NCBI GenBank assembly: GCA_002839505.1
Contig: PGYE01000001.1
Location: forward strand, 62,001-126,000
DNA from: Candidatus Peregrinibacteria bacterium HGW-Peregrinibacteria-1
GTDB taxonomy: Bacteria; Patescibacteriota; Gracilibacteria; UBA1369; LOWO2-01-FULL-3
DNA length: 64,000 nt
Direction of reading: 5' to 3'
The notes below the pieces were generated by a model. That model searched no databases, was not told where the DNA came from, and saw only the letters and a program-made list of their open reading frames with translations. Each line of letters opens with the position of its first letter. The stretch's first letter is position 1. Positions 1 through 64,000 of the stretch are shown piece after piece. A program made the position numbers and the translations under genes.

Positions 1-142
1 CCCCGATGGAACCCGAACCGAAATCATTTGCAACAACTGCCAAGCCCACCTCGGCCACGTCTTCCAAGGAGAAAATTTAACCGAAAAAAACACCCGCCAC
101 TGCGTCAACTCCCTATCCCTAAGCTTCAAAAAACATGAATAA
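1..142 (+). CDS. msrB: Peptide-methionine (R)-S-oxide reductase, C-terminal part
   Basis: Reduces methionine-R-sulfoxide in oxidised proteins. Only the last 46 residues lie in the window; the reading frame is open from base 2 and the start is outside. They contain the second CxxC half of the structural zinc site (CNNC), followed by the family motif QAHLGHVF and the RHCVNS segment that carries the catalytic cysteine. The stop overlaps the msrA start by 8 bases (ATGAATAA), so the two genes are translationally coupled and together cover both methionine sulfoxide stereoisomers. No Shine-Dalgarno sequence is involved. The assignment rests on the motifs and the neighbour. Confidence 0.93.
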
Positions 143-599
143 CACTCACGAAAAAGCCTATTTTGCCGGAGGATGTTTCTGGGGCGTCGAATACTACCTC
201 CAAAACATCGAAGGCGTAATATCCACCCAAGTCGGCTACATGGGAGGCACCACCAAAAACCCCACCCATGCCGAAGTCGTTGAAGTCATTTTCGACAATT
301 CCAAAACCAGCTTCCAAGAAATCGCCAAACTATTCTTCGAAATCCACGACCCCGGCCAAATCAATCGCCAAGGCCCCGACATCGGCGACCAATACCGCTC
401 CGAAATATTCTACACCACCGAAAACCAAAAACTCACCTCCCAACACCTCATCGACACCCTCAGACAAACCGGCCACCAAGTCGCCACAAAACTAACCAAA
501 GCCCCCACCTTCTGGCCCGCCGAACAATACCACCAAGAATACTACACCAAAACCGGCCACCTCCCCTACTGCCACACCCGAAAGAAAAAGTTTACCTAG
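135..599 (+). CDS. msrA: Peptide-methionine (S)-S-oxide reductase
   Basis: Cytoplasmic repair enzyme for methionine-S-sulfoxide. The N-terminal GGCFWG motif holds the catalytic Cys14, and the family segments VGYMGG, FFEIHDP and QYRSEIFY follow in the expected order. The length of 154 residues is normal for the short MsrA form, and no MsrB domain is fused. Its start overlaps the end of msrB, so the pair is one operon. No plus-strand terminator with a T-run follows the stop; the hairpin at 619-636 is oriented for the opposite strand, although it may also slow this transcript. Confidence 0.96.
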
Positions 600-611
600 C
601 CTCCCACACAT

Positions 612-636
612 AAAAAAACCCCAACCGAAGTTGGGG
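612..636 (-). terminator. Rho-independent terminator of the 0.6-1.2 kb non-coding RNA
   Basis: Perfect 7-bp stem CCCCAAC/GTTGGGG (619-625 and 630-636) closed by a four-base loop. On the minus strand it is followed by an uninterrupted T-run (bases 618 down to 612). On the plus strand there is no T-run after it, so it belongs to minus-strand transcription. Confidence 0.88.
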
Positions 637-1156
637 AACACGTCCTATCAATAAAATATTTTGTTTATCGAGAACTTTTGTTTTTGTTTTATATCCATAG
701 CCAAAGCTTTGGTGTTATTTTCAGCCGCACCACCGGCCGTCTGAAATCTCCTATAGTAAGTCCAGAGTCCTTAGTACAAGAGCAGAACCGTGTTTAGAAC
801 TGTCTAAACGTCATCGGATTGACAAATTTTTATCAACCCATCGCTTCAGCAAGGACAGAGAGAGAAACAATCATCACCACCTCGAGCCCCTTATAATTTG
901 GGACAAGAGTCGTTTGTTGCAGTTGAATTGTCAAAGCTTTCATGGCCGCAGATACGCAGTGCTGGAGTAGAAAAGGTAGATGAGCCGTACTGGGTAGTAC
1001 GGTGAATCGCTTTTCTGCGAAGCACCAGTAGATGCAGCCATGAAAGCTTTGACAGGATTGTTTCCCCTATCTGTCTTCGCTTTTTTTTTAAAAGATCACA
1101 GAACCTCACACCGGACTTTTTATTTTTGTTTTTGATTTCCTTAACTGAAGAAATCA
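612..1156 (-). ncRNA. Stand-alone structured RNA of about 540 nt, family unknown
   Basis: A minus-strand transcript is bounded by a near-consensus promoter (1161-1188) and a strong terminator (612-636), with no convincing gene inside. The RNA would open with a 7-bp hairpin at its 5' end (1133-1156). It contains a 16-bp perfect inverted repeat (930-945 with 1038-1053) enclosing further pairings, including the hairpin CCGTACT/AGTACGG, and later hairpins GTTTAG/CTAAAC and GGGTTGA/TCAATCC. The only open frame of note (891-1157) runs through the hairpin arms and resembles nothing I know. I looked for tmRNA marks (T-arm, CCA end), RNase P conserved regions and the SRP GGAAGGAAGC loop and found none. 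It could be a very divergent member of a known class or a new one. Confidence 0.72.
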
Positions 1157-1160
1157 TACG

Positions 1161-1188
1161 ATTATATCAAAGACTAAAATAAAGTCAA
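1161..1188 (-). promoter_or_regulatory. Sigma-70 type promoter of the ~540-nt RNA
   Basis: Reading the minus strand, TTGACT (1188-1183) and a perfect TATAAT (1166-1161) are separated by 16 bp. Transcription should start near 1156-1153, just where the first hairpin of the RNA begins. It is among the closest matches to consensus in the window. Confidence 0.82.
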
Positions 1189-1332
1189 CAAAACAATCCT
1201 AGTCAAACCCTTAAAATCATTGTGCAACACAAAATCATCACGCCTTATCCCCTCATCTAAGCCACCACCCAAAACGCCACCTCACCAAAAAAACTTTTCA
1301 ATTCTCCACCTCCAACCACAAATTTACCTATG

Positions 1333-1360
1333 TTAACACCTCGATATCATATATTCTATA
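1333..1360 (+). promoter_or_regulatory. Possible promoter of the exonuclease gene
   Basis: TTAACA (1333-1338), a 16-bp spacer and TCTATA (1355-1360), 26 bp ahead of the TTG start. The match is moderate. The rest of 1190-1332 is plain C/A-rich spacer in which I see no gene or hairpin. Confidence 0.35.
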
Positions 1361-1385
1361 CCCGCAATTTAATTAATTCAGCACC

Positions 1386-3752
1386 TTGAACCAACAAATC
1401 TTCGTCTCCCTCGACCTCGAAACCACCGGATTCGACAAGGAAAAAGATCAAATCATCGAATTTGGAGCCGTTAAATTCAACCTCGACGGATCCATCAACG
1501 AAACCCTCCAATTCCTCATCAACCCCAAAACCACCATCCCCGAAGTCGTCAGCCACATCACCAATATCTTCGACAAAGATGTCAAAGACGCCCCCTTCTT
1601 CGAGCACAAAAAACAAGAAATTATCGATTTCGTCGAAGACTACCCCATCATCGGCCACAACATCCAATTTGACACCAACTTCCTGAAGACCAAAGGCATT
1701 CCGCTCATCAACAGCGAATACGACACCTGTGAACTCGCCAGCATCCTCATCCCCGGACTCCCCTCATACAGCCTCGAAATCATCGCCGCCATCCTCAAAC
1801 TCCAGCACCACGAAGCCCACCGCGCCCTCGACGACGCCATCGCCGCCCAATACCTCTTCATCGAACTCATCAAACAATTCTCCGGCCTCCCCAAAGAACT
1901 CATCGATCAAATCAAAACCCTCTCCCTCAAATCCGAATGGCCCCTCAAAGAACTCCTCCAACACATTGAACACATCCCCAACAGTGGACAAACCATCGAA
2001 ATCGCCGACTACGGCGACACCGACCCCGTCTACCCCGCTCAACGACTCAGCGACGAACAACTCAAATCCATCACCAACACCGCCCACACGCAACTCTACG
2101 ACTTCTCACCACCCTACCAAGAAGCCATCCACCAAATAATCGAAACCGCCTCCCCCGAAACATATATCAGCCTCCCCACCTCCCTCTTCCGCAAAATCGA
2201 AAGCACCATCCCCGACAACATCGCCAAACTCGAACAACCCCAAAACTATGTCTCCCCCTCCCGCCTCGAAGAATTCAAAAACAAAGACAACTACAAATCC
2301 CACGAATTCACCGCCCTCCTCAAATACCTAGTCTGGATCAACCAAACCAAAACCGGACTCCTCCATGAAATCAAATTCCTCGGCAAAGAAACCCAAACCC
2401 TCAACCAAGTCTGCATCGACCACCACATCAATGCCCTTGAAAACGAACCTTTCTACCAAAAAGCCCTCGAAAACGACCGCAAAAACCCCGCAATCTGTAG
2501 CCACGAATACCTAATCTCCAACAACCTCCACATCAAAGACCTCATCATCTTCAACCTCGAAAACCTCACCAAAACCCTCCACAGCAACCTCTCCAGCTAC
2601 ATCAAACTCGACTACCTCATCAGCACCCTCGAGCAACTCAAAACCCCAGACAACACCCCTCTCATCGGCGAACTCATCACCAAGTCCGAGATCCTCTTTG
2701 GCATGATCGGCATCATCTTCTCAAACAACAACGACGACAATTTCTACAGCCCCAAAGCCCTCATCACCCCCGAACTCATCACCAGCCATAACTGGCAACA
2801 AGCCAAAATCAGCCTCAAAAACCTTATCACTGCCTCAATCAACCTCGGCGACCTCAACACCCGTGAAAACCAAAGCACCCTCCAAAACTGGAAACACCTC
2901 CTCGAAAAACTCCACCTCATGCTCATCACCCCCCACCTCGAAGAAAACACCATCTGGATCGAAAAAGACTACAGCGAAAACATCATACTCCGCCAAAACT
3001 TCAACTCCATCAAAGACCCCCTCAACCAAATCCTCAAAAACTGCAACCACTACCGCATCATCAGCGAAAACCTCGACCTCAACGACAACGGCGCCTTCAT
3101 CAAAACCCTCTTCGGACTCGACCCCGACCTTCCACTCGAAAACCTCGACCCAAAACAAGAAAACCGCAACAATATAACAATCCTCAACGACATCCCCGAC
3201 AACGACCAACACGAAAAAAACACCATCGAATTCCTTCAAGAATACATCGAAAAAAGCACCGGCAACATCTCAATAATCCTCAACTCCAAGCAAAAACTCC
3301 GCCAACTCACCATCCCTCTCAGCCGCCACTTCAAAAACTCCCCCATCAAAATAATCTCCCAACTCACCGGCTCCCTCGGGAAAATCACCCAACAATTCAA
3401 CCAAGCCGGAAACCAAGACCCCAAAGACAAAGCCGTCGTCATCATGACCTCAGGCTTCTGGGAAAACTTCCGCTACCAAGACCAAATCTCACACCTAATA
3501 ATCCACAAAATCCCCTTCGACCCCCCCAGCGACACCTACCTCATGAGCCTCAGCAAACAATTCACCGACCCCTTCAACGAACTCCAAGTCCCAAGAGCCG
3601 TCATCAAAATGAAAAAAATCATCAACCGCATCAACCCCGAAAACCAAATCATCATCCTCGACGGCCGCCTCCTCACCAAAAACTACGGCCGACAATTCAT
3701 CGAAAACTTCGGCTCCATCCCCATCATCACCCAAACCAAAGCCCTGCTATAG
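1386..3752 (+). CDS. DEDDh 3'-5' exonuclease fused to a degenerate DinG-like helicase
   Basis: 788 residues. Residues 1-165 form a DnaQ-like exonuclease with all acidic motifs: D10/E12 in DLETTG, D96 in the GHNIQFDTNF motif, and H145/D150 in HRALDDA. The rest follows the order of the DinG/XPD helicase in exonuclease-DinG fusions, but the ATPase signatures are gone. No GxGKT is visible where motif I belongs, the DEAH box position reads FNLEN, and the QGxGRLIR motif near the end is replaced by KKIINRIN. The C-terminal landmarks still align (SGFWENF, IIHKIPFDPP, ILDGRLLTKNYG). So the nuclease is probably active while the helicase half is likely a structural or DNA-binding remnant. The start is TTG. 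The gene has an extreme C-ending codon bias like its plus-strand neighbours. Confidence 0.8.
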   Translation: MNQQIFVSLDLETTGFDKEKDQIIEFGAVKFNLDGSINETLQFLINPKTTIPEVVSHITNIFDKDVKDAPFFEHKKQEIIDFVEDYPIIGHNIQFDTNFLKTKGIPLINSEYDTCELASILIPGLPSYSLEIIAAILKLQHHEAHRALDDAIAAQYLFIELIKQFSGLPKELIDQIKTLSLKSEWPLKELLQHIEHIPNSGQTIEIADYGDTDPVYPAQRLSDEQLKSITNTAHTQLYDFSPPYQEAIHQIIETASPETYISLPTSLFRKIESTIPDNIAKLEQPQNYVSPSRLEEFKNKDNYKSHEFTALLKYLVWINQTKTGLLHEIKFLGKETQTLNQVCIDHHINALENEPFYQKALENDRKNPAICSHEYLISNNLHIKDLIIFNLENLTKTLHSNLSSYIKLDYLISTLEQLKTPDNTPLIGELITKSEILFGMIGIIFSNNNDDNFYSPKALITPELITSHNWQQAKISLKNLITASINLGDLNTRENQSTLQNWKHLLEKLHLMLITPHLEENTIWIEKDYSENIILRQNFNSIKDPLNQILKNCNHYRIISENLDLNDNGAFIKTLFGLDPDLPLENLDPKQENRNNITILNDIPDNDQHEKNTIEFLQEYIEKSTGNISIILNSKQKLRQLTIPLSRHFKNSPIKIISQLTGSLGKITQQFNQAGNQDPKDKAVVIMTSGFWENFRYQDQISHLIIHKIPFDPPSDTYLMSLSKQFTDPFNELQVPRAVIKMKKIINRINPENQIIILDGRLLTKNYGRQFIENFGSIPIITQTKALL

Positions 3753-3794
3753 CGTACGATGAGCTGTTTCCGAGTCTTTAACGCAATAGATGGT
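3751..3794. repeat. 44-bp dispersed repeat R2, copy a
   Basis: About 36 of 44 bases match the copy at 44240-44283. Shared blocks include AGCGTACG, GAGCTGTTT and CGAGTCTTTAACG. Both copies lie directly behind a plus-strand stop codon and in front of the 3' end of a converging minus-strand gene. This copy overlaps the stop of the exonuclease gene. Confidence 0.7.
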
Positions 3795-3812
3795 GTAATA
3801 AAATCTTTCGCC

Positions 3813-4559
3813 CTACGCGCCCAGGCCACGCAACAACCACCCCACATAATACGAAATCCCCGCCGCCGACCCTGCAATCGCCATCACCTCCAAGCCACCC
3901 CAAAACTTCGAAGTATCCGTCACTCTCCCCTTGATCGCTCCTACAATAAACAGCGCCACCAAAGTAAACACACAGGTAACAAAGAATAGATTCGTATCAC
4001 CGAAATCCACAAACTCATTCATCAAATAGCTCACCAACGGAATCGAACCAATCAAAAGGAATGAAATAAATGTTGCAAGCGCACCTTTCAAAGGACTCAC
4101 ATTCTCACGCGTCATATTAAACTTATTCCTCATCAAAAGATCCACCCAAGAATCCTTATCCGCCGTAATCACCTCCACCGCTCGTTCCAAATCCTTCCCC
4201 TTAAAGTTATACTGCTTCTCCAAAATAAACTGCACCTCTTCCCTCTCATGCTCCGGCTTTTCCTCAATATGCAAAAACTCCATCGCCTTAATTTTTCCAT
4301 ACTCCTGAATCGCCACCCGATCACTTGAAAATTTCCCAACCGCCATCGAAAACCCATCCGCCAGCAAATTCGCCAACCCCATAATCAAAATCACCGGCAA
4401 AGCCAAACCTCCACCTTCCACCGCCGCCACAACCGCAAAAGTCGTCACCGCGCCATCAATTCCCCCATACACAAAATCCGGCACCCACTTATATCCATCC
4501 TTTCTCACACCATGATCCGCAAAAAGTTTCACCCTCGCATCATCATTTTTTTCAAACAT
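3813..4559 (-). CDS. VIT1/CCC1-family iron/manganese transporter
   Basis: 248 residues. The N-terminal membrane segments contain YGGIDGAVTTFAVV and the GLANLLADGFSMAVG helix typical of VIT1/CCC1. An acidic, charged cytoplasmic stretch (about residues 75-145, KPEHEREEVQFILEKQY) corresponds to the metal-binding domain between TM2 and TM3, and three membrane segments follow. Plant and yeast relatives move Fe2+ or Mn2+ out of the cytosol. It is the last gene of the Tro-type operon, 22 bp behind the second permease, so an efflux role balancing the importer is a fair inference. Direction and metal cannot be read from sequence. Confidence 0.85.
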   Translation of the reverse strand: MFEKNDDARVKLFADHGVRKDGYKWVPDFVYGGIDGAVTTFAVVAAVEGGGLALPVILIMGLANLLADGFSMAVGKFSSDRVAIQEYGKIKAMEFLHIEEKPEHEREEVQFILEKQYNFKGKDLERAVEVITADKDSWVDLLMRNKFNMTRENVSPLKGALATFISFLLIGSIPLVSYLMNEFVDFGDTNLFFVTCVFTLVALFIVGAIKGRVTDTSKFWGGLEVMAIAGSAAGISYYVGWLLRGLGA

Positions 4560-4581
4560 AAATAATTTGATATTAAATCAA

Positions 4582-5424
4582 TTAACCTTTCCTAAACCAT
4601 AACATAAACCGCAACAAGCCCCAAATCATAACAAAAATACCGCCAAGTACCGTAATCACCGCGCCCCCAATCGACAAATCTCCCGCAAAAGCCCACCAAA
4701 ACCCCAAAAGACTTCCAACAAGCCCCATCAACACCGCATACACCAACACACCCATAAGGCTTCTGCTCAACAAATATCCTCCCGCCGCCGGCAAGGCAAA
4801 CAGCCCCAGCACCATAATCGACCCCATCACCTCAAACGCCACCACCGCCGTCAAAGTCACCAAAAACAAAATCATAAAATTCAAAAACCGCACCGGCATA
4901 CCAATCGAAACCGCAAACTTCTCGTCAAAAATCATCGTCTTCAACTCCTTATAAAACAAAGTCACAAACCCAAAATTCAATAAAACCGCGACCCCCAAGC
5001 TCCAAATCGCCCTCGGCCCCAAATCCACCCCAAAAAGCTCCAACCTATTAAACCCCGCAAACTCCACACTTCCATAAATCACCGCATCCTGATCCAAATG
5101 CACATTGCCCGCCACCCTTGAAATCATCAAAACCCCAATCGCAAAAAAAGCCGTAAACACAATTCCAATCACCGACTCCTTCGAAACTCTAATCCTCGTT
5201 GCCAAAAACTTCATAATCATCACCGCCAAAAACGCAAAAAGAAACGCAAACACCATAAAGAAAGGTGAACTCAAACTACTGACAATCAAAAACGCCACCA
5301 CAATCCCCGGCAAAACCGCATGCGAAATCGCATCCACCAACATCGCCTCTCTTCGCAAAAACACCAAAGCCCCCAAAAGACTACAAGAAATCGCCGCCAA
5401 AAAAACTATTATTAAAATGCTCAT
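4582..5424 (-). CDS. Metal ABC transporter permease (TroD/ZnuB/MntB family)
   Basis: 280 residues with about eight or nine hydrophobic segments and the family signature LVDAISHAVLPGIVVAF near the N terminus. It is the second inner-membrane subunit of the manganese/zinc importer encoded by the upstream genes. Its start overlaps the end of the preceding permease gene by 4 bp (ATGA). It has no C-terminal extension, unlike its partner. The membrane pair is probably a heterodimer, as TroC/TroD is thought to be. Confidence 0.9.
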   Translation of the reverse strand: MSILIIVFLAAISCSLLGALVFLRREAMLVDAISHAVLPGIVVAFLIVSSLSSPFFMVFAFLFAFLAVMIMKFLATRIRVSKESVIGIVFTAFFAIGVLMISRVAGNVHLDQDAVIYGSVEFAGFNRLELFGVDLGPRAIWSLGVAVLLNFGFVTLFYKELKTMIFDEKFAVSIGMPVRFLNFMILFLVTLTAVVAFEVMGSIMVLGLFALPAAGGYLLSRSLMGVLVYAVLMGLVGSLLGFWWAFAGDLSIGGAVITVLGGIFVMIWGLLRFMLWFRKG

Positions 5425-6674
5425 GAAATGATTTGTTTACCATGTGGATCAACTTTCGGATTACCCAACATCTTCTCCAACCTCACCACCATCTCATCCG
5501 TCAAAATATGCTCCATATCTTCCGCCTCCAAATGCACCTTCCCCGCATCCATACTCAATTTATTCGCCAAATACACCTCCCACAAACGGTGCTTCTTAAT
5601 CAGCTTCCTTCCAAACTCCAATCCCCCTTTGCTCAAAACCCATTGCCCCCCCACAAACTTCACAAGCTTCTTCTTAACTAAAGCCCTCCAAGCCACCAGT
5701 TTCACCAAGACTCCCCCTTTCACCAAATCCTTCTTCACCGTCATCTCAGGGCAATCTCCACTTTCCATCATTCGATAACAACTCAAAACCGCATTCTCAT
5801 AACTCACCCTCACCCGATATCTAAACCCCTCCAACATCTTCATCAAAAACCCCTTCTTACTAAACAAAACCACCAAAATAAAAATCAAACTCAGTACCAC
5901 CACAATACTCGCACCCGTCGGAACATCCCGATACATCACGCTCAAATAAGCTCCAGTCACACCCCCAATCATCCCAAAAGTCACACTCCAAAGCACCGTC
6001 GCCCACAAACTATTTGCCAAAAACAAAGCCGTCACCGCCGGCGTAATAAAAAGCGCCGCCGTCAAAACTACTCCCACCGCCTGCAAAGAAATCACAATCC
6101 CAAAAGAAAAAATTACCGTCAAAAGCACCTCGTTAAAACGATGATTCACGCCCATAACATGCGCATAGTTACGATCAAAAATCATCAGTTTAATCTGCCT
6201 CCATTTAATTAAAACATGCAAAACACCAAGCCCAAACACCGTACCAATCAAAACCACATCCAGCTGCAACATTCCCGCCGCCTGCCCAAAAATAAAATCA
6301 TTGATCCCCGATGGTGAAACATTCTCCATTCTCTTCAAATAACTCAAAAACAAAATCCCAATACCAAAAAACCACGACAACACCACCGCCATCGCCCCAT
6401 CCATCTTAATCCGCGTCGACGCCACAATTTTATCAATCAAAAGCGCACTAATCATCCCACTCACCAACGCCCCCAAAATCAAAATCGGCAAATTCTTCTC
6501 ACCCAAAAAAATAAACGACAACACAATTCCCGGCAAAGCCGCATGCGAAAGCACATCTCCCAAAAGCCCCTGTTTCCTCAACACCGCAAACACCCCCAAA
6601 AGACCGCCCAAAGCCCCCAAAAGCAGACTCCCCGCCATCACATAAACTCCGTTAACAATACTAAAAATCCCCAT
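5421..6674 (-). CDS. Metal ABC transporter permease with C-terminal DtxR-type regulator domain
   Basis: 417 residues, about 140 longer than a plain permease. Residues 1-275 are a TroC/ZnuB permease (GDVLSHAALPGIVL motif, multiple membrane helices). Residues about 300-417 form a winged-helix-like stretch followed by the metal-binding/dimerisation domain of DtxR/MntR proteins: the HRLWEVYL helix, the EAEDMEHILTDE segment, and the LGNPKVDPHGKQI end. This fusion occurs in some manganese transporters. The cytoplasmic domain probably senses the imported metal and gates the transporter rather than binding DNA. It lies 6 bp behind the ATPase gene and overlaps the next permease by 4 bp. Confidence 0.88.
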   Translation of the reverse strand: MGIFSIVNGVYVMAGSLLLGALGGLLGVFAVLRKQGLLGDVLSHAALPGIVLSFIFLGEKNLPILILGALVSGMISALLIDKIVASTRIKMDGAMAVVLSWFFGIGILFLSYLKRMENVSPSGINDFIFGQAAGMLQLDVVLIGTVFGLGVLHVLIKWRQIKLMIFDRNYAHVMGVNHRFNEVLLTVIFSFGIVISLQAVGVVLTAALFITPAVTALFLANSLWATVLWSVTFGMIGGVTGAYLSVMYRDVPTGASIVVVLSLIFILVVLFSKKGFLMKMLEGFRYRVRVSYENAVLSCYRMMESGDCPEMTVKKDLVKGGVLVKLVAWRALVKKKLVKFVGGQWVLSKGGLEFGRKLIKKHRLWEVYLANKLSMDAGKVHLEAEDMEHILTDEMVVRLEKMLGNPKVDPHGKQIIS

Positions 6675-6680
6675 CTTAGA

Positions 6681-7427
6681 TTATATCTTTAAATTATCCA
6701 TAAACGGCAAACTCCCGCCATAAAGCTTCTCCAAATTACCCCTCACAAACACCTCCTCCACCGAACCACTCGCCACCTTCCTCACATTCAACATAATCAC
6801 CGAATCAAAATACTCCTTCACCGTACTCAAATCATGATGCACCACCACCACCGTCTTCCCCTTACTAACCAAATCCTTCAAAATATCCGAAATAGTCTTC
6901 TCTGTCGCCACATCAATCCCCGCATAAGGCTCATCCAAAAGATACAACTCCGCCTGCTGCGCCATCGCCCTCGCCAAAAACACTCTCTGCTTCTGCCCGC
7001 CCGAAAGCTCACTGATTCTTCGCTCCGCCAGATCCTCAATTCCCACATTCTTCAGCGCCCTCTTTACCACATTATGATCCTCATCACCGGGCCGTTGCCA
7101 AAACCGCATCTCTGTATACCGCCCCATCATCACCACATCATAAACCGTCGTCGGAAAATCCCAATCCACCGAATCCCTCTGCGGCACATAAGCCACTCGC
7201 TTCCTCACATTCCCATAACTATCCCCAAAAAAACTCACCTCCCCCGAAACACTCTCCGTCAAACCCAAAAGCGCCTTCAAAAGAGTCGTCTTCCCCGCAC
7301 CATTTGGCCCAATAATTCCCACCAAATGCCCCTTTGTAATCTCAATATCCACATTCCAAACCACCGGCACCCGATCATAAACCACCGTCAAATCTCTCAC
7401 CTCAACAACATTCTCATTTTTTTTCAT
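6681..7427 (-). CDS. Metal ABC transporter ATP-binding protein (TroB/ZnuC family)
   Basis: 248 residues. It has the Walker A motif GPNGAGKTT, a Q-loop in VAYVPQRDSVDWDFP, the ABC signature LSGGQKQR, Walker B plus catalytic Glu in LYLLDEPYAGID, and the switch His in VHHD. The QRDSVDWDFP segment is characteristic of manganese/zinc importer ATPases. The gene sits 7 bp behind the binding-protein gene and 6 bp ahead of the permease, so all subunits are made from one message. Confidence 0.93.
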   Translation of the reverse strand: MKKNENVVEVRDLTVVYDRVPVVWNVDIEITKGHLVGIIGPNGAGKTTLLKALLGLTESVSGEVSFFGDSYGNVRKRVAYVPQRDSVDWDFPTTVYDVVMMGRYTEMRFWQRPGDEDHNVVKRALKNVGIEDLAERRISELSGGQKQRVFLARAMAQQAELYLLDEPYAGIDVATEKTISDILKDLVSKGKTVVVVHHDLSTVKEYFDSVIMLNVRKVASGSVEEVFVRGNLEKLYGGSLPFMDNLKI

Positions 7428-7434
7428 ATAAAAA

Positions 7435-8355
7435 TTAGTTTTTTAACTTCGAAATCTCAAAAACATTATGCCTCACCATCCCCACATAAGTCCCAGCCTC
7501 ACTACCGACCGGCCCCATCGCATCACTGAAAAGCTCTCCCCCAATCTCTACCTCAAAACCACGCCCCATCACACCTTCACGCAAAGCATTCATTGACCTC
7601 TGCGAAACACTCGACTCCACAAAAATCAACGGCACCTCCTTCTCCACAATAAAATCCACCAACTCCTCCAAATCCTTCACCCCATATTCCTGCACAGTAT
7701 TAATTCCCTGAATCGCCTCCACCTCAACTCCATAAGCCCTCCCAAAATATCCAAAGGCATCATGCGCCGTCACCAGCACTCTCCTCTCCACAGGTATTTG
7801 CTCAATTTCACCTCTTACCCACTCATCCAAAGCCATAATTTCTTGAAAATATCTCTCAGCATTAATTGCATATTCCTCAGCACCTTCCGGATCAACTTCA
7901 CTCAACTTATCGCGAACGCCCTCAATCGTATCCGCCCAAAGAACCAAATCAAACCAAATATGCGGATCATTCTGCCCATCAAAACTCAAAAGCCTACTCT
8001 CATCCAAAAATTCACCCGTCCCAAACGCCCGCCCATCCTTCGCCATCGACTCAAAAACATCAACCATCTTCCCCTCCAAATGCAAACCAACATAAAAAAC
8101 CACATCCGCCCGCTGCATTGCCCTCATATCTCCGGCCGTCGGCTGATAAGCGTGTGGATCAACATTCGCCCCCATCAAAGCCTTCACCTCCACACGCTCC
8201 CCCCCCACATTCTTCACCATATCCGCCAACATCCCCACCGTCGCAACTACCTCAACTTTCTCATCTCCCAAAACATCCCCATCACTACTACTAGGCGCAC
8301 ATCCCAGCAACGCGAAACTTGCCACCAAAACCACAAGAAACTTTAATCCTTTCAT
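7435..8355 (-). CDS. TroA-type manganese/zinc-binding lipoprotein of ABC importer
   Basis: 306 residues. A signal peptide ends in the lipobox LLGC (Cys19), so the mature protein is anchored outside the membrane. Predicted metal ligands are His68 (DPHAY), His132 (DPHIW), His198 (TAHDAFGYF) and Asp278 (GGELFSDAMG). This is the same His-His-His-Asp set, at nearly identical spacing, as Treponema TroA (H68, H133, H199, D279), which binds Mn2+ and Zn2+. The FVESS segment found in the manganese-specific PsaA group is also present. First gene of the five-gene operon and the one behind its promoter. Confidence 0.92.
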   Translation of the reverse strand: MKGLKFLVVLVASFALLGCAPSSSDGDVLGDEKVEVVATVGMLADMVKNVGGERVEVKALMGANVDPHAYQPTAGDMRAMQRADVVFYVGLHLEGKMVDVFESMAKDGRAFGTGEFLDESRLLSFDGQNDPHIWFDLVLWADTIEGVRDKLSEVDPEGAEEYAINAERYFQEIMALDEWVRGEIEQIPVERRVLVTAHDAFGYFGRAYGVEVEAIQGINTVQEYGVKDLEELVDFIVEKEVPLIFVESSVSQRSMNALREGVMGRGFEVEIGGELFSDAMGPVGSEAGTYVGMVRHNVFEISKLKN

Positions 8356-8376
8356 AATAAAACTAAGACAAATAAT

Positions 8377-8423
8377 ACTTTTTAACCAAAGTAAAAGTTA
8401 ATGCGACCTAACTTTATTGTCAA
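8377..8423 (-). promoter_or_regulatory. Promoter and candidate metal-regulator operator of the Tro operon
   Basis: On the minus strand TTGACA (8423-8418) and TAACTT (8400-8395) are 17 bp apart. An inverted repeat ACTTTT/AAAAGT (8377-8382, 8393-8398) with TTAACCAAAG inside it overlaps the -10 and start region, a usual place for a repressor. A TTAACC(A/T)AA block also stands before the MntR-like gene and before the SOD gene. Binding by the MntR-like protein is inference. Confidence 0.5.
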
Positions 8424-8449
8424 TAGCAAAATATCTCGCTCAAACAACA

Positions 8450-9679
8450 CTACAAATCCATCGCCTCCGCCAATCTCTCAAAAGCAACAAGATAAGCCCC
8501 CTCTCTCAAAGTCGCACTGTGCTTCTCGGCATGCTTCCGCACTCCCGCATAAGCCTCCAGCATAATCTTCGTCAACTTATCTCGCACCTCCTGCTCATTC
8601 CAATAATTGTCATCTTTATTCTGCAACATCTCAAAATAACTCACCGTCACGCCCCCGGCATTCGCCAAAACATCAGGAATCACCCGCACCCCACGATCCT
8701 TCAAAATATCATCCGCATCCGGAGTCGTCGGCCCATTCGCAAGCTCAAAGACAATCTTTGCCTTCACCCCATGCGCATTGCCGGAATCCACCTGATTCTC
8801 CAATGCCGCCAACACCAAAACCTCACACTCCTTCTCCAAAATACCGCGACCCTCAATCTTTTCCACCCGCGGATTATCATAGTTAGCAAAATTATCTCCC
8901 GACGCTTTAAACGCCATCAACTCATCGACATCCAGCCCCTCCGCACAATAAATTCCCATCCGCGAATCCGAAGCCCCTACCAGTTTATACCCCGCATCAA
9001 CCATCAACTTCGCCATCGTCGCACCAGCATTACCAAAACCCTGCATCACAAACCTCATCTCCTCCGCCTTAAACCCCTCATCCTTTCTCATCTCATCCAA
9101 AATAATAAAACCACCCCGCGCCGTCGCCTCATCCCTCCCGACACTTCCACCCTGACCAACCGGTTTTCCAGTCACCACTCCCTTCTCATCTCTCCCGACA
9201 ATCTTCGAATACTCATCCGCAATCCAAGACATAATCTCTCCATCCGTATTCACATCAGGCGCCGGCACATCCATCTCCGGCCCAATCACCGGAGCTATCA
9301 ACCTCACATAACCTCGCGTCAATCTCTCAAGCTCACCCTTACTCAGCTCCTTCGGATCCACCACAATTCCACCCTTTCCACCTCCCAAAGGAATCCCAAC
9401 CACTGCACACTTAATCGTCATCCAACTCGCCAAAGACCGCACCTCCGCCATATCCACATCCTGATGATAACGAATTCCACCCTTATAAGGCCCCCTCGCA
9501 CTATTGTGCTGAACCCGAAACCCCTCGAAAATCCTCAAACCACCATTATCCATCTTCACCGGCACCTTCACCGTCACAATTCTCTCCGGCTCCAACAAAA
9601 CCATCTTCAAATCCGGATCCAAATCCGCCAAAACCGCCGCCTTCTCAAACTGAACAAGAACATTTTTAAACAAAGACAT
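8450..9679 (-). CDS. gdhA: NAD(P)-dependent glutamate dehydrogenase
   Basis: 409 residues; interconverts glutamate and 2-oxoglutarate plus ammonia. Motifs in order: RGPYKGGIRYH and MTIKCAVVGIPLGGGKGG (substrate-binding and catalytic lysines), PAPDVNT with the catalytic Asp, GSVGRDEATARG, and the Rossmann motif MQGFGNAGATMAKL. The length is that of the hexameric archaeal/bacterial type. It is transcribed alone, 94 bp ahead of the Tro operon. Coenzyme preference cannot be settled by reading; leucine or valine dehydrogenase is less likely because the PLGGGKGG and PAPDVNT segments are those of GDH. Confidence 0.93.
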   Translation of the reverse strand: MSLFKNVLVQFEKAAVLADLDPDLKMVLLEPERIVTVKVPVKMDNGGLRIFEGFRVQHNSARGPYKGGIRYHQDVDMAEVRSLASWMTIKCAVVGIPLGGGKGGIVVDPKELSKGELERLTRGYVRLIAPVIGPEMDVPAPDVNTDGEIMSWIADEYSKIVGRDEKGVVTGKPVGQGGSVGRDEATARGGFIILDEMRKDEGFKAEEMRFVMQGFGNAGATMAKLMVDAGYKLVGASDSRMGIYCAEGLDVDELMAFKASGDNFANYDNPRVEKIEGRGILEKECEVLVLAALENQVDSGNAHGVKAKIVFELANGPTTPDADDILKDRGVRVIPDVLANAGGVTVSYFEMLQNKDDNYWNEQEVRDKLTKIMLEAYAGVRKHAEKHSATLREGAYLVAFERLAEAMDL

Positions 9680-9837
9680 ACAATAATAATTTAAGAACTA
9701 ACTGCACTGGATATTACTACTTCCGCGCACCATCACCAACTAAATAAAACCTCCCTCCTTTTACAAACCCCAATAAAAATGCTAAAAAACTATTGTATGC
9801 TAGGCAAAGACGAAAAAGCCAAGTGAACCGTGCTTTC

Positions 9838-9863
9838 TTAACCAAAAGTTTTATAAAACTTTT
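9838..9863 (+). promoter_or_regulatory. 20-bp perfect palindrome ahead of the MntR-like gene
   Basis: AAAAGTTTTATAAAACTTTT (9844-9863) is a perfect palindrome ending 6 bp before the ATG, preceded by TTAACC (9838-9843). It contains TATAAA, which could be the -10 element; in that case the message would be almost leaderless. An autoregulatory operator is the natural reading. Confidence 0.6.
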
Positions 9864-9869
9864 CCCCCC

Positions 9870-10244
9870 ATGGAACAAGAAGATTACCTCGAAACCCTCT
9901 ACAAACTCACCCAAACCCAAGAACGCGTCGGCATCTCCGACCTTGCCCGCGCTCTCAATGTCAGCAAGCCCTCCGTCACTCAAATGATGCAGCGCCTCAA
10001 CAAAGAAAAACTCGTCATTTACAAGCCCTACTCCGACCTCAAACTCACAAAAAAAGGCCAAGAAATCGGCAAAAAAGTCGCCGAACGCCACCAAGTCCTC
10101 ACCGACTTCTTCACCATCCTCGGAATCCCCCACCAAACCCAAGAAAAAGACATTCACGGCATCGAACACTTCCTCAGCAACATCACCCTCCAAAAACTTC
10201 AAACCCTCACCGACCACCTCAAAAAAGATAATTACCAAGGCTAA
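9870..10244 (+). CDS. mntR: MntR/DtxR-family metal-dependent transcriptional regulator
   Basis: 124 residues: an N-terminal winged helix (GISDLARALNVSKPSVTQMMQ) followed by the metal-binding dimerisation domain, without the SH3-like third domain, as in MntR. Aligned by eye to Bacillus MntR, the ligands correspond to Asp5 (D8), Glu8 (E11), His74 (H77), Glu99 (E102) and His100 (H103), while the position of MntR Glu99 is His96 here. That change could shift metal preference. A perfect palindrome precedes the gene and yaaA follows 2 bp behind. It probably controls the Tro operon, itself and perhaps sodA. Confidence 0.85.
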   Translation: MEQEDYLETLYKLTQTQERVGISDLARALNVSKPSVTQMMQRLNKEKLVIYKPYSDLKLTKKGQEIGKKVAERHQVLTDFFTILGIPHQTQEKDIHGIEHFLSNITLQKLQTLTDHLKKDNYQG

Positions 10245-10246
10245 AA

Positions 10247-10981
10247 ATGATTATTCTCCTTTCTCCCTCCAAAACCCAAGACTTCAACCCCCTTCCCAAA
10301 ACCTATCCTCACAACATCCCCTACTTTCTCCAAGAAACCGAACAACTCATCAAAAAATATCGCAAATACAGCATCGCCCAGCTCCGCCAAAAAATGAAGA
10401 TCAGTGAAAACCTCGCAATCCTCAACCAACAACGCTATCAAGACTTCCACACCCCTCTCACCCCAAAAAACTCCAAACAAGCCATTTTCGCCTTCCAAGG
10501 CGATGTCTACACCGACCTCCACCCCGAAAAATACACCCCCGCCCAACTCCAATACCTCCAAGACCACCTCAGAATAATATCCGGACTCTACGGCCTCCTC
10601 AGACCCTTCGACCTCATCCAGCCCTACCGCCTCGAAATGAAATACGAAGCCCCCTTTTGGACAAACAAACTCCACCAAGCCCTCAACCAAGACACCACCC
10701 CCGAAACCCCGATCATCAACCTCGCCTCCAACGAATACTCCAAACCCCTCCTCACCCCAAAAATCAAAGGCCAAATCATCAGCCCGGTATTCAAAGAAAA
10801 AAAAGACGACACCTACAAACTCATCGCCATCTACGCCAAAAAAGCCCGTGGCACCATGGCCGAATACATCATCACCAACCAACTCCAAAACCCCGAACAA
10901 ATCAAAAACTTCAACCTCGACGGCTACACCTACAACCCAAAACTCTCCAAACCCCACACCCCCACCTTCACCCGCGGATAA
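10247..10981 (+). CDS. yaaA: YaaA/UPF0246 family protein (peroxide stress response)
   Basis: 244 residues. It has the family N terminus MIILLSPSKTQ and the central SGLYGLLRPFDLIQPYRLEM block that defines UPF0246. In E. coli, YaaA lowers free iron during hydrogen peroxide stress and binds DNA. It starts 2 bp after the MntR-like gene, so the two are co-transcribed, which fits a role in metal and oxidant defence. Full length with no internal break. Confidence 0.92.
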   Translation: MIILLSPSKTQDFNPLPKTYPHNIPYFLQETEQLIKKYRKYSIAQLRQKMKISENLAILNQQRYQDFHTPLTPKNSKQAIFAFQGDVYTDLHPEKYTPAQLQYLQDHLRIISGLYGLLRPFDLIQPYRLEMKYEAPFWTNKLHQALNQDTTPETPIINLASNEYSKPLLTPKIKGQIISPVFKEKKDDTYKLIAIYAKKARGTMAEYIITNQLQNPEQIKNFNLDGYTYNPKLSKPHTPTFTRG

Positions 10982-11039
10982 CACATCACAAAATCACATT
11001 CTTTCACCACCTCCTCATTGTCTTTTAGCCAGGCAAATG

Positions 11040-11070
11040 TTAACCTAAAACAAGTTTCCCCACATACTAT
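11040..11070 (+). promoter_or_regulatory. Promoter region of the superoxide dismutase gene
   Basis: TACTAT (11065-11070) is a likely -10 element, 14 bp before the ATG. TTAACCTAAAACAAGTTT (11040-11057) resembles the TTAACCAAA-type sequences before the Tro operon and the MntR-like gene. No good -35 is visible. The shared motif is suggestive only, since TTAACC is not rare in this C/A-rich strand. Confidence 0.35.
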
Positions 11071-11083
11071 TAACCATTTTCAA

Positions 11084-11686
11084 ATGACACATCAACTACC
11101 ACAACTGCCATATTCCTACGACGCCCTCGAGCCACACATCGACGCTCGCACCATGGAAATTCACCACACTAAGCACCACCAAGGATATATCGACAAACTC
11201 AACGCCGCCCTCGAAAACACCCCCGAACTCCAATCAAAATCCCTTGAAGAACTCCTCAAAAACCTTCAAACCATTCCCGAAAACATCCGCACCGCCGTAC
11301 GCAATAATGGCGGCGGACACCACAACCACTCCCTCTTCTGGAAAATCCTCAGCCCGACCCCAACCACTCCCTCCCCTGAACTAAAAACCGAAATTGAAAC
11401 CACCTTCGGCAGCTTCGAAAAATTCCAAGAAGAATTCAACGCCGCAGCAGCCACTCGCTTTGGAAGCGGCTGGGCCTGGCTCTCTCTCGACTCTAATCGC
11501 AAACTAGTCATCACCTCCACCGCCAACCAAGACACCCCCCTCAGCGAAAACCTCACCCCCATCCTCGGCCTCGATGTCTGGGAACACGCCTACTACCTCA
11601 ACTACCAAAACCGCCGCCCCGACTACATCTCCGCCTTCTGGAACATCCTAAACTGGACCCAAATCGAACAAAACTGGAAAGCCTAG
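11084..11686 (+). CDS. sodA: Superoxide dismutase, Mn type
   Basis: 200 residues from the ATG at 11084. A longer frame beginning TTG at 11018 is open but reads through the promoter region. Metal ligands are His27 (MEIHHTKHH), His82 (HHNHSLFW), Asp164 and His168 ([12 protein letters not shown]). The [12 protein letters not shown] context and TANQDTPL, with the active-site Gln in the C-terminal domain (Gln149), are marks of the manganese rather than the iron enzyme. Cytoplasmic; no signal peptide. It sits next to the metal regulator and importer genes. Confidence 0.93.
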
Positions 11687-11725
11687 CCTCACTAATAGCA
11701 CTAATCACACTAACCCCACCGCACA

Positions 11726-12133
11726 ATGCCAATCAGCAAACTCATTATCAGTTACCTGCTAACAGCAACCGTATTCTTCGCCATTGATATGGTATGGCTT
11801 GGCCTTATTGCCAAAAAAATCTACAACAAATACCTCTCAGGATTTCTCAGCCCACAAGTCAACTGGCCACCAGCAATAGTATTTTATTTAATTTTTATCG
11901 CCGGCATAATGGTCTTTGCCATCCATCCCGCAATCACTAAAAACTCTCCTCTCACCGCAATCACCCTCGGTGCCTTCTTGGGCGTTCTCACCTACGCCAC
12001 ATACGACCTCACCAACATGGCCACCCTAAAAAACTGGCCAATACAAGTAGTCCTGATCGACATCGCCTGGGGGGCGATACTCACAGCTTCAGTGAGCCTC
12101 GCCGGCTACTACATAATTAAAATGATCACCTAA
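11726..12133 (+). CDS. DUF2177 family membrane protein
   Basis: 135 residues with four hydrophobic segments. Family landmarks are AIDMVWLG near the N terminus, the central [24 protein letters not shown] block and the final DIAWG segment. The function of DUF2177 proteins is not known. The gene is followed 2 bp later by a DUF1295 gene, a pairing also seen in bacterial clusters that modify lipids. Co-transcription is very likely. Confidence 0.85.
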
Positions 12134-12135
12134 AC

Positions 12136-12903
12136 ATGCCGTTTGACATCTCCTCATCTCTCCTCATCATTCTAATCTACTCCAGCCTCTGGTTCATTAT
12201 CTCGCTAATCAAAAAGCGCAACGACATTGCCGACATCGCCTGGGGCATAGGATACATTCTTATTGTCCTAATTCAGCTCTTCACCCTCCCAAACTCACCG
12301 CGAGAAATCCTGATTTTTATATTAATTACCATCTGGGGACTCCGCCTATCACTCCACATCTATCTCCGCAACCGCGACAAAAAAGAAGACTTCCGTTACA
12401 AAAAATGGCGTCAAGAATGGGGCAAAACCTTCTATCTTCAGTCCTACCTCAAAATATACATTCTCCAAGGCCTGTTATTGTTAACCATCGTCTCACCCGC
12501 ACTAATTGTCGCCCAAAACCCTCAACCAGCCCTTAGTATCATCGACCTAATTGGTATCGCTATCTGGACTATCGGATTCCTATTTGAGGCCATCTCAGAT
12601 TTCCAACTCGCCAAATTCCTGAAAAACCCAAACAAACAAGGCAAAGTAATGAACAAAGGACTCTGGAAATACAGCCGACACCCTAACTATTTTGGAGAAG
12701 TCACCTTATGGTGGGGAATATTTCTCATAGCCTGCTCATCTCCAAACGGGCTCTATGCCATCATCGGACCAACAACCATCACCCTCCTAATACTATTCGT
12801 CTCCGGTATCCCAATGCTCGAAAAGAAATACGAAAACGACGAGCAATATCAAGCATACGCCAAGAAAACCAGTAAATTCCTCCCTTGGCCCGCCAAAGAA
12901 TAA
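12136..12903 (+). CDS. DUF1295 family membrane protein (steroid 5-alpha-reductase-like)
   Basis: 255 residues, about six membrane segments. Diagnostic parts are DIAWGIGYI near the N terminus, [22 protein letters not shown] in the middle and the [16 protein letters not shown] motif, followed by WWG, in the C-terminal half. The last motif is shared with isoprenylcysteine methyltransferases and sterol reductases. The substrate is unknown; a lipid is likely. Runs in tandem with the DUF2177 gene. Confidence 0.88.
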
Positions 12904-12935
12904 GCTTTCCATAAAAACCAAAACAAGCATCACTA

Positions 12936-12964
12936 TTGGCAACAATAAGGTTTTGTGTTATAAT
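12936..12964 (+). promoter_or_regulatory. Promoter of the 170-residue membrane-anchored protein gene
   Basis: TTGGCA (12936-12941), 17-bp spacer, TATAAT (12959-12964). Transcription near 12971 would leave a 15-nt leader before the ATG at 12986 and rules out an earlier in-frame start at 12953. Confidence 0.8.
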
Positions 12965-12985
12965 AAGAAACTTTTAAAACATTCA

Positions 12986-13498
12986 ATGAACAAAAGAGAT
13001 CTTATCATTTTCAGTGCTGGCGCCGCCATCGCCGCTGCTGGATTGAACACTTTCAGTCAACAAGAACCCTACTCCGAAAACATCAGCAAACTAGACCTTT
13101 CCGAGGAAGACCAAAATCGACTTCTTTACCTGCAGGCCACACTCCGCACAAAACTCGATCGCAATGACTTTCAAGACTTCAGCTCTTGGAAATCCGACCA
13201 CCCCTTCCCCGAATACGATGACCTCAGCCAAGACAAAATCCTCAATGAACGCGACGCCATTCTCTTTAGAAATGGCTATCCATCAGGCACTCTCACCTGG
13301 AATTTCCATGGTTCCCACAACAATTTTAGCGAATCCCTTCATGCCACAAACCTACCACTCGCCGCTCCGGAAAACGCCAGCTTCACAGCCACAAAAACCA
13401 TCCAAGACCTCCGCAAAGAACACAGCAAAAGAACCGACAACACCCTAAAACGACACTCTCAAGGACACTCCAAAGGGCCCTCTCAAAAGCGCAAATAA
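12986..13498 (+). CDS. Hypothetical protein with N-terminal membrane segment
   Basis: 170 residues from the ATG placed by the promoter. Residues 5-21 (DLIIFSAGAAIAAAGL) form a short hydrophobic segment, either an uncleaved anchor or a signal. The rest is hydrophilic and ends in a basic, Ser/His/Lys-rich tail (about 25 residues). No family recognised. It is transcribed alone between the DUF1295 and lemA genes. Confidence 0.75.
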   Translation: MNKRDLIIFSAGAAIAAAGLNTFSQQEPYSENISKLDLSEEDQNRLLYLQATLRTKLDRNDFQDFSSWKSDHPFPEYDDLSQDKILNERDAILFRNGYPSGTLTWNFHGSHNNFSESLHATNLPLAAPENASFTATKTIQDLRKEHSKRTDNTLKRHSQGHSKGPSQKRK

Positions 13499-13571
13499 CA
13501 CTCCAGTACAAAAATTACTTTCCCTTTTGCAAAATTGCTCTAAAATAAAGCTACAGATTTAACATACAAAT

Positions 13572-14123
13572 ATGACAGCTTTATTCATCATTCTGGGAAT
13601 CGTAGCCATATTGGCAATATTCCTCATCGCCATTTACAACGGACTCGTTAAGATCAAAAACGAAGTCGACAACGCCTGGGCCGACATCGACACACAGCTC
13701 AAAAAGCGTTACGACCTAATCCCAAACCTCGTAGAAACCGTCAAGGGTTATGCCTCACACGAATCTCAAACCTTTGAAAAAGTCGTACAAGCTCGAAGCG
13801 CCGCTATGAACGCCGGCAGCATCGCCGAACAACAACAAGCCGAAAACATGCTTACCGGAGCACTTAAAAGCATCTTTGCCCTCGCTGAAAACTACCCTGA
13901 CCTAAAAGCCAACGAAAACTTCCTCCAACTCCAAGCCACACTTACCGAAGTTGAAGACCACATCCAATCAGCACGCCGTTACTACAATGCCGCAGTTCGT
14001 GAGCTCAACACCAAAATTGAAGTTTTCCCAAACAACATGATTGCCGGACCTATGGGCTTCAGCAAACGAGAATACTTTGAAATAGAAGAAACCGAAAAGC
14101 AAAACGTAAAAGTAAGCTTCTAA
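13572..14123 (+). CDS. lemA: LemA family protein
   Basis: 183 residues: one N-terminal membrane anchor (about residues 3-22), a helical domain with the family segments VKIKNEVDNAWADIDTQLKKR and DLIPNLVETVKGYASHE, and the ARRYYNAAVRELNTKIEVFPNN motif near the end. LemA proteins expose the helical domain outside the membrane; their biochemical role is unsettled. A TAAAAT element (13541-13546) precedes the start. No peptidase or TPM-domain partner lies next to it. Confidence 0.95.
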   Translation: MTALFIILGIVAILAIFLIAIYNGLVKIKNEVDNAWADIDTQLKKRYDLIPNLVETVKGYASHESQTFEKVVQARSAAMNAGSIAEQQQAENMLTGALKSIFALAENYPDLKANENFLQLQATLTEVEDHIQSARRYYNAAVRELNTKIEVFPNNMIAGPMGFSKREYFEIEETEKQNVKVSF

Positions 14124-14232
14124 ATCTTAGCAACAAACACTAAAACGACTTAAGCACCACTTGGGTCTTTTTGGTTTATAGATTCCAGAGTATACTGCCC
14201 TCAAACTACTAATAAATTAACCACCACCAACT

Positions 14233-14727
14233 ATGGCCAGCGATCACTCCATGGACATCGTCGTGCGCTTTGACTTCCAAGAACTCCGAAACGCCGTCGA
14301 TCAAGGAAAAAGAGAAATCACCAACCGTTTTGACCTCAAAGACCACAACATCGAAATCGACCTCAGCGAAGAAGAAATCAAAATCACCGCTCCCAGCAAC
14401 ATTCAAATCACCTCCGCCTACGACATCCTCCTCAAAAAAGTCATCGCCCGCCAACTCTCCCCCCTAATCCTCGACCCCCAAGAAATTAAAGAAATCGGCG
14501 GCATGCGCGTCCGCCAAGAAATCAAACTCATCAAATCCCTCGACCAAGAAAACGCCAAAAAAATCACCAAAATAATCAAAGAAAACCTCCCAAAAGTCAG
14601 CACCAACATCCAAGGAGACACCGTCCGCGCCTCCTCCAAATCCATCGACGACCTCCAAGCCGCCCGCACCCTCCTCGCAAACGAACCCTCCATCAAAATG
14701 CCCCTCGAATTCACAAATTACCGCTAA
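14233..14727 (+). CDS. yajQ: YajQ family nucleotide-binding protein
   Basis: 164 residues, the usual size of the UPF0234/YajQ family (two similar ferredoxin-like domains). Signatures: FDFQELRNAVDQ at the N terminus, NRFDLK, and the GGMRVRQEIKLIKSLDQENAKKI region in the second half. YajQ proteins bind cyclic di-GMP in Xanthomonas, where they act as regulators; that role is not shown here. A TATACT element (14191-14196) stands about 36 bp upstream of the ATG. Confidence 0.94.
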   Translation: MASDHSMDIVVRFDFQELRNAVDQGKREITNRFDLKDHNIEIDLSEEEIKITAPSNIQITSAYDILLKKVIARQLSPLILDPQEIKEIGGMRVRQEIKLIKSLDQENAKKITKIIKENLPKVSTNIQGDTVRASSKSIDDLQAARTLLANEPSIKMPLEFTNYR

Positions 14728-14776
14728 CCATTGAAATCGCCGAAATTTCAAACTATACTCCCCCGGCAAACAACAA

Positions 14777-14867
14777 GGAGAGGTGTCCGAGTGGCTGAAG
14801 GAGCACGCTTGGAAAGCGTGTATACGGTTTACCCGTATCGGGGGTTCGAATCCCCCTCTCTCCGCCA
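14777..14867 (+). tRNA. tRNA-Ser (anticodon GGA)
   Basis: 7-bp acceptor stem (14777-14783 with 14857-14863, one G-U pair), anticodon stem around loop TTGGAAA, long variable arm (TATACGGTTTACCCGTATC) as expected for serine, T-arm loop TTCGAAT, discriminator G and encoded CCA (14865-14867). Confidence 0.97.
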
Positions 14868-14883
14868 GAATACGAAACTGTTT

Positions 14884-15216
14884 TTACATCAACAAGCAAT
14901 CAAGCCAGTCCACAAGCATATGCAGGAGCAATCCAATTCCCACGATTCTCAAGTATTTATTTGGAGTAAATAACATTACCACATATAAAATAATAGCTGG
15001 AGCACTGTGAAGTGGATGAAATCCGATACTACATCGAGTAGGGTCAAATATAGGATTTGCAAATAGATGATCAAGATCAACTAGCATTGTTGCTACCATA
15101 ACAACCCACGCTTTCACCCAAAGCCTCTTAAAGAACAAATATCCAAACACTGCCGGCAACAGCAAATGTAGTGAGTAATGTATTATCGCCTGATAGTTTT
15201 GCAGAAAATCGATCAT
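14884..15216 (-). CDS. DUF6122 family membrane protein
   Basis: 110 residues with three or four hydrophobic segments. It contains the conserved block TMLVDLDHLFANPIFDPTRC, followed by GFHPLHSAPAI. The repeated Asp/His residues at the membrane face resemble those of metal-dependent membrane hydrolases, but no activity is known. It stands alone on the minus strand, its stop 17 bp from the tRNA-Ser end. Confidence 0.8.
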   Translation of the reverse strand: MIDFLQNYQAIIHYSLHLLLPAVFGYLFFKRLWVKAWVVMVATMLVDLDHLFANPIFDPTRCSIGFHPLHSAPAIILYVVMLFTPNKYLRIVGIGLLLHMLVDWLDCLLM

Positions 15217-15284
15217 ACAGCTTTTAGTACTTATATTTATTCATTAACGCCATTATTACCACGCAAAGAAGCATTTCCATACTC

Positions 15285-15373
15285 TTTTTGCGCCATTGAG
15301 ATTATGTCCATCGATCATGCATTACAATGGTGTGCAATATTATGCTGAAAGCAAAATAAGTATGGCGAAGATT
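15285..15373 (+). repeat. MITE-like repeat R1, internally deleted copy
   Basis: The left end (TTTTTGCGCCATTGAGATTATG) and right end (GAAAGCAAAATAAGTATGG, then CGAAGATT) match the full-length copies at 21815-22051 and 58512-58741, but the ~150-bp middle is missing. The remainder of 15217-15441 holds only the promoter of the next gene. Confidence 0.7.
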
Positions 15374-15388
15374 AGCAGTCCCAACACA

Positions 15389-15417
15389 TTGACACCAACC
15401 CCAAAAAAGGTTATAGT
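15389..15417 (+). promoter_or_regulatory. Promoter of the 296-residue protein gene
   Basis: TTGACA (15389-15394), 17-bp spacer, TATAGT (15412-15417), 24 bp ahead of the ATG. Confidence 0.8.
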
Positions 15418-15441
15418 CCGCCCTTAGTCCAACACCACGCC

Positions 15442-16332
15442 ATGCCTAAAACGTCAACACCTACCATCTCTAGTGCAGTTCAAGACCTCCCCCCAGAAGT
15501 TAGAGAAAAAATTGCCACCCAGCTACTAACTGGCCAAGGAACAATCTCAGAAATTATTTCAGAACTAGCTCTTCAAATCGGCCAACAGGTAACATTCACA
15601 AAAACAATAACACTGGAAAAGGTTGGCGATGCAGAAAAAGCCTGCCTGGAAGCAATGAAGGAAGACTTTGATCGTGGCATCGTACGAATCAAAAAGAACG
15701 CCAGAAAAGACTTATATCAGACTGCACTAAAAGAAGACCCCACCGCTGGCCAATCATGGGAAACGATTCAAAAAAGACTATTAGCCAACGAAGAAACCCT
15801 CCTAAAAAAAGCTGTCGAACTATCCAAGCTCACAGGCGATCCAACTGGTAAAGGAACGCTTTTAATCGGAATACACAAAAACGGTGAGCTCGCCATCAGG
15901 CAAAGAAGTCCAGAAATTGTAAATGCAAAGTGGACAAAATTTTTTACTGGATTTCCAGAAGACCAATCCGACAAAGGTGAATTACAACTCCTATTCCACC
16001 CCGAAGCCATCGCTCAAAAAGAAGGTCAATGGGCAAAACCTCTTGAAATCTTCCAAGCCGTAGAAGCCGCCGGCTATCACCTACCAGCAGACACCATCCA
16101 CAACAAAGGGCTCGTCGCTGCCTCTGAAGCCGTCACTAACTCCCCCTATGTCATGAGTCCAGACGGCAAAGAATGGCGAGAAGCCCAGCTTAGGTGCCCA
16201 AAAGACACCAATGACCACACCTACCTCCGTGTCGTACGCTTCTACCCCGACAATCAAACCGCATACCATGTCAGCATCCTCGCCTCCACCCGAGTTAATT
16301 ATCGCGGCGCAATACTCTGGCTAAGAGGCTAG
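15442..16332 (+). CDS. Uncharacterised protein, possibly a divergent DUF4256 relative
   Basis: 296 residues, no signal peptide or membrane segment. Residues about 100-290 run parallel to the DUF4256 protein encoded next door: a W-x-x-I/V-Q-x-x-L start (SWETIQKRLLANEETLLKKA), a central glycine-rich strand pair, an alternating acidic stretch, and an ending YRGAILWLRG like the RGCRGTLRVPW of the neighbour. Each gene has its own promoter. The relationship is by eye and weak; the function is unknown either way. Confidence 0.7.
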   Translation: MPKTSTPTISSAVQDLPPEVREKIATQLLTGQGTISEIISELALQIGQQVTFTKTITLEKVGDAEKACLEAMKEDFDRGIVRIKKNARKDLYQTALKEDPTAGQSWETIQKRLLANEETLLKKAVELSKLTGDPTGKGTLLIGIHKNGELAIRQRSPEIVNAKWTKFFTGFPEDQSDKGELQLLFHPEAIAQKEGQWAKPLEIFQAVEAAGYHLPADTIHNKGLVAASEAVTNSPYVMSPDGKEWREAQLRCPKDTNDHTYLRVVRFYPDNQTAYHVSILASTRVNYRGAILWLRG

Positions 16333-16351
16333 TGTGCAATCAAGCACCACC

Positions 16352-16380
16352 TTGACAAAAACCCAAATAAGTCCTACTAT
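16352..16380 (+). promoter_or_regulatory. Promoter of the DUF4256 gene
   Basis: TTGACA (16352-16357), 17-bp spacer, TACTAT (16375-16380), 27 bp before the ATG. Confidence 0.78.
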
Positions 16381-16407
16381 GCAAGACTTTGCTCATTTAT
16401 ACAAAAT

Positions 16408-17250
16408 ATGTCACCCAACAAGCCCCCTCAAAGTTCTGGCCGCAGAGATCCTAATAAAAACCTCGCAGAAGACGCGCGAGGAATATTAACTATCCTTATA
16501 AACAATGGCGCCACTGTTCACGACCTCGGCACCCCTGCCTTTAAATTAAGAGCGGGCGATGACCAATACGGCATCATTAAAGCTGTCCGAGAAGAAGCCG
16601 CAAGAGTCACAGAAGTAAAAATAGCAAGCCTTGAAAATAAAATCCCCGACAGCAATCCAATACCAGAAAACCTCAAACTTGAGACCTCATTGGATGCCCT
16701 GAAAAACAGCATACAAAAATTCGAATCCCGCTTTCACAGAAACACCACTCTTCACCCAGGATGCAACTGGAACAAAGTACAATCAAGTCTTAAAAAAAAT
16801 CCAAAGTTCTTATGGTCAATCCACCAAATGGAAATCAACGGACACGAACCTGATGTCTTCCATTTCGACGATCACGGCTTCGACATTGGTACATGCTCGC
16901 TTGAAGTACCAAAAACACACACTCTCTGCGTATATGACCAAGAAGCCGAGGATTACTTAAAACAATATTATCCCGATGCTAAATTCAATGGCAACGCTAT
17001 ACAAATTCTAAAAACAATGGGAGCTCGCCCCATGACAGAAGACCAATATAAAGAAAATTTGCAAAACAAAGGTGTTCTCTTCGACCAAGAGAGCGAATGC
17101 TGGCTCCTAGCCGATCGATCAAGTATAAAAAGCGGCACAGCACTCGTCGGAGGCCGCACCTTAAATAGCATTTGGATCGGCTCCTGCGAACGCTTCAAGC
17201 GAAATCCCGACAGAGGATGTCGCGGAACACTGAGAGTACCTTGGCAATAA
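16408..17250 (+). CDS. DUF4256 domain protein
   Basis: 280 residues. Residues about 110-280 match the DUF4256 pattern: CNWNKVQSSLKKNPKFLWSI, MEINGHEPDVFHFDDHGFDI, a CSLE segment, a CVYDQEAEDYLKQYYP helix, the MTEDQYKENLQNKGVLFDQES block and the C-terminal RGCRGTLRVPW. The first 110 residues are a variable, charged extension. DUF4256 proteins are widespread but have no assigned function. Confidence 0.82.
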   Translation: MSPNKPPQSSGRRDPNKNLAEDARGILTILINNGATVHDLGTPAFKLRAGDDQYGIIKAVREEAARVTEVKIASLENKIPDSNPIPENLKLETSLDALKNSIQKFESRFHRNTTLHPGCNWNKVQSSLKKNPKFLWSIHQMEINGHEPDVFHFDDHGFDIGTCSLEVPKTHTLCVYDQEAEDYLKQYYPDAKFNGNAIQILKTMGARPMTEDQYKENLQNKGVLFDQESECWLLADRSSIKSGTALVGGRTLNSIWIGSCERFKRNPDRGCRGTLRVPWQ

Positions 17251-17260
17251 AGCCCCTCAT

Positions 17261-17301
17261 CACAATTGATATTGTGGTCCCTCAAAAACAGGAGGTATAA
17301 T
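17261..17301 (+). promoter_or_regulatory. pyrD promoter with overlapping palindrome
   Basis: TATAAT (17296-17301) is preceded at 18 bp by TTGTGG (17272-17277). A perfect inverted repeat CACAAT-TGAT-ATTGTG (17261-17276) covers the -35, a plausible repressor site. An in-frame ATG at 17266 lies inside this promoter and is therefore not used. Confidence 0.55.
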
Positions 17302-17358
17302 CAAACATCTTCAAAAATATTAAATCCCTCTACAGGGTGGTATAGACCTCTCAGTAAT

Positions 17359-18489
17359 ATGTCATTCAAAAAAGTACTCGTCGGCTTTAGAAACACCTTA
17401 TTTGGCTTCATTTACAGGCACATATTCAAACCAATCTTCTTCCTCCAAGACCCCGAAAAAATACACGACAGAGGAATAAAGCTCGGCACCCTTTTCAGCA
17501 AAATTCCTGGCGGCCTACAAATATCTCGCCTCTTTTTTGGCTACAAAGACCCAAAACTATCACAAACAATCGCCGGTATCACCTTCCCAAACCCCGTCGG
17601 ACTCTCCGCCGGATTCGATAAAAACGCCCATCTCATAAAAATAATCCATACCGTTGGATTCGGATTCATGGAAGCCGGCTCCGTCACTGGAGAACCCTGT
17701 GCAGGAAACCCAAAACCCCGCCTCTGGCGCATCCCCGAAAAACAAGGTATCCGATTAAACTACGGACTCATGAATGACGGCGCGGAAATAATCGCCGCCC
17801 GCATTAAAAAAAGTACCCGCGCCGTCCCCATCGGCATCAGCATCGCCCAAACCAACACCCTAAAAATTACTACCCCCGAAGAATCCATCGCCGATTACAA
17901 AAAAGCCTATCTCCTCCTCTCCCCACTCGCCGACTACATCACAATCAACATCAGCTGCCCCAACGCCCTCAACGGACAAACATTCTGCCATCACCCCGAC
18001 AAACTCGACCAACTACTCGAAAACCTTCACACCCGCTCCTCAAAAAAACCAATCTTCCTGAAAATATCACCCGACATCACCCCCGAAACCCTCGACCAAA
18101 TAATCGCAATCGCCACCACGCATGGCATCACCGGCTACATCTGCTCCAATGCCACCAAAGACCCCAAAAACCTTGAAGGCCTACCAGGAAAAGGCGCCCT
18201 CTCTGGAGCTACCGTCCGAGAATTATCAAATGCCCAAATCGCCCAAATATATAAAAAAACACACGGCTCCGCAGTAATTATGGGTGTTGGTGGAATATTT
18301 TCCGCCGAAGACGCCTACGAAAAAATAAAACAAGGCGCCTCACTCCTACAACTCATCACTGGAATGATCTACCGAGGCCCAAACCTCATCAGCGACATCA
18401 ACCTAAAGCTATCCTCACTACTCGAAAAAGACGGCTACTCATCGCTAACAGAAGCCATCGGCGCCTATCACAATCCCCAACAAGAATAA
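17359..18489 (+). CDS. pyrD: Dihydroorotate dehydrogenase, class 2 architecture
   Basis: 376 residues from the ATG at 17359. Fourth step of pyrimidine synthesis. The N-terminal helices (FIYRHIFKPIFFLQDPEKIH) are those of the membrane-associated quinone-dependent class 2 enzyme. FMN and substrate motifs follow: NPVGLSAGFDKN, NYGLMNDGAE, FLKISPD, and the glycine-rich IMGVGGIFSAEDAYEKI. Oddly, the catalytic-base loop reads NISCPN, with Cys as in class 1 enzymes, where class 2 normally has Ser (NISSPN). No other pyr gene is near. Confidence 0.9.
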   Translation: MSFKKVLVGFRNTLFGFIYRHIFKPIFFLQDPEKIHDRGIKLGTLFSKIPGGLQISRLFFGYKDPKLSQTIAGITFPNPVGLSAGFDKNAHLIKIIHTVGFGFMEAGSVTGEPCAGNPKPRLWRIPEKQGIRLNYGLMNDGAEIIAARIKKSTRAVPIGISIAQTNTLKITTPEESIADYKKAYLLLSPLADYITINISCPNALNGQTFCHHPDKLDQLLENLHTRSSKKPIFLKISPDITPETLDQIIAIATTHGITGYICSNATKDPKNLEGLPGKGALSGATVRELSNAQIAQIYKKTHGSAVIMGVGGIFSAEDAYEKIKQGASLLQLITGMIYRGPNLISDINLKLSSLLEKDGYSSLTEAIGAYHNPQQE

Positions 18490-18573
18490 GATTGCCCTAC
18501 CAAATCCCTGCCCTCCTACCAAAACCCACCCCGCCTTCGACTTACGATATCATAACCCCGATTCGTCAAAGCA

Positions 18574-18623
18574 AATACAATATATGGTATTGAAGACCTA
18601 TTTTTATAGGCATATATTGTATT
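18574..18623 (+). promoter_or_regulatory. Class III RNR promoter with paired NrdR-like boxes
   Basis: Two near-palindromic boxes, AATACAATATATGGTATT (18574-18591) and its inverted partner ATAGGCATATATTGTATT (18606-18623), have centres 32 bp apart, the spacing typical of NrdR box pairs. A promoter TTGAAG (18590-18595), 17-bp spacer, TATATT (18613-18618) lies in between and is overlapped at both elements. NrdR binding is inferred from pattern and gene context. Confidence 0.75.
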
Positions 18624-18647
18624 TAAATACTACTAACCCCCTTTACG

Positions 18648-20462
18648 ATGGATATAAAAGTTCGCGAAACCATGGAGGAGTATCTTTCCAAATCTGATTG
18701 GCGCGTCAACGCCAACTCAAATCAAGGATATTCCCTCGGAGGCATGATTTTAAACACCTCCGGCAAAGCCACAGCCAATTATTGGCTGTCCTATATCTAT
18801 TCTCAAGACATCGGGCAAGCCCACCGAGAAGGAGACCTACATGTTCACGACCTCGACCTGTTTTCCGGCTACTGCGCCGGCTGGTCACTCCGACAACTGC
18901 TCGAAGAAGGTTTCAACGGCATCCCCAATAAAGTCGACTCTGATGCGCCCCAAAGCCTCATGGGAGCCACCGGGCAAATGGTCAACTTCCTTGGAACACT
19001 TCAAAATGAATGGGCCGGAGCCCAAGCCTTCTCATCTTTTGACACCTACCTAGCACCTTTCGTCCGCAAACACAGCGAAGAACTCCAAGAAGAACTAAAA
19101 GACATCATCACCGACCACCAGAAACTCACCGAATATGCCGACAAAAAAACCTACAAATATGTCTATGACTGCATCCAAGCCTTCGTCTTCAACCTAAATG
19201 TCCCATCCCGCTGGGGAACTCAGACACCATTCACCAACATCACCCTCGACTGGACCTGCCCGGAAGACCTCAAAGACCGCCGCCTTCTTCTCGGAGGAAA
19301 ACCCTACAAATACACCTTCGGAGAACTCAGCAAAGAAATGGCCATCATCAACAAAGCCTACATCGAAGTCATGCTAAAAGGTGATGCCAAAGGCCGCGTC
19401 TTCACCTTCCCAATCCCCACCTACAACATCACCACCGACTTCGACTGGTATGGCCCAAACACCGACCTCCTCTTCGAAATGACCGCCAAATACGGTCTTC
19501 CTTACTTCCAAAACTTCCTCAACTCCGACCTCAAACCCAACCACATTCGCTCAATGTGCTGCCGCCTCCAACTCGACCTCAATGAACTCCTAAAAAGAGG
19601 AAACGGACTCTTTGGATCAGCTGAAATGACCGGAAGCATCGGAGTCGTAACCATCAACATCGCCCGCCTCGGATATCAATACAAAGGCGACCGCGAAGGC
19701 CTACTTACTCGTCTGGGACAACTCATGGACATGTCCAAAAACTCCCTCGAAGCAAAGCGCCACGAAATTCAAAAATGGATGGATCGCGGCCTCTACCCCT
19801 ACACCAAACGATACCTCGGACACCTCAACAACCACTTCTCCACCATCGGCCTCAACGGAGTCAACGAAGCCATCAGAAACTTCACCGATGACCACGACGA
19901 CATTACCACCGAATTCGGAGGCGACCTTGCCGAAGAAATACTCATCTACATGCGCACCAAACTCATCGAATACCAAGAAGAAACCGGCAATCTCTACAAT
20001 CTTGAAGCCACCCCCGCCGAAGGTACCACCTACCGTTTTGCCAAAGAAGACAAAAAACGCTTCCCTGACATTCTCCAAGCCGGCACCGAAGAATACCCCT
20101 ACTACACAAACTCCACCCAGCTACCCGTCGAATACACCGACGATGTCTTTGAAGCCCTCGAAATGCAAGACCGTTACCAGACAAAGTACACCGGCGGAAC
20201 CGTCCTACACCTCTATCTCGGTGAACGCGTCAACGACGCCGAAGCCTGCCGCAAACTAGTTCAAAGATCCCTCAGCAACTTCCGCCTCCCCTACATCACC
20301 GTCTCCCCGACCTTCTCAATCTGCCCCACCCACGGATACCTCGCCGGCGAACACGACTACTGCCCAAGCTGCGACCTCGAAATCGGCTACAACGGATCCG
20401 AAAAAGACCACGAAGTCCGATACAAACACACCTCCGACCGCAAACTCGAGCTCGTTAACTAA
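18648..20462 (+). CDS. nrdD: Anaerobic (class III) ribonucleotide reductase, catalytic chain lacking the glycyl radical domain
   Basis: 604 residues. Reduces ribonucleotides to deoxyribonucleotides without oxygen. Catalytic-site landmarks: Cys76 in LFSGYCAGWSL, behind the HVHDLDL motif, and Cys304/305 in RSMCCRLQLDLNEL. The C terminus keeps the zinc cysteines (Cys559, Cys572, Cys575 in CPTHGY and CPSCD) but stops 29 residues later. The RVxGY loop with the radical glycine, which in normal NrdD follows the zinc site directly, is absent and is found on the next gene instead. There is also no N-terminal ATP-cone. First gene of a three-gene operon with the radical-domain protein and NrdG. Confidence 0.93.
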   Translation: MDIKVRETMEEYLSKSDWRVNANSNQGYSLGGMILNTSGKATANYWLSYIYSQDIGQAHREGDLHVHDLDLFSGYCAGWSLRQLLEEGFNGIPNKVDSDAPQSLMGATGQMVNFLGTLQNEWAGAQAFSSFDTYLAPFVRKHSEELQEELKDIITDHQKLTEYADKKTYKYVYDCIQAFVFNLNVPSRWGTQTPFTNITLDWTCPEDLKDRRLLLGGKPYKYTFGELSKEMAIINKAYIEVMLKGDAKGRVFTFPIPTYNITTDFDWYGPNTDLLFEMTAKYGLPYFQNFLNSDLKPNHIRSMCCRLQLDLNELLKRGNGLFGSAEMTGSIGVVTINIARLGYQYKGDREGLLTRLGQLMDMSKNSLEAKRHEIQKWMDRGLYPYTKRYLGHLNNHFSTIGLNGVNEAIRNFTDDHDDITTEFGGDLAEEILIYMRTKLIEYQEETGNLYNLEATPAEGTTYRFAKEDKKRFPDILQAGTEEYPYYTNSTQLPVEYTDDVFEALEMQDRYQTKYTGGTVLHLYLGERVNDAEACRKLVQRSLSNFRLPYITVSPTFSICPTHGYLAGEHDYCPSCDLEIGYNGSEKDHEVRYKHTSDRKLELVN

Positions 20463-20501
20463 CAGCCCACAACTTTAAACAAAAATTTAACCTCAAATAT
20501 T

Positions 20502-20951
20502 ATGAACCAAACAAAACCCCAAGAAAGAACAAAATGTGAAATCTGGACCCGCGTCATGGGCTACCACCGCCCCGTCAGCCAATACAACTTCGGAAAAAAA
20601 TCCGAATTCTATTCCCGCAACTACTTCAAGGCCACCATCAACGCCAACAAACAACTCATCGACCGCTACGGTGACAAACCCGTAGCACAAAAACCCGCTA
20701 CCGCGACCAAAGAAGGATCCTACCTACTCTTCACCACCAACACCTGCCCAAAATGCCCCGCAGTCAAAAAACTAATCGCTGAATCCTCGCTCGAATACTC
20801 AAGTATCGACAACACCATGTCAGAATTTATTGAACTAACAAACAAATACAGAATCCAAAGCGTCCCAACATTGCTAGTAGTTGATCACAACCAAGACGAA
20901 ATCTCCAGAATCCACGAACTCTCCGAAATTCAAGAGTTAATCACCCAATAA
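20502..20951 (+). CDS. Glycyl radical domain of NrdD fused to a glutaredoxin/NrdH-like domain
   Basis: 149 residues. Residues 11-42 (KCEIWTRVMGYHRPVSQYNF and on) are the C-terminal glycyl radical loop of class III RNR with Gly20 in RVMGY as the radical site. After a linker, residues 73-149 form a small redoxin fold with CPKC (Cys82, Cys85) and the cis-proline segment SVPTLLV. It starts 39 bp behind the truncated nrdD, with stops between them. It most likely docks on the catalytic chain to form the working enzyme, is activated by NrdG, and its redoxin part may feed electrons. Reminiscent of the spare radical subunit GrcA (YfiD), but here the main chain has no radical glycine of its own. Confidence 0.9.
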   Translation: MNQTKPQERTKCEIWTRVMGYHRPVSQYNFGKKSEFYSRNYFKATINANKQLIDRYGDKPVAQKPATATKEGSYLLFTTNTCPKCPAVKKLIAESSLEYSSIDNTMSEFIELTNKYRIQSVPTLLVVDHNQDEISRIHELSEIQELITQ

Positions 20952-20972
20952 AACACTAAGCACAGACATAAA

Positions 20973-21674
20973 ATGCTAATAACCGCCCTCACAAAGTTGA
21001 CCTTGCTGGATTTTCCGGACAGACTTGCCTGCATAATCTTCACAGGGGGCTGCAACCTGCGTTGTGGCTACTGCCACAACGCAGAATTCGTCCTCCCCGA
21101 AAAACTCCGCGCCCTCAGCAACACCATCCCCTTTGAAACAATAAAAAACTTCCTCTACGCCCGCCAAGGCAAACTCGACGGCGTCGTAATTTGCGGCGGT
21201 GAACCCACCATCCAACCCGATCTACTCGAAAAAATCGCCGAAATAAAAGAAATGGGCTTTCAGGTAAAAGTAGACACCAACGGCAGCCGCCCCACCGTCA
21301 TCAAAAAATTAATCCAATCCCAACTCGTCGACTTTTGGGCCATGGACATCAAAGACTCCCTCCCCTACCGCAAAGAACTCCTCGGAGTCCCCGTTGAAGA
21401 AACCGCCATCCGAGAAAGCATCCAACTCATCAAAGACAGCGGCGCAGAATATGAATTCCGCACCACCATCTTCCCAAATTACCACGACCTCAAAACCCTC
21501 CAACAAATCGGCCACGAACTATCAGGGGCCAAAAAATGGGCCCTACAAAAAGGCCGCTCCGGCAAAACCCTCATCCAAAACTTCAACAACAACAACGAAT
21601 ACTCCGAATCCGACCTCAAAACCCTCCAACAAAACCTCCTCCCCTACGCCACCAAAGTAATCTACCGCACCTAA
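20973..21674 (+). CDS. nrdG: Anaerobic ribonucleotide reductase activating enzyme (radical SAM)
   Basis: 233 residues. Uses a 4Fe-4S cluster and S-adenosylmethionine to abstract a hydrogen from the RNR glycine. Cluster ligands are Cys27, Cys31 and Cys34 in the CNLRCGYC motif; VVICGGEPTIQPDL is the SAM-binding GGEP motif. The length and the N-terminal TLLDFPDRLACIIFT are those of the longer NrdG/PflA-like form. It lies 21 bp behind the glycyl radical/redoxin gene, so substrate and activator are made together. Confidence 0.93.
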   Translation: MLITALTKLTLLDFPDRLACIIFTGGCNLRCGYCHNAEFVLPEKLRALSNTIPFETIKNFLYARQGKLDGVVICGGEPTIQPDLLEKIAEIKEMGFQVKVDTNGSRPTVIKKLIQSQLVDFWAMDIKDSLPYRKELLGVPVEETAIRESIQLIKDSGAEYEFRTTIFPNYHDLKTLQQIGHELSGAKKWALQKGRSGKTLIQNFNNNNEYSESDLKTLQQNLLPYATKVIYRT

Positions 21675-21701
21675 AAACCCCCCATCTTCAACCAACACTT
21701 G

Positions 21702-21774
21702 TTTTGCGTCATCGCGATTCCATGTGCGCAATCTTATTCTGATTGGGCGTATCGGAGCCTTTGCGGGCCAGTGC
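21702..21774 (+). repeat. MITE-like repeat R1, left-end fragment
   Basis: Begins TTTTGCGTCATCGCGATT and continues through the conserved ATCTTATTCTGATTGGG and GGAGCCTTTGCGGG blocks, then breaks off about halfway through the element. It lies just upstream of a complete copy. Confidence 0.75.
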
Positions 21775-21814
21775 CTTTCAGAGACTGAATTCAGGCTAAT
21801 TTTCACCTATTATT

Positions 21815-22051
21815 TATTTTGCGTCATCGCGATTACTATATCGAGCTATCATGCTATACAGAGGTGTGTAATCTTATTCTGTTTGGGCGTATCGGAGCCT
21901 TTGCGGGCCGGTGCCGAACGAAGTGAGGCGAGCAAAGGCGAGATCTGAGGTGCGGTTTCCCGCTGGGGAAATCGACACCGTCCCAAACAGAATAAGATTA
22001 CCACCCACAGCCCACCTAATCGCTGAGAGCAAAATAAGTATGGTGAAGATT
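21815..22051 (+). repeat. MITE-like repeat R1, full-length copy
   Basis: About 237 bp with imperfect ~19-bp terminal inverted repeats (left ATTTTGCGTCATCGCGATT; right AATCGCTGAGAGCAAAATAA). Inside are nested inverted repeats: TAATCTTATTCTGTTTGGG pairs perfectly with CCCAAACAGAATAAGATTA, GCCTTTGC with GCAAAGGC, and a GGTG...CACC hairpin. No open frame of interest and no transposase. The whole gap 21675-22117 is made of R1 sequence plus the promoter of the next gene. Confidence 0.85.
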
Positions 22052-22061
22052 GCACCCCCCC

Positions 22062-22089
22062 TTGACAAACCTCCATTACGGGTTAAAAT
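22062..22089 (+). promoter_or_regulatory. Promoter of the 364-residue protein gene
   Basis: TTGACA (22062-22067), 16-bp spacer, TAAAAT (22084-22089), 28 bp ahead of the ATG and directly behind repeat R1. Confidence 0.75.
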
Positions 22090-22117
22090 TACCAACCGCA
22101 AACATTTAATCTAAAAA

Positions 22118-23212
22118 ATGACTAATCCCCTTGAGATCCAATACAACACCGAAGACCGCAGAGAAGCCTATCTGCAAAGAAAAAGGAAAAGAGAAGATAT
22201 GATCGCTGGTCTCCAAGAATTACATAGCAATCATACTTATGATGCTCCAGCCATAATCCGCACCATTCAAGTAAACGGATTGGGAGTCGACCCCCAACTG
22301 GCTGAGGAACCAATTGAAGACATAAAAGCCGCCATCGCTGAAACCATTACGCAACTCCAAGCATACGACGACCCAACAATTGAAATCAACTCTCCCTCAT
22401 CACAACCTCCAGAAACACCGGAAGAAACATACAAAAATCCTCCCACCCCAGAACAACAAGCAATCATTGACCAAAATAAAGAGCTATTAAAAGAAATATC
22501 CGAAGGGCAGTTTCTCGATGCTGAAGTTGTAAAATCCGTCCTCGAAAACCTCGCCGGAGTCACAGTGGAAATTCCCATCTATGAAATTAACCGCCTCAAC
22601 GCAGTTCTCGCACAACCACTTCCCGAAGATGTCATTAAAAAAGCACAAACACTAAGAAATCTCAGCGAACACAATCAGCCGCCACTCATCATCCAACTCC
22701 CCTGCAACATCATAATTGACGGTCAAGAAGAGATTCTAAGCCCCGCTACTTTGGGATACATTCTTGAAAAAGGATACGCTGGCTGGGTCAATCCATACAA
22801 ATTGAAAGACGACACCAGAAAATATGACACCTCTAAAAAACTTCCGTACCACAGCCCATTCAAGAAACCTCTTTACTTCTTCGGCACCGCTCACCTCAAA
22901 GACACTCTCAATAAACCATACAAACAGCAAGTCCAAGCTCAAACAGCAGAAGACACCAATTTTTCCACCGGCGATGAGCTCATCACCGCCCTAATGCTCT
23001 ACAGACTCGCAACTGGAACACCACTACTCGCTTCAAGCAAAACCTATCTCAACAATGCCTACTATCACCCATCACAACCAGAATACTCCAAGCTAAACTA
23101 TCCCCTGGTAAACATTCATTGGGATGGCAAAACCTTGGTTATTTCACACGATACCTCGCAATATTCATCCGCCAAAAACAACACCGGAATCACCGGAGGA
23201 TTCGGCATATAA
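22118..23212 (+). CDS. Uncharacterised protein
   Basis: 364 residues, soluble. The first ~200 residues are helical and charged, with a Pro/Glu-rich linker near residues 90-115. The C-terminal half (from about 190) looks like a compact domain: a PPLIIQLPCNIIIDGQEEI strand pair and TGDELITALMLYRLATGTP. It ends in a glycine-rich tail (TGITGGFGI). I recognise no family. The next gene, a DUF1704-type metallopeptidase, follows after 54 bp with its own promoter; similar expression layout, but no proven link. Confidence 0.75.
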   Translation: MTNPLEIQYNTEDRREAYLQRKRKREDMIAGLQELHSNHTYDAPAIIRTIQVNGLGVDPQLAEEPIEDIKAAIAETITQLQAYDDPTIEINSPSSQPPETPEETYKNPPTPEQQAIIDQNKELLKEISEGQFLDAEVVKSVLENLAGVTVEIPIYEINRLNAVLAQPLPEDVIKKAQTLRNLSEHNQPPLIIQLPCNIIIDGQEEILSPATLGYILEKGYAGWVNPYKLKDDTRKYDTSKKLPYHSPFKKPLYFFGTAHLKDTLNKPYKQQVQAQTAEDTNFSTGDELITALMLYRLATGTPLLASSKTYLNNAYYHPSQPEYSKLNYPLVNIHWDGKTLVISHDTSQYSSAKNNTGITGGFGI

Positions 23213-23217
23213 ACTTG

Positions 23218-23246
23218 TTTTCACCAGGTGAAATCAATGGTATAAT
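23218..23246 (+). promoter_or_regulatory. Promoter with overlapping palindrome before the DUF1704 gene
   Basis: TTTTCA (23218-23223), 17-bp spacer, TATAAT (23241-23246). The perfect inverted repeat TTTCACC-A-GGTGAAA (23219-23233) covers the -35 and is a candidate operator. Confidence 0.6.
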
Positions 23247-23266
23247 ACAATATTGTAAACTTTCGC

Positions 23267-24694
23267 ATGCTCCCAAATTCCCCCGAAAACACCCCTGACC
23301 AACAATCACAACCTGATCTGCCTCAAGCCCTCGCACTCGACGAAAAATGGTTTTATCGTTTTCAAGAACTCGACAAATTCCAACCCAATGGTTACCTTGA
23401 GGGTGAAAAAACTCATCGCCAAGAACAAAAAGATAAATTTACCGCAGGGGAAATTCAAAACCCAAACTTCGATTACCCTAAAATCAATCCAGAACACCTA
23501 GACAAAACCGAACAACTCTTACTCCAACTAAAAACGGAAATCATCGATCAGGAGCCCAACGAAATCATCAAACAAGTCTACCGCTGGAAAATAAATGAAA
23601 AAATCGCAGAACTCCGCCTACTAAGAGCAACACTTCAAAACAACACACGCTGGTTCAACAGATGGAGTAAATTCATCTATGGCCAACCCTCCTCTGAAAT
23701 ATTTCAATACACACTTCAAAATTTAATTACTACCGCCACAACCGACCTCGCCTCAGAAAACTCCGCCATCGCTAGTGCCGCCAACGAACTAGTACAAGCG
23801 CTACCTCAGCCGCCTGATTCCACTCCTGTCATACTAAAGCTACCATCACCAGACGACATCACCACCGTCAAAGAACAAACCCTCAAAGAAATGAAGGAAA
23901 TACTCGACCTCCCCTTCATCTCAGAAACCAAAGAATACAATGCCCAAGAAATACAAGAAGCCTTTCAACAGGCCCTCACTAACCTTAGGGCCGAAGGCTG
24001 GCAAGCAGTTATTGACACCAACAGCATCAGAAGCGCAATCAGGATCAACCAAGCAACTAAACAACTTATCATACCCGAATCCAAAAAAGTAAAATTCGAT
24101 AAACTTCGAAGACTTGTCGCCCATGAAATCGGAACACACATTGCCCGACGAATCCACGGTGAACATGGCCTAACTGAAGACAAACCCAGCAAACTAAAAT
24201 TACTAGCGCTAGGCCTCGATCGCTATGATCGTGGTGAAGAAGGAGTTGCCACCATAAGAGAGCAGGCGCTCGGAAAAGAAGCCATTGACGACTTTACAGG
24301 CCAGATTCCACATCTTGGAATCAGTTTAGCACAGGGCCTTGACGGCACACCTCGAGATTTCCGCTCCGTTTACACCATTATTCAAAAATACTTTTACTAC
24401 AAAGAGCTTAAAGATGGCTCTCTTCCCGAAGCCGCACTCGAAACCTCTCAAACAAAAGCCTACAATCACACCACCCGCATCTTCAGAGGAACCAACTGCT
24501 CAACCCCTGGAGTATGCTTCACCAGAGACATCGTTTATCGTGAAGGAAACATCGCAGTATGGCATCTCATCAATCAAAACACCCAAGAGATCGAACGATT
24601 CAGCATCGGCAAATATGACCCCAGCAACACCCGCCACATCTGGATCCTCAACCAACTCGAAATAACCGACCAACATCTCAAAGAAACCCCTTGA
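23267..24694 (+). CDS. DUF1704/MATCAP-like zinc metallopeptidase
   Basis: 475 residues. The catalytic part begins near residue 275: LVAHEIGTHIARRIHG gives the zinc motif HExxTH (His286, Glu287, His291). The RYDRGEEGVATIREQ segment supplies the downstream EEG motif (Glu324/325) typical of DUF1704. This family includes MATCAP, the eukaryotic tubulin tyrosine carboxypeptidase; bacterial members are of unknown substrate. The N-terminal ~270 residues are helical and unrecognised. No signal peptide, so a cytoplasmic target is likely. Confidence 0.82.
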   Translation: MLPNSPENTPDQQSQPDLPQALALDEKWFYRFQELDKFQPNGYLEGEKTHRQEQKDKFTAGEIQNPNFDYPKINPEHLDKTEQLLLQLKTEIIDQEPNEIIKQVYRWKINEKIAELRLLRATLQNNTRWFNRWSKFIYGQPSSEIFQYTLQNLITTATTDLASENSAIASAANELVQALPQPPDSTPVILKLPSPDDITTVKEQTLKEMKEILDLPFISETKEYNAQEIQEAFQQALTNLRAEGWQAVIDTNSIRSAIRINQATKQLIIPESKKVKFDKLRRLVAHEIGTHIARRIHGEHGLTEDKPSKLKLLALGLDRYDRGEEGVATIREQALGKEAIDDFTGQIPHLGISLAQGLDGTPRDFRSVYTIIQKYFYYKELKDGSLPEAALETSQTKAYNHTTRIFRGTNCSTPGVCFTRDIVYREGNIAVWHLINQNTQEIERFSIGKYDPSNTRHIWILNQLEITDQHLKETP

Positions 24695-24758
24695 TACTCA
24701 AGAGGTTTCTCGTCTTCAATCCTTCAATCTTAATCCTCAAAGACCTTATACCGTCCTT

Positions 24759-25202
24759 CTAGTTCTTCTCCATCTCCCCAAACGACTCACAAGCCGGTAT
24801 TATCACACAATTCATATAGGGAATCTCCGCACCACTTTTCAGATCTCTAAGCAAAGTTCGCAATCTCTGCTCCCTGCTTGAAACAACACGCTCATCAACC
24901 GCAACACCACTACCAGCAATCTCGCTTCTTATCTCATGATTAACATCCATAAGCCTTAAATACGCACTCAATCCATCAGCCCACGCCCTCCTAAGCTCTA
25001 TCAAATCATAATCCCCTCTTTCAACGCGCTTTAAGGCAAACTCAACCAACAAAGGACTAATCATTCCCTCCTCCAACTTAGCTCCATTTTGAATACTAGA
25101 AAGCCCTGTATATCCCTCCAAAACAGCCTGCTGCTCCTCGGTTAAAAGCTCCATTTGCGGTCTTTTAGACGACAATTGATGTAAATTTCCCATATAACGC
25201 AT
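24759..25202 (-). CDS. Hypothetical protein
   Basis: 147 residues, soluble, largely helical and acidic, with a repeated Leu/Arg heptad feel (ELRRAWADGLSAYLRLMD). No family recognised. A good promoter precedes it on the minus strand, which supports a real gene. An in-frame ATG at codon 4 is an alternative start. Confidence 0.65.
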   Translation of the reverse strand: MRYMGNLHQLSSKRPQMELLTEEQQAVLEGYTGLSSIQNGAKLEEGMISPLLVEFALKRVERGDYDLIELRRAWADGLSAYLRLMDVNHEIRSEIAGSGVAVDERVVSSREQRLRTLLRDLKSGAEIPYMNCVIIPACESFGEMEKN

Positions 25203-25227
25203 TGGTTAAATAACTTAAATCGCCCGA

Positions 25228-25256
25228 AGCATACAAGCTAAATTCATTTTTGTCAA
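25228..25256 (-). promoter_or_regulatory. Promoter of the 147-residue protein gene
   Basis: Minus strand: TTGACA (25256-25251), 17-bp spacer, TATGCT (25233-25228), about 26 bp before the ATG. Confidence 0.75.
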
Positions 25257-25297
25257 CCGTCACGCTTTTCGCACAACCTAACAGTACTCTCCACCCT

Positions 25298-26278
25298 CTA
25301 CCCTCGATAAATCAGGTAAGCCACATACACAATATAGAAAATCACAAACATCCCAGCCTGCCATCTCTGCAACACATGTTTCTTCCCCACAAACATCACC
25401 ACAAATAAGATAAAAGATGCCAAAGTCGTAATAAAAATATCAACACTCGCACCATCGCTGACCGGAATTGGCTTGATTACACTTGTTACTCCCAAGATCC
25501 AGAAAATATTGAAGATATTCGACCCTACCACATTACCTATCGCCAAATCCGTCTGCCCTTTTCGCGCTGCCACCACCGAAGTTGCCAATTCCGGCAAAGA
25601 AGTACCGACCGCTACCACCGTCAAACCAATAAGCATCTCCGACATCCCCGCCATCTTCGCCAACTCAATCGCATTATTCACCAAAAGCTGCCCACCAAAG
25701 AACAACCCCAAAAGTCCAAGTAACACAAACCCAAGAGAAGCCCATCCTCCATAAATAGCTATTTCATCCCCTTCAGACTCCCCACCTCTACCACTTCTAA
25801 AGAGCTCAAAAGTGTAATACATAAAGATCGCGAAAAAACCCAAAAGCACCAACCCCTCAGACCTCGAAATAACATTGAAAGCACTACCATCTAAAAAGAT
25901 ATCATTCCCTGCGAAAAGAATCATAAACATCGCCAAAGTCGCAAACGGAATCTCCTTCCAAGTCGTATTTTTCTTCACACTCAACGGTATAATCAACCCA
26001 GAAACTCCCAGAACCAAGAAAATATTTGCCACATTACTACCCAAGACATTACCCAAAGCCAAATCCGTAGTTCCTTTCGCCGCCGAGAACAAATTTATAA
26101 TCAACTCCGGAGCCGAAGTACCAAAAGCCACAATCGTCAAACCAATAACGATCGCCGGCACTCCCAACTTTTTCGAAATTGACGACGCCCCTTTCACCAA
26201 AAAATCCGCCCCATAAATCAGTATCACCAACCCAACCAAAAGTAACAAAATAGAGATAAGCATAACAGTATTAAACAT
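25298..26278 (-). CDS. Calcium/sodium antiporter (CaCA family, YrbG-like)
   Basis: 326 residues, about ten membrane segments in two inverted halves. The two alpha repeats are complete: GTSAPELIINL with GNVLGSNVANI in the first half and GTSLPELATS with GNVVGSNIFNI in the second. Ions bind at the Glu and Asn of these motifs. It probably exports Ca2+ in exchange for Na+ or H+. A second, more divergent CaCA protein is encoded at 37655-38593. Confidence 0.93.
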   Translation of the reverse strand: MFNTVMLISILLLLVGLVILIYGADFLVKGASSISKKLGVPAIVIGLTIVAFGTSAPELIINLFSAAKGTTDLALGNVLGSNVANIFLVLGVSGLIIPLSVKKNTTWKEIPFATLAMFMILFAGNDIFLDGSAFNVISRSEGLVLLGFFAIFMYYTFELFRSGRGGESEGDEIAIYGGWASLGFVLLGLLGLFFGGQLLVNNAIELAKMAGMSEMLIGLTVVAVGTSLPELATSVVAARKGQTDLAIGNVVGSNIFNIFWILGVTSVIKPIPVSDGASVDIFITTLASFILFVVMFVGKKHVLQRWQAGMFVIFYIVYVAYLIYRG

Positions 26279-26353
26279 TAATTAATCCCCGGAAATATAA
26301 ACGCTCTCCCAAAAGTTATCCAGAGATAATAGAAACCCACCACTCGCCTTCCC

Positions 26354-26381
26354 TTGACTTTTGATCGAAAATTCGCATAAT
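26354..26381 (+). promoter_or_regulatory. Possible promoter of the 128-residue secreted protein gene
   Basis: TTGACT (26354-26359), 16-bp spacer, CATAAT (26376-26381). The leader would be about 70 nt, longer than usual in this window. Confidence 0.45.
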
Positions 26382-26458
26382 AACACACTCCAAAATTACC
26401 CTACACCTATCAAGGTCATTTCCCCCATAACTAAAACATTAAATCTAATCCCAAAACC

Positions 26459-26845
26459 ATGAAACTTAAAAACGCCGCTCTCGGATTCGCAATGCTAACA
26501 TTCGCCCCTACCCAAACTCAGTGCGTCTCAAACACTCACCACCACACGCGCCCAAGAGTACAACTTCTAAGCGACCAAGAAGACCACAGACTTGAAAAAG
26601 AATGTAATAGACATCTGAGAGAACTAATTCTCGGATATCGACGCGCCCTCACTGCCGCAACCACCGGCAACTGCACCAAGGCCCGACAAATAGAACGCCA
26701 AGTCGACACCCTCTACCCAGCATTTTTCGAAAACAGAACCTGCGACACCCTAAGCTCCCCCGTACTCAAAAACAACCTCCTTCACGCAGCCTTCGGCCTC
26801 AAAAAAGCCATGACCGAGGAGTGTGTGGAGTTACGCGAGTTTTAA
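26459..26845 (+). CDS. Small secreted protein, unknown
   Basis: 128 residues. The N terminus (MKLKNAALGFAMLTFAPTQT) is a signal-like sequence; the Cys at residue 22 might be a lipid anchor, though the lipobox is poor. The mature part is helical, rich in His/Arg at its start and contains four further cysteines (CNRH, NCTKA, TCDTL, EECVE) that could form two disulfides. No family recognised. Confidence 0.7.
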   Translation: MKLKNAALGFAMLTFAPTQTQCVSNTHHHTRPRVQLLSDQEDHRLEKECNRHLRELILGYRRALTAATTGNCTKARQIERQVDTLYPAFFENRTCDTLSSPVLKNNLLHAAFGLKKAMTEECVELREF

Positions 26846-26855
26846 AGACAAATCC

Positions 26856-27290
26856 CTATTTCTCCTCGCAATTAAACATCCACTGCACGCCAAACTTATC
26901 CACAAACGAGCCGTAATAAGCTCCCCAAAAAGTATCCTGCAACTCCATTTCAATCTTACCTCCCTCCGACAAGGCCTTGAAAAGTTTCTCCGTCTCCTCT
27001 CGCGTCTCAGGATGTAAACTAATATAAACATTATTTCCAAAGCTAACCTTAAATCCCATCCCCTCGGTTGCATCAGTTCCCATTAACATATGGCCGCCCA
27101 AAATCGATAAACCGACATGCATCACCAGATTTTTCGCATTCTCTGGTATCGGCGGCTGGCCCTCCACCTCGGGCACATCACCCATTCTTGAAATTCCTCC
27201 CTCAAACTCCCCTCCAAAAACCGAACGATAAAAATTAAACGCCTCTTCGGTATTACCCGCGAAGTTCAAATATGTACCTACTTGTCCCAT
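26856..27290 (-). CDS. VOC family protein, PhnB-like
   Basis: 144 residues. The start YLNFAGNTEEAFNFYRSVFGGEF, the central HVGLSILGGHMLMGTDA and the terminal GSFVDKFGVQWMFN are typical of PhnB/YjdN proteins of the glyoxalase/bleomycin-resistance fold. Members bind metals or small ligands; the specific activity is unknown. Single gene on the minus strand whose 3' end faces the secreted-protein gene 10 bp away. Confidence 0.9.
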   Translation of the reverse strand: MGQVGTYLNFAGNTEEAFNFYRSVFGGEFEGGISRMGDVPEVEGQPPIPENAKNLVMHVGLSILGGHMLMGTDATEGMGFKVSFGNNVYISLHPETREETEKLFKALSEGGKIEMELQDTFWGAYYGSFVDKFGVQWMFNCEEK

Positions 27291-27350
27291 AATATTAAGG
27301 TTAAATACTAGTCATGCTTAAATTTAACCGATCAACAGCTCTAACACCAA

Positions 27351-28727
27351 TCAATTCCGCTTAACATCTCCATATGCCTCACCCCCTCGAGCTATCCTAT
27401 GAATTGCAAAGTACACCAGAATCCAAAAAATCAAAGAATTCTCTTCAAGCGTATAAGGAGTATCAACCAAACCATGTAAAAGCGGATAAGCTAAAACCAA
27501 AAAATAAAGATTTGAATTGTTCAGAAAACCACCCACTATTCCCCAGCCATAAATCAATAAGATTAATACCAACCCCAAAATTCCAAGATCCGACCAAAAA
27601 TTTATAACCAAATTGTGTGGATGAGGCGGCACCTCCTCTACTGGAACTGGAGACTCCAAAATCATATTTTGATTTTGCAAAAAATAACTCTGGTAATTGC
27701 CAGGACCTAGTCCACTAACAAAATTATTCTTTAAAGCAAATTCATTAACATCGTAAATCTGCAAACGACGAACTATCGAATTAGGCTTACTATAATCTGC
27801 TGTCCCAAAAAGAATTTGAAGTTTTGGTGAATCCCACTGACTCAACACAAATAAACCTAAAATTACAGGAGCAACAAACAAAGAAATAATCTTCGCCCTC
27901 CTAGGTAATTTTAAAAACGCAAAGATACCAACCAGAAATAACAAAACTAAAATTGCAGTATAAGACTGCGTTAAAAAAATCACGACTCCAAACACCAACA
28001 ATGCAACCGCGTTCATGATTTTCATAGCAGGCCTTTTTATCTTCCCAAATTCAACAACAACAAGAAGCAAAAGCGGTCCAAAAAGATAAGCTAACCAGTT
28101 GGCACTTTCAGCTCTCAAATCCAGAAATGGATCAATATATGGCCAAAGACTTCGTCCTAAAAAATCATGTGTTGCTCCTGGTAGTAAATGTGCAAAACTC
28201 TGGACGATAATCAGTAACCCAAAAACAGCGAAAGTTAAGATAAAACTCTGCTTCAAAAGTCTGAATTTTTCACCATCATTAACCGTTAAAAACAGAAAGA
28301 AAAAGAGGATAAAAGGTTGAATATAATTATTAACTACTTGAAACTTAAAAGACTTAATATAAGGATAAATCGACTCATAATTAAGGTAAGAAAGTAAAAT
28401 ACTAAAAAACAGCAATGACCCAAAAATAAAAACTAAAATCGTAGCAAATTTATTCTTAACTAAAACACTTTTGATTTCTTCCGCTCTCAAGCAAACAGAA
28501 ATAATGGAAACTACTACAAACAAAATCAAGAAATAGCTAAAAAAACTCGAGAAATCAAAGTAAGCTCCAGCCTCAAAAAACCTGTATCTATCCAAATCGG
28601 ACCAAAAATAATTATGAAAACGAAAATCAATCAAACTCAAGATAATCGCCAACGGCAAAATCACCAAAAGTAAACTGTGTACTTTTGATACTAACAAACT
28701 AAGCTTTGATAATATCTGCATATTCAC
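27351..28727 (-). CDS. O-antigen ligase/polymerase-like membrane protein
   Basis: 458 residues with about eleven membrane segments. The large periplasmic loop near residues 335-375 contains GLGPGNYQSYF and the PHPHNLVINFWSDLGILGL motif characteristic of the Wzy/WaaL (O-antigen ligase) family. It presumably polymerises or attaches a surface polysaccharide. No other polysaccharide genes are adjacent. The DNA here is AT-richer and less C-biased than the flanks, consistent with a more recent arrival. Confidence 0.82.
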   Translation of the reverse strand: MNMQILSKLSLLVSKVHSLLLVILPLAIILSLIDFRFHNYFWSDLDRYRFFEAGAYFDFSSFFSYFLILFVVVSIISVCLRAEEIKSVLVKNKFATILVFIFGSLLFFSILLSYLNYESIYPYIKSFKFQVVNNYIQPFILFFFLFLTVNDGEKFRLLKQSFILTFAVFGLLIIVQSFAHLLPGATHDFLGRSLWPYIDPFLDLRAESANWLAYLFGPLLLLVVVEFGKIKRPAMKIMNAVALLVFGVVIFLTQSYTAILVLLFLVGIFAFLKLPRRAKIISLFVAPVILGLFVLSQWDSPKLQILFGTADYSKPNSIVRRLQIYDVNEFALKNNFVSGLGPGNYQSYFLQNQNMILESPVPVEEVPPHPHNLVINFWSDLGILGLVLILLIYGWGIVGGFLNNSNLYFLVLAYPLLHGLVDTPYTLEENSLIFWILVYFAIHRIARGGEAYGDVKRN

Positions 28728-28759
28728 TCTTAAATAACATCAAGCGATACAACCAGCAG

Positions 28760-28786
28760 ACTATAAGTCGAAATATGACTTGTCAA
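28760..28786 (-). promoter_or_regulatory. Possible promoter of the O-antigen ligase-like gene
   Basis: Minus strand: TTGACA (28786-28781) and TATAGT (28765-28760), with a short 15-bp spacer. Confidence 0.5.
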
Positions 28787-28903
28787 CAAAAGGTTTCGAT
28801 AAATACTTTTCTATACGCCAAAAGAAAATAACCTCCCAATAAAACCGCCGTCATCTTCATATAAATTTCACAGAATTCATAAATAATAACAATCGGCACT
28901 ATA

Positions 28904-29980
28904 TCAGAGTCCCAGCAAAAACGCCTTAATTATCTTCACATAATCCTCCAAGCTAGAAATAGAAACCCATTCTTTGTCAGTCCCTATTCCATCCCCGATA
29001 GGACCAAATTCGATTCCGTCACATCCAACCGCCGCATAATGCCTCACATCTGATGCCCCTTGCGCTCCATAAACCCGCACCTCTTTACCCAATTTTTCCT
29101 CTACAACCTTTTTCAAACTCTGCAAATAATAATTATCACTATCAACCTGCAATGCTGCCTCATTCTCAACAACTTCAAACTCAAAATCTTCATCCAAAAG
29201 CCCTTTGATATCATCAATTATCTTATCTTTATCCTCAGGAATATACCTCACATCCAAAAGTACTTCTCCATCATCCGGAATCTTATTAAACGAATAATTA
29301 CTAGTTCCAATCTTCGCCAAATTCACAGTCGTGACCCACCCTTCACTACTCGGAATCGGATATTGCAACTTCAGTCTATTTAAAAAATCGTTTATTTTCC
29401 AAAGTGCATTTTCTCCTCTCCAAGGGTAAGCACCATGAGCCGTTACTCCTTTACAAGAAATCTTTATCAACAAAATTCCTCTCGCTTTATTCGCAATGTT
29501 GAAATTTGTTGGCTCTCCTGCAATTACAAAATCGGCACGAACGCCTTCACTAATTTGATATTTCGTGCCGTTAAAACCACCTATTTCTTCATCAGTAACA
29601 AGCTGTATCGCCAAAGGATAATCCACTAAGTTTGCCACCTCTCTAAAGGCAGCTATCAGACATACAGCATTCGCCTTCATGTCCATTGAACCAACTCCAT
29701 ATAGACGATCACCTTCAATAATTGGCAAATATTGAAAATCCTTACCGGGAATAACATCCAAATGAGCATTTAGAATTATTTTAAACCTTTCAGGAATTTC
29801 TGATGAATTATAAACAAGAACACTCTTCACTCCTTCGCTGTCAAAACGCTTAATCTTAAATTCCGATAACTCCTCCAAAGCCAATTCCAAGATAGCTTCA
29901 AGTTCCTTTGTATTTTCAGGATTAGATTTTATCTCAATAAAGCGTTTTGACAGCTCAACTATATTTTTTGACATACTCAT
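28904..29980 (-). CDS. M20-family peptidase/deacylase (ArgE/DapE-like)
   Basis: 358 residues from the ATG at 29980; a TTG at 30007 overlapping the previous stop is the alternative start. Zinc-site motifs: NAHLDVIPG, GSMDMKA, the catalytic VTDEEIGG and the GEPT segment, then GVTAHGAYP in the dimerisation lid and GAQGASDVRHY. The usual last metal ligand, a His in the GxxxxHxxDE region near the C terminus, is replaced: the segment reads GDGIGTDKEW. One metal site may therefore be lost. Second gene of the attenuated operon; substrate unknown. Confidence 0.85.
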   Translation of the reverse strand: MSMSKNIVELSKRFIEIKSNPENTKELEAILELALEELSEFKIKRFDSEGVKSVLVYNSSEIPERFKIILNAHLDVIPGKDFQYLPIIEGDRLYGVGSMDMKANAVCLIAAFREVANLVDYPLAIQLVTDEEIGGFNGTKYQISEGVRADFVIAGEPTNFNIANKARGILLIKISCKGVTAHGAYPWRGENALWKINDFLNRLKLQYPIPSSEGWVTTVNLAKIGTSNYSFNKIPDDGEVLLDVRYIPEDKDKIIDDIKGLLDEDFEFEVVENEAALQVDSDNYYLQSLKKVVEEKLGKEVRVYGAQGASDVRHYAAVGCDGIEFGPIGDGIGTDKEWVSISSLEDYVKIIKAFLLGL

Positions 29981-30003
29981 ATAATTTAAAAAAATACATC
30001 TGT

Positions 30004-31383
30004 TCAATCACTTATTTCAGCATGAACCGTGTCACCATTCCCGTGATTGCGACCAGCCTTAAATTCTTCTGACGAGGTTGGCATTAAAGACCTAAATCCA
30101 GCAATAAAAGTCGGTTTACCGTTAGCCATTCCCATAAAATTCCTATCAACATAAGCGTAAGTTGTTCCGCTTGATTCGTCAATCACAGTTGGAATTTCAA
30201 ATTCAGGTTGAATTACGTAAGCACCTCTTGTAGATATACCCTTTCTCAATGCACTCCTCATTTTACTGTCATTCAGAGCACCTCTAACATGTCCATAACA
30301 TCCGTATGATGCCTTCATTGGCTTGGCACGAAGCTGTGTTTCACCAGTTTCCACCTTCAAGGGACACACCTCTCGCCCTTCCAAAAAGCCTACAAAAGTA
30401 TCCGAAAGTCTCGCTCCCTTTTCATAATCGGCATAGGCTCTCTCCCGTTTAATATGCCCACTAAATCCTGTTGAATAGAGATCTAATTCCGTGCCGATAT
30501 CATATCCCATACCCATTACTGACAAATAGGCTTTGGTATCATTTATTTTACGATCAAAATCCATCCCTGGGGCATCAACATTAAAGGTTAATGCCTTTGC
30601 CTTAATAGCACGCCTTATTTTATCTATAGCAAGAAGTGGATTAGCTACTTCAATTTTTGGATTTCTAAGTTTTGCAATCGGCTCCGAAGACCTTACATAT
30701 AATAAGTAATCGCTCACTCCATTATTTGCCTCCAAATGTTCCAAAAATTCGCTAGGCCCCATTAATTTATCAAAACCCGAAAGGGCGACCACCTCGTCAT
30801 CCGCCAACATTTCACCATCTCGTTTTCCAAACTCAAGCTCGCGCATTCCTCGATGTTTGTCATCCGTTACTGCCAAAAGCGCAATTTTCATATTGTGACG
30901 AAGACGAATCTCATTCAACAAATCGCGAAATCTTAAACTAAAATTAGATTCGCCATTCAACCCATTAGAAAACATTTTCCCCAACAATTGGTACATCGCC
31001 AGAGAGTTTTCAATCTCAAAAATTCTACCCTTTAGTACCGATATAACTTCGTCCAAACTCAGATTTTCGGACATGTTTAGAAACACATCAGGTAAACCCA
31101 CCATATCAATTTGTACAGCATAGTTGACTGGCCCACCATCAGGCCCGACCAGGCAACTTTCATAATCTGACTCCGCCTCTCTATTCTTCTCAATCAAAGG
31201 AACAAAGGCTTGATTATATTCCTCATAAATCTTCCCCAATGCCCTAATCACGATCTCGGGATATTGAACTTTATATTCGGGCATGATCTTGTAATGATCT
31301 ATAGAAGATTTCAGGCCATTCCTCGTTTCTACCGGACCTAGCTTTCTCACCACATCAGAAGGTGAATCAACAGCTTTATTCAT
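30004..31383 (-). CDS. Uncharacterised protein, possibly ATP-grasp-like, under attenuator control
   Basis: 459 residues, soluble. I do not recognise a family with certainty. The last ~130 residues have an ATP-grasp-like order: a glycine/lysine loop (KASYGCYGHVRG), a strand ending in a Gln-Pro-Glu motif (AYVIQPEFEIP), an Asp/Arg strand (YVDRNFMG), and a closing N-x-GDTVHAEI. VANPLLAIDKIRRAIKAKA in the middle recalls the NP...DK segment of such ligases. It is followed by an M20 peptidase gene with a 4-bp overlap if the TTG start is used. The promoter, leader peptide and terminator upstream indicate control by aromatic aminoacyl-tRNA supply. A ligase acting on an amino acid or peptide is a guess. 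Confidence 0.75.
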   Translation of the reverse strand: MNKAVDSPSDVVRKLGPVETRNGLKSSIDHYKIMPEYKVQYPEIVIRALGKIYEEYNQAFVPLIEKNREAESDYESCLVGPDGGPVNYAVQIDMVGLPDVFLNMSENLSLDEVISVLKGRIFEIENSLAMYQLLGKMFSNGLNGESNFSLRFRDLLNEIRLRHNMKIALLAVTDDKHRGMRELEFGKRDGEMLADDEVVALSGFDKLMGPSEFLEHLEANNGVSDYLLYVRSSEPIAKLRNPKIEVANPLLAIDKIRRAIKAKALTFNVDAPGMDFDRKINDTKAYLSVMGMGYDIGTELDLYSTGFSGHIKRERAYADYEKGARLSDTFVGFLEGREVCPLKVETGETQLRAKPMKASYGCYGHVRGALNDSKMRSALRKGISTRGAYVIQPEFEIPTVIDESSGTTYAYVDRNFMGMANGKPTFIAGFRSLMPTSSEEFKAGRNHGNGDTVHAEISD

Positions 31384-31410
31384 AATTATTTGGGTTAAAT
31401 AAATAAAACT

Positions 31411-31443
31411 AAAAAAGGCCGGACCCCAGATGGTCCGACCTTT
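31411..31443 (-). terminator. Attenuator terminator before the 459-residue protein gene
   Basis: On the minus strand AAAGGTCGGACC and GGTCCGGCCTTT form a 12-bp stem (one G-U pair) with loop ATCTGG and a run of six T. It ends about 28 bp before the start codon. The upstream segment CAGGTGGTTC (31498-31489), inside the leader peptide gene, can pair over 10 bp with GGACCATCTG (31436-31427), which would break this hairpin. GAACTTTCTG (31556-31547) can in turn pair with that segment at 9 of 10 positions. This is the 1:2, 2:3, 3:4 layout of ribosome-mediated attenuators. Confidence 0.85.
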
Positions 31444-31463
31444 GTTGTGATAAACTTTTTAGC

Positions 31464-31583
31464 TTAACTCTTCATCCTAACAAAAACAGAACCACCTGTG
31501 GAAAATGATCCAAAAAACCAAAAATAGAACGCACTTGCGCTCATCACAGAAAGTTCAATCCTTGTTTGCTTTGATAAATTCAT
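31464..31583 (-). CDS. Leader peptide with aromatic codon run (attenuation)
   Basis: 39 residues, too short for routine gene calling. Codons 19-24 read Phe-Tyr-Phe-Trp-Phe-Phe (31529-31512), with two more Phe codons later. The ATG lies about 20 nt behind the predicted transcription start, and the stop is 21 nt before the terminator stem. A ribosome stalled on the aromatic run for want of charged tRNA would cover segment 1 and leave segment 2 free to form the antiterminator; a ribosome reaching the stop would cover segment 2 and allow termination. Phe is the most represented residue, so tRNA-Phe is the likeliest signal, with Tyr and Trp contributing. Confidence 0.82.
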   Translation of the reverse strand: MNLSKQTRIELSVMSASAFYFWFFGSFSTGGSVFVRMKS

Positions 31584-31609
31584 TACTACTAATAGTTAAA
31601 ACCACCAAA

Positions 31610-31638
31610 AAACTACAACTGATCATCAATAGTGTCAA
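31610..31638 (-). promoter_or_regulatory. Promoter of the attenuated operon
   Basis: Minus strand: TTGACA (31638-31633), 17-bp spacer, TAGTTT (31615-31610). The start near 31603 gives a leader RNA of about 220 nt that contains the leader peptide and the terminator. Confidence 0.75.
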
Positions 31639-31645
31639 TAAAAAT

Positions 31646-31674
31646 TTAACATCAACCTCAAATAGCTATATAAT
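31646..31674 (+). promoter_or_regulatory. Promoter of the PhnA-like gene
   Basis: TTAACA (31646-31651), 17-bp spacer, TATAAT (31669-31674), 35 bp ahead of the ATG. It lies back to back with the promoter of the attenuated operon. Confidence 0.75.
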
Positions 31675-31709
31675 GACCGCCACATATAAACCATTTAAAC
31701 AATTACACC

Positions 31710-31922
31710 ATGTCTCATCACGAAGTAAAAGACAGCAACGGCACCACCCTAAACGATGGCGACTCCGTACAACTAATCAAAGACCTCAAACTCCGCGGAT
31801 CCTCAAAAACCTACAAACGCGGCACCACCTTCAAAAACATCTCCCTAATCGACGACAACACTGAAGAAATCGACACCCGCGAAGGAATCGTACTGCGCGT
31901 GGAATTCGTAAAGAAAAAATAA
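31710..31922 (+). CDS. PhnA/YjdM-like domain protein
   Basis: 70 residues, equal to the C-terminal domain of PhnA (YjdM): VKDSNGTTLNDGDSVQLIKD, then LKLRGSSKTYKRGTTFKNI, and the closing VLRVEFVKKK. The N-terminal zinc ribbon of full PhnA is missing, which is common in short members. Despite the name, the family is not established in phosphonate breakdown; its role is unknown. Confidence 0.9.
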   Translation: MSHHEVKDSNGTTLNDGDSVQLIKDLKLRGSSKTYKRGTTFKNISLIDDNTEEIDTREGIVLRVEFVKKK

Positions 31923-32035
31923 ACACTACCTAACTAGAACTCACAACTAGACAACTTTAAGAAGTTTTTAAAAAAATTTCATAAGTCCCTGTTACAAATA
32001 TTCCTACCAATACATATTATAACAACGCCTGACTT

Positions 32036-33754
32036 ATGGATTTCATAATTCCCCATCTCAACAAATATCTCGCCACCAAACACCCCTACCTCGGAGACCT
32101 CAAAGACAAAACCTTTACCGAAATCACGCAAATCATCGATCTCTATTTAAGCAAACTCACACCGCACCCCAAACACCCTTTCAATAACATTATTGATCTA
32201 TTCCGACAAATACCGGGAAATTTTTCCGAATTCTTCAATCTCCAAAAAGACCTCCCCGGACTTAACCACATCGTCAGACACGGCCTGATCAAAGAAGTCA
32301 CCATTCACGACAAAAAGTTCATCATCAAAAAAGAAAACCCATCCAAACCGGGACGCTTCGAAAAAGAACAACAAAATATTGAAAAAGTTGCCGATAAAAT
32401 ATCCCTCACTCCACCCATAAAAGACGCCGCCGGCCACACCATCAAACTCCAATCCCTCAATTATCTAGGCTCCATCATCGACCACACCCACAACTTTCAA
32501 TATTCAATCACCCAACACCAACCAGGCCCCACCCTCGAAGAACTCCTATTAAAAGAATCCCATCCCCAATCTCGCCAAACCCTCCTCCAGCATGTTCGCC
32601 TCATTTTCGACACACTCTCAGAGCTCGGCATATATTGGGGAGACATGGCCCCTCGCAACATCATAGTCGATGAATCTACCGACCTGACAACCTACTACCT
32701 CTTTGACTTTGAAAAAACCGACATATACGACGCCCCACTTACAACAGAACAAAAAATCAATCTCTGCCGCGGCCCAATGTGCGTTGAAGAATTTGGCGCC
32801 ATCTGCGAATTGACCGAACTCACCAGCACCTTCTCCCCATACTTCAACCCCGACAGCTGGGATACTGAATCAAAAAAAGCCATATCCGTCTCCTCGCCAA
32901 AACGAGAACTGATGACAATTTTTAAACATCACAATATCAACCACATCACCGAAGGAAGCTACAACCTCCTCGAACAAGAAATCATCAATGTCCGCCTCCC
33001 CCTCACTCACCCCGACACAAAAGAAAAATACTTCCCCTTAAACATAAACTTCAAAATCGACCACTACTTCGGACCCGAATACGACCGCCAAGTAACCGAA
33101 CTCTTCCTCTATGCCAGAAAACACAATTTTTTCCCCGACACCATCAATATTCTCAACACCCTCCTTCAAGAATATGAACACCAAATCGAGATTGATAGTC
33201 TCATTTCTCGACTCGAACAAACCCCCTACAACAGCTTCTCCGCCAACAAAATACGCCACAAAATCCAAACTCTAATCACTCACCTATCTCTCGCCACCAA
33301 GAGCCTCCCCAAATTCATCGAAACCATCAGTTTTCTCTCCTATATAACATCCACCGACAAACTCCACTATGACCTACTAATAACCAATCCCCTCAACATT
33401 GATTTAATCAGCAAACTCTCCGCCATAAAAAATCACTTCACCGACCCACTCACAATTCTTTTGATTGGAAGCACCTCAAAAAACAACCATAAACCCAGCT
33501 CTGATCTCGACATCATCATCTTGGATCACCAAAAAACCCACTCCAGAGAAATACAGCTAATCCAAGACAGCGAAAAACTCTCCCAGATAATCAACAAACC
33601 TATCGAGCTTTGCCACTATCTCACCCCCTCTCAATTCTTCGAACAAGCTAAAAGAAAGCCCGAATTTCTCGCACAAATACATCACAACATCGTCATCAAA
33701 GACGATCAAAACCTTCAAACTCTTATATCCAGACATTTAACCACCACCCAATGA
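32036..33754 (+). CDS. Kinase-like/nucleotidyltransferase fusion protein
   Basis: 572 residues, two recognisable parts. Residues about 80-235 resemble an aminoglycoside phosphotransferase/RIO-type kinase: a Lys in FIIKKE, the catalytic loop IYWGDMAPRNIIVD (Asp203, Asn208) and the metal-binding DFE (Asp225). Residues about 470-560 are a Pol-beta-type nucleotidyltransferase with IGSTSKNN (Gly478-Ser479) and SSDLDIIIL (Asp490, Asp492). The middle is unassigned. The stop overlaps the start of the aminotransferase gene by 4 bp. Together they suggest modification of a small molecule or a biosynthetic function; the substrate is unknown. Confidence 0.78.
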   Translation: MDFIIPHLNKYLATKHPYLGDLKDKTFTEITQIIDLYLSKLTPHPKHPFNNIIDLFRQIPGNFSEFFNLQKDLPGLNHIVRHGLIKEVTIHDKKFIIKKENPSKPGRFEKEQQNIEKVADKISLTPPIKDAAGHTIKLQSLNYLGSIIDHTHNFQYSITQHQPGPTLEELLLKESHPQSRQTLLQHVRLIFDTLSELGIYWGDMAPRNIIVDESTDLTTYYLFDFEKTDIYDAPLTTEQKINLCRGPMCVEEFGAICELTELTSTFSPYFNPDSWDTESKKAISVSSPKRELMTIFKHHNINHITEGSYNLLEQEIINVRLPLTHPDTKEKYFPLNINFKIDHYFGPEYDRQVTELFLYARKHNFFPDTINILNTLLQEYEHQIEIDSLISRLEQTPYNSFSANKIRHKIQTLITHLSLATKSLPKFIETISFLSYITSTDKLHYDLLITNPLNIDLISKLSAIKNHFTDPLTILLIGSTSKNNHKPSSDLDIIILDHQKTHSREIQLIQDSEKLSQIINKPIELCHYLTPSQFFEQAKRKPEFLAQIHHNIVIKDDQNLQTLISRHLTTTQ

Positions 33755-35163
33755 ACTCATTACAACTCGCCCAACTTCTAACACAAAAATACAAAACGGA
33801 AACCCACAAACCCAAGAATATTTCGAGAAATCAAAATTATCTCACCCCTAACATCAGACCTACCGAAACCTACATCTACCAAAGCACCCGAGCAACACTG
33901 CACTCCAACAAAGGATCAATCCTCGACATCTCTTCCATGACTGTCAACACCATCCTTGGCCAAAACGACCCCTGGGTCAAAGCCAACCTCATTGCCTACC
34001 TTCAATCCGACCGCCCCTCCTTTCTATCAACGCGTTTCGGGAGCGAATACTACTACAAAACCGCCAGACTGATAGCAAAACATTCATTTATCGACAACCC
34101 AGTCGTTAATCATCGCCAATGCAACGGCTCAGATGCCACCGAACTCGCAATTCTTGCCGCCTACAACGCCTCCAGTAAACCCCACAAAACCCTAATTTCA
34201 TTTTATGGCTCCTACCACGGCCAAAACCTCACCAGTTACTTCGTATCCGACCTTCAACGACACAATATTTTCCTGGTAAACAACACCCAAGCCAACATCA
34301 AGTTTTTCCACCCACCCACAAATGAAATCGCCGAAAACCAAATCCTCGAAAACATCCACCATCTGCGGAAATTCACTTTCGGAATAATTCTCGAACCCAT
34401 TCAAGTCAACAACAACATCTATACATTTTCACAAAGATTCCTCCAAAAACTGAAAGCCCTCTGCGATCAAGAAGACATCGCCCTAATATTCGACGAAATA
34501 CAAACTGCCTACGGATGGCTCGGAAAAATGACCGCCTCCGAATATTTCAATGTCAAACCCAACATAACTGCTCTCAGCAAAGGAATAACCAGTGGCTTCG
34601 GCCCCCTTGCGGCCATTGTTGCCAATAAAAAATATCAGGAAATTCCCTACGGCACTGGCGAAAAAACCAATGGCGCCGATATCCGCTCTCTAGTAGCCTC
34701 AACCGCCGTATACCAAAGACTCCTCGGAATCCCCGAAAGCCAAATCCCCCACAATCTACCTGACTACCTACATCAAGAATTATCCACCGGCCTGCTCGCC
34801 AAAGTTCCTCAGAAGTCCCGCATAATCACCCACTACACCAATAAAATTCAAAAAACTTTCTCACCAAAAGACCTAAAAATCACCGGGCTATTACTTCTCT
34901 GCGGTCTAACCTTTACCGACAAATCCAAAGCCCAAAAAGCCTACCAGTTATTAATGGATCAAAACATCTACATCCGGCTATCCGCAAACACACTCATTAT
35001 AAAACCGGCCCTGACAATTAACGACCAAGAGCTCAGTTATGCTCTCGAGAAAATTTTTATCACCCTTAAGCAAATACTCCCACACAGCCAAGCCCCAAAC
35101 ATTCCAAAACCCGCAACACAGCAATTAAAACCACATTACTCCCATTTATCAACTTTGTTTTAA
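33751..35163 (+). CDS. Class III PLP-dependent aminotransferase
   Basis: 470 residues. PLP site: the SYHG motif (154-157), Asp248-Glu249 and Gln251 in IFDEIQTAYGW, and the Schiff-base lysine Lys277 in TALSKGITSGFG. Class III enzymes use omega-amino or glutamate-semialdehyde-like substrates. Translationally coupled to the kinase/nucleotidyltransferase gene. Compared with typical ~430-residue members it has a Pro-rich tail of about 30 residues. Exact substrate cannot be told. Confidence 0.9.
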   Translation: MNSLQLAQLLTQKYKTETHKPKNISRNQNYLTPNIRPTETYIYQSTRATLHSNKGSILDISSMTVNTILGQNDPWVKANLIAYLQSDRPSFLSTRFGSEYYYKTARLIAKHSFIDNPVVNHRQCNGSDATELAILAAYNASSKPHKTLISFYGSYHGQNLTSYFVSDLQRHNIFLVNNTQANIKFFHPPTNEIAENQILENIHHLRKFTFGIILEPIQVNNNIYTFSQRFLQKLKALCDQEDIALIFDEIQTAYGWLGKMTASEYFNVKPNITALSKGITSGFGPLAAIVANKKYQEIPYGTGEKTNGADIRSLVASTAVYQRLLGIPESQIPHNLPDYLHQELSTGLLAKVPQKSRIITHYTNKIQKTFSPKDLKITGLLLLCGLTFTDKSKAQKAYQLLMDQNIYIRLSANTLIIKPALTINDQELSYALEKIFITLKQILPHSQAPNIPKPATQQLKPHYSHLSTLF

Positions 35164-35242
35164 GCCACAACTCAAATAAATGACTATAATAAAAAAACAA
35201 TACCAATCAGATCAATAAATATACCCATAAACAAAGGCAAAT

Positions 35243-36241
35243 ATGAAAAAAATCGCACTTGGAACTTCCATACTTTTAGCGCTGACGACACTCACAGCAT
35301 TTGCCAACACTTCTCTCACCTACCAGCAAGAAATTGAACAAGTAGTAGAGCTTAAGCTTGTAACTGAAAAATCTGAAATCAAAGCTAATAAATGCGAAGT
35401 GCTAGAAATGATGTCTCGCCAATTCCAGTGGACCACCTCCGAGGATTACAGTCACCCATTCACCGATGTTCCCGAATGGTGTGATTCAGCAAGCGCCTAC
35501 GCTTACCACGCCGGGATCGTAAATGGCCGCACTGAAACCATTCTAGGAACAGAAGGCGATGTAAGTCGCTCCGAAGTCGCAGTAATGCTATATCGCGAAC
35601 TAAAACTCCAAAATTTTGATTTCACCAAAACCGCCGAAAACACACTAAACGACTGGGCAAGCACGCCAGACTGGGCTGTAAATGAAGCAAAAGCTCTAGT
35701 TGAAGCCGAAATCATTTTCGGATTCGAAGACAATACCTTTGGTGGAGAAAAACACATCATCAAGCAAGACCTTGGAATACTTCTTATTCGCGTCGACAAA
35801 ATGATTTCATCTACCACACAGGAACTAGACAATGATCTCGTGGGTAGATGGGCCTGGGCTGAAACCACAAAAGAAGACCAGCCAACAATGACTCCCGAGC
35901 AAACCACTGCGCCATTTTTCCTTACACTAGGAGCCGACAGGTCTCTAGGAATCAGCGGTGACTGCAACCTCATGGGCGGCTCTGTAAAAAGCGACATGTC
36001 TGACGATCAGACAACCACAACCATCTCCTTTTTCGATATATTCGGCACCTTGATGTATTGTGAAGACTCCTATGAAAACACTTTCCGCGATGCCCTAATG
36101 GCGAGCACTTCCTACACTTTTGAAAACGAAGAAAAAACAGTACTCACGCTTAACATAACCGACGAAGAAAGCACAAAAATTGGCACAATGAAATTCATTA
36201 AAACAGATCCAATAGAAAATAACGACAATCAAAGCTCTTGA
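35243..36241 (+). CDS. Secreted protein with SLH-like and META domains
   Basis: 332 residues. Signal peptide (MKKIALGTSILLALTTLTAFA). Residues about 25-190 hold two or three S-layer-homology-like repeats (HPFTDVPEWCDSASAYAYHA, GIVNGRTE, then SRSEVAVMLYRELKL). Residues about 195-320 form a META/HslJ domain (LVGRWAWAETT, FLTLGADRSLGISGDCNLMG, and the MYCEDSYENTFRDAL segment). It probably sits in the S-layer or cell surface. TATAAT at 35185-35190 is a possible -10. Less C-biased than its neighbours. Confidence 0.82.
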   Translation: MKKIALGTSILLALTTLTAFANTSLTYQQEIEQVVELKLVTEKSEIKANKCEVLEMMSRQFQWTTSEDYSHPFTDVPEWCDSASAYAYHAGIVNGRTETILGTEGDVSRSEVAVMLYRELKLQNFDFTKTAENTLNDWASTPDWAVNEAKALVEAEIIFGFEDNTFGGEKHIIKQDLGILLIRVDKMISSTTQELDNDLVGRWAWAETTKEDQPTMTPEQTTAPFFLTLGADRSLGISGDCNLMGGSVKSDMSDDQTTTTISFFDIFGTLMYCEDSYENTFRDALMASTSYTFENEEKTVLTLNITDEESTKIGTMKFIKTDPIENNDNQSS

Positions 36242-36345
36242 CTTATTTGACAAATACTTATAATAAATAACATTAAAGTATTTAAAATATTAATCTAACC
36301 CCTAAAATTAACCAAAGCTGTCGCTAAAGATGACGGCGAAACATA

Positions 36346-37668
36346 ATGGAACTACTTATTCTTTTCATTCTTACCCTGCTCAACGGTTTCTTTGCTCTCT
36401 CGGAAATCGCCCTCGTTTCAGCTAATAAAAGCCGAATCGAAAACCTTGCAAGTAAAAACGACAAAAGAGCCAAAACGGTACTTAAGCTCTTAGAAAATCC
36501 CGAAAACTTCCTTTCGTCTGTTCAAGTTGGAATTACCCTCATCGGAATTATTGCCGGTGCTTATGGAGGAGCCACCCTATCTGGTGATCTTGCCGAAGTT
36601 CTTAATAATATTCCGTGGCTCGCAGAATACGCCACCGGCCTATCATTGGTGATTGTTATTGGTGGAATAACTTACTTCACAATAGTTATCGGTGAACTAG
36701 TTCCGAAAACTATCGCCATGAATAATGCTGATCGCATCGCCTTATTCTGCGTTCCAATCATCAGATACTTCACACTCATCACCTATCCGTTTGTAAAATT
36801 ACTTTCATTTTCCACCAAGGTAGTCTTAAAGCTCTTTGGAATCAAAGAAAGCAACGACCAAGGAATCAGTGAAGAAGAATTGCGCTTTATGCTGAAAACA
36901 GCCGGCAAACAGGGAATACTTGAAACCGAAGAGAGCCAAGCTCATCAAAATCTCTTCACCTTCACCGACCTTACAGCTTCAACCCTAATGACACACCGCT
37001 CTGATCTTGAATGGATAGACTATAATTCCGGAAAAGAAGAAGTCTTCAGAAAAATGAGTGAAAGCTTCCACTCCAAATTTCCTATCTGCGACGACACACT
37101 CGACAATATTAAAGGAATAATTACCGTGAAATCGTTTTTAGAAAACTACAAACGCCCAGACTTCAAATTCGAAGACATCATTCGACCACCAATCTATATC
37201 ACCCAAAACACCCCAGCCTTCCGAATTCTTCAAGAGTTTAAAATCAACAAAGAATACATCGGTATCGTCGTCGACGAATATGGTGTCACCAAAGGTATTC
37301 TCACGCTTCACGATCTCTTTGAGGCCATCGTCGGAGACCTCCCGGAAGAAGACGAAGCCGAGGAAGATGACAACATTATCCCACGCGAAGATGGCACCTA
37401 CCTTATCGACGGGAAAACTCCAATTTATGAAATCAACCAGTACTTCCAACACGAGCTTATCGAAGAAGACAACTCATACAGCTCCATCTCTGGTCTAATT
37501 CTCAACAACATTGCCTCAATTCCCAACACCGGCGATCAAATTACCGTTGATAACTTACATTTTGAGATAGTTGACATGGATGGAATCCGCATCGACAAAA
37601 TCATGATGAAAATTGAAGAAGCCGATAATGAAAATCACGAAGACAATTCCGAATCTACAAACCAATAA
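36346..37668 (+). CDS. CNNM/CorC (HlyC/CorC) family membrane protein
   Basis: 440 residues: an N-terminal CNNM (DUF21) membrane domain with about four helices (LNGFFALSEIALVSANKSRI signature), a pair of CBS domains (about 205-335) and a CorC/HlyC C-terminal domain (YLIDGKTPIYEINQYF). Family members are involved in Mg2+ or Na+/Mg2+ transport. The 3' end overlaps a converging CaCA gene by 14 bp. Confidence 0.93.
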   Translation: MELLILFILTLLNGFFALSEIALVSANKSRIENLASKNDKRAKTVLKLLENPENFLSSVQVGITLIGIIAGAYGGATLSGDLAEVLNNIPWLAEYATGLSLVIVIGGITYFTIVIGELVPKTIAMNNADRIALFCVPIIRYFTLITYPFVKLLSFSTKVVLKLFGIKESNDQGISEEELRFMLKTAGKQGILETEESQAHQNLFTFTDLTASTLMTHRSDLEWIDYNSGKEEVFRKMSESFHSKFPICDDTLDNIKGIITVKSFLENYKRPDFKFEDIIRPPIYITQNTPAFRILQEFKINKEYIGIVVDEYGVTKGILTLHDLFEAIVGDLPEEDEAEEDDNIIPREDGTYLIDGKTPIYEINQYFQHELIEEDNSYSSISGLILNNIASIPNTGDQITVDNLHFEIVDMDGIRIDKIMMKIEEADNENHEDNSESTNQ

Positions 37669-38593
37669 GAAGTTCGACAATCACAAACAGTGTCCAAAAG
37701 GCGAATAAAACATAACTCTCCTTTCTCGACACTGTTTTTCCCGTATACATAAAATAACAAAGCATAATCGCCGCCATCAGCATGAAAAATCCCGTACTAA
37801 AGATTATCTCCCTCGGGAAACTGAATGGACTAACCAGCGCGAGAATACCCACAACTATCGTTGCATCCGCCAACACCGTTCCCAGCAAATCACCCACCGC
37901 CAACGAATCCTCATTATTTTTAACCGCTCCGATTGAAAACAGAAGCTCCGGAATAACCGTACCCAAGCCCACAATAAACATACCGATAATAATCGGTGAG
38001 ACATGCAAAGCACTGGCAAAATTAACCGCAGCATCAACAGTAAAGTGCGCCCCAACCAAAATAGCCAACATACTTACCAATAAATAAAAGGCATTCTTAT
38101 AGCGATCCTTATCAATCTCGGCCTTCACATTATCTAAAGCTTCCTCAGCACCATCCTGAAACACTAAATAGTAAAAGACCATCCCCGCTATCAACAACAC
38201 CGCTCCATCCACCCTTGAATACTCCCCATTAAGTCCCAGAATCAACGGCAGCAGCAACAACATTGGAAAAAACCAATTATTCTTCAAAATCTTACTCTCC
38301 ACCTTAATCCCCTTACCCGAAACAGCGATAATTATCGCAAAAACTAAAGTCAAATCCGCCACATTGGCACTAAAAAGCATTCCCAAAGCAAACTGCGGAC
38401 TTCCAGCAATAGCCGAATTAATTGAAATCAAAGTTTCCGGCAAAATAGATATCAACGCCACGACCAAAAACCCCACCACATACTTCGACCAACCAAAACT
38501 ATGCGCCAAACCCACCGCATACTTCGTCGCAAAAGTCGTCCCCCTCAAAACCACAAAAAGTGAAACCGCAAATATGATCAAATTTAGTACCAT
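37655..38593 (-). CDS. Divergent CaCA-family cation exchanger
   Basis: 312 residues, about ten membrane segments in two halves. The alpha repeats are recognisable but altered: ISILPETLISI with GMLFSANVADL, and GTVIPELLFSI with GDLLGTVLADAT. The first lacks the GTS start and both replace part of the GNxxGSN motif, so ion preference may differ from Ca2+. Compare the standard family member at 25298-26278. Overlaps the CorC-type gene tail to tail. Confidence 0.85.
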   Translation of the reverse strand: MVLNLIIFAVSLFVVLRGTTFATKYAVGLAHSFGWSKYVVGFLVVALISILPETLISINSAIAGSPQFALGMLFSANVADLTLVFAIIIAVSGKGIKVESKILKNNWFFPMLLLLPLILGLNGEYSRVDGAVLLIAGMVFYYLVFQDGAEEALDNVKAEIDKDRYKNAFYLLVSMLAILVGAHFTVDAAVNFASALHVSPIIIGMFIVGLGTVIPELLFSIGAVKNNEDSLAVGDLLGTVLADATIVVGILALVSPFSFPREIIFSTGFFMLMAAIMLCYFMYTGKTVSRKESYVLFAFWTLFVIVELLIGL

Positions 38594-38755
38594 GTTCTAA
38601 CCTTACAAATTTAGATTCGACAAATCTTTAGATTATAACATGAAAAACCCAGAAAAGAAAGTATTAATCATTTAAACTGGCGGATTTCACCCACACGCAC
38701 TATAATCAAATCACTTCAATTAATTTCAATTATTCGAATTTTTAACTCATCTACC

Positions 38756-39286
38756 ATGAAAGTATTAGCATCATTACTAATAAGCGCATTTTTATTAACC
38801 GCTTGTTCCAAAGGACCAGAAACAGAACAGCCCATAGATGAATCCCCACAACCGCCTGTCGACGACACAACTACTGATCCAAACACCCCAACCACCGCCG
38901 ATATATACTTCGTCGAACTCGACGGCGGCGGAACAAACGGCGACCTTATCGGCTGCAACGACAGCATCGTCCCCGTATCAATGGAAGTTACAACAACAAA
39001 TCTTCAAGGTGCACTCACCAGATTATTCACCTACAACGGCCAATACCATGTCCCAACCGGATATTACAACACCCTCCACAACTCCAATCTCGAATACAGC
39101 TCATCCACAACCGAAGATGACGTCACCAAAATATACCTTACAGGCGAACCAGTCTTCGGGGGCACCTGTGACACTCCACGGTTCGAAAATCAAATCCTAT
39201 ACACTGCTAAGCAATTTACTGGCAACACCGCTGTCGAAATATTTGTAAACAACCAGCCTTTGCAAGAAATCCTCTCATCCGAATAA
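38756..39286 (+). CDS. GerMN-like domain lipoprotein
   Basis: 176 residues. Signal peptide with lipobox LTAC (Cys17), a Pro/Thr/Asp-rich linker, then a GerMN-like domain: IYFVELDGGG, LQGALTRLF, YNTLHNSNLEY, KIYLTGE and QFTGNTAVEIFVNN. GerMN domains occur in surface lipoproteins, LpqB and GerM; ligand unknown. A TATAAT element is at 38701-38706. The next gene starts 2 bp later. Confidence 0.8.
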   Translation: MKVLASLLISAFLLTACSKGPETEQPIDESPQPPVDDTTTDPNTPTTADIYFVELDGGGTNGDLIGCNDSIVPVSMEVTTTNLQGALTRLFTYNGQYHVPTGYYNTLHNSNLEYSSSTTEDDVTKIYLTGEPVFGGTCDTPRFENQILYTAKQFTGNTAVEIFVNNQPLQEILSSE

Positions 39287-39288
39287 GA

Positions 39289-39822
39289 ATGAAAAAAATT
39301 CTCGGAATTCACGGCTTCATGGGAAACGAAAAAGTATATTTTTTTCCGTGGATAAAATCTCGTTATCAAAATCATGCTGAAATCCATATTCCCAGCTTTC
39401 CAAATCCAAAAACACCTCACATCCATGAATGGACCGAAACCATTAAAGAGCTCCCCGAAAACGATTTCGACCTCATAATCGCGCACAGTCTTGGAGGAAC
39501 TTTTGCTCTCAGCCTCATCATGCGAGATATCATAAAAACCAAACACCTCATCACAATCGGCAGCTCTCCAGGACCAAAAGAGACCTCCGACATGAGCACC
39601 TTTCTCAATTACCCCTTAGAATTCCCCAAAATAATGCCTAAAATTGAAAGCTACACCATCGTACATTCCTTCGATGACCCCTATACATACCCTGAATACG
39701 CCATCACCAGCCTCAAACACAGCAAAGGCACCGGCATTTTCTATGCCGACCAAGGACACTTTGAAACCCTGCAACTACCAAAAGAAGTCACCACAATCAT
39801 CGATCAAATTATCTTCGCTTAA
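39289..39822 (+). CDS. RBBP9/YdeN-type serine hydrolase
   Basis: 177 residues, alpha/beta-hydrolase of the RBBP9 (DUF1234-like) group. Nucleophile Ser in AHSLGG, acid in HSFDDPYTYP, catalytic His in DQGHF. The start HGFMGNEKVYFFPW is the oxyanion region. Cytoplasmic; substrate unknown. It runs with the lipoprotein gene and overlaps the converging ATP-grasp gene by 14 bp. Confidence 0.88.
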   Translation: MKKILGIHGFMGNEKVYFFPWIKSRYQNHAEIHIPSFPNPKTPHIHEWTETIKELPENDFDLIIAHSLGGTFALSLIMRDIIKTKHLITIGSSPGPKETSDMSTFLNYPLEFPKIMPKIESYTIVHSFDDPYTYPEYAITSLKHSKGTGIFYADQGHFETLQLPKEVTTIIDQIIFA

Positions 39823-41230
39823 TCCTCGCGCTCACATCATTTTTCAACCCCTCTATATCATCCCTATTTGAGGTGGCAACCACAAATAGTCCCGCTCCTT
39901 GATGATGATTATATCCCCACGGTAAAACTGCATGCCCGTTTTTGACAAGACTATCCGCCGACATAAACTTATCAACACCAGAAGCAAAACTTGCAAAACT
40001 TGCAAATTCCCCCGTCTTCACAAAATGCAAAGAACTATAAACCGCTTCTCCCGTCTGCTCCTCGAGCCAAAGCTTCGCCATCGCCGTCGCCGTATTTGCC
40101 GTAGGCCGTAAACCGGGATCAATCACCTTAAGCTCCCCCTCAGCCGTTTCGATATAATCACACATCACAAATCCAAACGCCTTCAAAACACTACGATAAT
40201 TATCCGCCAAATCAATAATTACCCTCTCCAACCTCTCATCTATCTCATGAATATCAAACGGAGAATTTATACTGCTCTGATAACTCCCATTCTCGTCAAC
40301 AAATTGCTCACTCAATGTCACCACATGAATTTTATCACTATCAGGGGTTACAAATATTTGAAAATTACGATCCACACCATCCACATGCGGCTGAATAGCA
40401 ACAATCGAATTTAACCCATAAACCATTACATCTTGCTTCAACCCCTCAACCAATTTAGTTAGCTCAACAATCGAAAGCGGCTCATTAACACCATTAACCT
40501 TCTTGAAACACTTCTTTACTCCTTCGCCGGAATTTTCTGTGTTATTCAATTTAATGTAAAACAGCCCACTCCTGAGCTTATCCACCAAATCCTTAACATT
40601 AACTTTTAAAAGAGAAATTTCTTCATAATCAGCAGCGAATGAAGAAAGAAGATTTACTCTCTTGGAATTACCGGCAGTCATTGCAAAATTACTGTTCACG
40701 ACATCCCTATCCCAGCAAGACGGCAAATCATCTACTGAATAAATTGGCATCCTTAAATCTCTTGCGGCATATAGAGACTCATCTAAATCAGCATAAAAAT
40801 AATCCCCCAATACCCCCATTTTCTTCATCGTAGTAGCAAAAGACCCATCCGAATCCTTCGGGAAAATAACCATATTCCTAGCATCCTTCAATGCCCCTGT
40901 CGATAACCATGACATTGCCAATGGAAAAGGAAGATCTCCTCCAACACCATGCTTCTCTGGCAACGCATATGAAGGCCGAAACCTCTCCCTACCCCTATTC
41001 TGAATAGCAATACCTCTCCCTACTCCAAAAGCTCCCGTTGGCAAACCTCTCTGGCCCCATTTACTATCATTCCAAATACCTGAAACCAACACACCGTCCA
41101 AAAGATGCAACAACTCACCTCGAGTAGCTTGAATCAATCTCTCACTATTTCCAACAAGCCCTCCTTCTACATTAACCTCATCACCTTCTCGACCTTCAAC
41201 ACTAACTGAATGATTCAACCCCTTTTTCAT
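39809..41230 (-). CDS. ATP-grasp ligase, PGM1-like
   Basis: 473 residues. The C-terminal ~250 residues are an ATP-grasp domain: ATP-binding Lys in FYIKLNNTENSGEG, AIQPHVDGVDRNF, and the metal-binding end MCDYIETAEGELKVIDPGLR followed by PTANTATA. The first ~180 residues resemble the pre-ATP-grasp region of the PGM1-type peptide ligases (MVIFPKDSDGSFATTMKKMG). Such enzymes join a carboxylate to an amine, often making unusual peptides. Acceptor and donor are unknown. It is transcribed alone from its own promoter. Confidence 0.78.
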   Translation of the reverse strand: MKKGLNHSVSVEGREGDEVNVEGGLVGNSERLIQATRGELLHLLDGVLVSGIWNDSKWGQRGLPTGAFGVGRGIAIQNRGRERFRPSYALPEKHGVGGDLPFPLAMSWLSTGALKDARNMVIFPKDSDGSFATTMKKMGVLGDYFYADLDESLYAARDLRMPIYSVDDLPSCWDRDVVNSNFAMTAGNSKRVNLLSSFAADYEEISLLKVNVKDLVDKLRSGLFYIKLNNTENSGEGVKKCFKKVNGVNEPLSIVELTKLVEGLKQDVMVYGLNSIVAIQPHVDGVDRNFQIFVTPDSDKIHVVTLSEQFVDENGSYQSSINSPFDIHEIDERLERVIIDLADNYRSVLKAFGFVMCDYIETAEGELKVIDPGLRPTANTATAMAKLWLEEQTGEAVYSSLHFVKTGEFASFASFASGVDKFMSADSLVKNGHAVLPWGYNHHQGAGLFVVATSNRDDIEGLKNDVSARIKRR

Positions 41231-41253
41231 AAGCTAAATAAGTTATTTACCCC

Positions 41254-41281
41254 ATATTACCCATATTGCCATTTTGGTCAA
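41254..41281 (-). promoter_or_regulatory. Promoter of the ATP-grasp gene
   Basis: Minus strand: TTGACC (41281-41276), 16-bp spacer, TAATAT (41259-41254). Confidence 0.65.
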
Positions 41282-41395
41282 ATATTTTATTACACAAGGG
41301 CTCAAAAGCCAAAACTATCTATATCACAAACCTCCATATCGTATTATAATAAACTCCGTAAATAAACTTACATAACCACTAACACACTCTTTCCT

Positions 41396-41806
41396 ATGGA
41401 CAAAAAAGAACCAAAATCCAATATCGACATCGTCAAAGAATTCAAAAAAGAAAATAAACACGAACAAACACTACTGCTTATTGCCGGCATAGTATTCATA
41501 TCAACATTTCTCCCATGGATGAGCATCCTCCGAATCCAAAGTTACAACGGATGGAACGGAGCCGGATTGATAACTGTCATAGCATCAATACTTTATCTCT
41601 TACAGTGGGCTCTCCCAAAATTCAAAGTAAAAGTACCGAAAATCTCAAACAGCAAGAAAATACTAATTCTCGGAATGCTTGCTGGACCAGTGCTTATGTT
41701 CTTATCTTCAATCGGCTCCTACAATTTATTTAACATAGCTGGAATTGGATTCTACATCGCGCTATTTGCAAGCGGATACGGCACCTATTTGGCATTCTCA
41801 AAATAG
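41396..41806 (+). CDS. Hypothetical membrane protein
   Basis: 136 residues. A charged Lys/Glu-rich N terminus (about 25 residues) precedes four hydrophobic segments (from LLLIAGIVFISTFLPW on). No family recognised. TATAAT at 41345-41350 is the likely -10, and a strong terminator follows the stop, so it is a monocistronic unit. Confidence 0.75.
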   Translation: MDKKEPKSNIDIVKEFKKENKHEQTLLLIAGIVFISTFLPWMSILRIQSYNGWNGAGLITVIASILYLLQWALPKFKVKVPKISNSKKILILGMLAGPVLMFLSSIGSYNLFNIAGIGFYIALFASGYGTYLAFSK

Positions 41807-41827
41807 CGCCCTCCATCCACCCTCCCA

Positions 41828-41862
41828 AGAGGCCCTCTCAAGTTTGAGAAGACCTCTTTTTT
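41828..41862 (+). terminator. Rho-independent terminator
   Basis: AGAGG (41828-41832) with CCTCT (41853-41857) and an inner CTCTCAA/TTGAGAAG pairing, then a run of six T. It closes the small membrane protein gene. The -10 element TATAAT of the next gene (41867-41872) follows at once. Confidence 0.82.
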
Positions 41863-41895
41863 ATGCTATAATGACAAGATTAACTAAATTCTCTT

Positions 41896-44217
41896 GTGAG
41901 CATAAATATCAACAAACTAGACAGTGCCCAAGAACCGACCACTCCAACGGAAGCCGAAACTCTTGCCAAAAGCGCAGAATCAAGATCCGAAGCCGCTACC
42001 CCCCTCGATGAACAACTCCTAGACAACACTCCTGAAACGCTCCTTCAAAAAACAACTCCAAGCGAATTCAAAAAACTCAAATACGAGGGGAAATACAGCC
42101 AAATGCTATCCCTCATCTCATCCATAAAAACATCCGAACAACTCCTCCCTGACACCGAAATAAACTTCGATTTCAAAAACAACCGCGCCCTCGAAATACA
42201 AGTCGGCCTCGGCGACATCATGCCCCCCAGCGTCCGCACCATCATTCACTCCGGCCAAGAATATACCCGCCGTGCCAATCAAGGATTCTACAGCAAAACT
42301 GGACGATATCTTGCCATCATCACCGGCACCTCAGTCCGCATCGGCGAAAACAATCCTCAATACAGCGACACCAACGATCAAAACTTCAAAGCCACATTTG
42401 GCGACAAGTTCTCCGAATCCGGCAGCCTAGACCTCTCCAAAGACCAAGAAAACAACGATCCCATCGACCGAAAAACCCTTCTCACCATCGCCAAAGACTA
42501 CGGTGTCGACCCCGCCTTCCTTGAATCAACAATCACCAACCAAGAAAACAACTACCAAAGCAACTACGAACACCTTCACCTTACCGCCCGCTACCTTGCC
42601 AATGCTGCCGCAAAGTTTGAAGCCCTAGGCCAAACAACCGTCCAGGACAACGCCTACACACCAGAATTCGCCAACTATGCTCTTTCCAGACTAAATACCG
42701 CAACTGAAGACATCGGAAAACCCAAAGAACACGAACAAATCGTAATAAATTACGGCCAGGCCAAAAATATCGACAATTATCACATCCGTGTACGACAACA
42801 ACCCCCTGCCACTACCTATGACAGCCCTCAATCAGAAAATCTCAAACCTCAAGCAACCCCATCAACCACCCCCTCTTCACGCCTAGCACTTAAAGAAGCC
42901 GTCAAAGGTGACCTCCAAATCATCGAAACGACACTAACCGCCCAAGAATCACCAACCGGCGAACCCATCTACCTAAATTACAGCCAGAATCCTGAGCTTA
43001 AGTCCAAACCTCCTCACTACATCATGTTCTTCGGAGGCAACGGCCGAACCCTCAACGACACCCTTGAACAAAGTCAAATAAAGGACAAAGTCGAAAAAAT
43101 GCAAAGATCCGGAATCAATGCCGTTCTCGTCGTACCAGCGCCAAAAGGAAACGAAAGAGACCACCAGACAACGGCTCGCTGGTCCCACATCACCAGCCAA
43201 ACCTTCCGAGAAATCGAAAACCACCTAACCGCAAAAGGACTCCCAGAAAGCAAATGGAACTTCATCGCTTGGAGCGGCGGATACAAAGGCCTTGGAAACA
43301 TGACCAGCGGAGTTAATTCCTCAAAAATATCATCAATCACCATGCTGGACGCCACCTACAACGATAGCCACACCCTAAATACTATCGCCCATCACGCCAA
43401 TAAAGGCGTCCTAGTACAAGCATTTACTCAGGGTAATGCCGAAGCCAAAACAAACATTGGAGCCACCTCCCTGGCCGACAGAATCACCAACAAAGAATCA
43501 TTCTTCCACCACAATTTCCAACACCGCAAAAGCCATTTTGAAATCGGCAACGGCGAACTCCTCCTAAACGCATTAGCCCAAGGAACAGAACTCTTAAAAC
43601 AACAAGACATACCGGAAAACATCACCAATCGAGAATCCTGGAACCGATTTATCTTCAACCAGATAGTCTCAAATATCAACAATCCTGAATTCGAACGATT
43701 AAAAAGCAAAGGGAAATGTGAAAGTATGGCGGCGCGGCAAGCCACATCCATATACGACAGACTATCGCGCGCCGCCCACATCCCCCGCAACTGGCAAGGC
43801 ATCAGAAACTCCCCGATAGCTCCGGAAGCCACCACAGCCCTCCGCGGTAAAAAAATCTCTCAACTCACCTCCAGCGATATCGACTTCCTTCAACCCGGAC
43901 AAGTAATGTTTATGGCCCTCCCCGACCGCTACCCGATTCAATCACAAACCACAGACAAAGCCCGCCCCATTCCCGATACCGCCCGACACTGGGTCACATA
44001 CCTTGGAAAAGATCAAAGTGGACAACACATCTTTCAGGACAACCTCAAAAAATACGACACCTACAACCTTGCCACTCTAATCCGCATCTTCGGGGAACGC
44101 CGTGACTGGACAAACCATCACGCGGCCCCCAAACATGGTATTAGCGAACGCGTCGTCATATCAATCCACGACCCGTATCAAGACCTCCGTCATCTAGACC
44201 CCAGAAGTCTCGCATGA
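41896..44217 (+). CDS. Large multidomain hydrolase/peptidase-like protein
   Basis: 773 residues, GTG start about 17 nt after the expected transcription start. No signal peptide. Residues about 190-270 look helical and lysozyme-like (AKDYGVDPAFLESTI). Residues about 370-560 form an alpha/beta-hydrolase-like domain with a nucleophile-elbow-like AWSGGYKG. The last ~150 residues suggest an NlpC/P60-type cysteine peptidase (KCESMAARQ, then RHWVTYLGKDQSG and IFQDNL), with Cys, His and Asp/Asn in order. All domain calls are by eye. A role in cell-wall turnover or contact with other cells is only a guess. Confidence 0.65.
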   Translation: MSININKLDSAQEPTTPTEAETLAKSAESRSEAATPLDEQLLDNTPETLLQKTTPSEFKKLKYEGKYSQMLSLISSIKTSEQLLPDTEINFDFKNNRALEIQVGLGDIMPPSVRTIIHSGQEYTRRANQGFYSKTGRYLAIITGTSVRIGENNPQYSDTNDQNFKATFGDKFSESGSLDLSKDQENNDPIDRKTLLTIAKDYGVDPAFLESTITNQENNYQSNYEHLHLTARYLANAAAKFEALGQTTVQDNAYTPEFANYALSRLNTATEDIGKPKEHEQIVINYGQAKNIDNYHIRVRQQPPATTYDSPQSENLKPQATPSTTPSSRLALKEAVKGDLQIIETTLTAQESPTGEPIYLNYSQNPELKSKPPHYIMFFGGNGRTLNDTLEQSQIKDKVEKMQRSGINAVLVVPAPKGNERDHQTTARWSHITSQTFREIENHLTAKGLPESKWNFIAWSGGYKGLGNMTSGVNSSKISSITMLDATYNDSHTLNTIAHHANKGVLVQAFTQGNAEAKTNIGATSLADRITNKESFFHHNFQHRKSHFEIGNGELLLNALAQGTELLKQQDIPENITNRESWNRFIFNQIVSNINNPEFERLKSKGKCESMAARQATSIYDRLSRAAHIPRNWQGIRNSPIAPEATTALRGKKISQLTSSDIDFLQPGQVMFMALPDRYPIQSQTTDKARPIPDTARHWVTYLGKDQSGQHIFQDNLKKYDTYNLATLIRIFGERRDWTNHHAAPKHGISERVVISIHDPYQDLRHLDPRSLA

Positions 44218-44239
44218 ACCCAAGCAAGCCGTACTAAGT

Positions 44240-44283
44240 AGCGTACGGCGAGCTGTTTTCGAGTCTTTAACGAAGCAGATGGG
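44240..44283. repeat. 44-bp dispersed repeat R2, copy b
   Basis: Partner of 3751-3794, with the shared blocks AGCGTACG, GAGCTGTTT and CGAGTCTTTAACG. CTGTTTTCG/CGAAGCAG can form a small hairpin. It lies between converging gene ends, 23 bp behind a stop and 18 bp from the nrdB end. Confidence 0.7.
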
Positions 44284-44301
44284 GCTTTTAAAATATTCTC
44301 T

Positions 44302-45336
44302 CTACCATTCCAACATTCCTCCTGACTGATACTCAGTCACTCTCGTCTCAAAGAAGTTCTTTTCCTTCTTCAGGTCGATAATCTCACTCATCCATGGGAA
44401 CGGATTCTCCACCCCATATTCCTTCTCCAGATTAATTCTCTCCAAGCGACGATCCGCGATATGTTTCACATACTGCCCCACCGTCTCCATGTTCAACCCT
44501 AAGATCCCTCTTGGCAGACAATCCTCCGCATAAGCAATCTCCAACTCCACTGACTTAATAATATTATCACGCAATGACTTCTTAAACTCCGGCGTCCAAA
44601 TTTCAGGATTCTCCTCCACAATTGTATTGATCAAATGCACCCCAAAGTCCAAATGCACCGACTCATCACGCAAAATAAATTGGAACTGCTCCCCGACACC
44701 AATCATCTTATTTTGTCTCAACATCGACAACATCATCGCAAACCCCGCATAAAAGAAAATACCCTCCATAATCACATAAAACCCTACCAAGTCATAAACA
44801 AACTTCTGCATATTCTCAGTCCCCTCGGTCGAAAAATTCGGATCCAAGATCGATTTGGTCAGATCAATAACAAAGTCATCCTTCGCCTTAATACTCGGGA
44901 TTTTTTCATACATCGAATACACCTCATCAGGATCCAATCCCAAGGTATCACAACAATAAATGAATGTATCCGTATGAATCGCCTCCTCAAAAGCCTGGCG
45001 CAACAAATACTGACGGCACTCCGGATTTGTCACATGCTTATACACCGACAACACCAAATTATTAGCCGTCAGACTCTCCGCCGTAGAAAAGAATCCCATA
45101 TTCCACATCACCAGCCTTCTCTCGTCCTCAGTCAAAGCTTTTGGGTCCATCCACATCTCAACATCCTTTTGCATATTAACCTCGTCAGGCGTCCAGTTAT
45201 TAGCAATTCCCGTCTTATAAAACTCTCTTGCCCAATTGTATTTCATCGGCAAGATTTTATTTGGATCAGTCGTTGAACAATTTAAAATCGTCTTCCTGCC
45301 GTTTAGTTTTTGTACCTCTTCCTCTGAATATGCCAT
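44302..45336 (-). CDS. nrdB: Ribonucleotide reductase R2 subunit, class Ic (tyrosine-less, Mn/Fe type)
   Basis: 344 residues. Metal ligands: Glu87 (FFSTAESLTANN), Glu118 and His121 (FEEAIH), Glu191 (MEGIFFY), Glu225 and His228 (LRDESVH). The radical tyrosine of ordinary R2, four residues after the first His, is Phe125 here, and the first ligand is Glu instead of Asp. Both changes define the Chlamydia-type class Ic protein, which stores its oxidising equivalent in a Mn(IV)/Fe(III) centre. Overall the sequence reads very close to chlamydial NrdB, including the C-terminal FFETRVTEYQSGG. Co-transcribed with nrdA, 49 bp apart. Confidence 0.95.
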   Translation of the reverse strand: MAYSEEEVQKLNGRKTILNCSTTDPNKILPMKYNWAREFYKTGIANNWTPDEVNMQKDVEMWMDPKALTEDERRLVMWNMGFFSTAESLTANNLVLSVYKHVTNPECRQYLLRQAFEEAIHTDTFIYCCDTLGLDPDEVYSMYEKIPSIKAKDDFVIDLTKSILDPNFSTEGTENMQKFVYDLVGFYVIMEGIFFYAGFAMMLSMLRQNKMIGVGEQFQFILRDESVHLDFGVHLINTIVEENPEIWTPEFKKSLRDNIIKSVELEIAYAEDCLPRGILGLNMETVGQYVKHIADRRLERINLEKEYGVENPFPWMSEIIDLKKEKNFFETRVTEYQSGGMLEW

Positions 45337-45385
45337 AAGAACAATGTTATATTTTATTAATTAAATTACCTTTCCCACCAAGGGC

Positions 45386-48148
45386 CTACTGACAAGCCTC
45401 GCACTCCTCTGGGCTCAACCCACACGCAGCTGGCGCAACAGGCGCCACAGCAGCTACCCCCTTGTCAGAATCATCCACACCTGCAGACTCATAGTTTTTA
45501 TTAATATCCAAGCTACTCTTCTCAATTGAAGACGCCGCCAAACTTCTCAGATAGTAAGTTGTCTTAAGTCCATGTTTCCAAGCTTCCATATAAGCATCTG
45601 AAATCAACTTTCCTGACTGACTTGCTATAAACAGATTCACAGATTGGCTCTGGTCAATCCACTTACCACGATACGCCGCATGTCTCACATACCAAATCGG
45701 ATCGATCTGGAAAGCCTCTTTATAAAGCTCACGATATTTTTGCGGAATCTCACTGATCGCACTGATATTTCCATTATGATATTTGATCTTCGACAACATC
45801 TCATCATTCCAAATACCCTCAGCCTTAAGATCATCAATCAAAAACTCATTAATAATCGTAAACTCGCCGCTCACATTAGACTTCACATAAAGATTATTAT
45901 AAATCGGTTCAATCGTCGGCAAACATCCCGCAATATTAGAAATTGTCGCCGTCGGTGCAATCGCCATAGTATTAGAATTTCTCATACCATGAGCCTGAAC
46001 ATGAGCCCGCACCTCGCTCCAATCCAAACTCTCACTACAATCCACGCCCGTCTCCATTCCGCGTTCACTCTCCAGCATAGCAACAGTATCAACCGGGAAA
46101 ATATTACGATCCCATTTTGACCCCTTGAAGGTCTCATAAGCTCCACGCTCCTTCGCAAGTTTTGAAGAATTTAAAATCGCATGATACGAAACATACTCCA
46201 TCAAATTATCCGACAACTTCACCGCCTCCGCACTATCAAAGTTCGTCTTCATAATAAAGAATGCATCCTGAAGCCCCATAACTCCCAATCCCACCGGCCT
46301 GTGTCTGAAATTTGAATTCTTTGCCTCCTGTGTTGGATAAAAATTCAAATCAATAACATTATCCAGCATCCTCATCGCCACTTCAATCGTAGTTGCCAAA
46401 ACATCCTTATCAAAACCATTCTCATTCACATGCTTTGAAAGATTAATCGACCCAAGATTACAAACCGCCGTCTCAGTTTCTGAAGTATTCAAAGTAATTT
46501 CCGTACAAAGATTTGAACTATTCACCACTCCATCATGATCTTGTGGCGAACGAATATTACAAGGATCTTTGAATGTTATCCAAGGATGACCGGTCTCAAA
46601 AATAACAGTAATCATCTTCCTCCAAAGCTTAGCGGCCTCAATCTTACGAAAAGTCTGCACCTCCGGATCACCGGCTTCAGCTCTTTTCTCATAGTCCATA
46701 TACTTCTCCTCAAAAGCCTTACCATAAAGACCATGAAGCTCCGGTGTCTCATTTGGTGAAAACAGCGTCCACATTCCACCGGCCATAACGCGCTTCATAA
46801 ACAAATCTGGAACCCAGTTTGCGGTATTAATATCGTGAGTTCTACGACGATCATCTCCGGTATTCTTTCTCAGATCCAAGAAAGCCTCAATATCATAATG
46901 CCAAGTCTCCAAATAAACACATGTCGCACCTCTCCTCTTTCCGCTTCTATTAATCGCCGCTGTTGTCGAATCCACAATCTTCAGAAACGGAATCACACCC
47001 TGACTACCAACATTTGTTGATTTAATCATTGAACCGGTACCACGAATATTGGACCAATCATTCCCGATACCACCAGACCATTTAGCCAACTGGGCATTAT
47101 CACCTATCGCCTTGAAAATCTGACTTAAATCATCCTTAACGGTGGTCAAATAACAGCTGCTCATCTGCGGATGCGTCGTCCCAGAATGAAACAAAGTCGG
47201 AGTTGAAGGCAGATATCGTAGTGAAGACATCACCTCATAAAACCTCTTCGCATGGAAAATAGGTTCCTTCTCTTCAAGACAAAGCCCCATCGCCACACGC
47301 ATCAAGAAATACTGCGGCAACTCCAAAATATTCTGATCATAATCCCTTAAAAAATACCGATCATAAAGTGTCTGAATCCCCAAATACTGGAAATTTTCAT
47401 CCCGCATCGGATCCATCATCGGCAACAACTCATCCAAATTAATATCTTTAAGTCTCGCGTCCAAACGCCCGATTTCAATACCACGATCAATTGCCACCTT
47501 AAACCCTTCACGATATTTTTCCGTAAACCCCTCATCAAATTGTTTCACCCCAAGTATCTGCTCATACAGATCATTGATCAAAATCCTCGCCGCTAATCTC
47601 GAATAATCTTGATCTCGCTCAATAAAACTTCGAGCAGCCATCAAAAGCGCCTTATTAATATCTTGAGTTGTGATTCCATCATAAAAGTTTTGCTTCGCAC
47701 CTTCAATTACCTTCTTAGCTTCAACATTCTCAAGACCCTTTGCACAATTATCGACAAACTTCTCAATCTCAGACATATCAAATGTATGAGCCGCCCCATC
47801 ACGACTGTGAACCGTAATCTCTCCGCGCTCTACCTTCTTCAAAATCATTTCCTGTTCCTCACGACGAGCATCCTCGCGCTCCTTACGATAAAGAATATAT
47901 GCCTTTGCTGTCGATGCATGCCCACTCTCAATCAAAACGCGCTCCACCACATCTTGAATCTGCTCCACATTAACCGTTTCCCTATTCATTTCTTCTATCA
48001 GCTTATACACAGCTCCTGCTAGCTCTTCACTAATATCGTCATTGCTTCCGCCCACAGATCTTGCCGCCGCAAAAATTGCATTTTTGATATAGTTCAAGTC
48101 AAAGGTGACCACATTTCCGTTTCTCTTTTCGACATACATGATGGACAT
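45386..48148 (-). CDS. nrdA: Ribonucleotide reductase large subunit (class I)
   Basis: 920 residues. It begins with an ATP-cone (YVEKRNGNVVTFDLNYIKNA) and a second cone-like segment (about residues 110-195), then the catalytic barrel. Active-site Cys pair in SSCYLTTV and AVCNLGSINL, radical Cys in NLCTEI, the tyrosine pair in TTYYLRS, and a C-terminal redox tail CGLSPEECEACQ. Two cones suggest dATP feedback control. No intein. Upstream lie paired NrdR-like boxes. Confidence 0.96.
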   Translation of the reverse strand: MSIMYVEKRNGNVVTFDLNYIKNAIFAAARSVGGSNDDISEELAGAVYKLIEEMNRETVNVEQIQDVVERVLIESGHASTAKAYILYRKEREDARREEQEMILKKVERGEITVHSRDGAAHTFDMSEIEKFVDNCAKGLENVEAKKVIEGAKQNFYDGITTQDINKALLMAARSFIERDQDYSRLAARILINDLYEQILGVKQFDEGFTEKYREGFKVAIDRGIEIGRLDARLKDINLDELLPMMDPMRDENFQYLGIQTLYDRYFLRDYDQNILELPQYFLMRVAMGLCLEEKEPIFHAKRFYEVMSSLRYLPSTPTLFHSGTTHPQMSSCYLTTVKDDLSQIFKAIGDNAQLAKWSGGIGNDWSNIRGTGSMIKSTNVGSQGVIPFLKIVDSTTAAINRSGKRRGATCVYLETWHYDIEAFLDLRKNTGDDRRRTHDINTANWVPDLFMKRVMAGGMWTLFSPNETPELHGLYGKAFEEKYMDYEKRAEAGDPEVQTFRKIEAAKLWRKMITVIFETGHPWITFKDPCNIRSPQDHDGVVNSSNLCTEITLNTSETETAVCNLGSINLSKHVNENGFDKDVLATTIEVAMRMLDNVIDLNFYPTQEAKNSNFRHRPVGLGVMGLQDAFFIMKTNFDSAEAVKLSDNLMEYVSYHAILNSSKLAKERGAYETFKGSKWDRNIFPVDTVAMLESERGMETGVDCSESLDWSEVRAHVQAHGMRNSNTMAIAPTATISNIAGCLPTIEPIYNNLYVKSNVSGEFTIINEFLIDDLKAEGIWNDEMLSKIKYHNGNISAISEIPQKYRELYKEAFQIDPIWYVRHAAYRGKWIDQSQSVNLFIASQSGKLISDAYMEAWKHGLKTTYYLRSLAASSIEKSSLDINKNYESAGVDDSDKGVAAVAPVAPAACGLSPEECEACQ

Positions 48149-48259
48149 ACATCAGATTGGTTATAAAATTGGTAAAATTATTTTTTCGTCAACAAACAGC
48201 GCATCAATTAGGCGTCAATATCACAAAACTCCATATATCTATTAATTTGATAGCCACAG

Positions 48260-48307
48260 ATACTACATCTAGTACTGTATGTTTCAGTACGCAACAATAT
48301 ATAGCAG
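48260..48307 (-). promoter_or_regulatory. nrdAB promoter with paired NrdR-like boxes
   Basis: Boxes ATACTACATCTAGTAC (48260-48275) and CAACAATATATAGCAG (48292-48307) have centres 32 bp apart. The minus-strand promoter TTGTTG (48297-48292), 17-bp spacer, TACTAG (48274-48269) lies in the boxes, as in the class III operon at 18574-18623. The remainder of 48149-48418 has no gene. Confidence 0.7.
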
Positions 48308-48418
48308 TCGTTCCCTTCTTTCAACCATTATAATTTGACACTATTTTATTTAGGATTTAAGGCAAAGCTTCAATCGGTAAAATTTGGCTTCAGTCCACCA
48401 ACTCACCTCGATAAATTT

Positions 48419-49282
48419 CTAAAAAATATCGCCCTTAAAATCCGCCGAGCGAAATGTCCTGCCATTTTTAGCAACCACCATCGCCACAATTTCCGCATTT
48501 TTCAAATACTCACAAGCCTTTTCATATCCCATACAATAAAGAGTCGTAGCCCAAGCATCAACTGCAATCCCACTACCACCCTGCACAAAAACACTCGCCA
48601 TATCCCCAGCCGGCGCCTTCTTCTTCACATCCACCAGATGATGTCGATCTCGCCAAGATCTTCTCTCTCCATTACTCGCCGCCACAAAAAAATCATCCAC
48701 CACCACAACACCAAGCCCCTCCTCAACATTAAAAGGGTTCTCCAAGGCCACCTTCCAACCGTTACCATCCAACCCCTCTCCTCGAGCATAAATATCTCCC
48801 CCCAGATCCAACAAAAAATTAGGAACTCTCTTTAAAACTCGCACCCCACAATCCAAGGCATACCCCTTCCCAAGACCCCCAAAATCAATTCTCGAATTAA
48901 CCCGCACCCGCCGATTTTCAAAATCCAAATCCGGAGCCAAAACATCCCCCACCTCACCACCTTCCGAAAAAGAATAATTTTTATCATAACCCCATGACGA
49001 CAAAATTTCCTCCACTCCAATATTGAAAACCCCGCCCGACTCCTTAGACAAATTATCCGCAAACACCAAAAGCCCCCACATTTCATCATCAACCTCACAC
49101 CACTCTTTCCCCCTCCGATTCAAATCCGCCAGACAACTATCCTCACGAAAGCGCGAATAAGCCCGCTCAACTCGAGAAATCTCCTCAAACAAATCCTCAA
49201 CCAAAGGGGCGTATTTCTCCGCCCCAGCCCCGAAACTCAACACCGCCCTCGTCCCTAAAATATTATCCCTAAAAAATTTCAT
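48419..49282 (-). CDS. apbE: FAD:protein FMN transferase
   Basis: 287 residues. Attaches FMN to a Thr/Ser of target proteins outside the membrane. Family parts: YSRFREDSCLADLN, GGVFNIGV, the core IDFGGLGKGYALD, LLDLGGDIYARGE and, near the end, the metal-site segment SGIAVDAWATTLYCMG. No clear signal peptide. It directly abuts the FMN-binding lipoprotein gene, its likely substrate. Confidence 0.92.
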   Translation of the reverse strand: MKFFRDNILGTRAVLSFGAGAEKYAPLVEDLFEEISRVERAYSRFREDSCLADLNRRGKEWCEVDDEMWGLLVFADNLSKESGGVFNIGVEEILSSWGYDKNYSFSEGGEVGDVLAPDLDFENRRVRVNSRIDFGGLGKGYALDCGVRVLKRVPNFLLDLGGDIYARGEGLDGNGWKVALENPFNVEEGLGVVVVDDFFVAASNGERRSWRDRHHLVDVKKKAPAGDMASVFVQGGSGIAVDAWATTLYCMGYEKACEYLKNAEIVAMVVAKNGRTFRSADFKGDIF

Positions 49283-49725
49283 TACATTGTCGCCTCAACC
49301 TTCAAATCCGCAACCGCCTTATTAAAACCAATCGGTGTCAGAGAAGAACCGTTCACCGCAGAAAATTCACCCAGCTCATCCAGTTTTTTCCCTACCACTT
49401 CTGCCTCAATCCCATCAATAAACATCTGTTGCAACTTCACACTAACCTCATGGACCGCCAAAGAATTAACCTCAAGATCCGTAACCACATTGTCTTCCAG
49501 TGTAAATTTGAAATCGATTTTCTCCTCACCGGCTGGAGTTTCATACTGCGCCGAAAGATCATAAACCCCATCAACATACACCGTAACCTTCACATCATCA
49601 TCCACTACACTCTCCTCAGAAACCACCTGCTCCTGACCATTCTCATCAACCTCTGTGCTCGAACAAGCAACCGCACCTCCTGCCAAAACCAGCATCAACA
49701 TCATTGAAATTATTGTTTTTTCCAT
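49282..49725 (-). CDS. FMN-binding domain lipoprotein (ApbE substrate)
   Basis: 147 residues from the ATG at 49725; a frame open from 49785 would overlap the divergent gene. Signal peptide followed by Cys21 (GGAVAC). The body resembles an FMN_bind domain (VDGVYDLSAQYETPAGEEKI). The end carries NGSSLT (Asn125-Thr130), matching the ApbE acceptor pattern (D/N-G-x-S-x-T), so Thr130 would carry the FMN. Coupled to apbE by a shared base. Confidence 0.82.
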   Translation of the reverse strand: MEKTIISMMLMLVLAGGAVACSSTEVDENGQEQVVSEESVVDDDVKVTVYVDGVYDLSAQYETPAGEEKIDFKFTLEDNVVTDLEVNSLAVHEVSVKLQQMFIDGIEAEVVGKKLDELGEFSAVNGSSLTPIGFNKAVADLKVEATM

Positions 49726-49764
49726 AGAAATGTTTACTATAAATGAGTTCCCATAATATTTACA

Positions 49765-50565
49765 ATGCTTCGAAAAATCAACCAAATCATCAGCGTCAAT
49801 GCCTTTCTGCTCATTCTCGCAACCCTCGCAATCGCCATAGACTTCGACAAATCCTCCATTACAAAAATCTATTACCTACTGACCGCACTCACCTCCGGCA
49901 CCCTAATTTTCCTAATCGGAACCAAACTCTTTAAAAAACAAAAACAATATCGCCACACCCTCACCACAATTCTCATCATATTTCTGCTCATCCATCCCTT
50001 TGGCATCGAGAATCTTTGGCATATCGGCTTAATAACCGCCCTCGCCGTCACCTACAAATTTCTCCCCCGCAAACCCTACATCCCCTACTTCAACCCCGCC
50101 GCCCTCGCCCTCGTCTTAACTTACTTCATCTTCCAATCACTCAACCTTGAAACACCACTAATATCTTGGTGGGGCGCCAGCTTCTCAGGCTACACCTCAC
50201 TAATATTAATCCTCATCTGGCTCGCCCTCGGCATAACCAAACACCGCAAATACCCCGCCATATTCACTTTTCTCATAACGCTCTTTCTCCTATCCCTCGC
50301 TCACCCCGCCGTCACCCTCAACGAAACACTATTCATCTTCAAAGACTCCACCATCTACTTCTTCACCGCCATCATGCTAATCGATCCCAAAAGCTCTCCC
50401 ATCCTCAAACAAGACCAAATCTTCTTCGGCCTCATCGCCGCCACAGCATACTTTTTCCTCCGCACCGAAGGCATCAACAACTTTGAACTACTCAGCATCT
50501 TAATAGCCAACCTCTACCTCTTCGCAAAAAACCAATTCATGCTCGCTAAACGCAAACAAGCTTGA
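49765..50565 (+). CDS. RnfD/NqrB-like membrane protein
   Basis: 266 residues, about eight or nine membrane segments. FNPAALALVLTYF, SWWGASFSGYTS and FFTAIMLIDPKSSP are family-like landmarks; SGYT may correspond to the FMN-carrying SGAT motif of RnfD/NqrB. Shorter than RnfD (~350). It starts 39 bp from the divergent FMN-lipoprotein gene. Together with ApbE and that lipoprotein it forms a small module for electron transfer across the membrane; partner electron donor not seen. Confidence 0.78.
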   Translation: MLRKINQIISVNAFLLILATLAIAIDFDKSSITKIYYLLTALTSGTLIFLIGTKLFKKQKQYRHTLTTILIIFLLIHPFGIENLWHIGLITALAVTYKFLPRKPYIPYFNPAALALVLTYFIFQSLNLETPLISWWGASFSGYTSLILILIWLALGITKHRKYPAIFTFLITLFLLSLAHPAVTLNETLFIFKDSTIYFFTAIMLIDPKSSPILKQDQIFFGLIAATAYFFLRTEGINNFELLSILIANLYLFAKNQFMLAKRKQA

Positions 50566-50765
50566 TCAAACGCACCTTCTACTTCTTCATCGGCCTATGC
50601 CTCGTCATCATAGGCATCATCGGCGCTATCATTCCCGTCATGCCCGGCTGGACCCCCCTCATCCTCGGAGTCATCCTCATCCATCCCCCCTCTGGCCACC
50701 GTCTCAAAAAGTGGGCCAAAAAAAAGAACGAACAATTCAAAAAGCGCTTCAAAAAGTCAGCGTAA
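50562..50765 (+). CDS. Small PGPGW-like membrane protein
   Basis: 67 residues with a TTG start overlapping the previous stop by 4 bp. Two hydrophobic helices separated by PVMPGWTP, then a strongly basic tail (KKWAKKKNEQFKKRFKK). Resembles the PGPGW/DUF454 type of short membrane protein. Co-transcribed with the RnfD-like gene. Confidence 0.7.
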   Translation: MIKRTFYFFIGLCLVIIGIIGAIIPVMPGWTPLILGVILIHPPSGHRLKKWAKKKNEQFKKRFKKSA

Positions 50766-50782
50766 ATCTCGACCGCCCAATT

Positions 50783-50811
50783 TTGACAAAACTTCTAATA
50801 TGTAGTATTAT
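50783..50811 (+). promoter_or_regulatory. Promoter of the 551-residue coiled-coil gene
   Basis: TTGACA (50783-50788), 17-bp spacer, TATTAT (50806-50811), 28 bp ahead of the ATG. Confidence 0.78.
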
Positions 50812-50839
50812 ACTATGTGAAGTTTTTTAATATTTTCCA

Positions 50840-52495
50840 ATGCAAAACCCAAACATACCCACAGAAGATGTGGCTGAAGATAGTTCTATAGATATCGTAA
50901 ATCTGGAAGAATACATGTTAACACCAGACCTCACTCCAGATGAACATATAAGGCGTCTTGGTAAACTACTAAAAAGCCCCAGCATACAAAGAGAAGTCGA
51001 ACAGAGAATGAAGCAATATGGAATTCAGGTAACAGGTACTCTCCGTGAATTTGCAATTACGGAAATTACCAAAATCATTGCCAGCACAGACCGTTATGAA
51101 CTCCATCCAAGGATAAAACACCTAGCAGATGTCTTACATGATTATGTGAACGGAAGACATAGCAATCGTCCCCTTAGAACATTTGAAATCTGGCGGGACC
51201 TTACGCAAACCGGATACAACCAGACTAAAAAGGAACCCCATGAGATAAATGAGTCTCTATTTCCAGAACGACGTAACAAAGATGCAACACCATCACAGAG
51301 GTATTTATTAGACATGTCAGCCAAAGCAGCAATCCTAGCAAACAATTATAGCGATATGTCTCCAGAGGATTTTAGGCATGCATTTCCTTCATATGTACTG
51401 TTTAATCTATTCCAACAAGGAAAACTAAAAAACATAGGGATAAGTGACGCTGATTTCGTGCACATCATGACTATAAACAACGTTGGGGGGTACCTTAATT
51501 TTGCCAACATAAAATCTGGGAGACTCGATATTCCCTTCCTCAGAAATAAAGGAATGAGAATATCAAAAGAACTAGAAACACTTTTCCAAAGTGAAGCTAG
51601 AAAAGTTGCGGCAGAATTGCTTCCTGCCCTTAACCATATTTACGGATCTGGAGAAGGAAACACAAGAACGCTTCAGGAATACGGGGCAGACACCATGATA
51701 GTAAGAAATTCATCCGATGAACTCGTTGTGATAAATGACCAAGGTAAACTTGACCCTAATCATAGAGACCTGAATGAGATAGCTAATGGAATCTATAAAA
51801 GAACAAATAAAACTCATCTTGAAAAAACACACAACGGCGAAGTTGCTCGAGCAACTGAAGACTTCAAAAGACGCGTTCTAGATTCAGGTTACTACACCCA
51901 TTACCAACACGCCACTCCCCTCGTTGGACAACTCCGGGCCATAGCCTCCGACATAGTTCAAAACAAAGAAGCGTTAAAAGAACTCCAAGGCAGACAAGAA
52001 CAAATAGAAAGCCCAACGATCAACGAAGGGATTACACAACTCAACAACATACAAGGAGAAATTCATCAATTACAAGAAAAAATAACACTGGAAAGAAATG
52101 GTTCCAATCTTGCCCCCCGCAACTGGGCTGGAAAGAGAACAAAAAGACTAAAAGCACTACAAGATCAAATCGACGCCAAATGCCAGGAATTCTTGGCAAT
52201 CAAAGACTCTCTCCCCACCACCATACGACCATCTCTAACAATGAACGCCGTCACTGACATACTAGGGGTGAATATCCCACGCCTAGAAGAAAAAAGAGCC
52301 AGCATAAAAGCTGACCTACAACAACAAATAAGGAAACACGAAAGGACTCTAACCGATCTAGTACAACAAAAAGACCGTAAAGTCCTAGAAATAGAGGGAA
52401 TCATGAAAGATGACCACCAATCCCTAATAGCCCCCGCAGTCCTCGAAACCGCCAAACGAGAAATTGACAAGATCGAAGCTCAGATTAAATCCTGA
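50840..52495 (+). CDS. Uncharacterised protein with C-terminal coiled coil
   Basis: 551 residues. The first ~340 are a mixed domain of no family I recognise. Residues about 350-550 are a long coiled coil broken by an Arg-Asn-Trp hinge (PRNWAGKRTKRLKALQDQID). This C-terminal part is paralogous to the shorter protein encoded at 52728-53507 (FRNWLGAKKRQLQRLQGQID). Base composition is less C-biased than in neighbouring plus-strand genes, more so in the first 1 kb, which suggests a different history. Confidence 0.7.
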   Translation: MQNPNIPTEDVAEDSSIDIVNLEEYMLTPDLTPDEHIRRLGKLLKSPSIQREVEQRMKQYGIQVTGTLREFAITEITKIIASTDRYELHPRIKHLADVLHDYVNGRHSNRPLRTFEIWRDLTQTGYNQTKKEPHEINESLFPERRNKDATPSQRYLLDMSAKAAILANNYSDMSPEDFRHAFPSYVLFNLFQQGKLKNIGISDADFVHIMTINNVGGYLNFANIKSGRLDIPFLRNKGMRISKELETLFQSEARKVAAELLPALNHIYGSGEGNTRTLQEYGADTMIVRNSSDELVVINDQGKLDPNHRDLNEIANGIYKRTNKTHLEKTHNGEVARATEDFKRRVLDSGYYTHYQHATPLVGQLRAIASDIVQNKEALKELQGRQEQIESPTINEGITQLNNIQGEIHQLQEKITLERNGSNLAPRNWAGKRTKRLKALQDQIDAKCQEFLAIKDSLPTTIRPSLTMNAVTDILGVNIPRLEEKRASIKADLQQQIRKHERTLTDLVQQKDRKVLEIEGIMKDDHQSLIAPAVLETAKREIDKIEAQIKS

Positions 52496-52557
52496 CCTTC
52501 AACTTTCCACCCACTTACACCCCGAGTTTCAGAATCTTTTTTTCGAAGCTTAAAGAG

Positions 52558-52660
52558 TTTCCTTATACTAATTTTTTAATTTGTGGGCTCCTCGGTCGAG
52601 ATCATATATCTCGGCCGATCGCAACGCCACACACAAATCAAAAAATTACGTAAAGGAACC
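52558..52660. repeat. ~100-bp palindromic element R3, copy a
   Basis: Imperfect terminal arms pair over 17 bp with one mismatch (TAATTTTTTAATTTGTG with CACAAATCAAAAAATTA). The outer ends TTTCCTTA and TAAAGGAA continue the pairing. In the centre lies a 9-bp hairpin GGTCGAGAT/ATCTCGGCC (52594-52616). The right half recurs at 53520-53567. Confidence 0.75.
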
Positions 52661-52672
52661 TCAACACCATGT

Positions 52673-52702
52673 TTGACATAAATGCCACATCTAGCATACT
52701 AT
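52673..52702 (+). promoter_or_regulatory. Promoter of the 259-residue coiled-coil gene
   Basis: TTGACA (52673-52678), 18-bp spacer, TACTAT (52697-52702), directly behind repeat R3. Confidence 0.65.
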
Positions 52703-52727
52703 TTGGGCCATCTAGTAACCATCTACA

Positions 52728-53507
52728 ATGACCCCAAAAAACATCAACCGACAAGTCGCGACTGAAGATGAGAATGGAAATAACCACATAGACATCAGGC
52801 AAGACGCAGAACGCCAAGCCATAGCCGATGCAACCAGAAGCTTCCGACATCAAATATTTGGTCGTTCTTTCCCTACAGTCCAAAGGCCATTTGTAAACAC
52901 CTCGGATTATCCTCAACCTCAAAAACTTCACACACCCGGCTTACTTTTTCAACTGAGAAATCTCAAAGACCAGATAACAAGTTTAGAAAGCCACATACTT
53001 GAACTAGAGTCCGCAGAACAAGAATATGACATCAAAGAACTATTTAATACCACCCTTCAAATAACAACACTCCAACAATCCATCCGAACCCTGCAACAAG
53101 AGACACAAACAGTCCAACAAACTCCTGGAACCAATTTCAGAAATTGGCTAGGCGCAAAGAAAAGACAATTACAAAGACTCCAAGGCCAGATAGATAACGC
53201 CATAAGAGAATACAAATACCTCAGAGCCAACTCACTCAAATTTATCGAACTCCCCGAAATACTACATTTCGAAGATGAGATCGAAACTATCCTTCAAATT
53301 GACACAGCTCGCATCGTAAGAGATTTCCTTGGCGATAAAGCTGAAATACAAAATAACATCAATAAATTACACCAAAGACTCCAAGAATTGAAAAATAAAG
53401 AAGAAACACTCAGGGCACAAGCCGAAAACCTCATCAACCAACAAGACCCCAACCTCACCGACCCACATGTCCTAAATACAGCCAAGAGCTACATCGAATC
53501 GATCTAA
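52728..53507 (+). CDS. Coiled-coil protein, paralogue of the upstream gene's C terminus
   Basis: 259 residues. After a 65-residue N terminus, residues about 70-255 repeat the plan of the upstream protein's C-terminal half: coiled coil, an FRNWLGAKK hinge, a second coil, a short globular piece and a final coil ending DPHVLNTAKSYIESI (compare IAPAVLETAKREIDKIEAQI). Probably a partial tandem duplication. Function unknown. Confidence 0.68.
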   Translation: MTPKNINRQVATEDENGNNHIDIRQDAERQAIADATRSFRHQIFGRSFPTVQRPFVNTSDYPQPQKLHTPGLLFQLRNLKDQITSLESHILELESAEQEYDIKELFNTTLQITTLQQSIRTLQQETQTVQQTPGTNFRNWLGAKKRQLQRLQGQIDNAIREYKYLRANSLKFIELPEILHFEDEIETILQIDTARIVRDFLGDKAEIQNNINKLHQRLQELKNKEETLRAQAENLINQQDPNLTDPHVLNTAKSYIESI

Positions 53508-53519
53508 CACTCTCAAAAC

Positions 53520-53567
53520 CGATCGCCACTCCTCGCACAAATTACAAAAATTACGTATAGGAACCTC
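53520..53567. repeat. Repeat R3, right half only
   Basis: Matches 52616-52662, sharing CGATCGC, CACAAAT, AAAAATTACGTA and AGGAACCTC. As at R3a, it follows the end of a coiled-coil gene, so gene tail and repeat were probably copied together. Confidence 0.7.
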
Positions 53568-53586
53568 CCAAACGCTAAAACCCCAC

Positions 53587-53637
53587 AAAAAAAAGACCTT
53601 GAGAACTTACAAAAGTAATCACTCAAAGTCTTTTTTT
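53587..53637. terminator. Bidirectional rho-independent terminator
   Basis: Stem GACCTTGAG (53595-53603) with CTCAAAGTC (53622-53630), one mismatch, flanked by eight A on the left and seven T on the right. It ends plus-strand transcription from the coiled-coil genes and minus-strand transcription coming from 54 kb. Confidence 0.75.
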
Positions 53638-53915
53638 AAACTCCACCTTGTCGTTGAAACCTTAGCTACTGTTGCCCCCCGAGAAATCAGGTAGGTGCCC
53701 TCACGATACAGTCGCAACCGCATCAAATGTCAGGCCCCAAAAGCATAAATGATAGAGAGAGTACATAAGACTCTTACAAACAGAGCAGAGCGTCCACATA
53801 ATAACAAAACGCACCGGATTGTAAAGACCTCCACAAGCCAAAACAAGATAGACCCAACCCCAACATAGCGCGTTATCAAAGCTCAAAAAAATACCATATC
53901 TTGGCATAACCAATT
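53587..53915 (-). ncRNA. Possible minus-strand RNA upstream of the bidirectional terminator
   Basis: The 515-bp gap between 53507 and 54023 has no credible gene. Minus-strand sequence here ends in the strong terminator and contains pairings near it (GTTGC/GCAAC and ACTGT/ACAGT enclosing GGGCACCTACCTG). No clear promoter, so it might be the processed 3' end of the protease transcript. A 70-codon minus frame at 53701-53913 runs through it but is not convincing. Confidence 0.28.
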
Positions 53916-54022
53916 CTGGCCGAATTAATCAAAACATCACAAAATCGCTTACAGCAGGGACAAACACCAACACCCTCAAGCCAAACAACCATCACCAAAT
54001 AAGTAAACCTCAAAACCTCCCC

Positions 54023-54658
54023 CTAAACCCCGAAAAGCACCAACGATCTCACCACAAAAACAATTTTTGAAACCAAAAACGAAATCACCCCACCACCCAA
54101 AATATTCGCCAAAACAAACAGATCAAACATCAAAAACAACAAAAAATACACAAATCCATCATCAAGATATTTCAGATACAACCCCTCAAACCTCCTCGGC
54201 ACAAAAATCCCAATAATCTTCGATCCGTCCAGCGGCGGAAACGGCAATAGATTAAAAGCTCCAAGTATGATGTTAATATTCATCAACGCTCCCAAAAATC
54301 CCGCCACCAACACTGGTAAACCGGCCGGGAAGAACTTCAAAAAAATAGCGATCACAAGCGCAAAAAGAAAATTAGACAACGGCCCGGCAAAAGCCACCAA
54401 CGCATTCGCCCTCAAAGGATTCTTGAAATTATTCAAATTCACCGGCACCGGCTTCCCCCAACCAATCATCTGCGTAATTAAAAACACCAAACTTCCCACC
54501 AAATCCAAATGTCTGATCGGATTCAAAGACACCCTCCCCGCCCTCTTCGCAGTATCATCGCCCAGCTTATGAGCCACCCACGCATGCGCAAACTCATGCA
54601 CCGTCAGCGCGCACACAATCACCACAACCAAAATAAAAAAATTCAACAAATTAAACAT
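54023..54658 (-). CDS. M50 family (site-2-type) membrane metalloprotease
   Basis: 211 residues, about six membrane segments. Zinc motif HEFAH (His21, Glu22, His25) in the first helix and the third ligand Asp144 in LLPFPPLDGSK. The KRAGRVSLNPIRHLD segment and the absence of a PDZ domain place it in the short S2P-like group (YwhC type). Probably cleaves membrane-bound anti-sigma factors or signal peptides; substrate unknown. Confidence 0.93.
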   Translation of the reverse strand: MFNLLNFFILVVVIVCALTVHEFAHAWVAHKLGDDTAKRAGRVSLNPIRHLDLVGSLVFLITQMIGWGKPVPVNLNNFKNPLRANALVAFAGPLSNFLFALVIAIFLKFFPAGLPVLVAGFLGALMNINIILGAFNLLPFPPLDGSKIIGIFVPRRFEGLYLKYLDDGFVYFLLFLMFDLFVLANILGGGVISFLVSKIVFVVRSLVLFGV

Positions 54659-54704
54659 ATCAATAACTTAACAACAACCTCTCCATAAATCGAGAGCTAA
54701 TTAA

Positions 54705-56687
54705 CTACGGCAACATCGCCTTCAAACCATCAATCTCATCCCGCAATTCTGCCGCCTTCTCAAACTCCAAATTCTGACTCGCCAGCTCCATTTTATGTTC
54801 AAGCACCTCAACCAACCTCGCCAATTCCTCCGGCGGCACCTTATCAATCCTCTTCCGATCGTTCTTTTCCTTTTTCTTCGCCCCTCCAAAATGGGTAATA
54901 TCCCGAATCGCCTTCAAAATAGTCTGCGGCGTAATCCCATGCTTTTCATTATGCGCTACCTGCTTGGCACGACGCCTATTAGTCTCCCCAATCGCCGCCT
55001 TCATCGCATCCGTCATATTATTGGCATACATCAACACCCGGCCATTGATATTACGCGCCGCCCTTCCAATCGTCTGAATCAAAGCGCTCGTACTCCTCAA
55101 AAATCCTTGTTTATCAGCATCCAAAATCGCCACCAAACTAACCTCCGGCAAATCCAACCCCTCCCTCAAAAGATTAATTCCCACCAACACATCAAATTTC
55201 CCCAAACGCAAATCTCTCAAAATCTCAATCCTCTCAATCGTATCAATGTCCGAATGCAGATATTTAACTCGCACATCAACATCCGACAAAAAGTCCGTCA
55301 AATCCTCTGCATTGCGCTTCGTCAGCGTCGTAATCAAAACTCTCTCCCCTCTCTCCACGACCTTGGCAATCTCCACCAGCAAGTCCTTCATCTGCCCCTC
55401 AATCGGTCTCACCTCAATCTCCGGATCCACAAGCCCCGTCGGCCTAACCACCTGCTCTACAATCGCCTCCGGCTTGGTATGAGCCATCTCATACTTCCCA
55501 GGAGTCGCCGAAACAAAAACCGTACTATTCATATATTCCTCAAATTCCTCAAACTTCAGCGGCCGATTATCATAAGCCGAAGGCAGCCTAAAGCCATAAT
55601 CAATCAAATTTTGCTTCCTCGAAAGATTTCCATTATGCATCGCCCCAATCTGTGGCACCGTAATATGTGACTCATCAATAAACAGCATAAAATCACTCGG
55701 CAAATAATCCATCAAAGTCGTCGGCCTCTGCCCAGCATCCTTATTCCCCAAATAACGCACATAATTCTCAATCCCACTGCAATATCCCGTCTCCATCAAA
55801 ATCTCCAAATCATACTCCGTCCTCGTCTTCAGCCTCTCCGCCTCCAACATCTTCCCCATTCCTAAAAGTGCCTTATACCGCAAATCCAAATCCGCCCTGA
55901 TCTGATCAGAAGCATTCTTCACCTTTTCCTCAGTCGTCACATTGTGCTTCGCCGGAAAAATCTTCACCTCATCCAATTTACGGATCAATTCACCGGTAAA
56001 CCCCTCCACCTCCGAAATCGCATCAATCTCATCCCCAAAAAACTCCACCCGATAAACATTATCCCTATCCGGCAAATAAATCTCCACCACATCCCCCAAA
56101 ACATGAAACATCCCATTCTTAAACTCCAAAGCCGAACGCGAATACTGGATATCCGTCAATTTGCGCAGCAACAAGTCCCGCTTAATAAAATCCCCCACCT
56201 TCAAACCAATCGACAAATCCGCATAATCCTGCACATCTCCCAATCCATAAATACAAGAAACCGAAGCCACAATCAGCACATCTCGCCGCGTCAACAAATT
56301 CGCCGTCGCCGCATGCCGAAACTTATCAATCTCCTCATTAATCGAAGCATCCTTCTCAATATAAGTATCCGTTGTCGGCTGATAAGCCTCCGGCTGATAA
56401 TAATCATAATAAGAAACAAAATAGCTCACCGCATTCTCCGGAAAAAATTCCTGAAACTCACTACAAAGCTGTGCCGCCAAGGTCTTATTATGCGCCAAAA
56501 TCAATGTCGGCCTCTGCATCTCTTCCACCACCTTCGCCATCGCAAAAGTCTTTCCCGTTCCCGTCGCCCCCAGCAAAGTCTGAAATCTCTCTCCCCCTCT
56601 AATTCCTTTCACCAAAGCTTCAATCGCCTGAGGCTGATCCCCCGCCGGCTTCATATCTGAATGTAAGATGAATTTTTTATCAATCAT
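54705..56687 (-). CDS. uvrB: Excinuclease ABC subunit B
   Basis: 660 residues from the ATG at 56687; a TTG 12 bp upstream is the alternative. Nucleotide excision repair helicase. Walker A GATGTGKTF, the LILAHNKTLAAQL segment, the damage-binding beta-hairpin YYDYYQPEAY, helicase motifs FIDESHITVPQ and TIGRAARN, and the C-terminal UVR motif (FEKAAELRDEIDGL) that contacts UvrC. Standard length. uvrA and uvrC are not in the window. Confidence 0.97.
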   Translation of the reverse strand: MIDKKFILHSDMKPAGDQPQAIEALVKGIRGGERFQTLLGATGTGKTFAMAKVVEEMQRPTLILAHNKTLAAQLCSEFQEFFPENAVSYFVSYYDYYQPEAYQPTTDTYIEKDASINEEIDKFRHAATANLLTRRDVLIVASVSCIYGLGDVQDYADLSIGLKVGDFIKRDLLLRKLTDIQYSRSALEFKNGMFHVLGDVVEIYLPDRDNVYRVEFFGDEIDAISEVEGFTGELIRKLDEVKIFPAKHNVTTEEKVKNASDQIRADLDLRYKALLGMGKMLEAERLKTRTEYDLEILMETGYCSGIENYVRYLGNKDAGQRPTTLMDYLPSDFMLFIDESHITVPQIGAMHNGNLSRKQNLIDYGFRLPSAYDNRPLKFEEFEEYMNSTVFVSATPGKYEMAHTKPEAIVEQVVRPTGLVDPEIEVRPIEGQMKDLLVEIAKVVERGERVLITTLTKRNAEDLTDFLSDVDVRVKYLHSDIDTIERIEILRDLRLGKFDVLVGINLLREGLDLPEVSLVAILDADKQGFLRSTSALIQTIGRAARNINGRVLMYANNMTDAMKAAIGETNRRRAKQVAHNEKHGITPQTILKAIRDITHFGGAKKKEKNDRKRIDKVPPEELARLVEVLEHKMELASQNLEFEKAAELRDEIDGLKAMLP

Positions 56688-56777
56688 GAATTTTCCCAAC
56701 TACTATAGTTCAAGCACTTTACACCAATAAATATTTCCTTCAAACCCCAACTTCCGAAATTGGCAAACCCCTCTCCC

Positions 56778-57536
56778 CTAAGTCTGCATCCTCCACCCCG
56801 TTCGCAAGATCAGATAAGAAACGGCCGTCAAAACCAAAGAAAAGCCCAGCACCACCGAAACATCCAGCAAAAGCGCAAATTCATGATAACCGGTAAAACC
56901 ATATCTCAATAAATCCACCATATAAACAATCGGGTTAAACATCGAAATAGTCTGAAACAAATCCGGCAAAGTCGTGATCGGATAAAACACCCCGCCCAAG
57001 AAAATCAATGGCGACAAAAGAAAACTAAACACAAAAGTAGTCTGATCAAAACTCTTTGCCCACACCCCCACAATCACCCCCAACGCTGAAAAAAGCAACG
57101 CCGAAAAGAAGCTCGCCAACACAATATACAAAATAGAATAAAACCCCACCTGCACAAAAAACAACGCTGTAATCAAAGTCACCACCCCGACCAAAAGCCC
57201 CCTAAGCACCGCCGAAGCCAAAAACGCCCACAATATCTCTCCCTTACTCAAAGGAATCGTCAAAAGATTCGAAATCAACCCCTGATACTTCATGATAATG
57301 ATCGAAGAAGAGGGATTTTGATACGCATTATTAATAATACCCATCATCACCAAACCCGGCACAACAAACTGCAAATAACTAAGATCCGACCCCGGAATAT
57401 CGCGCCCGATTGAAAGCCCAAAAATCATCAAAAACAACAAATTACTGATCACCGGCGTCAAAATAGTCTGAGAATACACCTTCAAATAACGATGCGTCTC
57501 CCTCTTAAATAATGTCATTGCTCCCGTCAGATTCAT
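56778..57536 (-). CDS. ABC-2 type transporter permease
   Basis: 252 residues with six membrane segments and the ABC-2 membrane domain pattern (FLLSPLIFLGGVFYPITTLP in the fifth segment). It starts one base after the ATPase gene ends, forming a two-component exporter. Such pairs export drugs, lipids or polysaccharide; the cargo is unknown. Confidence 0.9.
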   Translation of the reverse strand: MNLTGAMTLFKRETHRYLKVYSQTILTPVISNLLFLMIFGLSIGRDIPGSDLSYLQFVVPGLVMMGIINNAYQNPSSSIIIMKYQGLISNLLTIPLSKGEILWAFLASAVLRGLLVGVVTLITALFFVQVGFYSILYIVLASFFSALLFSALGVIVGVWAKSFDQTTFVFSFLLSPLIFLGGVFYPITTLPDLFQTISMFNPIVYMVDLLRYGFTGYHEFALLLDVSVVLGFSLVLTAVSYLILRTGWRMQT

Positions 57537-57537
57537 T

Positions 57538-58449
57538 TTATTTTGCGTTATAAGTAAGTTTCAAAAACACATCCTCCAGACTCTGCCCCTGAATATCCAA
57601 ATCCACAACCCGATCCCCCAATAAAGTCAAAGCCTCCAGCACCTTCACCACCTCATTAGAATCAAAATGCAAATGCAGCTCGTTATACTCATTCTGAAAA
57701 GGCTCATAAACCGCCAACTCCTTTGGTATCTCCTTGAATTTCTTCGCTAAAGTCACCACCAACACCTTGCGATTCCCCATCGACTTCACCAAACTCTTAG
57801 TTTTATCAACTGCCACCAATTTTCCTTTATGAATAATCGCCGTCCTGTCACAAAGCGTCTCCGCCTCCTCCAAATAATGCGTCGTCAAAAGGATCGTCAG
57901 ACCACTCTTATTAAGATCCTGCATATAATTCCAAAGATTCTGCCTCAACTCGATATCCACACCCGCCGTCGGCTCATCCAAAATCAAAATCTTCGGATCA
58001 TGCACCAACGCCTGCGCCACCAATAAACGCCGTTTCATACCGCCCGAAAGTGCTCTCGTCATCGAGTGCTTCTTATCCTTCAAATCAAGCCTCTCAAGAA
58101 TCTCATCAATCTTCTCCTGATTGTTTTTAATCCCATAATAACCGGACTGGAAATTCAAAAACTGATTCACCGTAAAAAATGGATCAAAACTAATCTCCTG
58201 CGGCACAACCCCAATCATCATCTTCGTCTCCTGCCTATGCTCCTCGACATCAAGCCCAAAAACCTTCACCGAACCGGACGAAAGCCTCGTCGGACCCGTC
58301 ACAATATTAATCGAAGTACTCTTTCCCGACCCATTCGGCCCCAACAAAGCAAAAAACTCCCCCTTCTCAATCTCCAAATCCAGCCCCGCCAGAGCCACCG
58401 TCCCCGAGTCATAAACCTTATGTAAATTTTTAATCTCTAATGCCTTCAT
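57538..58449 (-). CDS. ABC-2 type transporter ATP-binding protein
   Basis: 303 residues. Walker A GPNGSGKST, signature LSGGMKRR, Walker B with Glu in ILILDEPTAGVD, and a switch His in TTHYLEEAE. The C-terminal ~80 residues are the DrrA-type extension. First gene of the exporter operon; the gap upstream (58450-58862) consists of repeat R1. Confidence 0.94.
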   Translation of the reverse strand: MKALEIKNLHKVYDSGTVALAGLDLEIEKGEFFALLGPNGSGKSTSINIVTGPTRLSSGSVKVFGLDVEEHRQETKMMIGVVPQEISFDPFFTVNQFLNFQSGYYGIKNNQEKIDEILERLDLKDKKHSMTRALSGGMKRRLLVAQALVHDPKILILDEPTAGVDIELRQNLWNYMQDLNKSGLTILLTTHYLEEAETLCDRTAIIHKGKLVAVDKTKSLVKSMGNRKVLVVTLAKKFKEIPKELAVYEPFQNEYNELHLHFDSNEVVKVLEALTLLGDRVVDLDIQGQSLEDVFLKLTYNAK

Positions 58450-58511
58450 CGAAAAAAATCAATAATTTGGAAAACCATTCTAAAACACATCCCAAAAAAT
58501 ATATATAGCCA

Positions 58512-58741
58512 TTTTTTTTGCGTCATCGCTATTATGTCGAGCGATCATGTATTTCTGCTGTGCAATCCTATTCTGTCTGGGCGTATCGGAGCCTTTGCGG
58601 GCCGGTGCCGAACGAAGAGAGGCGAGCAAAGGCGAGATCTGAGGTGCAATTTTCCGCTGGGGAAATTGACACCGTCCCAAGCAGAATAAGATTGCACACC
58701 ACCAGCTAATCGCTGAAAGCAAAATAAGTATAGTGAAGATT
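58512..58741 (+). repeat. MITE-like repeat R1, second full-length copy
   Basis: About 230 bp, same orientation and same nested inverted repeats as 21815-22051. Differences fall in both arms of the hairpins: an outer T-A pair is C-G here, and a G-C pair in the GGTG...CACC hairpin is A-T here. Ends GAAAGCAAAATAAGTATAG, then TGAAGATT. Confidence 0.85.
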
Positions 58742-58745
58742 AACT

Positions 58746-58812
58746 AAAGGCGAGATCTGAGGTGCAATTTTCCACTGGGGAAATTGACACCGTCCCAAAC
58801 AGAATAAGATTG
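58746..58812 (+). repeat. MITE-like repeat R1, right-centre fragment
   Basis: Nearly identical to 58630-58692 (AAAGGCGAGATCTGAGGTGC through CCCAAACAGAATAAGATTG), lying directly behind the full copy. A partial tandem duplication. Confidence 0.8.
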
Positions 58813-58862
58813 CCACCCCCACTGCTAAAATGCTTAAATAAAGACAATAAAAAAACCTCCCC

Positions 58863-59684
58863 ATGCTAAACTTTGCCATCCAAATCGCTCAAGAAGCCGG
58901 AAATCTCATAAAAAATCTCCGCGCCCAGCCTTTGGAAGTTCAAGAAAAAGGGATCAAAGACCTCGTCACCAACGCCGACCTGGCCTCTGAAAAACTCATC
59001 ACCAACGCCATCAAAGAAAAATATCCCAATCACCAAATAATCGGCGAAGAAAGCAGCGACCTCTCCAACCCTGACAACCTAAAAACACTAAGCAAAAGCA
59101 AATACATCTGGATCATCGACCCCATCGACGGCACCGTCAACTATGTCCAGGGACTCCCCTTTTATTGCGTATCAATCGCCCTCCTAAAAACCTCCTCCTC
59201 CAAAACCACCAGCAATTTTCAATATTTTGAAGGCCATGTCGAGCTCGGAGTCGTATACATTCCTGAATTAAACCAGGTATTTCACGCCCAAAAGGGTAAA
59301 GGCGCCTTTCTAAACAACACCCCGATCCAAATCGCTCAAAAGACCAAAATTCAAGACGCCGTAGCCACAACCGGATTCATCAGAACCCACCGTCAGCACA
59401 ACTACCCCTACTTCATGAAAATGGCTAGCGAAAGCATGTCCATTCGTCGCATGGGATCCGCCGCCATCGATCTCTGTTATACAGCCTGCGGTAAACTCGA
59501 CATTTTCTGGGAATTCGGCCTCAAACCTTGGGACATCGCCGCCGGGGCACTCATCCTGTCGGAAGCCGGGGGCATCATCACCGACACCAACGGCAACCCC
59601 CTCGACCTATTTGGCCAAGACCTCCTCGCCACCAATAAAGACCTCCACCGATCCACAATTCGACTATTTCAAATGATCAACTAA
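58863..59684 (+). CDS. Inositol monophosphatase family phosphatase
   Basis: 273 residues. Metal-binding motifs: GEESSD, WIIDPIDGTVNYVQGLP and KPWDIAAGALILSEAGG. Cytoplasmic Mg2+-dependent phosphatase; substrates in the family include inositol-phosphate, fructose-1,6-bisphosphate and 3'-phosphoadenosine nucleotides, and sequence alone does not choose. Single gene ended by a strong terminator. Confidence 0.93.
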   Translation: MLNFAIQIAQEAGNLIKNLRAQPLEVQEKGIKDLVTNADLASEKLITNAIKEKYPNHQIIGEESSDLSNPDNLKTLSKSKYIWIIDPIDGTVNYVQGLPFYCVSIALLKTSSSKTTSNFQYFEGHVELGVVYIPELNQVFHAQKGKGAFLNNTPIQIAQKTKIQDAVATTGFIRTHRQHNYPYFMKMASESMSIRRMGSAAIDLCYTACGKLDIFWEFGLKPWDIAAGALILSEAGGIITDTNGNPLDLFGQDLLATNKDLHRSTIRLFQMIN

Positions 59685-59948
59685 AAAAGCCACCAAATTA
59701 AGGTGGCTTTTTATCTCCCAAAGAAAATCATCATAACCGCAAAGCGGAAAACTCCCAAGCAACAGAACCAAATGCAATCATCCATACCAACATGGGAAAC
59801 CCCAAAAGGTAAGCGGACAATCCTTGCATAATTCAGACGCTTAAAAGCAAAATGACTTCTTCAGAGACCGACTGCACCCGAACAAAAGTTCAAGATCCAG
59901 TCCTCTCGGAAGAAATTAACAACTATTTTTCAATGAACAACTTAACAA
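59683..59948 (-). ncRNA. Stand-alone structured RNA of about 265 nt, family unknown
   Basis: A minus-strand unit with promoter (59955-59982) and terminator and no gene inside. The RNA can form a long imperfect hairpin from CTTC to GAAG (paired blocks CGAGAG/TCTCTG, GACTG/CAGTC, GAAC/GTTC with a TTTT loop). Smaller hairpins follow (CCAT/ATGG, CCGC/GCGG) before the terminator. I see no SRP, RNase P or tmRNA marks. 6S RNA has a similar length but I cannot draw its long single hairpin here. Confidence 0.65.
59689..59712. terminator. Bidirectional terminator
   Basis: Perfect stem GCCACC/GGTGGC (59689-59694, 59702-59707) with T5 on the plus side and, on the minus side, a run of six T (59688-59683). 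It closes both the phosphatase gene and the minus-strand RNA. Confidence 0.9.
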
Positions 59949-59954
59949 CAAATA

Positions 59955-59982
59955 TATTATAACACAATTTCCTAAAAAAGCA
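59955..59982 (-). promoter_or_regulatory. Promoter of the ~265-nt RNA
   Basis: Minus strand: TTGCTT (59982-59977), 16-bp spacer, perfect TATAAT (59960-59955). Confidence 0.75.
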
Positions 59983-60068
59983 AACACCTTATTTAACTTT
60001 TCCTCCATTTAAAGTTTTGCTTGCCTAAAACACATCTTTTTTCTACTATGCCCCCGTCAATTACATAT

Positions 60069-60145
60069 GTGCCCGTAGCTCAGCTGGATAGAGCATCAGC
60101 TTGCGGAGCTGGAGGTCACAGGTTCAAATCCTGTCGGGCACACCA
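60069..60145 (+). tRNA. tRNA-Arg (anticodon GCG)
   Basis: Acceptor stem GTGCCCG/CGGGCAC (60069-60075, 60135-60141), D-arm with AGCTGGATAGAGC, anticodon stem CAGCT/AGCTG around loop TTGCGGA, T-loop TTCAAAT, discriminator A and encoded CCA. Anticodon GCG reads CGC/CGU; most bacteria instead use ACG modified to inosine. Confidence 0.95.
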
Positions 60146-60168
60146 TTAAAAACCCCCGTTCACCCAAA

Positions 60169-62400
60169 TTACTCCTTGCGTACACCTTTAAATATCCTAC
60201 TTTTCTCTTTTTTCACAAAGTCCTCTATTACTTTCAGTCTATTTTTATGAGAAGTTGGCGAAAAGGTTGGATCCTCTGGTATCGTAATCCTCACACACCT
60301 CTCTGCCCCCCTTTCAAACTCTGTAAAACTCAAGCCCTTCACTCCGATCAGATTCGGTGCCGCCCAAGCCATAACATGCGTATTTTCATTATAAGAATTA
60401 CCAGCCTCAAAAGGAACATTCACCACCCCTAAATCTTCCTTCCCCAAAAACACTCGCACCGCCTTTTCTCTTCTCGCAAACAGTGAAAGTGTCATCATAG
60501 GTAACAGTCGATCTCCCAATGCTACCAAATCTGCATCCGGAATATTCAAAGGACAATTATCGTCCAACACCCTTAAAGCTCCATATTTCGTGCTCGACAG
60601 TATTTCTTCAACAGATTGCCCCTTTTTTAACTCCTCAAAGAAAGAATACATATTCTCCAATCTTCCAATATCACCGCTATAAGCCTTCACAAAAGAATGA
60701 ATCTCCGACTTAGCCTTGAAACTATCCTCAAAGAACGCCATATAAAAATCTCCACCAAAACTATCAATAAAATCTTCCACCGAATCATATACCGACCACA
60801 CACCCACGCCATAAACATCACTATAATTCTTTTCGTCTACCCCGACCTGCTCCCTCTTGCTCTTAATCACACCTCCCAATACATCCTCAAATGCCGATCG
60901 ATACTTTTTTTGAACTAACAGCTTTTCATCCTCATCAAAAATTTCACAAAACACCTTCGCCGCCGCCTGCTTCATCTTCACAACATCAAGATCAGTGTTT
61001 TTACCAGGAACAAAGACCAAATAGTGACGGAAATCTTTCTGCCCCTCCGGAACATTAAACCTTTTAACATCTTTTTTTGTTCGCATTGAATGCCGATGCC
61101 CAACTGGAATCAAATCAATTGAAAAATCTCGACCATACTTCAAATCTTGACCACTCATCTCAACCTCAAGCCTACCAACAAAATCATCAATAAAGGACTC
61201 TGGCAATGTTTCCTCATCCGCTGAATGATAAGTATCAAGCCATCCCGTTGAAAGCTTTTGCCGATGCCCAATGTCATCAAAATAAAAATAATCCTTCATC
61301 TGATTCAAAAGCAATTTCATTCTCAACTTTTGAAAAAACAAATAGAAAACCATCAAAGTCTCTCCCAAAATCTTTTCACTCCTCGTCGACTTCATATTAT
61401 CCAAGCGATCCCCTCCAAATTTAATTAACAGCACCGATATTACAGCCAAAATCTCCTTAATATCAGACTTCAATAAAAGATTATTAAGCAACCTAACTGT
61501 CTCCCGCATACGATTCCCTCCCCTCTTGGTGAGCATATCCACCGCTTCCCCAACACTAATAGTCTGTTCATGTCCCCCCTCCATCAAACTCCTATCCAAA
61601 TAATCTTCAAATTTCCCCAACTCTTCAACAACTAAATCACTATTTCTATCAAGCATTCCCCTTTTATCCTTACTCAACACATCATCTATCCCTCCCTGCT
61701 TTTTTTCTCTCAATAAAAACGCATCCAATTCCTCTTCATCAGCATTCAATACCGCCACAATACCCTCATTAAAATCCTCCTTCGTATCATGCAGCACCCC
61801 CACCAACAAACTCTGGATATCAATAAATCTCAACTTTCGGACCAGACAGTTAATGCTCGTCCTCACAACATGATACACATAATCGCGCAAATTTCCGTCT
61901 TCATCAAATTCACCTCTGCGCTTAGCACCATAATGAACAAAAAAAGCATGATAAGCAGTCTCTCTCAAAAGCTTCTCCCAATTATCAACTAGCTTACCCT
62001 TTCTCAAAAGTTTCGCCTGCTCGATTATTGGCTTAATAGACAATAAATGTTCATCCAAATACTCTGAAAACACTCTTAATCTTTCCTTAAAATGATTCTT
62101 CGCCCCTTCATGAGAAAAAAAAGCTTTATCCAATAGTCCCAAATCCGCCGCAAACCCATTAAAAAACTTCACAGTATTACCAATACTAGCTTTGTTTGAA
62201 AACTCTTTATCCGCCAGCAGAAATTCAAATCCTTGAGGATTCTGTTTTTCAATTGTCGAATCCACCAAAAGATGAACCAAATTCCGATCATTCTGCACAA
62301 TAGCATCAGCCTCTTCAACTTCTAAAGAACTCGCTTTTGCAGCCTTTGAAATACCATCCGCCCGATTATCTACTTTCGAATCACTCTTTAAGTCCCTCAT
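60169..62400 (-). CDS. Large protein with RelA/SpoT-type HD hydrolase domain
   Basis: 743 residues. Residues about 130-340 show the (p)ppGpp hydrolase pattern of RSH proteins: a metal-site His in LRDYVYHVVR (His177), HDTKED (His204, Asp205, Glu208, Asp209) and LLIKFGGDRLDNMKS (Asp331, Asn335). No RelA-type synthetase motif, TGS or ACT domain follows. The C-terminal ~400 residues are unrecognised and include a hydrophobic-poor, charged region. It may degrade (p)ppGpp or a related nucleotide. Its own upstream region lacks a clear promoter by eye. Composition is AT-richer than the flanks. Confidence 0.75.
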   Translation of the reverse strand: MRDLKSDSKVDNRADGISKAAKASSLEVEEADAIVQNDRNLVHLLVDSTIEKQNPQGFEFLLADKEFSNKASIGNTVKFFNGFAADLGLLDKAFFSHEGAKNHFKERLRVFSEYLDEHLLSIKPIIEQAKLLRKGKLVDNWEKLLRETAYHAFFVHYGAKRRGEFDEDGNLRDYVYHVVRTSINCLVRKLRFIDIQSLLVGVLHDTKEDFNEGIVAVLNADEEELDAFLLREKKQGGIDDVLSKDKRGMLDRNSDLVVEELGKFEDYLDRSLMEGGHEQTISVGEAVDMLTKRGGNRMRETVRLLNNLLLKSDIKEILAVISVLLIKFGGDRLDNMKSTRSEKILGETLMVFYLFFQKLRMKLLLNQMKDYFYFDDIGHRQKLSTGWLDTYHSADEETLPESFIDDFVGRLEVEMSGQDLKYGRDFSIDLIPVGHRHSMRTKKDVKRFNVPEGQKDFRHYLVFVPGKNTDLDVVKMKQAAAKVFCEIFDEDEKLLVQKKYRSAFEDVLGGVIKSKREQVGVDEKNYSDVYGVGVWSVYDSVEDFIDSFGGDFYMAFFEDSFKAKSEIHSFVKAYSGDIGRLENMYSFFEELKKGQSVEEILSSTKYGALRVLDDNCPLNIPDADLVALGDRLLPMMTLSLFARREKAVRVFLGKEDLGVVNVPFEAGNSYNENTHVMAWAAPNLIGVKGLSFTEFERGAERCVRITIPEDPTFSPTSHKNRLKVIEDFVKKEKSRIFKGVRKE

Positions 62401-62601
62401 TTTAACAAATACAACAAATATTTATTTAAGCAAGCTAGGTACTATAAAATCACTTTTGCTTGTTTTTGTCAACAAAAATGCGCACTATTAAACGACAAAG
62501 TCCAGCCTGAAAAAAGAGTAATTATAAAGGTTTTTGATTGCCAAGAAGCATAAAATCATTAAAATAGAACCATTCAATTAGTTATTTCTTAAATAAAGCC
62601 T

Positions 62602-63084
62602 ATGAAAACCAAACTAATTTTAGCTTTATCATTTAGTGCCATCGCCCTCTCTGCCTGTGGCGGAGCTAGCAGCAGCGATGCACCTATGATCACCTTCAAC
62701 TGCCCAGTTGATTACACTTGTACCGTTAATGACCCTGAAACCGGTAACACTGACTTCTACAGTTTGTCAGGATTCGGAGGAATGACTATGGGACCTTTGG
62801 TAACTGCTGACGCGATGAGAGATGCAGAAACCATGGAAGAGGCAAAAATCAAAATTGTTGACCAATTCCAAGTTCCACAAGCAGAAATATCTCTTGAAGG
62901 AAGCGCTGCAAACGGAAGACCTTACATCGTATTCCCATCACAAAACAATCCTGGTCAAACAACTTATGTTGAATTGCACCAAAACGGTGACTACTTCTTC
63001 GGATGTACTCTATCAGGCGTAGTAAGTGCACCTTCAGAAATCCAAGAAGCTGGAGAAGCAGCTTGCAGCAATATGAATTCTTAA
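62602..63084 (+). CDS. Small lipoprotein
   Basis: 160 residues. Signal peptide with lipobox LSAC (Cys19) followed by Gly-Gly and a Ser-rich linker. The mature part has two CPVDYTC-like cysteines early and two near the end (FFGCTL, EAACSN), so two disulfides are possible. No family recognised. Codon use is markedly different from the C-ending bias of other plus-strand genes (many T/A-ending codons, GGA, ACT, GCA), which could reflect high expression or recent acquisition. Confidence 0.8.
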   Translation: MKTKLILALSFSAIALSACGGASSSDAPMITFNCPVDYTCTVNDPETGNTDFYSLSGFGGMTMGPLVTADAMRDAETMEEAKIKIVDQFQVPQAEISLEGSAANGRPYIVFPSQNNPGQTTYVELHQNGDYFFGCTLSGVVSAPSEIQEAGEAACSNMNS

Positions 63085-63116
63085 TTGAATCATAGTTCGC
63101 AAAATTTGCAAACTAC

Positions 63117-63150
63117 CAAAAGACCTTCCCGCAAGCGGGAAGGTCTTTTT
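63117..63150. terminator. Bidirectional terminator between the lipoprotein and rpe
   Basis: Perfect 11-bp stem AGACCTTCCCG/CGGGAAGGTCT (63121-63131, 63136-63146) with loop CAAG, A-run before and T-run after. It serves both converging genes. Confidence 0.93.
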
Positions 63151-63173
63151 AAAATCCTCAACAATCATAACCT

Positions 63174-63809
63174 CTAAGCAAAACTCCTTTTCAGTAATTC
63201 CACTCGCTCCAAGGGATCATCCGCCCCATATATATAACTCCCCGCAATCAACAAGTTTGCCCCAGCCTCAATACAAACCTTCGCGGTCTCCGCATTAATC
63301 CCACCATCCACACCAATATCCCCCTCAAAACCGTGCGCCCTTAACTCCTTAATCTTAGGCATCATATCCTCCATAAACTCTTGCCCCCCAAACCCCGGCT
63401 CAACCGTCATAATCAAAACCTCATCCAAAACATCCAACACCTCAAAAATCGACTCCACCGGAGTACTCGGCTTAATCGAAACCCCCGGCAACGCCCCCAA
63501 ATCTACAATCTTTCCCAGTAAACCTCTCAAATCATCAGTCGCCTCCGCATGAACAATAATACGATCCCCTCCGGCTCTGATAAAATCCTCAACATACTTC
63601 TCTGGATTCTCAATCATCAAATGCACATCCAAAAACAAACCTTTATCTATCCACTTCATCACCGGCGCCCCAAAACTAATATTTGGCACAAAATGACCGT
63701 CCATCACATCAATATGAAACAACTCCACCTTATCTCTCAACAAATCTATCTGCTCATTCAAGCGACCAAAATCTGCCGACAATATCGAAGGGGCCAACTT
63801 GTATTTCAT
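63174..63809 (-). CDS. rpe: Ribulose-phosphate 3-epimerase
   Basis: 211 residues, TIM barrel. PSILSADF at the start, HIDVMDGHFVPNISFG with metal-binding His and Asp, MTVEPGFGGQEFM and VDGGIN near the end. Interconverts ribulose-5-phosphate and xylulose-5-phosphate. It follows rpiB by 20 bp; the two form a pentose phosphate operon. Confidence 0.96.
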   Translation of the reverse strand: MKYKLAPSILSADFGRLNEQIDLLRDKVELFHIDVMDGHFVPNISFGAPVMKWIDKGLFLDVHLMIENPEKYVEDFIRAGGDRIIVHAEATDDLRGLLGKIVDLGALPGVSIKPSTPVESIFEVLDVLDEVLIMTVEPGFGGQEFMEDMMPKIKELRAHGFEGDIGVDGGINAETAKVCIEAGANLLIAGSYIYGADDPLERVELLKRSFA

Positions 63810-63829
63810 ATTTGTTTAGTAAGTTAACC

Positions 63830-64000
63830 TTAAAATATATCAATTTTATTAACTCTCCTCACTCTACGCTCCTCGCCCGACTCAAAATCCGTAGTCAAAA
63901 ATTTATCCATAATCGGCTTCATTTCCTCAAAAGTATTAAGGCGCGCCCCCATCGTCAAAACATTGGCGTCATTATGAAGCCTCGCCTGCTCCGCCAAATA
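63830..64000 (-). CDS. rpiB: Ribose-5-phosphate isomerase B, C-terminal part
   Basis: The last 56 residues are in the window; the start lies beyond the edge. RLHNDANVLTMGAR is the RpiB signature (HNDANVL), and the tail FESGEERRVRRVNKI matches the family end. Interconverts ribose-5-phosphate and ribulose-5-phosphate, the substrate of Rpe encoded directly downstream. Confidence 0.92.
   Translation of the reverse strand, partial: YLAEQARLHNDANVLTMGARLNTFEEMKPIMDKFLTTDFESGEERRVRRVNKIDIF

Follow-up and report, generated by a model that had tools for sequence, protein, structure and literature searches.

What does a transcription attenuator that appears to read aromatic codons control when none of the genes behind it belongs to a recognised aromatic pathway? 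This question is raised by a 64,000-nt stretch of contig PGYE01000001.1 of Candidatus Peregrinibacteria bacterium HGW-Peregrinibacteria-1 (hereafter the window), in which an initial annotation, made from the letters alone, had proposed a trp/phe-type attenuator in front of a 459-residue protein of unknown family and an M20 hydrolase. The reading reached here is that the leader is very probably a ribosome-mediated attenuator that senses charged aromatic tRNA (mainly Trp/Phe, possibly Tyr), and that it controls an operon of an ATP-grasp amide ligase and a DapE/ArgE-type M20 hydrolase.

The whole attenuator, composed of a leader ORF, an intrinsic terminator and three pairings that exclude one another, occupies positions 31408-31583 (-) of the window (Table 1). 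Its parts had been claimed beforehand and were borne out one after the other: the 39-codon ORF with its Phe-Tyr-Phe-Trp-Phe-Phe run, recovered from the sequence and the ORF call, encodes MNLSKQTRIELSVMSASAFYFWFFGSFSTGGSVFVRMKS with the aromatic part AFYFWFFGSFSTGG; the terminator just before the 459-residue gene has a 12-bp stem with 7 G-C pairs, a 6-nt loop and a T6 tract, three T of which lie inside the stem; and, when checked by hand, arms 1 and 2 pair as GAACTTTCTG:CAGGTGGTTC (1:2, 9 of 10), arms 2 and 3 as CAGGTGGTTC:GGACCATCTG (2:3, 10 of 10 including two wobbles), the third pairing (3:4) being the terminator stem itself. The leader stop codon lies 20 nt before the terminator, and a further 30 nt separate the hairpin from the ATG of the 459-aa gene. 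The promoter proved weaker than had been stated: the -35 box is a perfect TTGACA, but both -10 candidates, TGTAGT (15-nt spacing) and TAGTTT (17-nt spacing), are poor, and 2% of random 65-mers match the best promoter score upstream of the leader ORF. The leader has no clear Shine-Dalgarno sequence and two candidate starts, of which the second, an in-frame ATG (codon 14), cannot be excluded as the true one.

Table 1. Window features with their positions, and the aromatic (or corresponding) part of the leader peptide at each ligase locus.
Feature	Position	Strand	Remarks
Probable -35 box TTGACA of the leader promoter	31633..31638	(-)	-10 weak (TGTAGT or TAGTTT)
Leader ORF	31464..31583	(-)	39 codons (26 if the start is the in-frame ATG, codon 14)
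Arm 1 (GAACTTTCTGTG)	31545..31556	(-)	pairs with arm 2
Regulatory codon run Phe-Tyr-Phe-Trp-Phe-Phe	31512..31529	(-)	codons 19-24, between arm 1 and arm 2
Arm 2 (CACAGGTGGTTC)	31489..31500	(-)	pairs with arm 1 or terminator arm 3
Intrinsic terminator hairpin, arms 3 and 4	31414..31443	(-)	U tract to 31408
459-aa ATP-grasp carboxylate-amine ligase, undescribed family (predicted)	30004..31383	(-)	AlphaFold2 model, fold matches; homologues 40-50% identical in Patescibacteria
M20 family metallohydrolase, DapE/ArgE-like	28904..29974	(-)	start TTG 30007 also possible; Pfam, NCBIfam, PDB profile search
O-antigen-ligase/Wzy-like membrane protein	27351..28727	(-)	PF04932; possibly cotranscribed
Leader, window			FYFWFF
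Leader, L068			LLLFMVWI
Leader, L070			LYHYHG
Leader, L071			IIFWLTF
Leader, L072			LFVWMIY
Leader, L073			LFAWVFCFSF
Leader, L074			AWFSYFFAF
Leader, L102			VYFIALLRW
Leader, L104			NNFWYHYHP
Leader, L105			NNYWFFFHP
Leader, L106			RFIWILL

Is such a leader confined to the window? A direct search with the 459-aa protein found no homologue in genome contigs, viral contigs, phages, plasmids or 575 relatives. Homologues were reached via the neighbouring M20 gene, for which a two-sequence alignment led to 17 loci from genome contigs, in 10 of which the gene immediately preceding M20 encodes a homologue of the 459-aa protein; a ligase profile added five genomes (G1182, G1199, G1400, G1354 and G847). 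Short matches to the leader peptide in other Patescibacteria were dismissed as chance matches. Complete upstream sequence is available for 13 ligase loci, L069, L076 and L084 being cut by contig ends. An aromatic leader ORF and a terminator occur together in 11 of these loci, neither occurs in two (L078 and L103), and in none is only one of them present; a hairpin kept where the leader had been lost, which would have refuted the proposal, was thus not met with among the 13 loci, and leader and terminator are gained or lost jointly. The 11 leaders stop 20-43 nt before the terminator and share no common peptide sequence. In L070 the plausible frame reads Tyr-His-Tyr-His, without Trp, and in L073 the attenuator lies one gene farther upstream, the operon being headed by an amino-acid racemase (PF01177, 1.1e-34). 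TTGACA is found exactly before 7 of the 10 other ligase-operon leaders, and with one mismatch before the remaining 3.

The two alternative states of the leader were examined by folding. Folded alone, the window leader adopts the 1:2 pairing and the terminator, at -58.7 kcal/mol compared with -39.8 +/- 3.7 for dinucleotide shuffles (z -5.1). Its 2:3 pairing is stronger than in codon shuffles (p 0.001-0.007), and the same comparison of antiterminator energy gives p<0.05 in 10 of 11 ligase loci (Fisher p ~2e-14), the exception being L072 (p 0.056-0.068); the 36 nt leading up to arm 2 hold a concentration of aromatic codons (combined p 4e-4). With the ribosome modelled as a mask, in the 11 leaders of ligase operons and those of two further M20 operons (L082 and L083), a mask on the aromatic codons of a transcript ending at arm 3 gives P(2:3) of 0.76-1.0 in all 13, and a mask on the stop codon gives P(3:4) of 0.83-0.99 (1.0 in L082) in 12, the exception being L070, whose predicted structure remains 2:3 even with the ribosome at the stop codon. 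The window values are P(1:2) 0.80 without a ribosome, P(2:3) 0.76 with a stalled ribosome, and P(3:4) 0.91 with a ribosome at the stop codon. In equilibrium folding of the full-length leader, the terminator usually or often wins despite the mask of a stalled ribosome, so that switching would depend on co-transcriptional timing; in these models, this is as expected of a device that works by timing. The trp/phe layout ascribed to the window is supported by the comparative loci, where the alternative pairings persist without sequence conservation.

The proposed sequence of events would be as follows. When aromatic tRNAs are charged, the ribosome would traverse the leader ORF and sweep arm 2, allowing the terminator to form and transcription to end before the ligase gene. 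In a shortage of Trp or Phe, the ribosome would stall at FYFWFF and cover arm 1, leaving arm 2 free to pair with arm 3, and RNA polymerase would read through. Without translation, the 1:2 pairing would form and the terminator would act. Translation, stalling, termination and the response to starvation are inferred, in the absence of transcript or ribosome-profiling data.

Could the leader ORF be nothing more than the chance product of a U-rich spacer, and the hairpin an ordinary terminator or a riboswitch-like attenuator blind to translation? In favour of this, codons for aromatic residues are rich in T, no clear ribosome-binding site precedes the ORF in the window, and the aromatic criterion taken alone is lax: of the ordinary 18-42-codon ORFs of these loci, 10-35% contain a Trp together with three or more aromatics within 12 residues. 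The evidence is the joint occurrence with terminator and pairings. A rule-based scan was run over the window, its relatives and 33 viral loci (viral contigs matching the FYFWFFG pattern, used only as control sequence), amounting to 1.07 Mb of strand sequence and 350 genes of at least 200 aa. It returned 29 gene-proximal T-tailed hairpins, and all small ORFs with at least three F/W/Y in 12 residues before such hairpins precede either ligase-M20 operons or the M20 operons of L082 and L083. The leaders had been partly picked by eye before the scan, which later recovered them by rule. No aromatic leader was seen at M20 relatives that lack the ligase (in Bacillota, Chloroflexota and G031/L077). Compared with the ligase proteins, the 11 leaders are enriched 4.6-fold in Trp and 2.0-fold in Phe, so that the aromatic bias first noticed in the window holds for these two residues but not for Tyr, nor is His enriched. 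Aromatic clustering and the presence of Trp in the 11 leaders exceed what is seen in shuffles preserving either base or codon-position composition (for clustering, none of 2000 in either set), so that U-richness does not account for the clustering; the joint gain and loss across the 13 loci also counts against a chance ORF. A riboswitch finds no support either: an Rfam search of the window at gathering threshold returned only two tRNAs and no family (riboswitch or T-box) at the leader, and the lack of conservation of leader sequence and RNA structure between loci counts against a ligand-binding riboswitch. A chance ORF or an attenuator blind to translation is considered quite improbable, and regulation by attenuation is strongly supported. 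Computation has established the anatomy, the co-conservation of leader and terminator, the Trp/Phe enrichment, the conserved pairing potential and the ligase fold described below.

Alternatively, the leaders could encode arrest peptides of the TnaC or Erm type, which sense a drug or metabolite, the ribosome being held by a small molecule rather than by an uncharged tRNA. The leaders are hydrophobic and aromatic, with exactly one Trp in 10 of 11, and several then have a GG or GS stretch. An arrest peptide needs a conserved peptide motif or stall position, however, and none is seen across the leaders, and two further leaders of these bacteria fit tRNA sensing. In L068:2412-2540, an Ile/Val-rich leader, MQKIVLKIIEIISIVIIGRQFFVRVCI (IIEIISIVII), and a terminator precede citramalate synthase (745 bits), with a pairing p of 0.019, in what is a predicted branched-chain attenuator of a Moranbacterium. 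In G1182, about 9 kb from its ligase operon, the leader MNRAFYFWFYFTPYSGGVLVA (FYFWFYF) and a terminator (L109:1120-1237, pairing p 0.005) are followed by a 75-aa ORF, DAHP synthase, a fused prephenate dehydrogenase/dehydratase, chorismate mutase and an aminotransferase (L109:1120-5198). Its AFYFWFYFTPYSGGVLV resembles AFYFWFFGSFSTGGSVFV of the window and the layout of arms and terminator is alike, the difference being that the G1182 leader controls DAHP synthase, the fused prephenate dehydrogenase/dehydratase and chorismate mutase. This genome carries the DAHP synthase cluster though chorismate synthase was not detected there. With leaders of this kind before citramalate synthase and DAHP synthase, arrest by a small molecule is regarded as very improbable, and sensing of charged tRNA is retained. 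From these two putative attenuators, classical attenuation appears to operate in Patescibacteria, and the aromatic design to serve a recognised aromatic pathway.

A second kind of M20 operon is predicted to be under aromatic attenuation as well. Leaders with NFFFFF (L082:4770-7080) and FTFFF (L083:4560-7074), each with a terminator, precede unknown first genes encoding 349-aa and 391-aa proteins, respectively, followed by M20, and the two M20s form a supported sister pair, as a sister clade. Upstream in L082 there are also a radical SAM gene and a member of the enolase superfamily (PF13378/PF02746), which may be an N-acyl amino-acid racemase. L102 has a second attenuator (7465-7579), whose terminator hardly differs from the one at 4788-4807; the gene behind it encodes an unknown protein of 245 aa. 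In L103, one of the loci without an attenuator, a perfect inverted repeat, GGTTTTGACG / CGTCAAAACC (5785-5835), surrounds the ligase start codon and may provide translational control in place of the absent transcription attenuator.

How do these leaders compare with those of Escherichia coli? As in the trp, pheA and pheST attenuators, a short leader ORF containing a regulatory codon run, the 1:2, 2:3 and 3:4 pairings and a terminator precede the first gene. Whereas the trp leader of E. coli ends ahead of segment 2, the patescibacterial leader ORF crosses arm 2 and has its stop codon 20-43 nt ahead of the terminator. The patescibacterial leaders also mix Trp and Phe codons, and their target is no known biosynthetic gene. 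In most ligase loci other than the window, the -10 box ends 6-12 nt before the leader ATG, so that many of these leader mRNAs are probably nearly leaderless, again unlike those of E. coli; the window, with 28 nt, is an exception. Up to a genome survey of 2010, which added a case from Firmicutes, leader-peptide attenuators were known only from Proteobacteria and Actinobacteria (PMC2965389), and a literature search found no report of one in Patescibacteria. The mechanism is known in kind; within the reach of the tools, the host phylum, the target operon and the ligase family are new, the sequence evidence extending attenuation across several patescibacterial lineages with reduced genomes.

What, then, does the first gene of the operon encode? 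The 459-aa protein has no Pfam or NCBIfam match and no significant match in PDB sequence or profile searches; the supposition that it is perhaps ATP-grasp-like and could be placed by profile search is met only by structure. AlphaFold2 reached a pLDDT of 35.6 without an alignment, and 86.8 with nine homologues (pTM 0.89), giving a three-domain ATP-grasp fold. The Z score to 7uka is 15.7. The best structural matches, to YgiC, YjfC, glutathione synthetases and glutathionylspermidine synthetase, span Z 15.7-12; individual Z scores are 15.7 for YgiC, 14.7 for YjfC, 13.4 for human glutathione synthetase (GSS) and 13.3 for glutathionylspermidine synthetase (GspS), and Foldseek matches include 3n6x and the fungal Cp1B (9cjn). 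Likeness to these enzymes lies in the predicted fold, over ~300 residues (Z 11-16), while identity is ~10% and the protein belongs to no Pfam family. In the nine-sequence alignment, K354/P355, G361-H365, Q392, E394 and D413/R414, as well as Q91/D93/E123/E125/N126, are invariant and fit the nucleotide- and Mg-binding pattern, without having been superposed on an active site. The model thus confidently predicts a ligase of the YgiC/YjfC/glutathione synthetase/glutathionylspermidine synthetase fold, its chemistry and substrates being inferred. The ligases of L070, L084, L104 and L105 have an N-terminal extension of ~450-550 residues, with no Pfam match above cut-off in the two scanned (L070 and L084). 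The window also encodes a 473-aa orphan (39809-41230, (-)), ATP-grasp-like by motifs read by eye and without a Pfam match; it was considered as a paralogue of the 459-aa ligase, for which there was no support, the two being not detectably related.

The second gene of the operon was confirmed as an M20 hydrolase by its catalytic (PF01546, 2.9e-23) and dimerisation (PF07687, 4.2e-13) domains, and its best PDB profile matches are 2rb7 and DapE entries. It is DapE/ArgE-like, yet falls under every specific cut-off shown, its best score against the NCBIfam succinyl-diaminopimelate desuccinylase equivalog being 158.7 bits for a cut-off of 381. An ATP-grasp ligase is likewise paired with an M20 deacylase in LysX/LysK. 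The operon shares with LysX/LysK and the DapE/ArgE N-acyl amino-acid pathways the combination of such a ligase with an M20 of DapE/ArgE type; it differs from LysX in a ligase fold nearer to GSS/GspS (Z 15.7 vs 5.6), and in its regulation by aromatic codons; nor did an amino-group carrier protein catch the eye next to the pair, though without a dedicated search.

The role of this pair is inferred, in the absence of enzyme data. As the operon would be switched on by a lack of aromatic amino acids, it most likely yields a product that provides rather than consumes them, and it probably supplies or salvages them, by an enzyme chemistry that remains an inference. The earlier suggestion of an aromatic-linked pathway outside the standard ones is supported by the Trp/Phe-enriched leaders across ligase loci, the regulatory codons serving as a functional clue that ties an unannotated ligase family to Trp/Phe supply. 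None of the 13 pair-bearing genomes tested yielded chorismate synthase or TrpA (controls positive in 14 of 14), and prephenate dehydratase was found in 3 of the 13. Aromatic auxotrophy of all pair-bearing genomes was a first reading, tempered by the latter result; as most are metagenome assemblies, single absences are weak.

Might the attenuator be real, and the operon make a conjugate containing Trp or Phe, such as a pseudodipeptide, instead of supplying aromatics? The ligase fold resembles that of Cp1B, which couples a dicarboxylic acid to L-amino acids (PMC12568646), and those of YgiC and YjfC, which are described as peptide-spermidine ligases in work cited by that article. An attenuator of such geometry, switched on when aromatics are scarce, would however have the wrong sign for a consumer, and the constant partner of the ligase is a hydrolase, joined in L073 by an amino-acid racemase. 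Synthesis of a conjugate is thus held to be unlikely, and aromatic supply remains the preferred reading. Ligase and deacylase, with the racemase in L073 and the enolase-superfamily gene near L082, suggest recovery via N-acyl or amide forms; aromatic amino acids would probably be recovered from such a form by the ligase, M20 and sometimes a racemase, which is a hypothesis. A broader proposal can only be put forward tentatively, as a possibility that may well prove wrong: an aromatic attenuation regulon in Patescibacteria, including an undescribed salvage of L-Trp/L-Phe from amide, N-acyl or D-forms (by ATP-grasp ligase, M20 deacylase and in places a racemase), in cells without detected chorismate synthase or tryptophan synthase alpha. 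How aromatic-deficient Patescibacteria obtain Trp and Phe becomes directly testable with purified enzymes.

The pair is hosted by Moran-, Roizman-, Azam-, Adler-, Lipton-, Kerfeld- and Beckwithbacteria, among others. The ligase family is rare and its occurrence scattered: in three groups it was met in 1/131, 2/397 and 7/374 genomes, and not once in those relatives of the window genome that were sampled. Beyond ligase and M20 no gene is conserved, and the PF04932 membrane protein of the window is absent beside the pair in other loci. GC content is 0.34-0.41 in the operon and mostly 0.43-0.50 in flanking genes; this low GC, together with the scattered occurrence, suggests horizontal spread of the ligase operon, an inference made without a ligase tree. 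Across 27351-31583 of the window, both GC and GC3 lie below those of the neighbours, which is consistent with horizontal acquisition. On the other side of the leader, 32036-35163 (+) encodes a protein that matches kinase-like and Pol-beta nucleotidyltransferase families, and next to it a class III aminotransferase.
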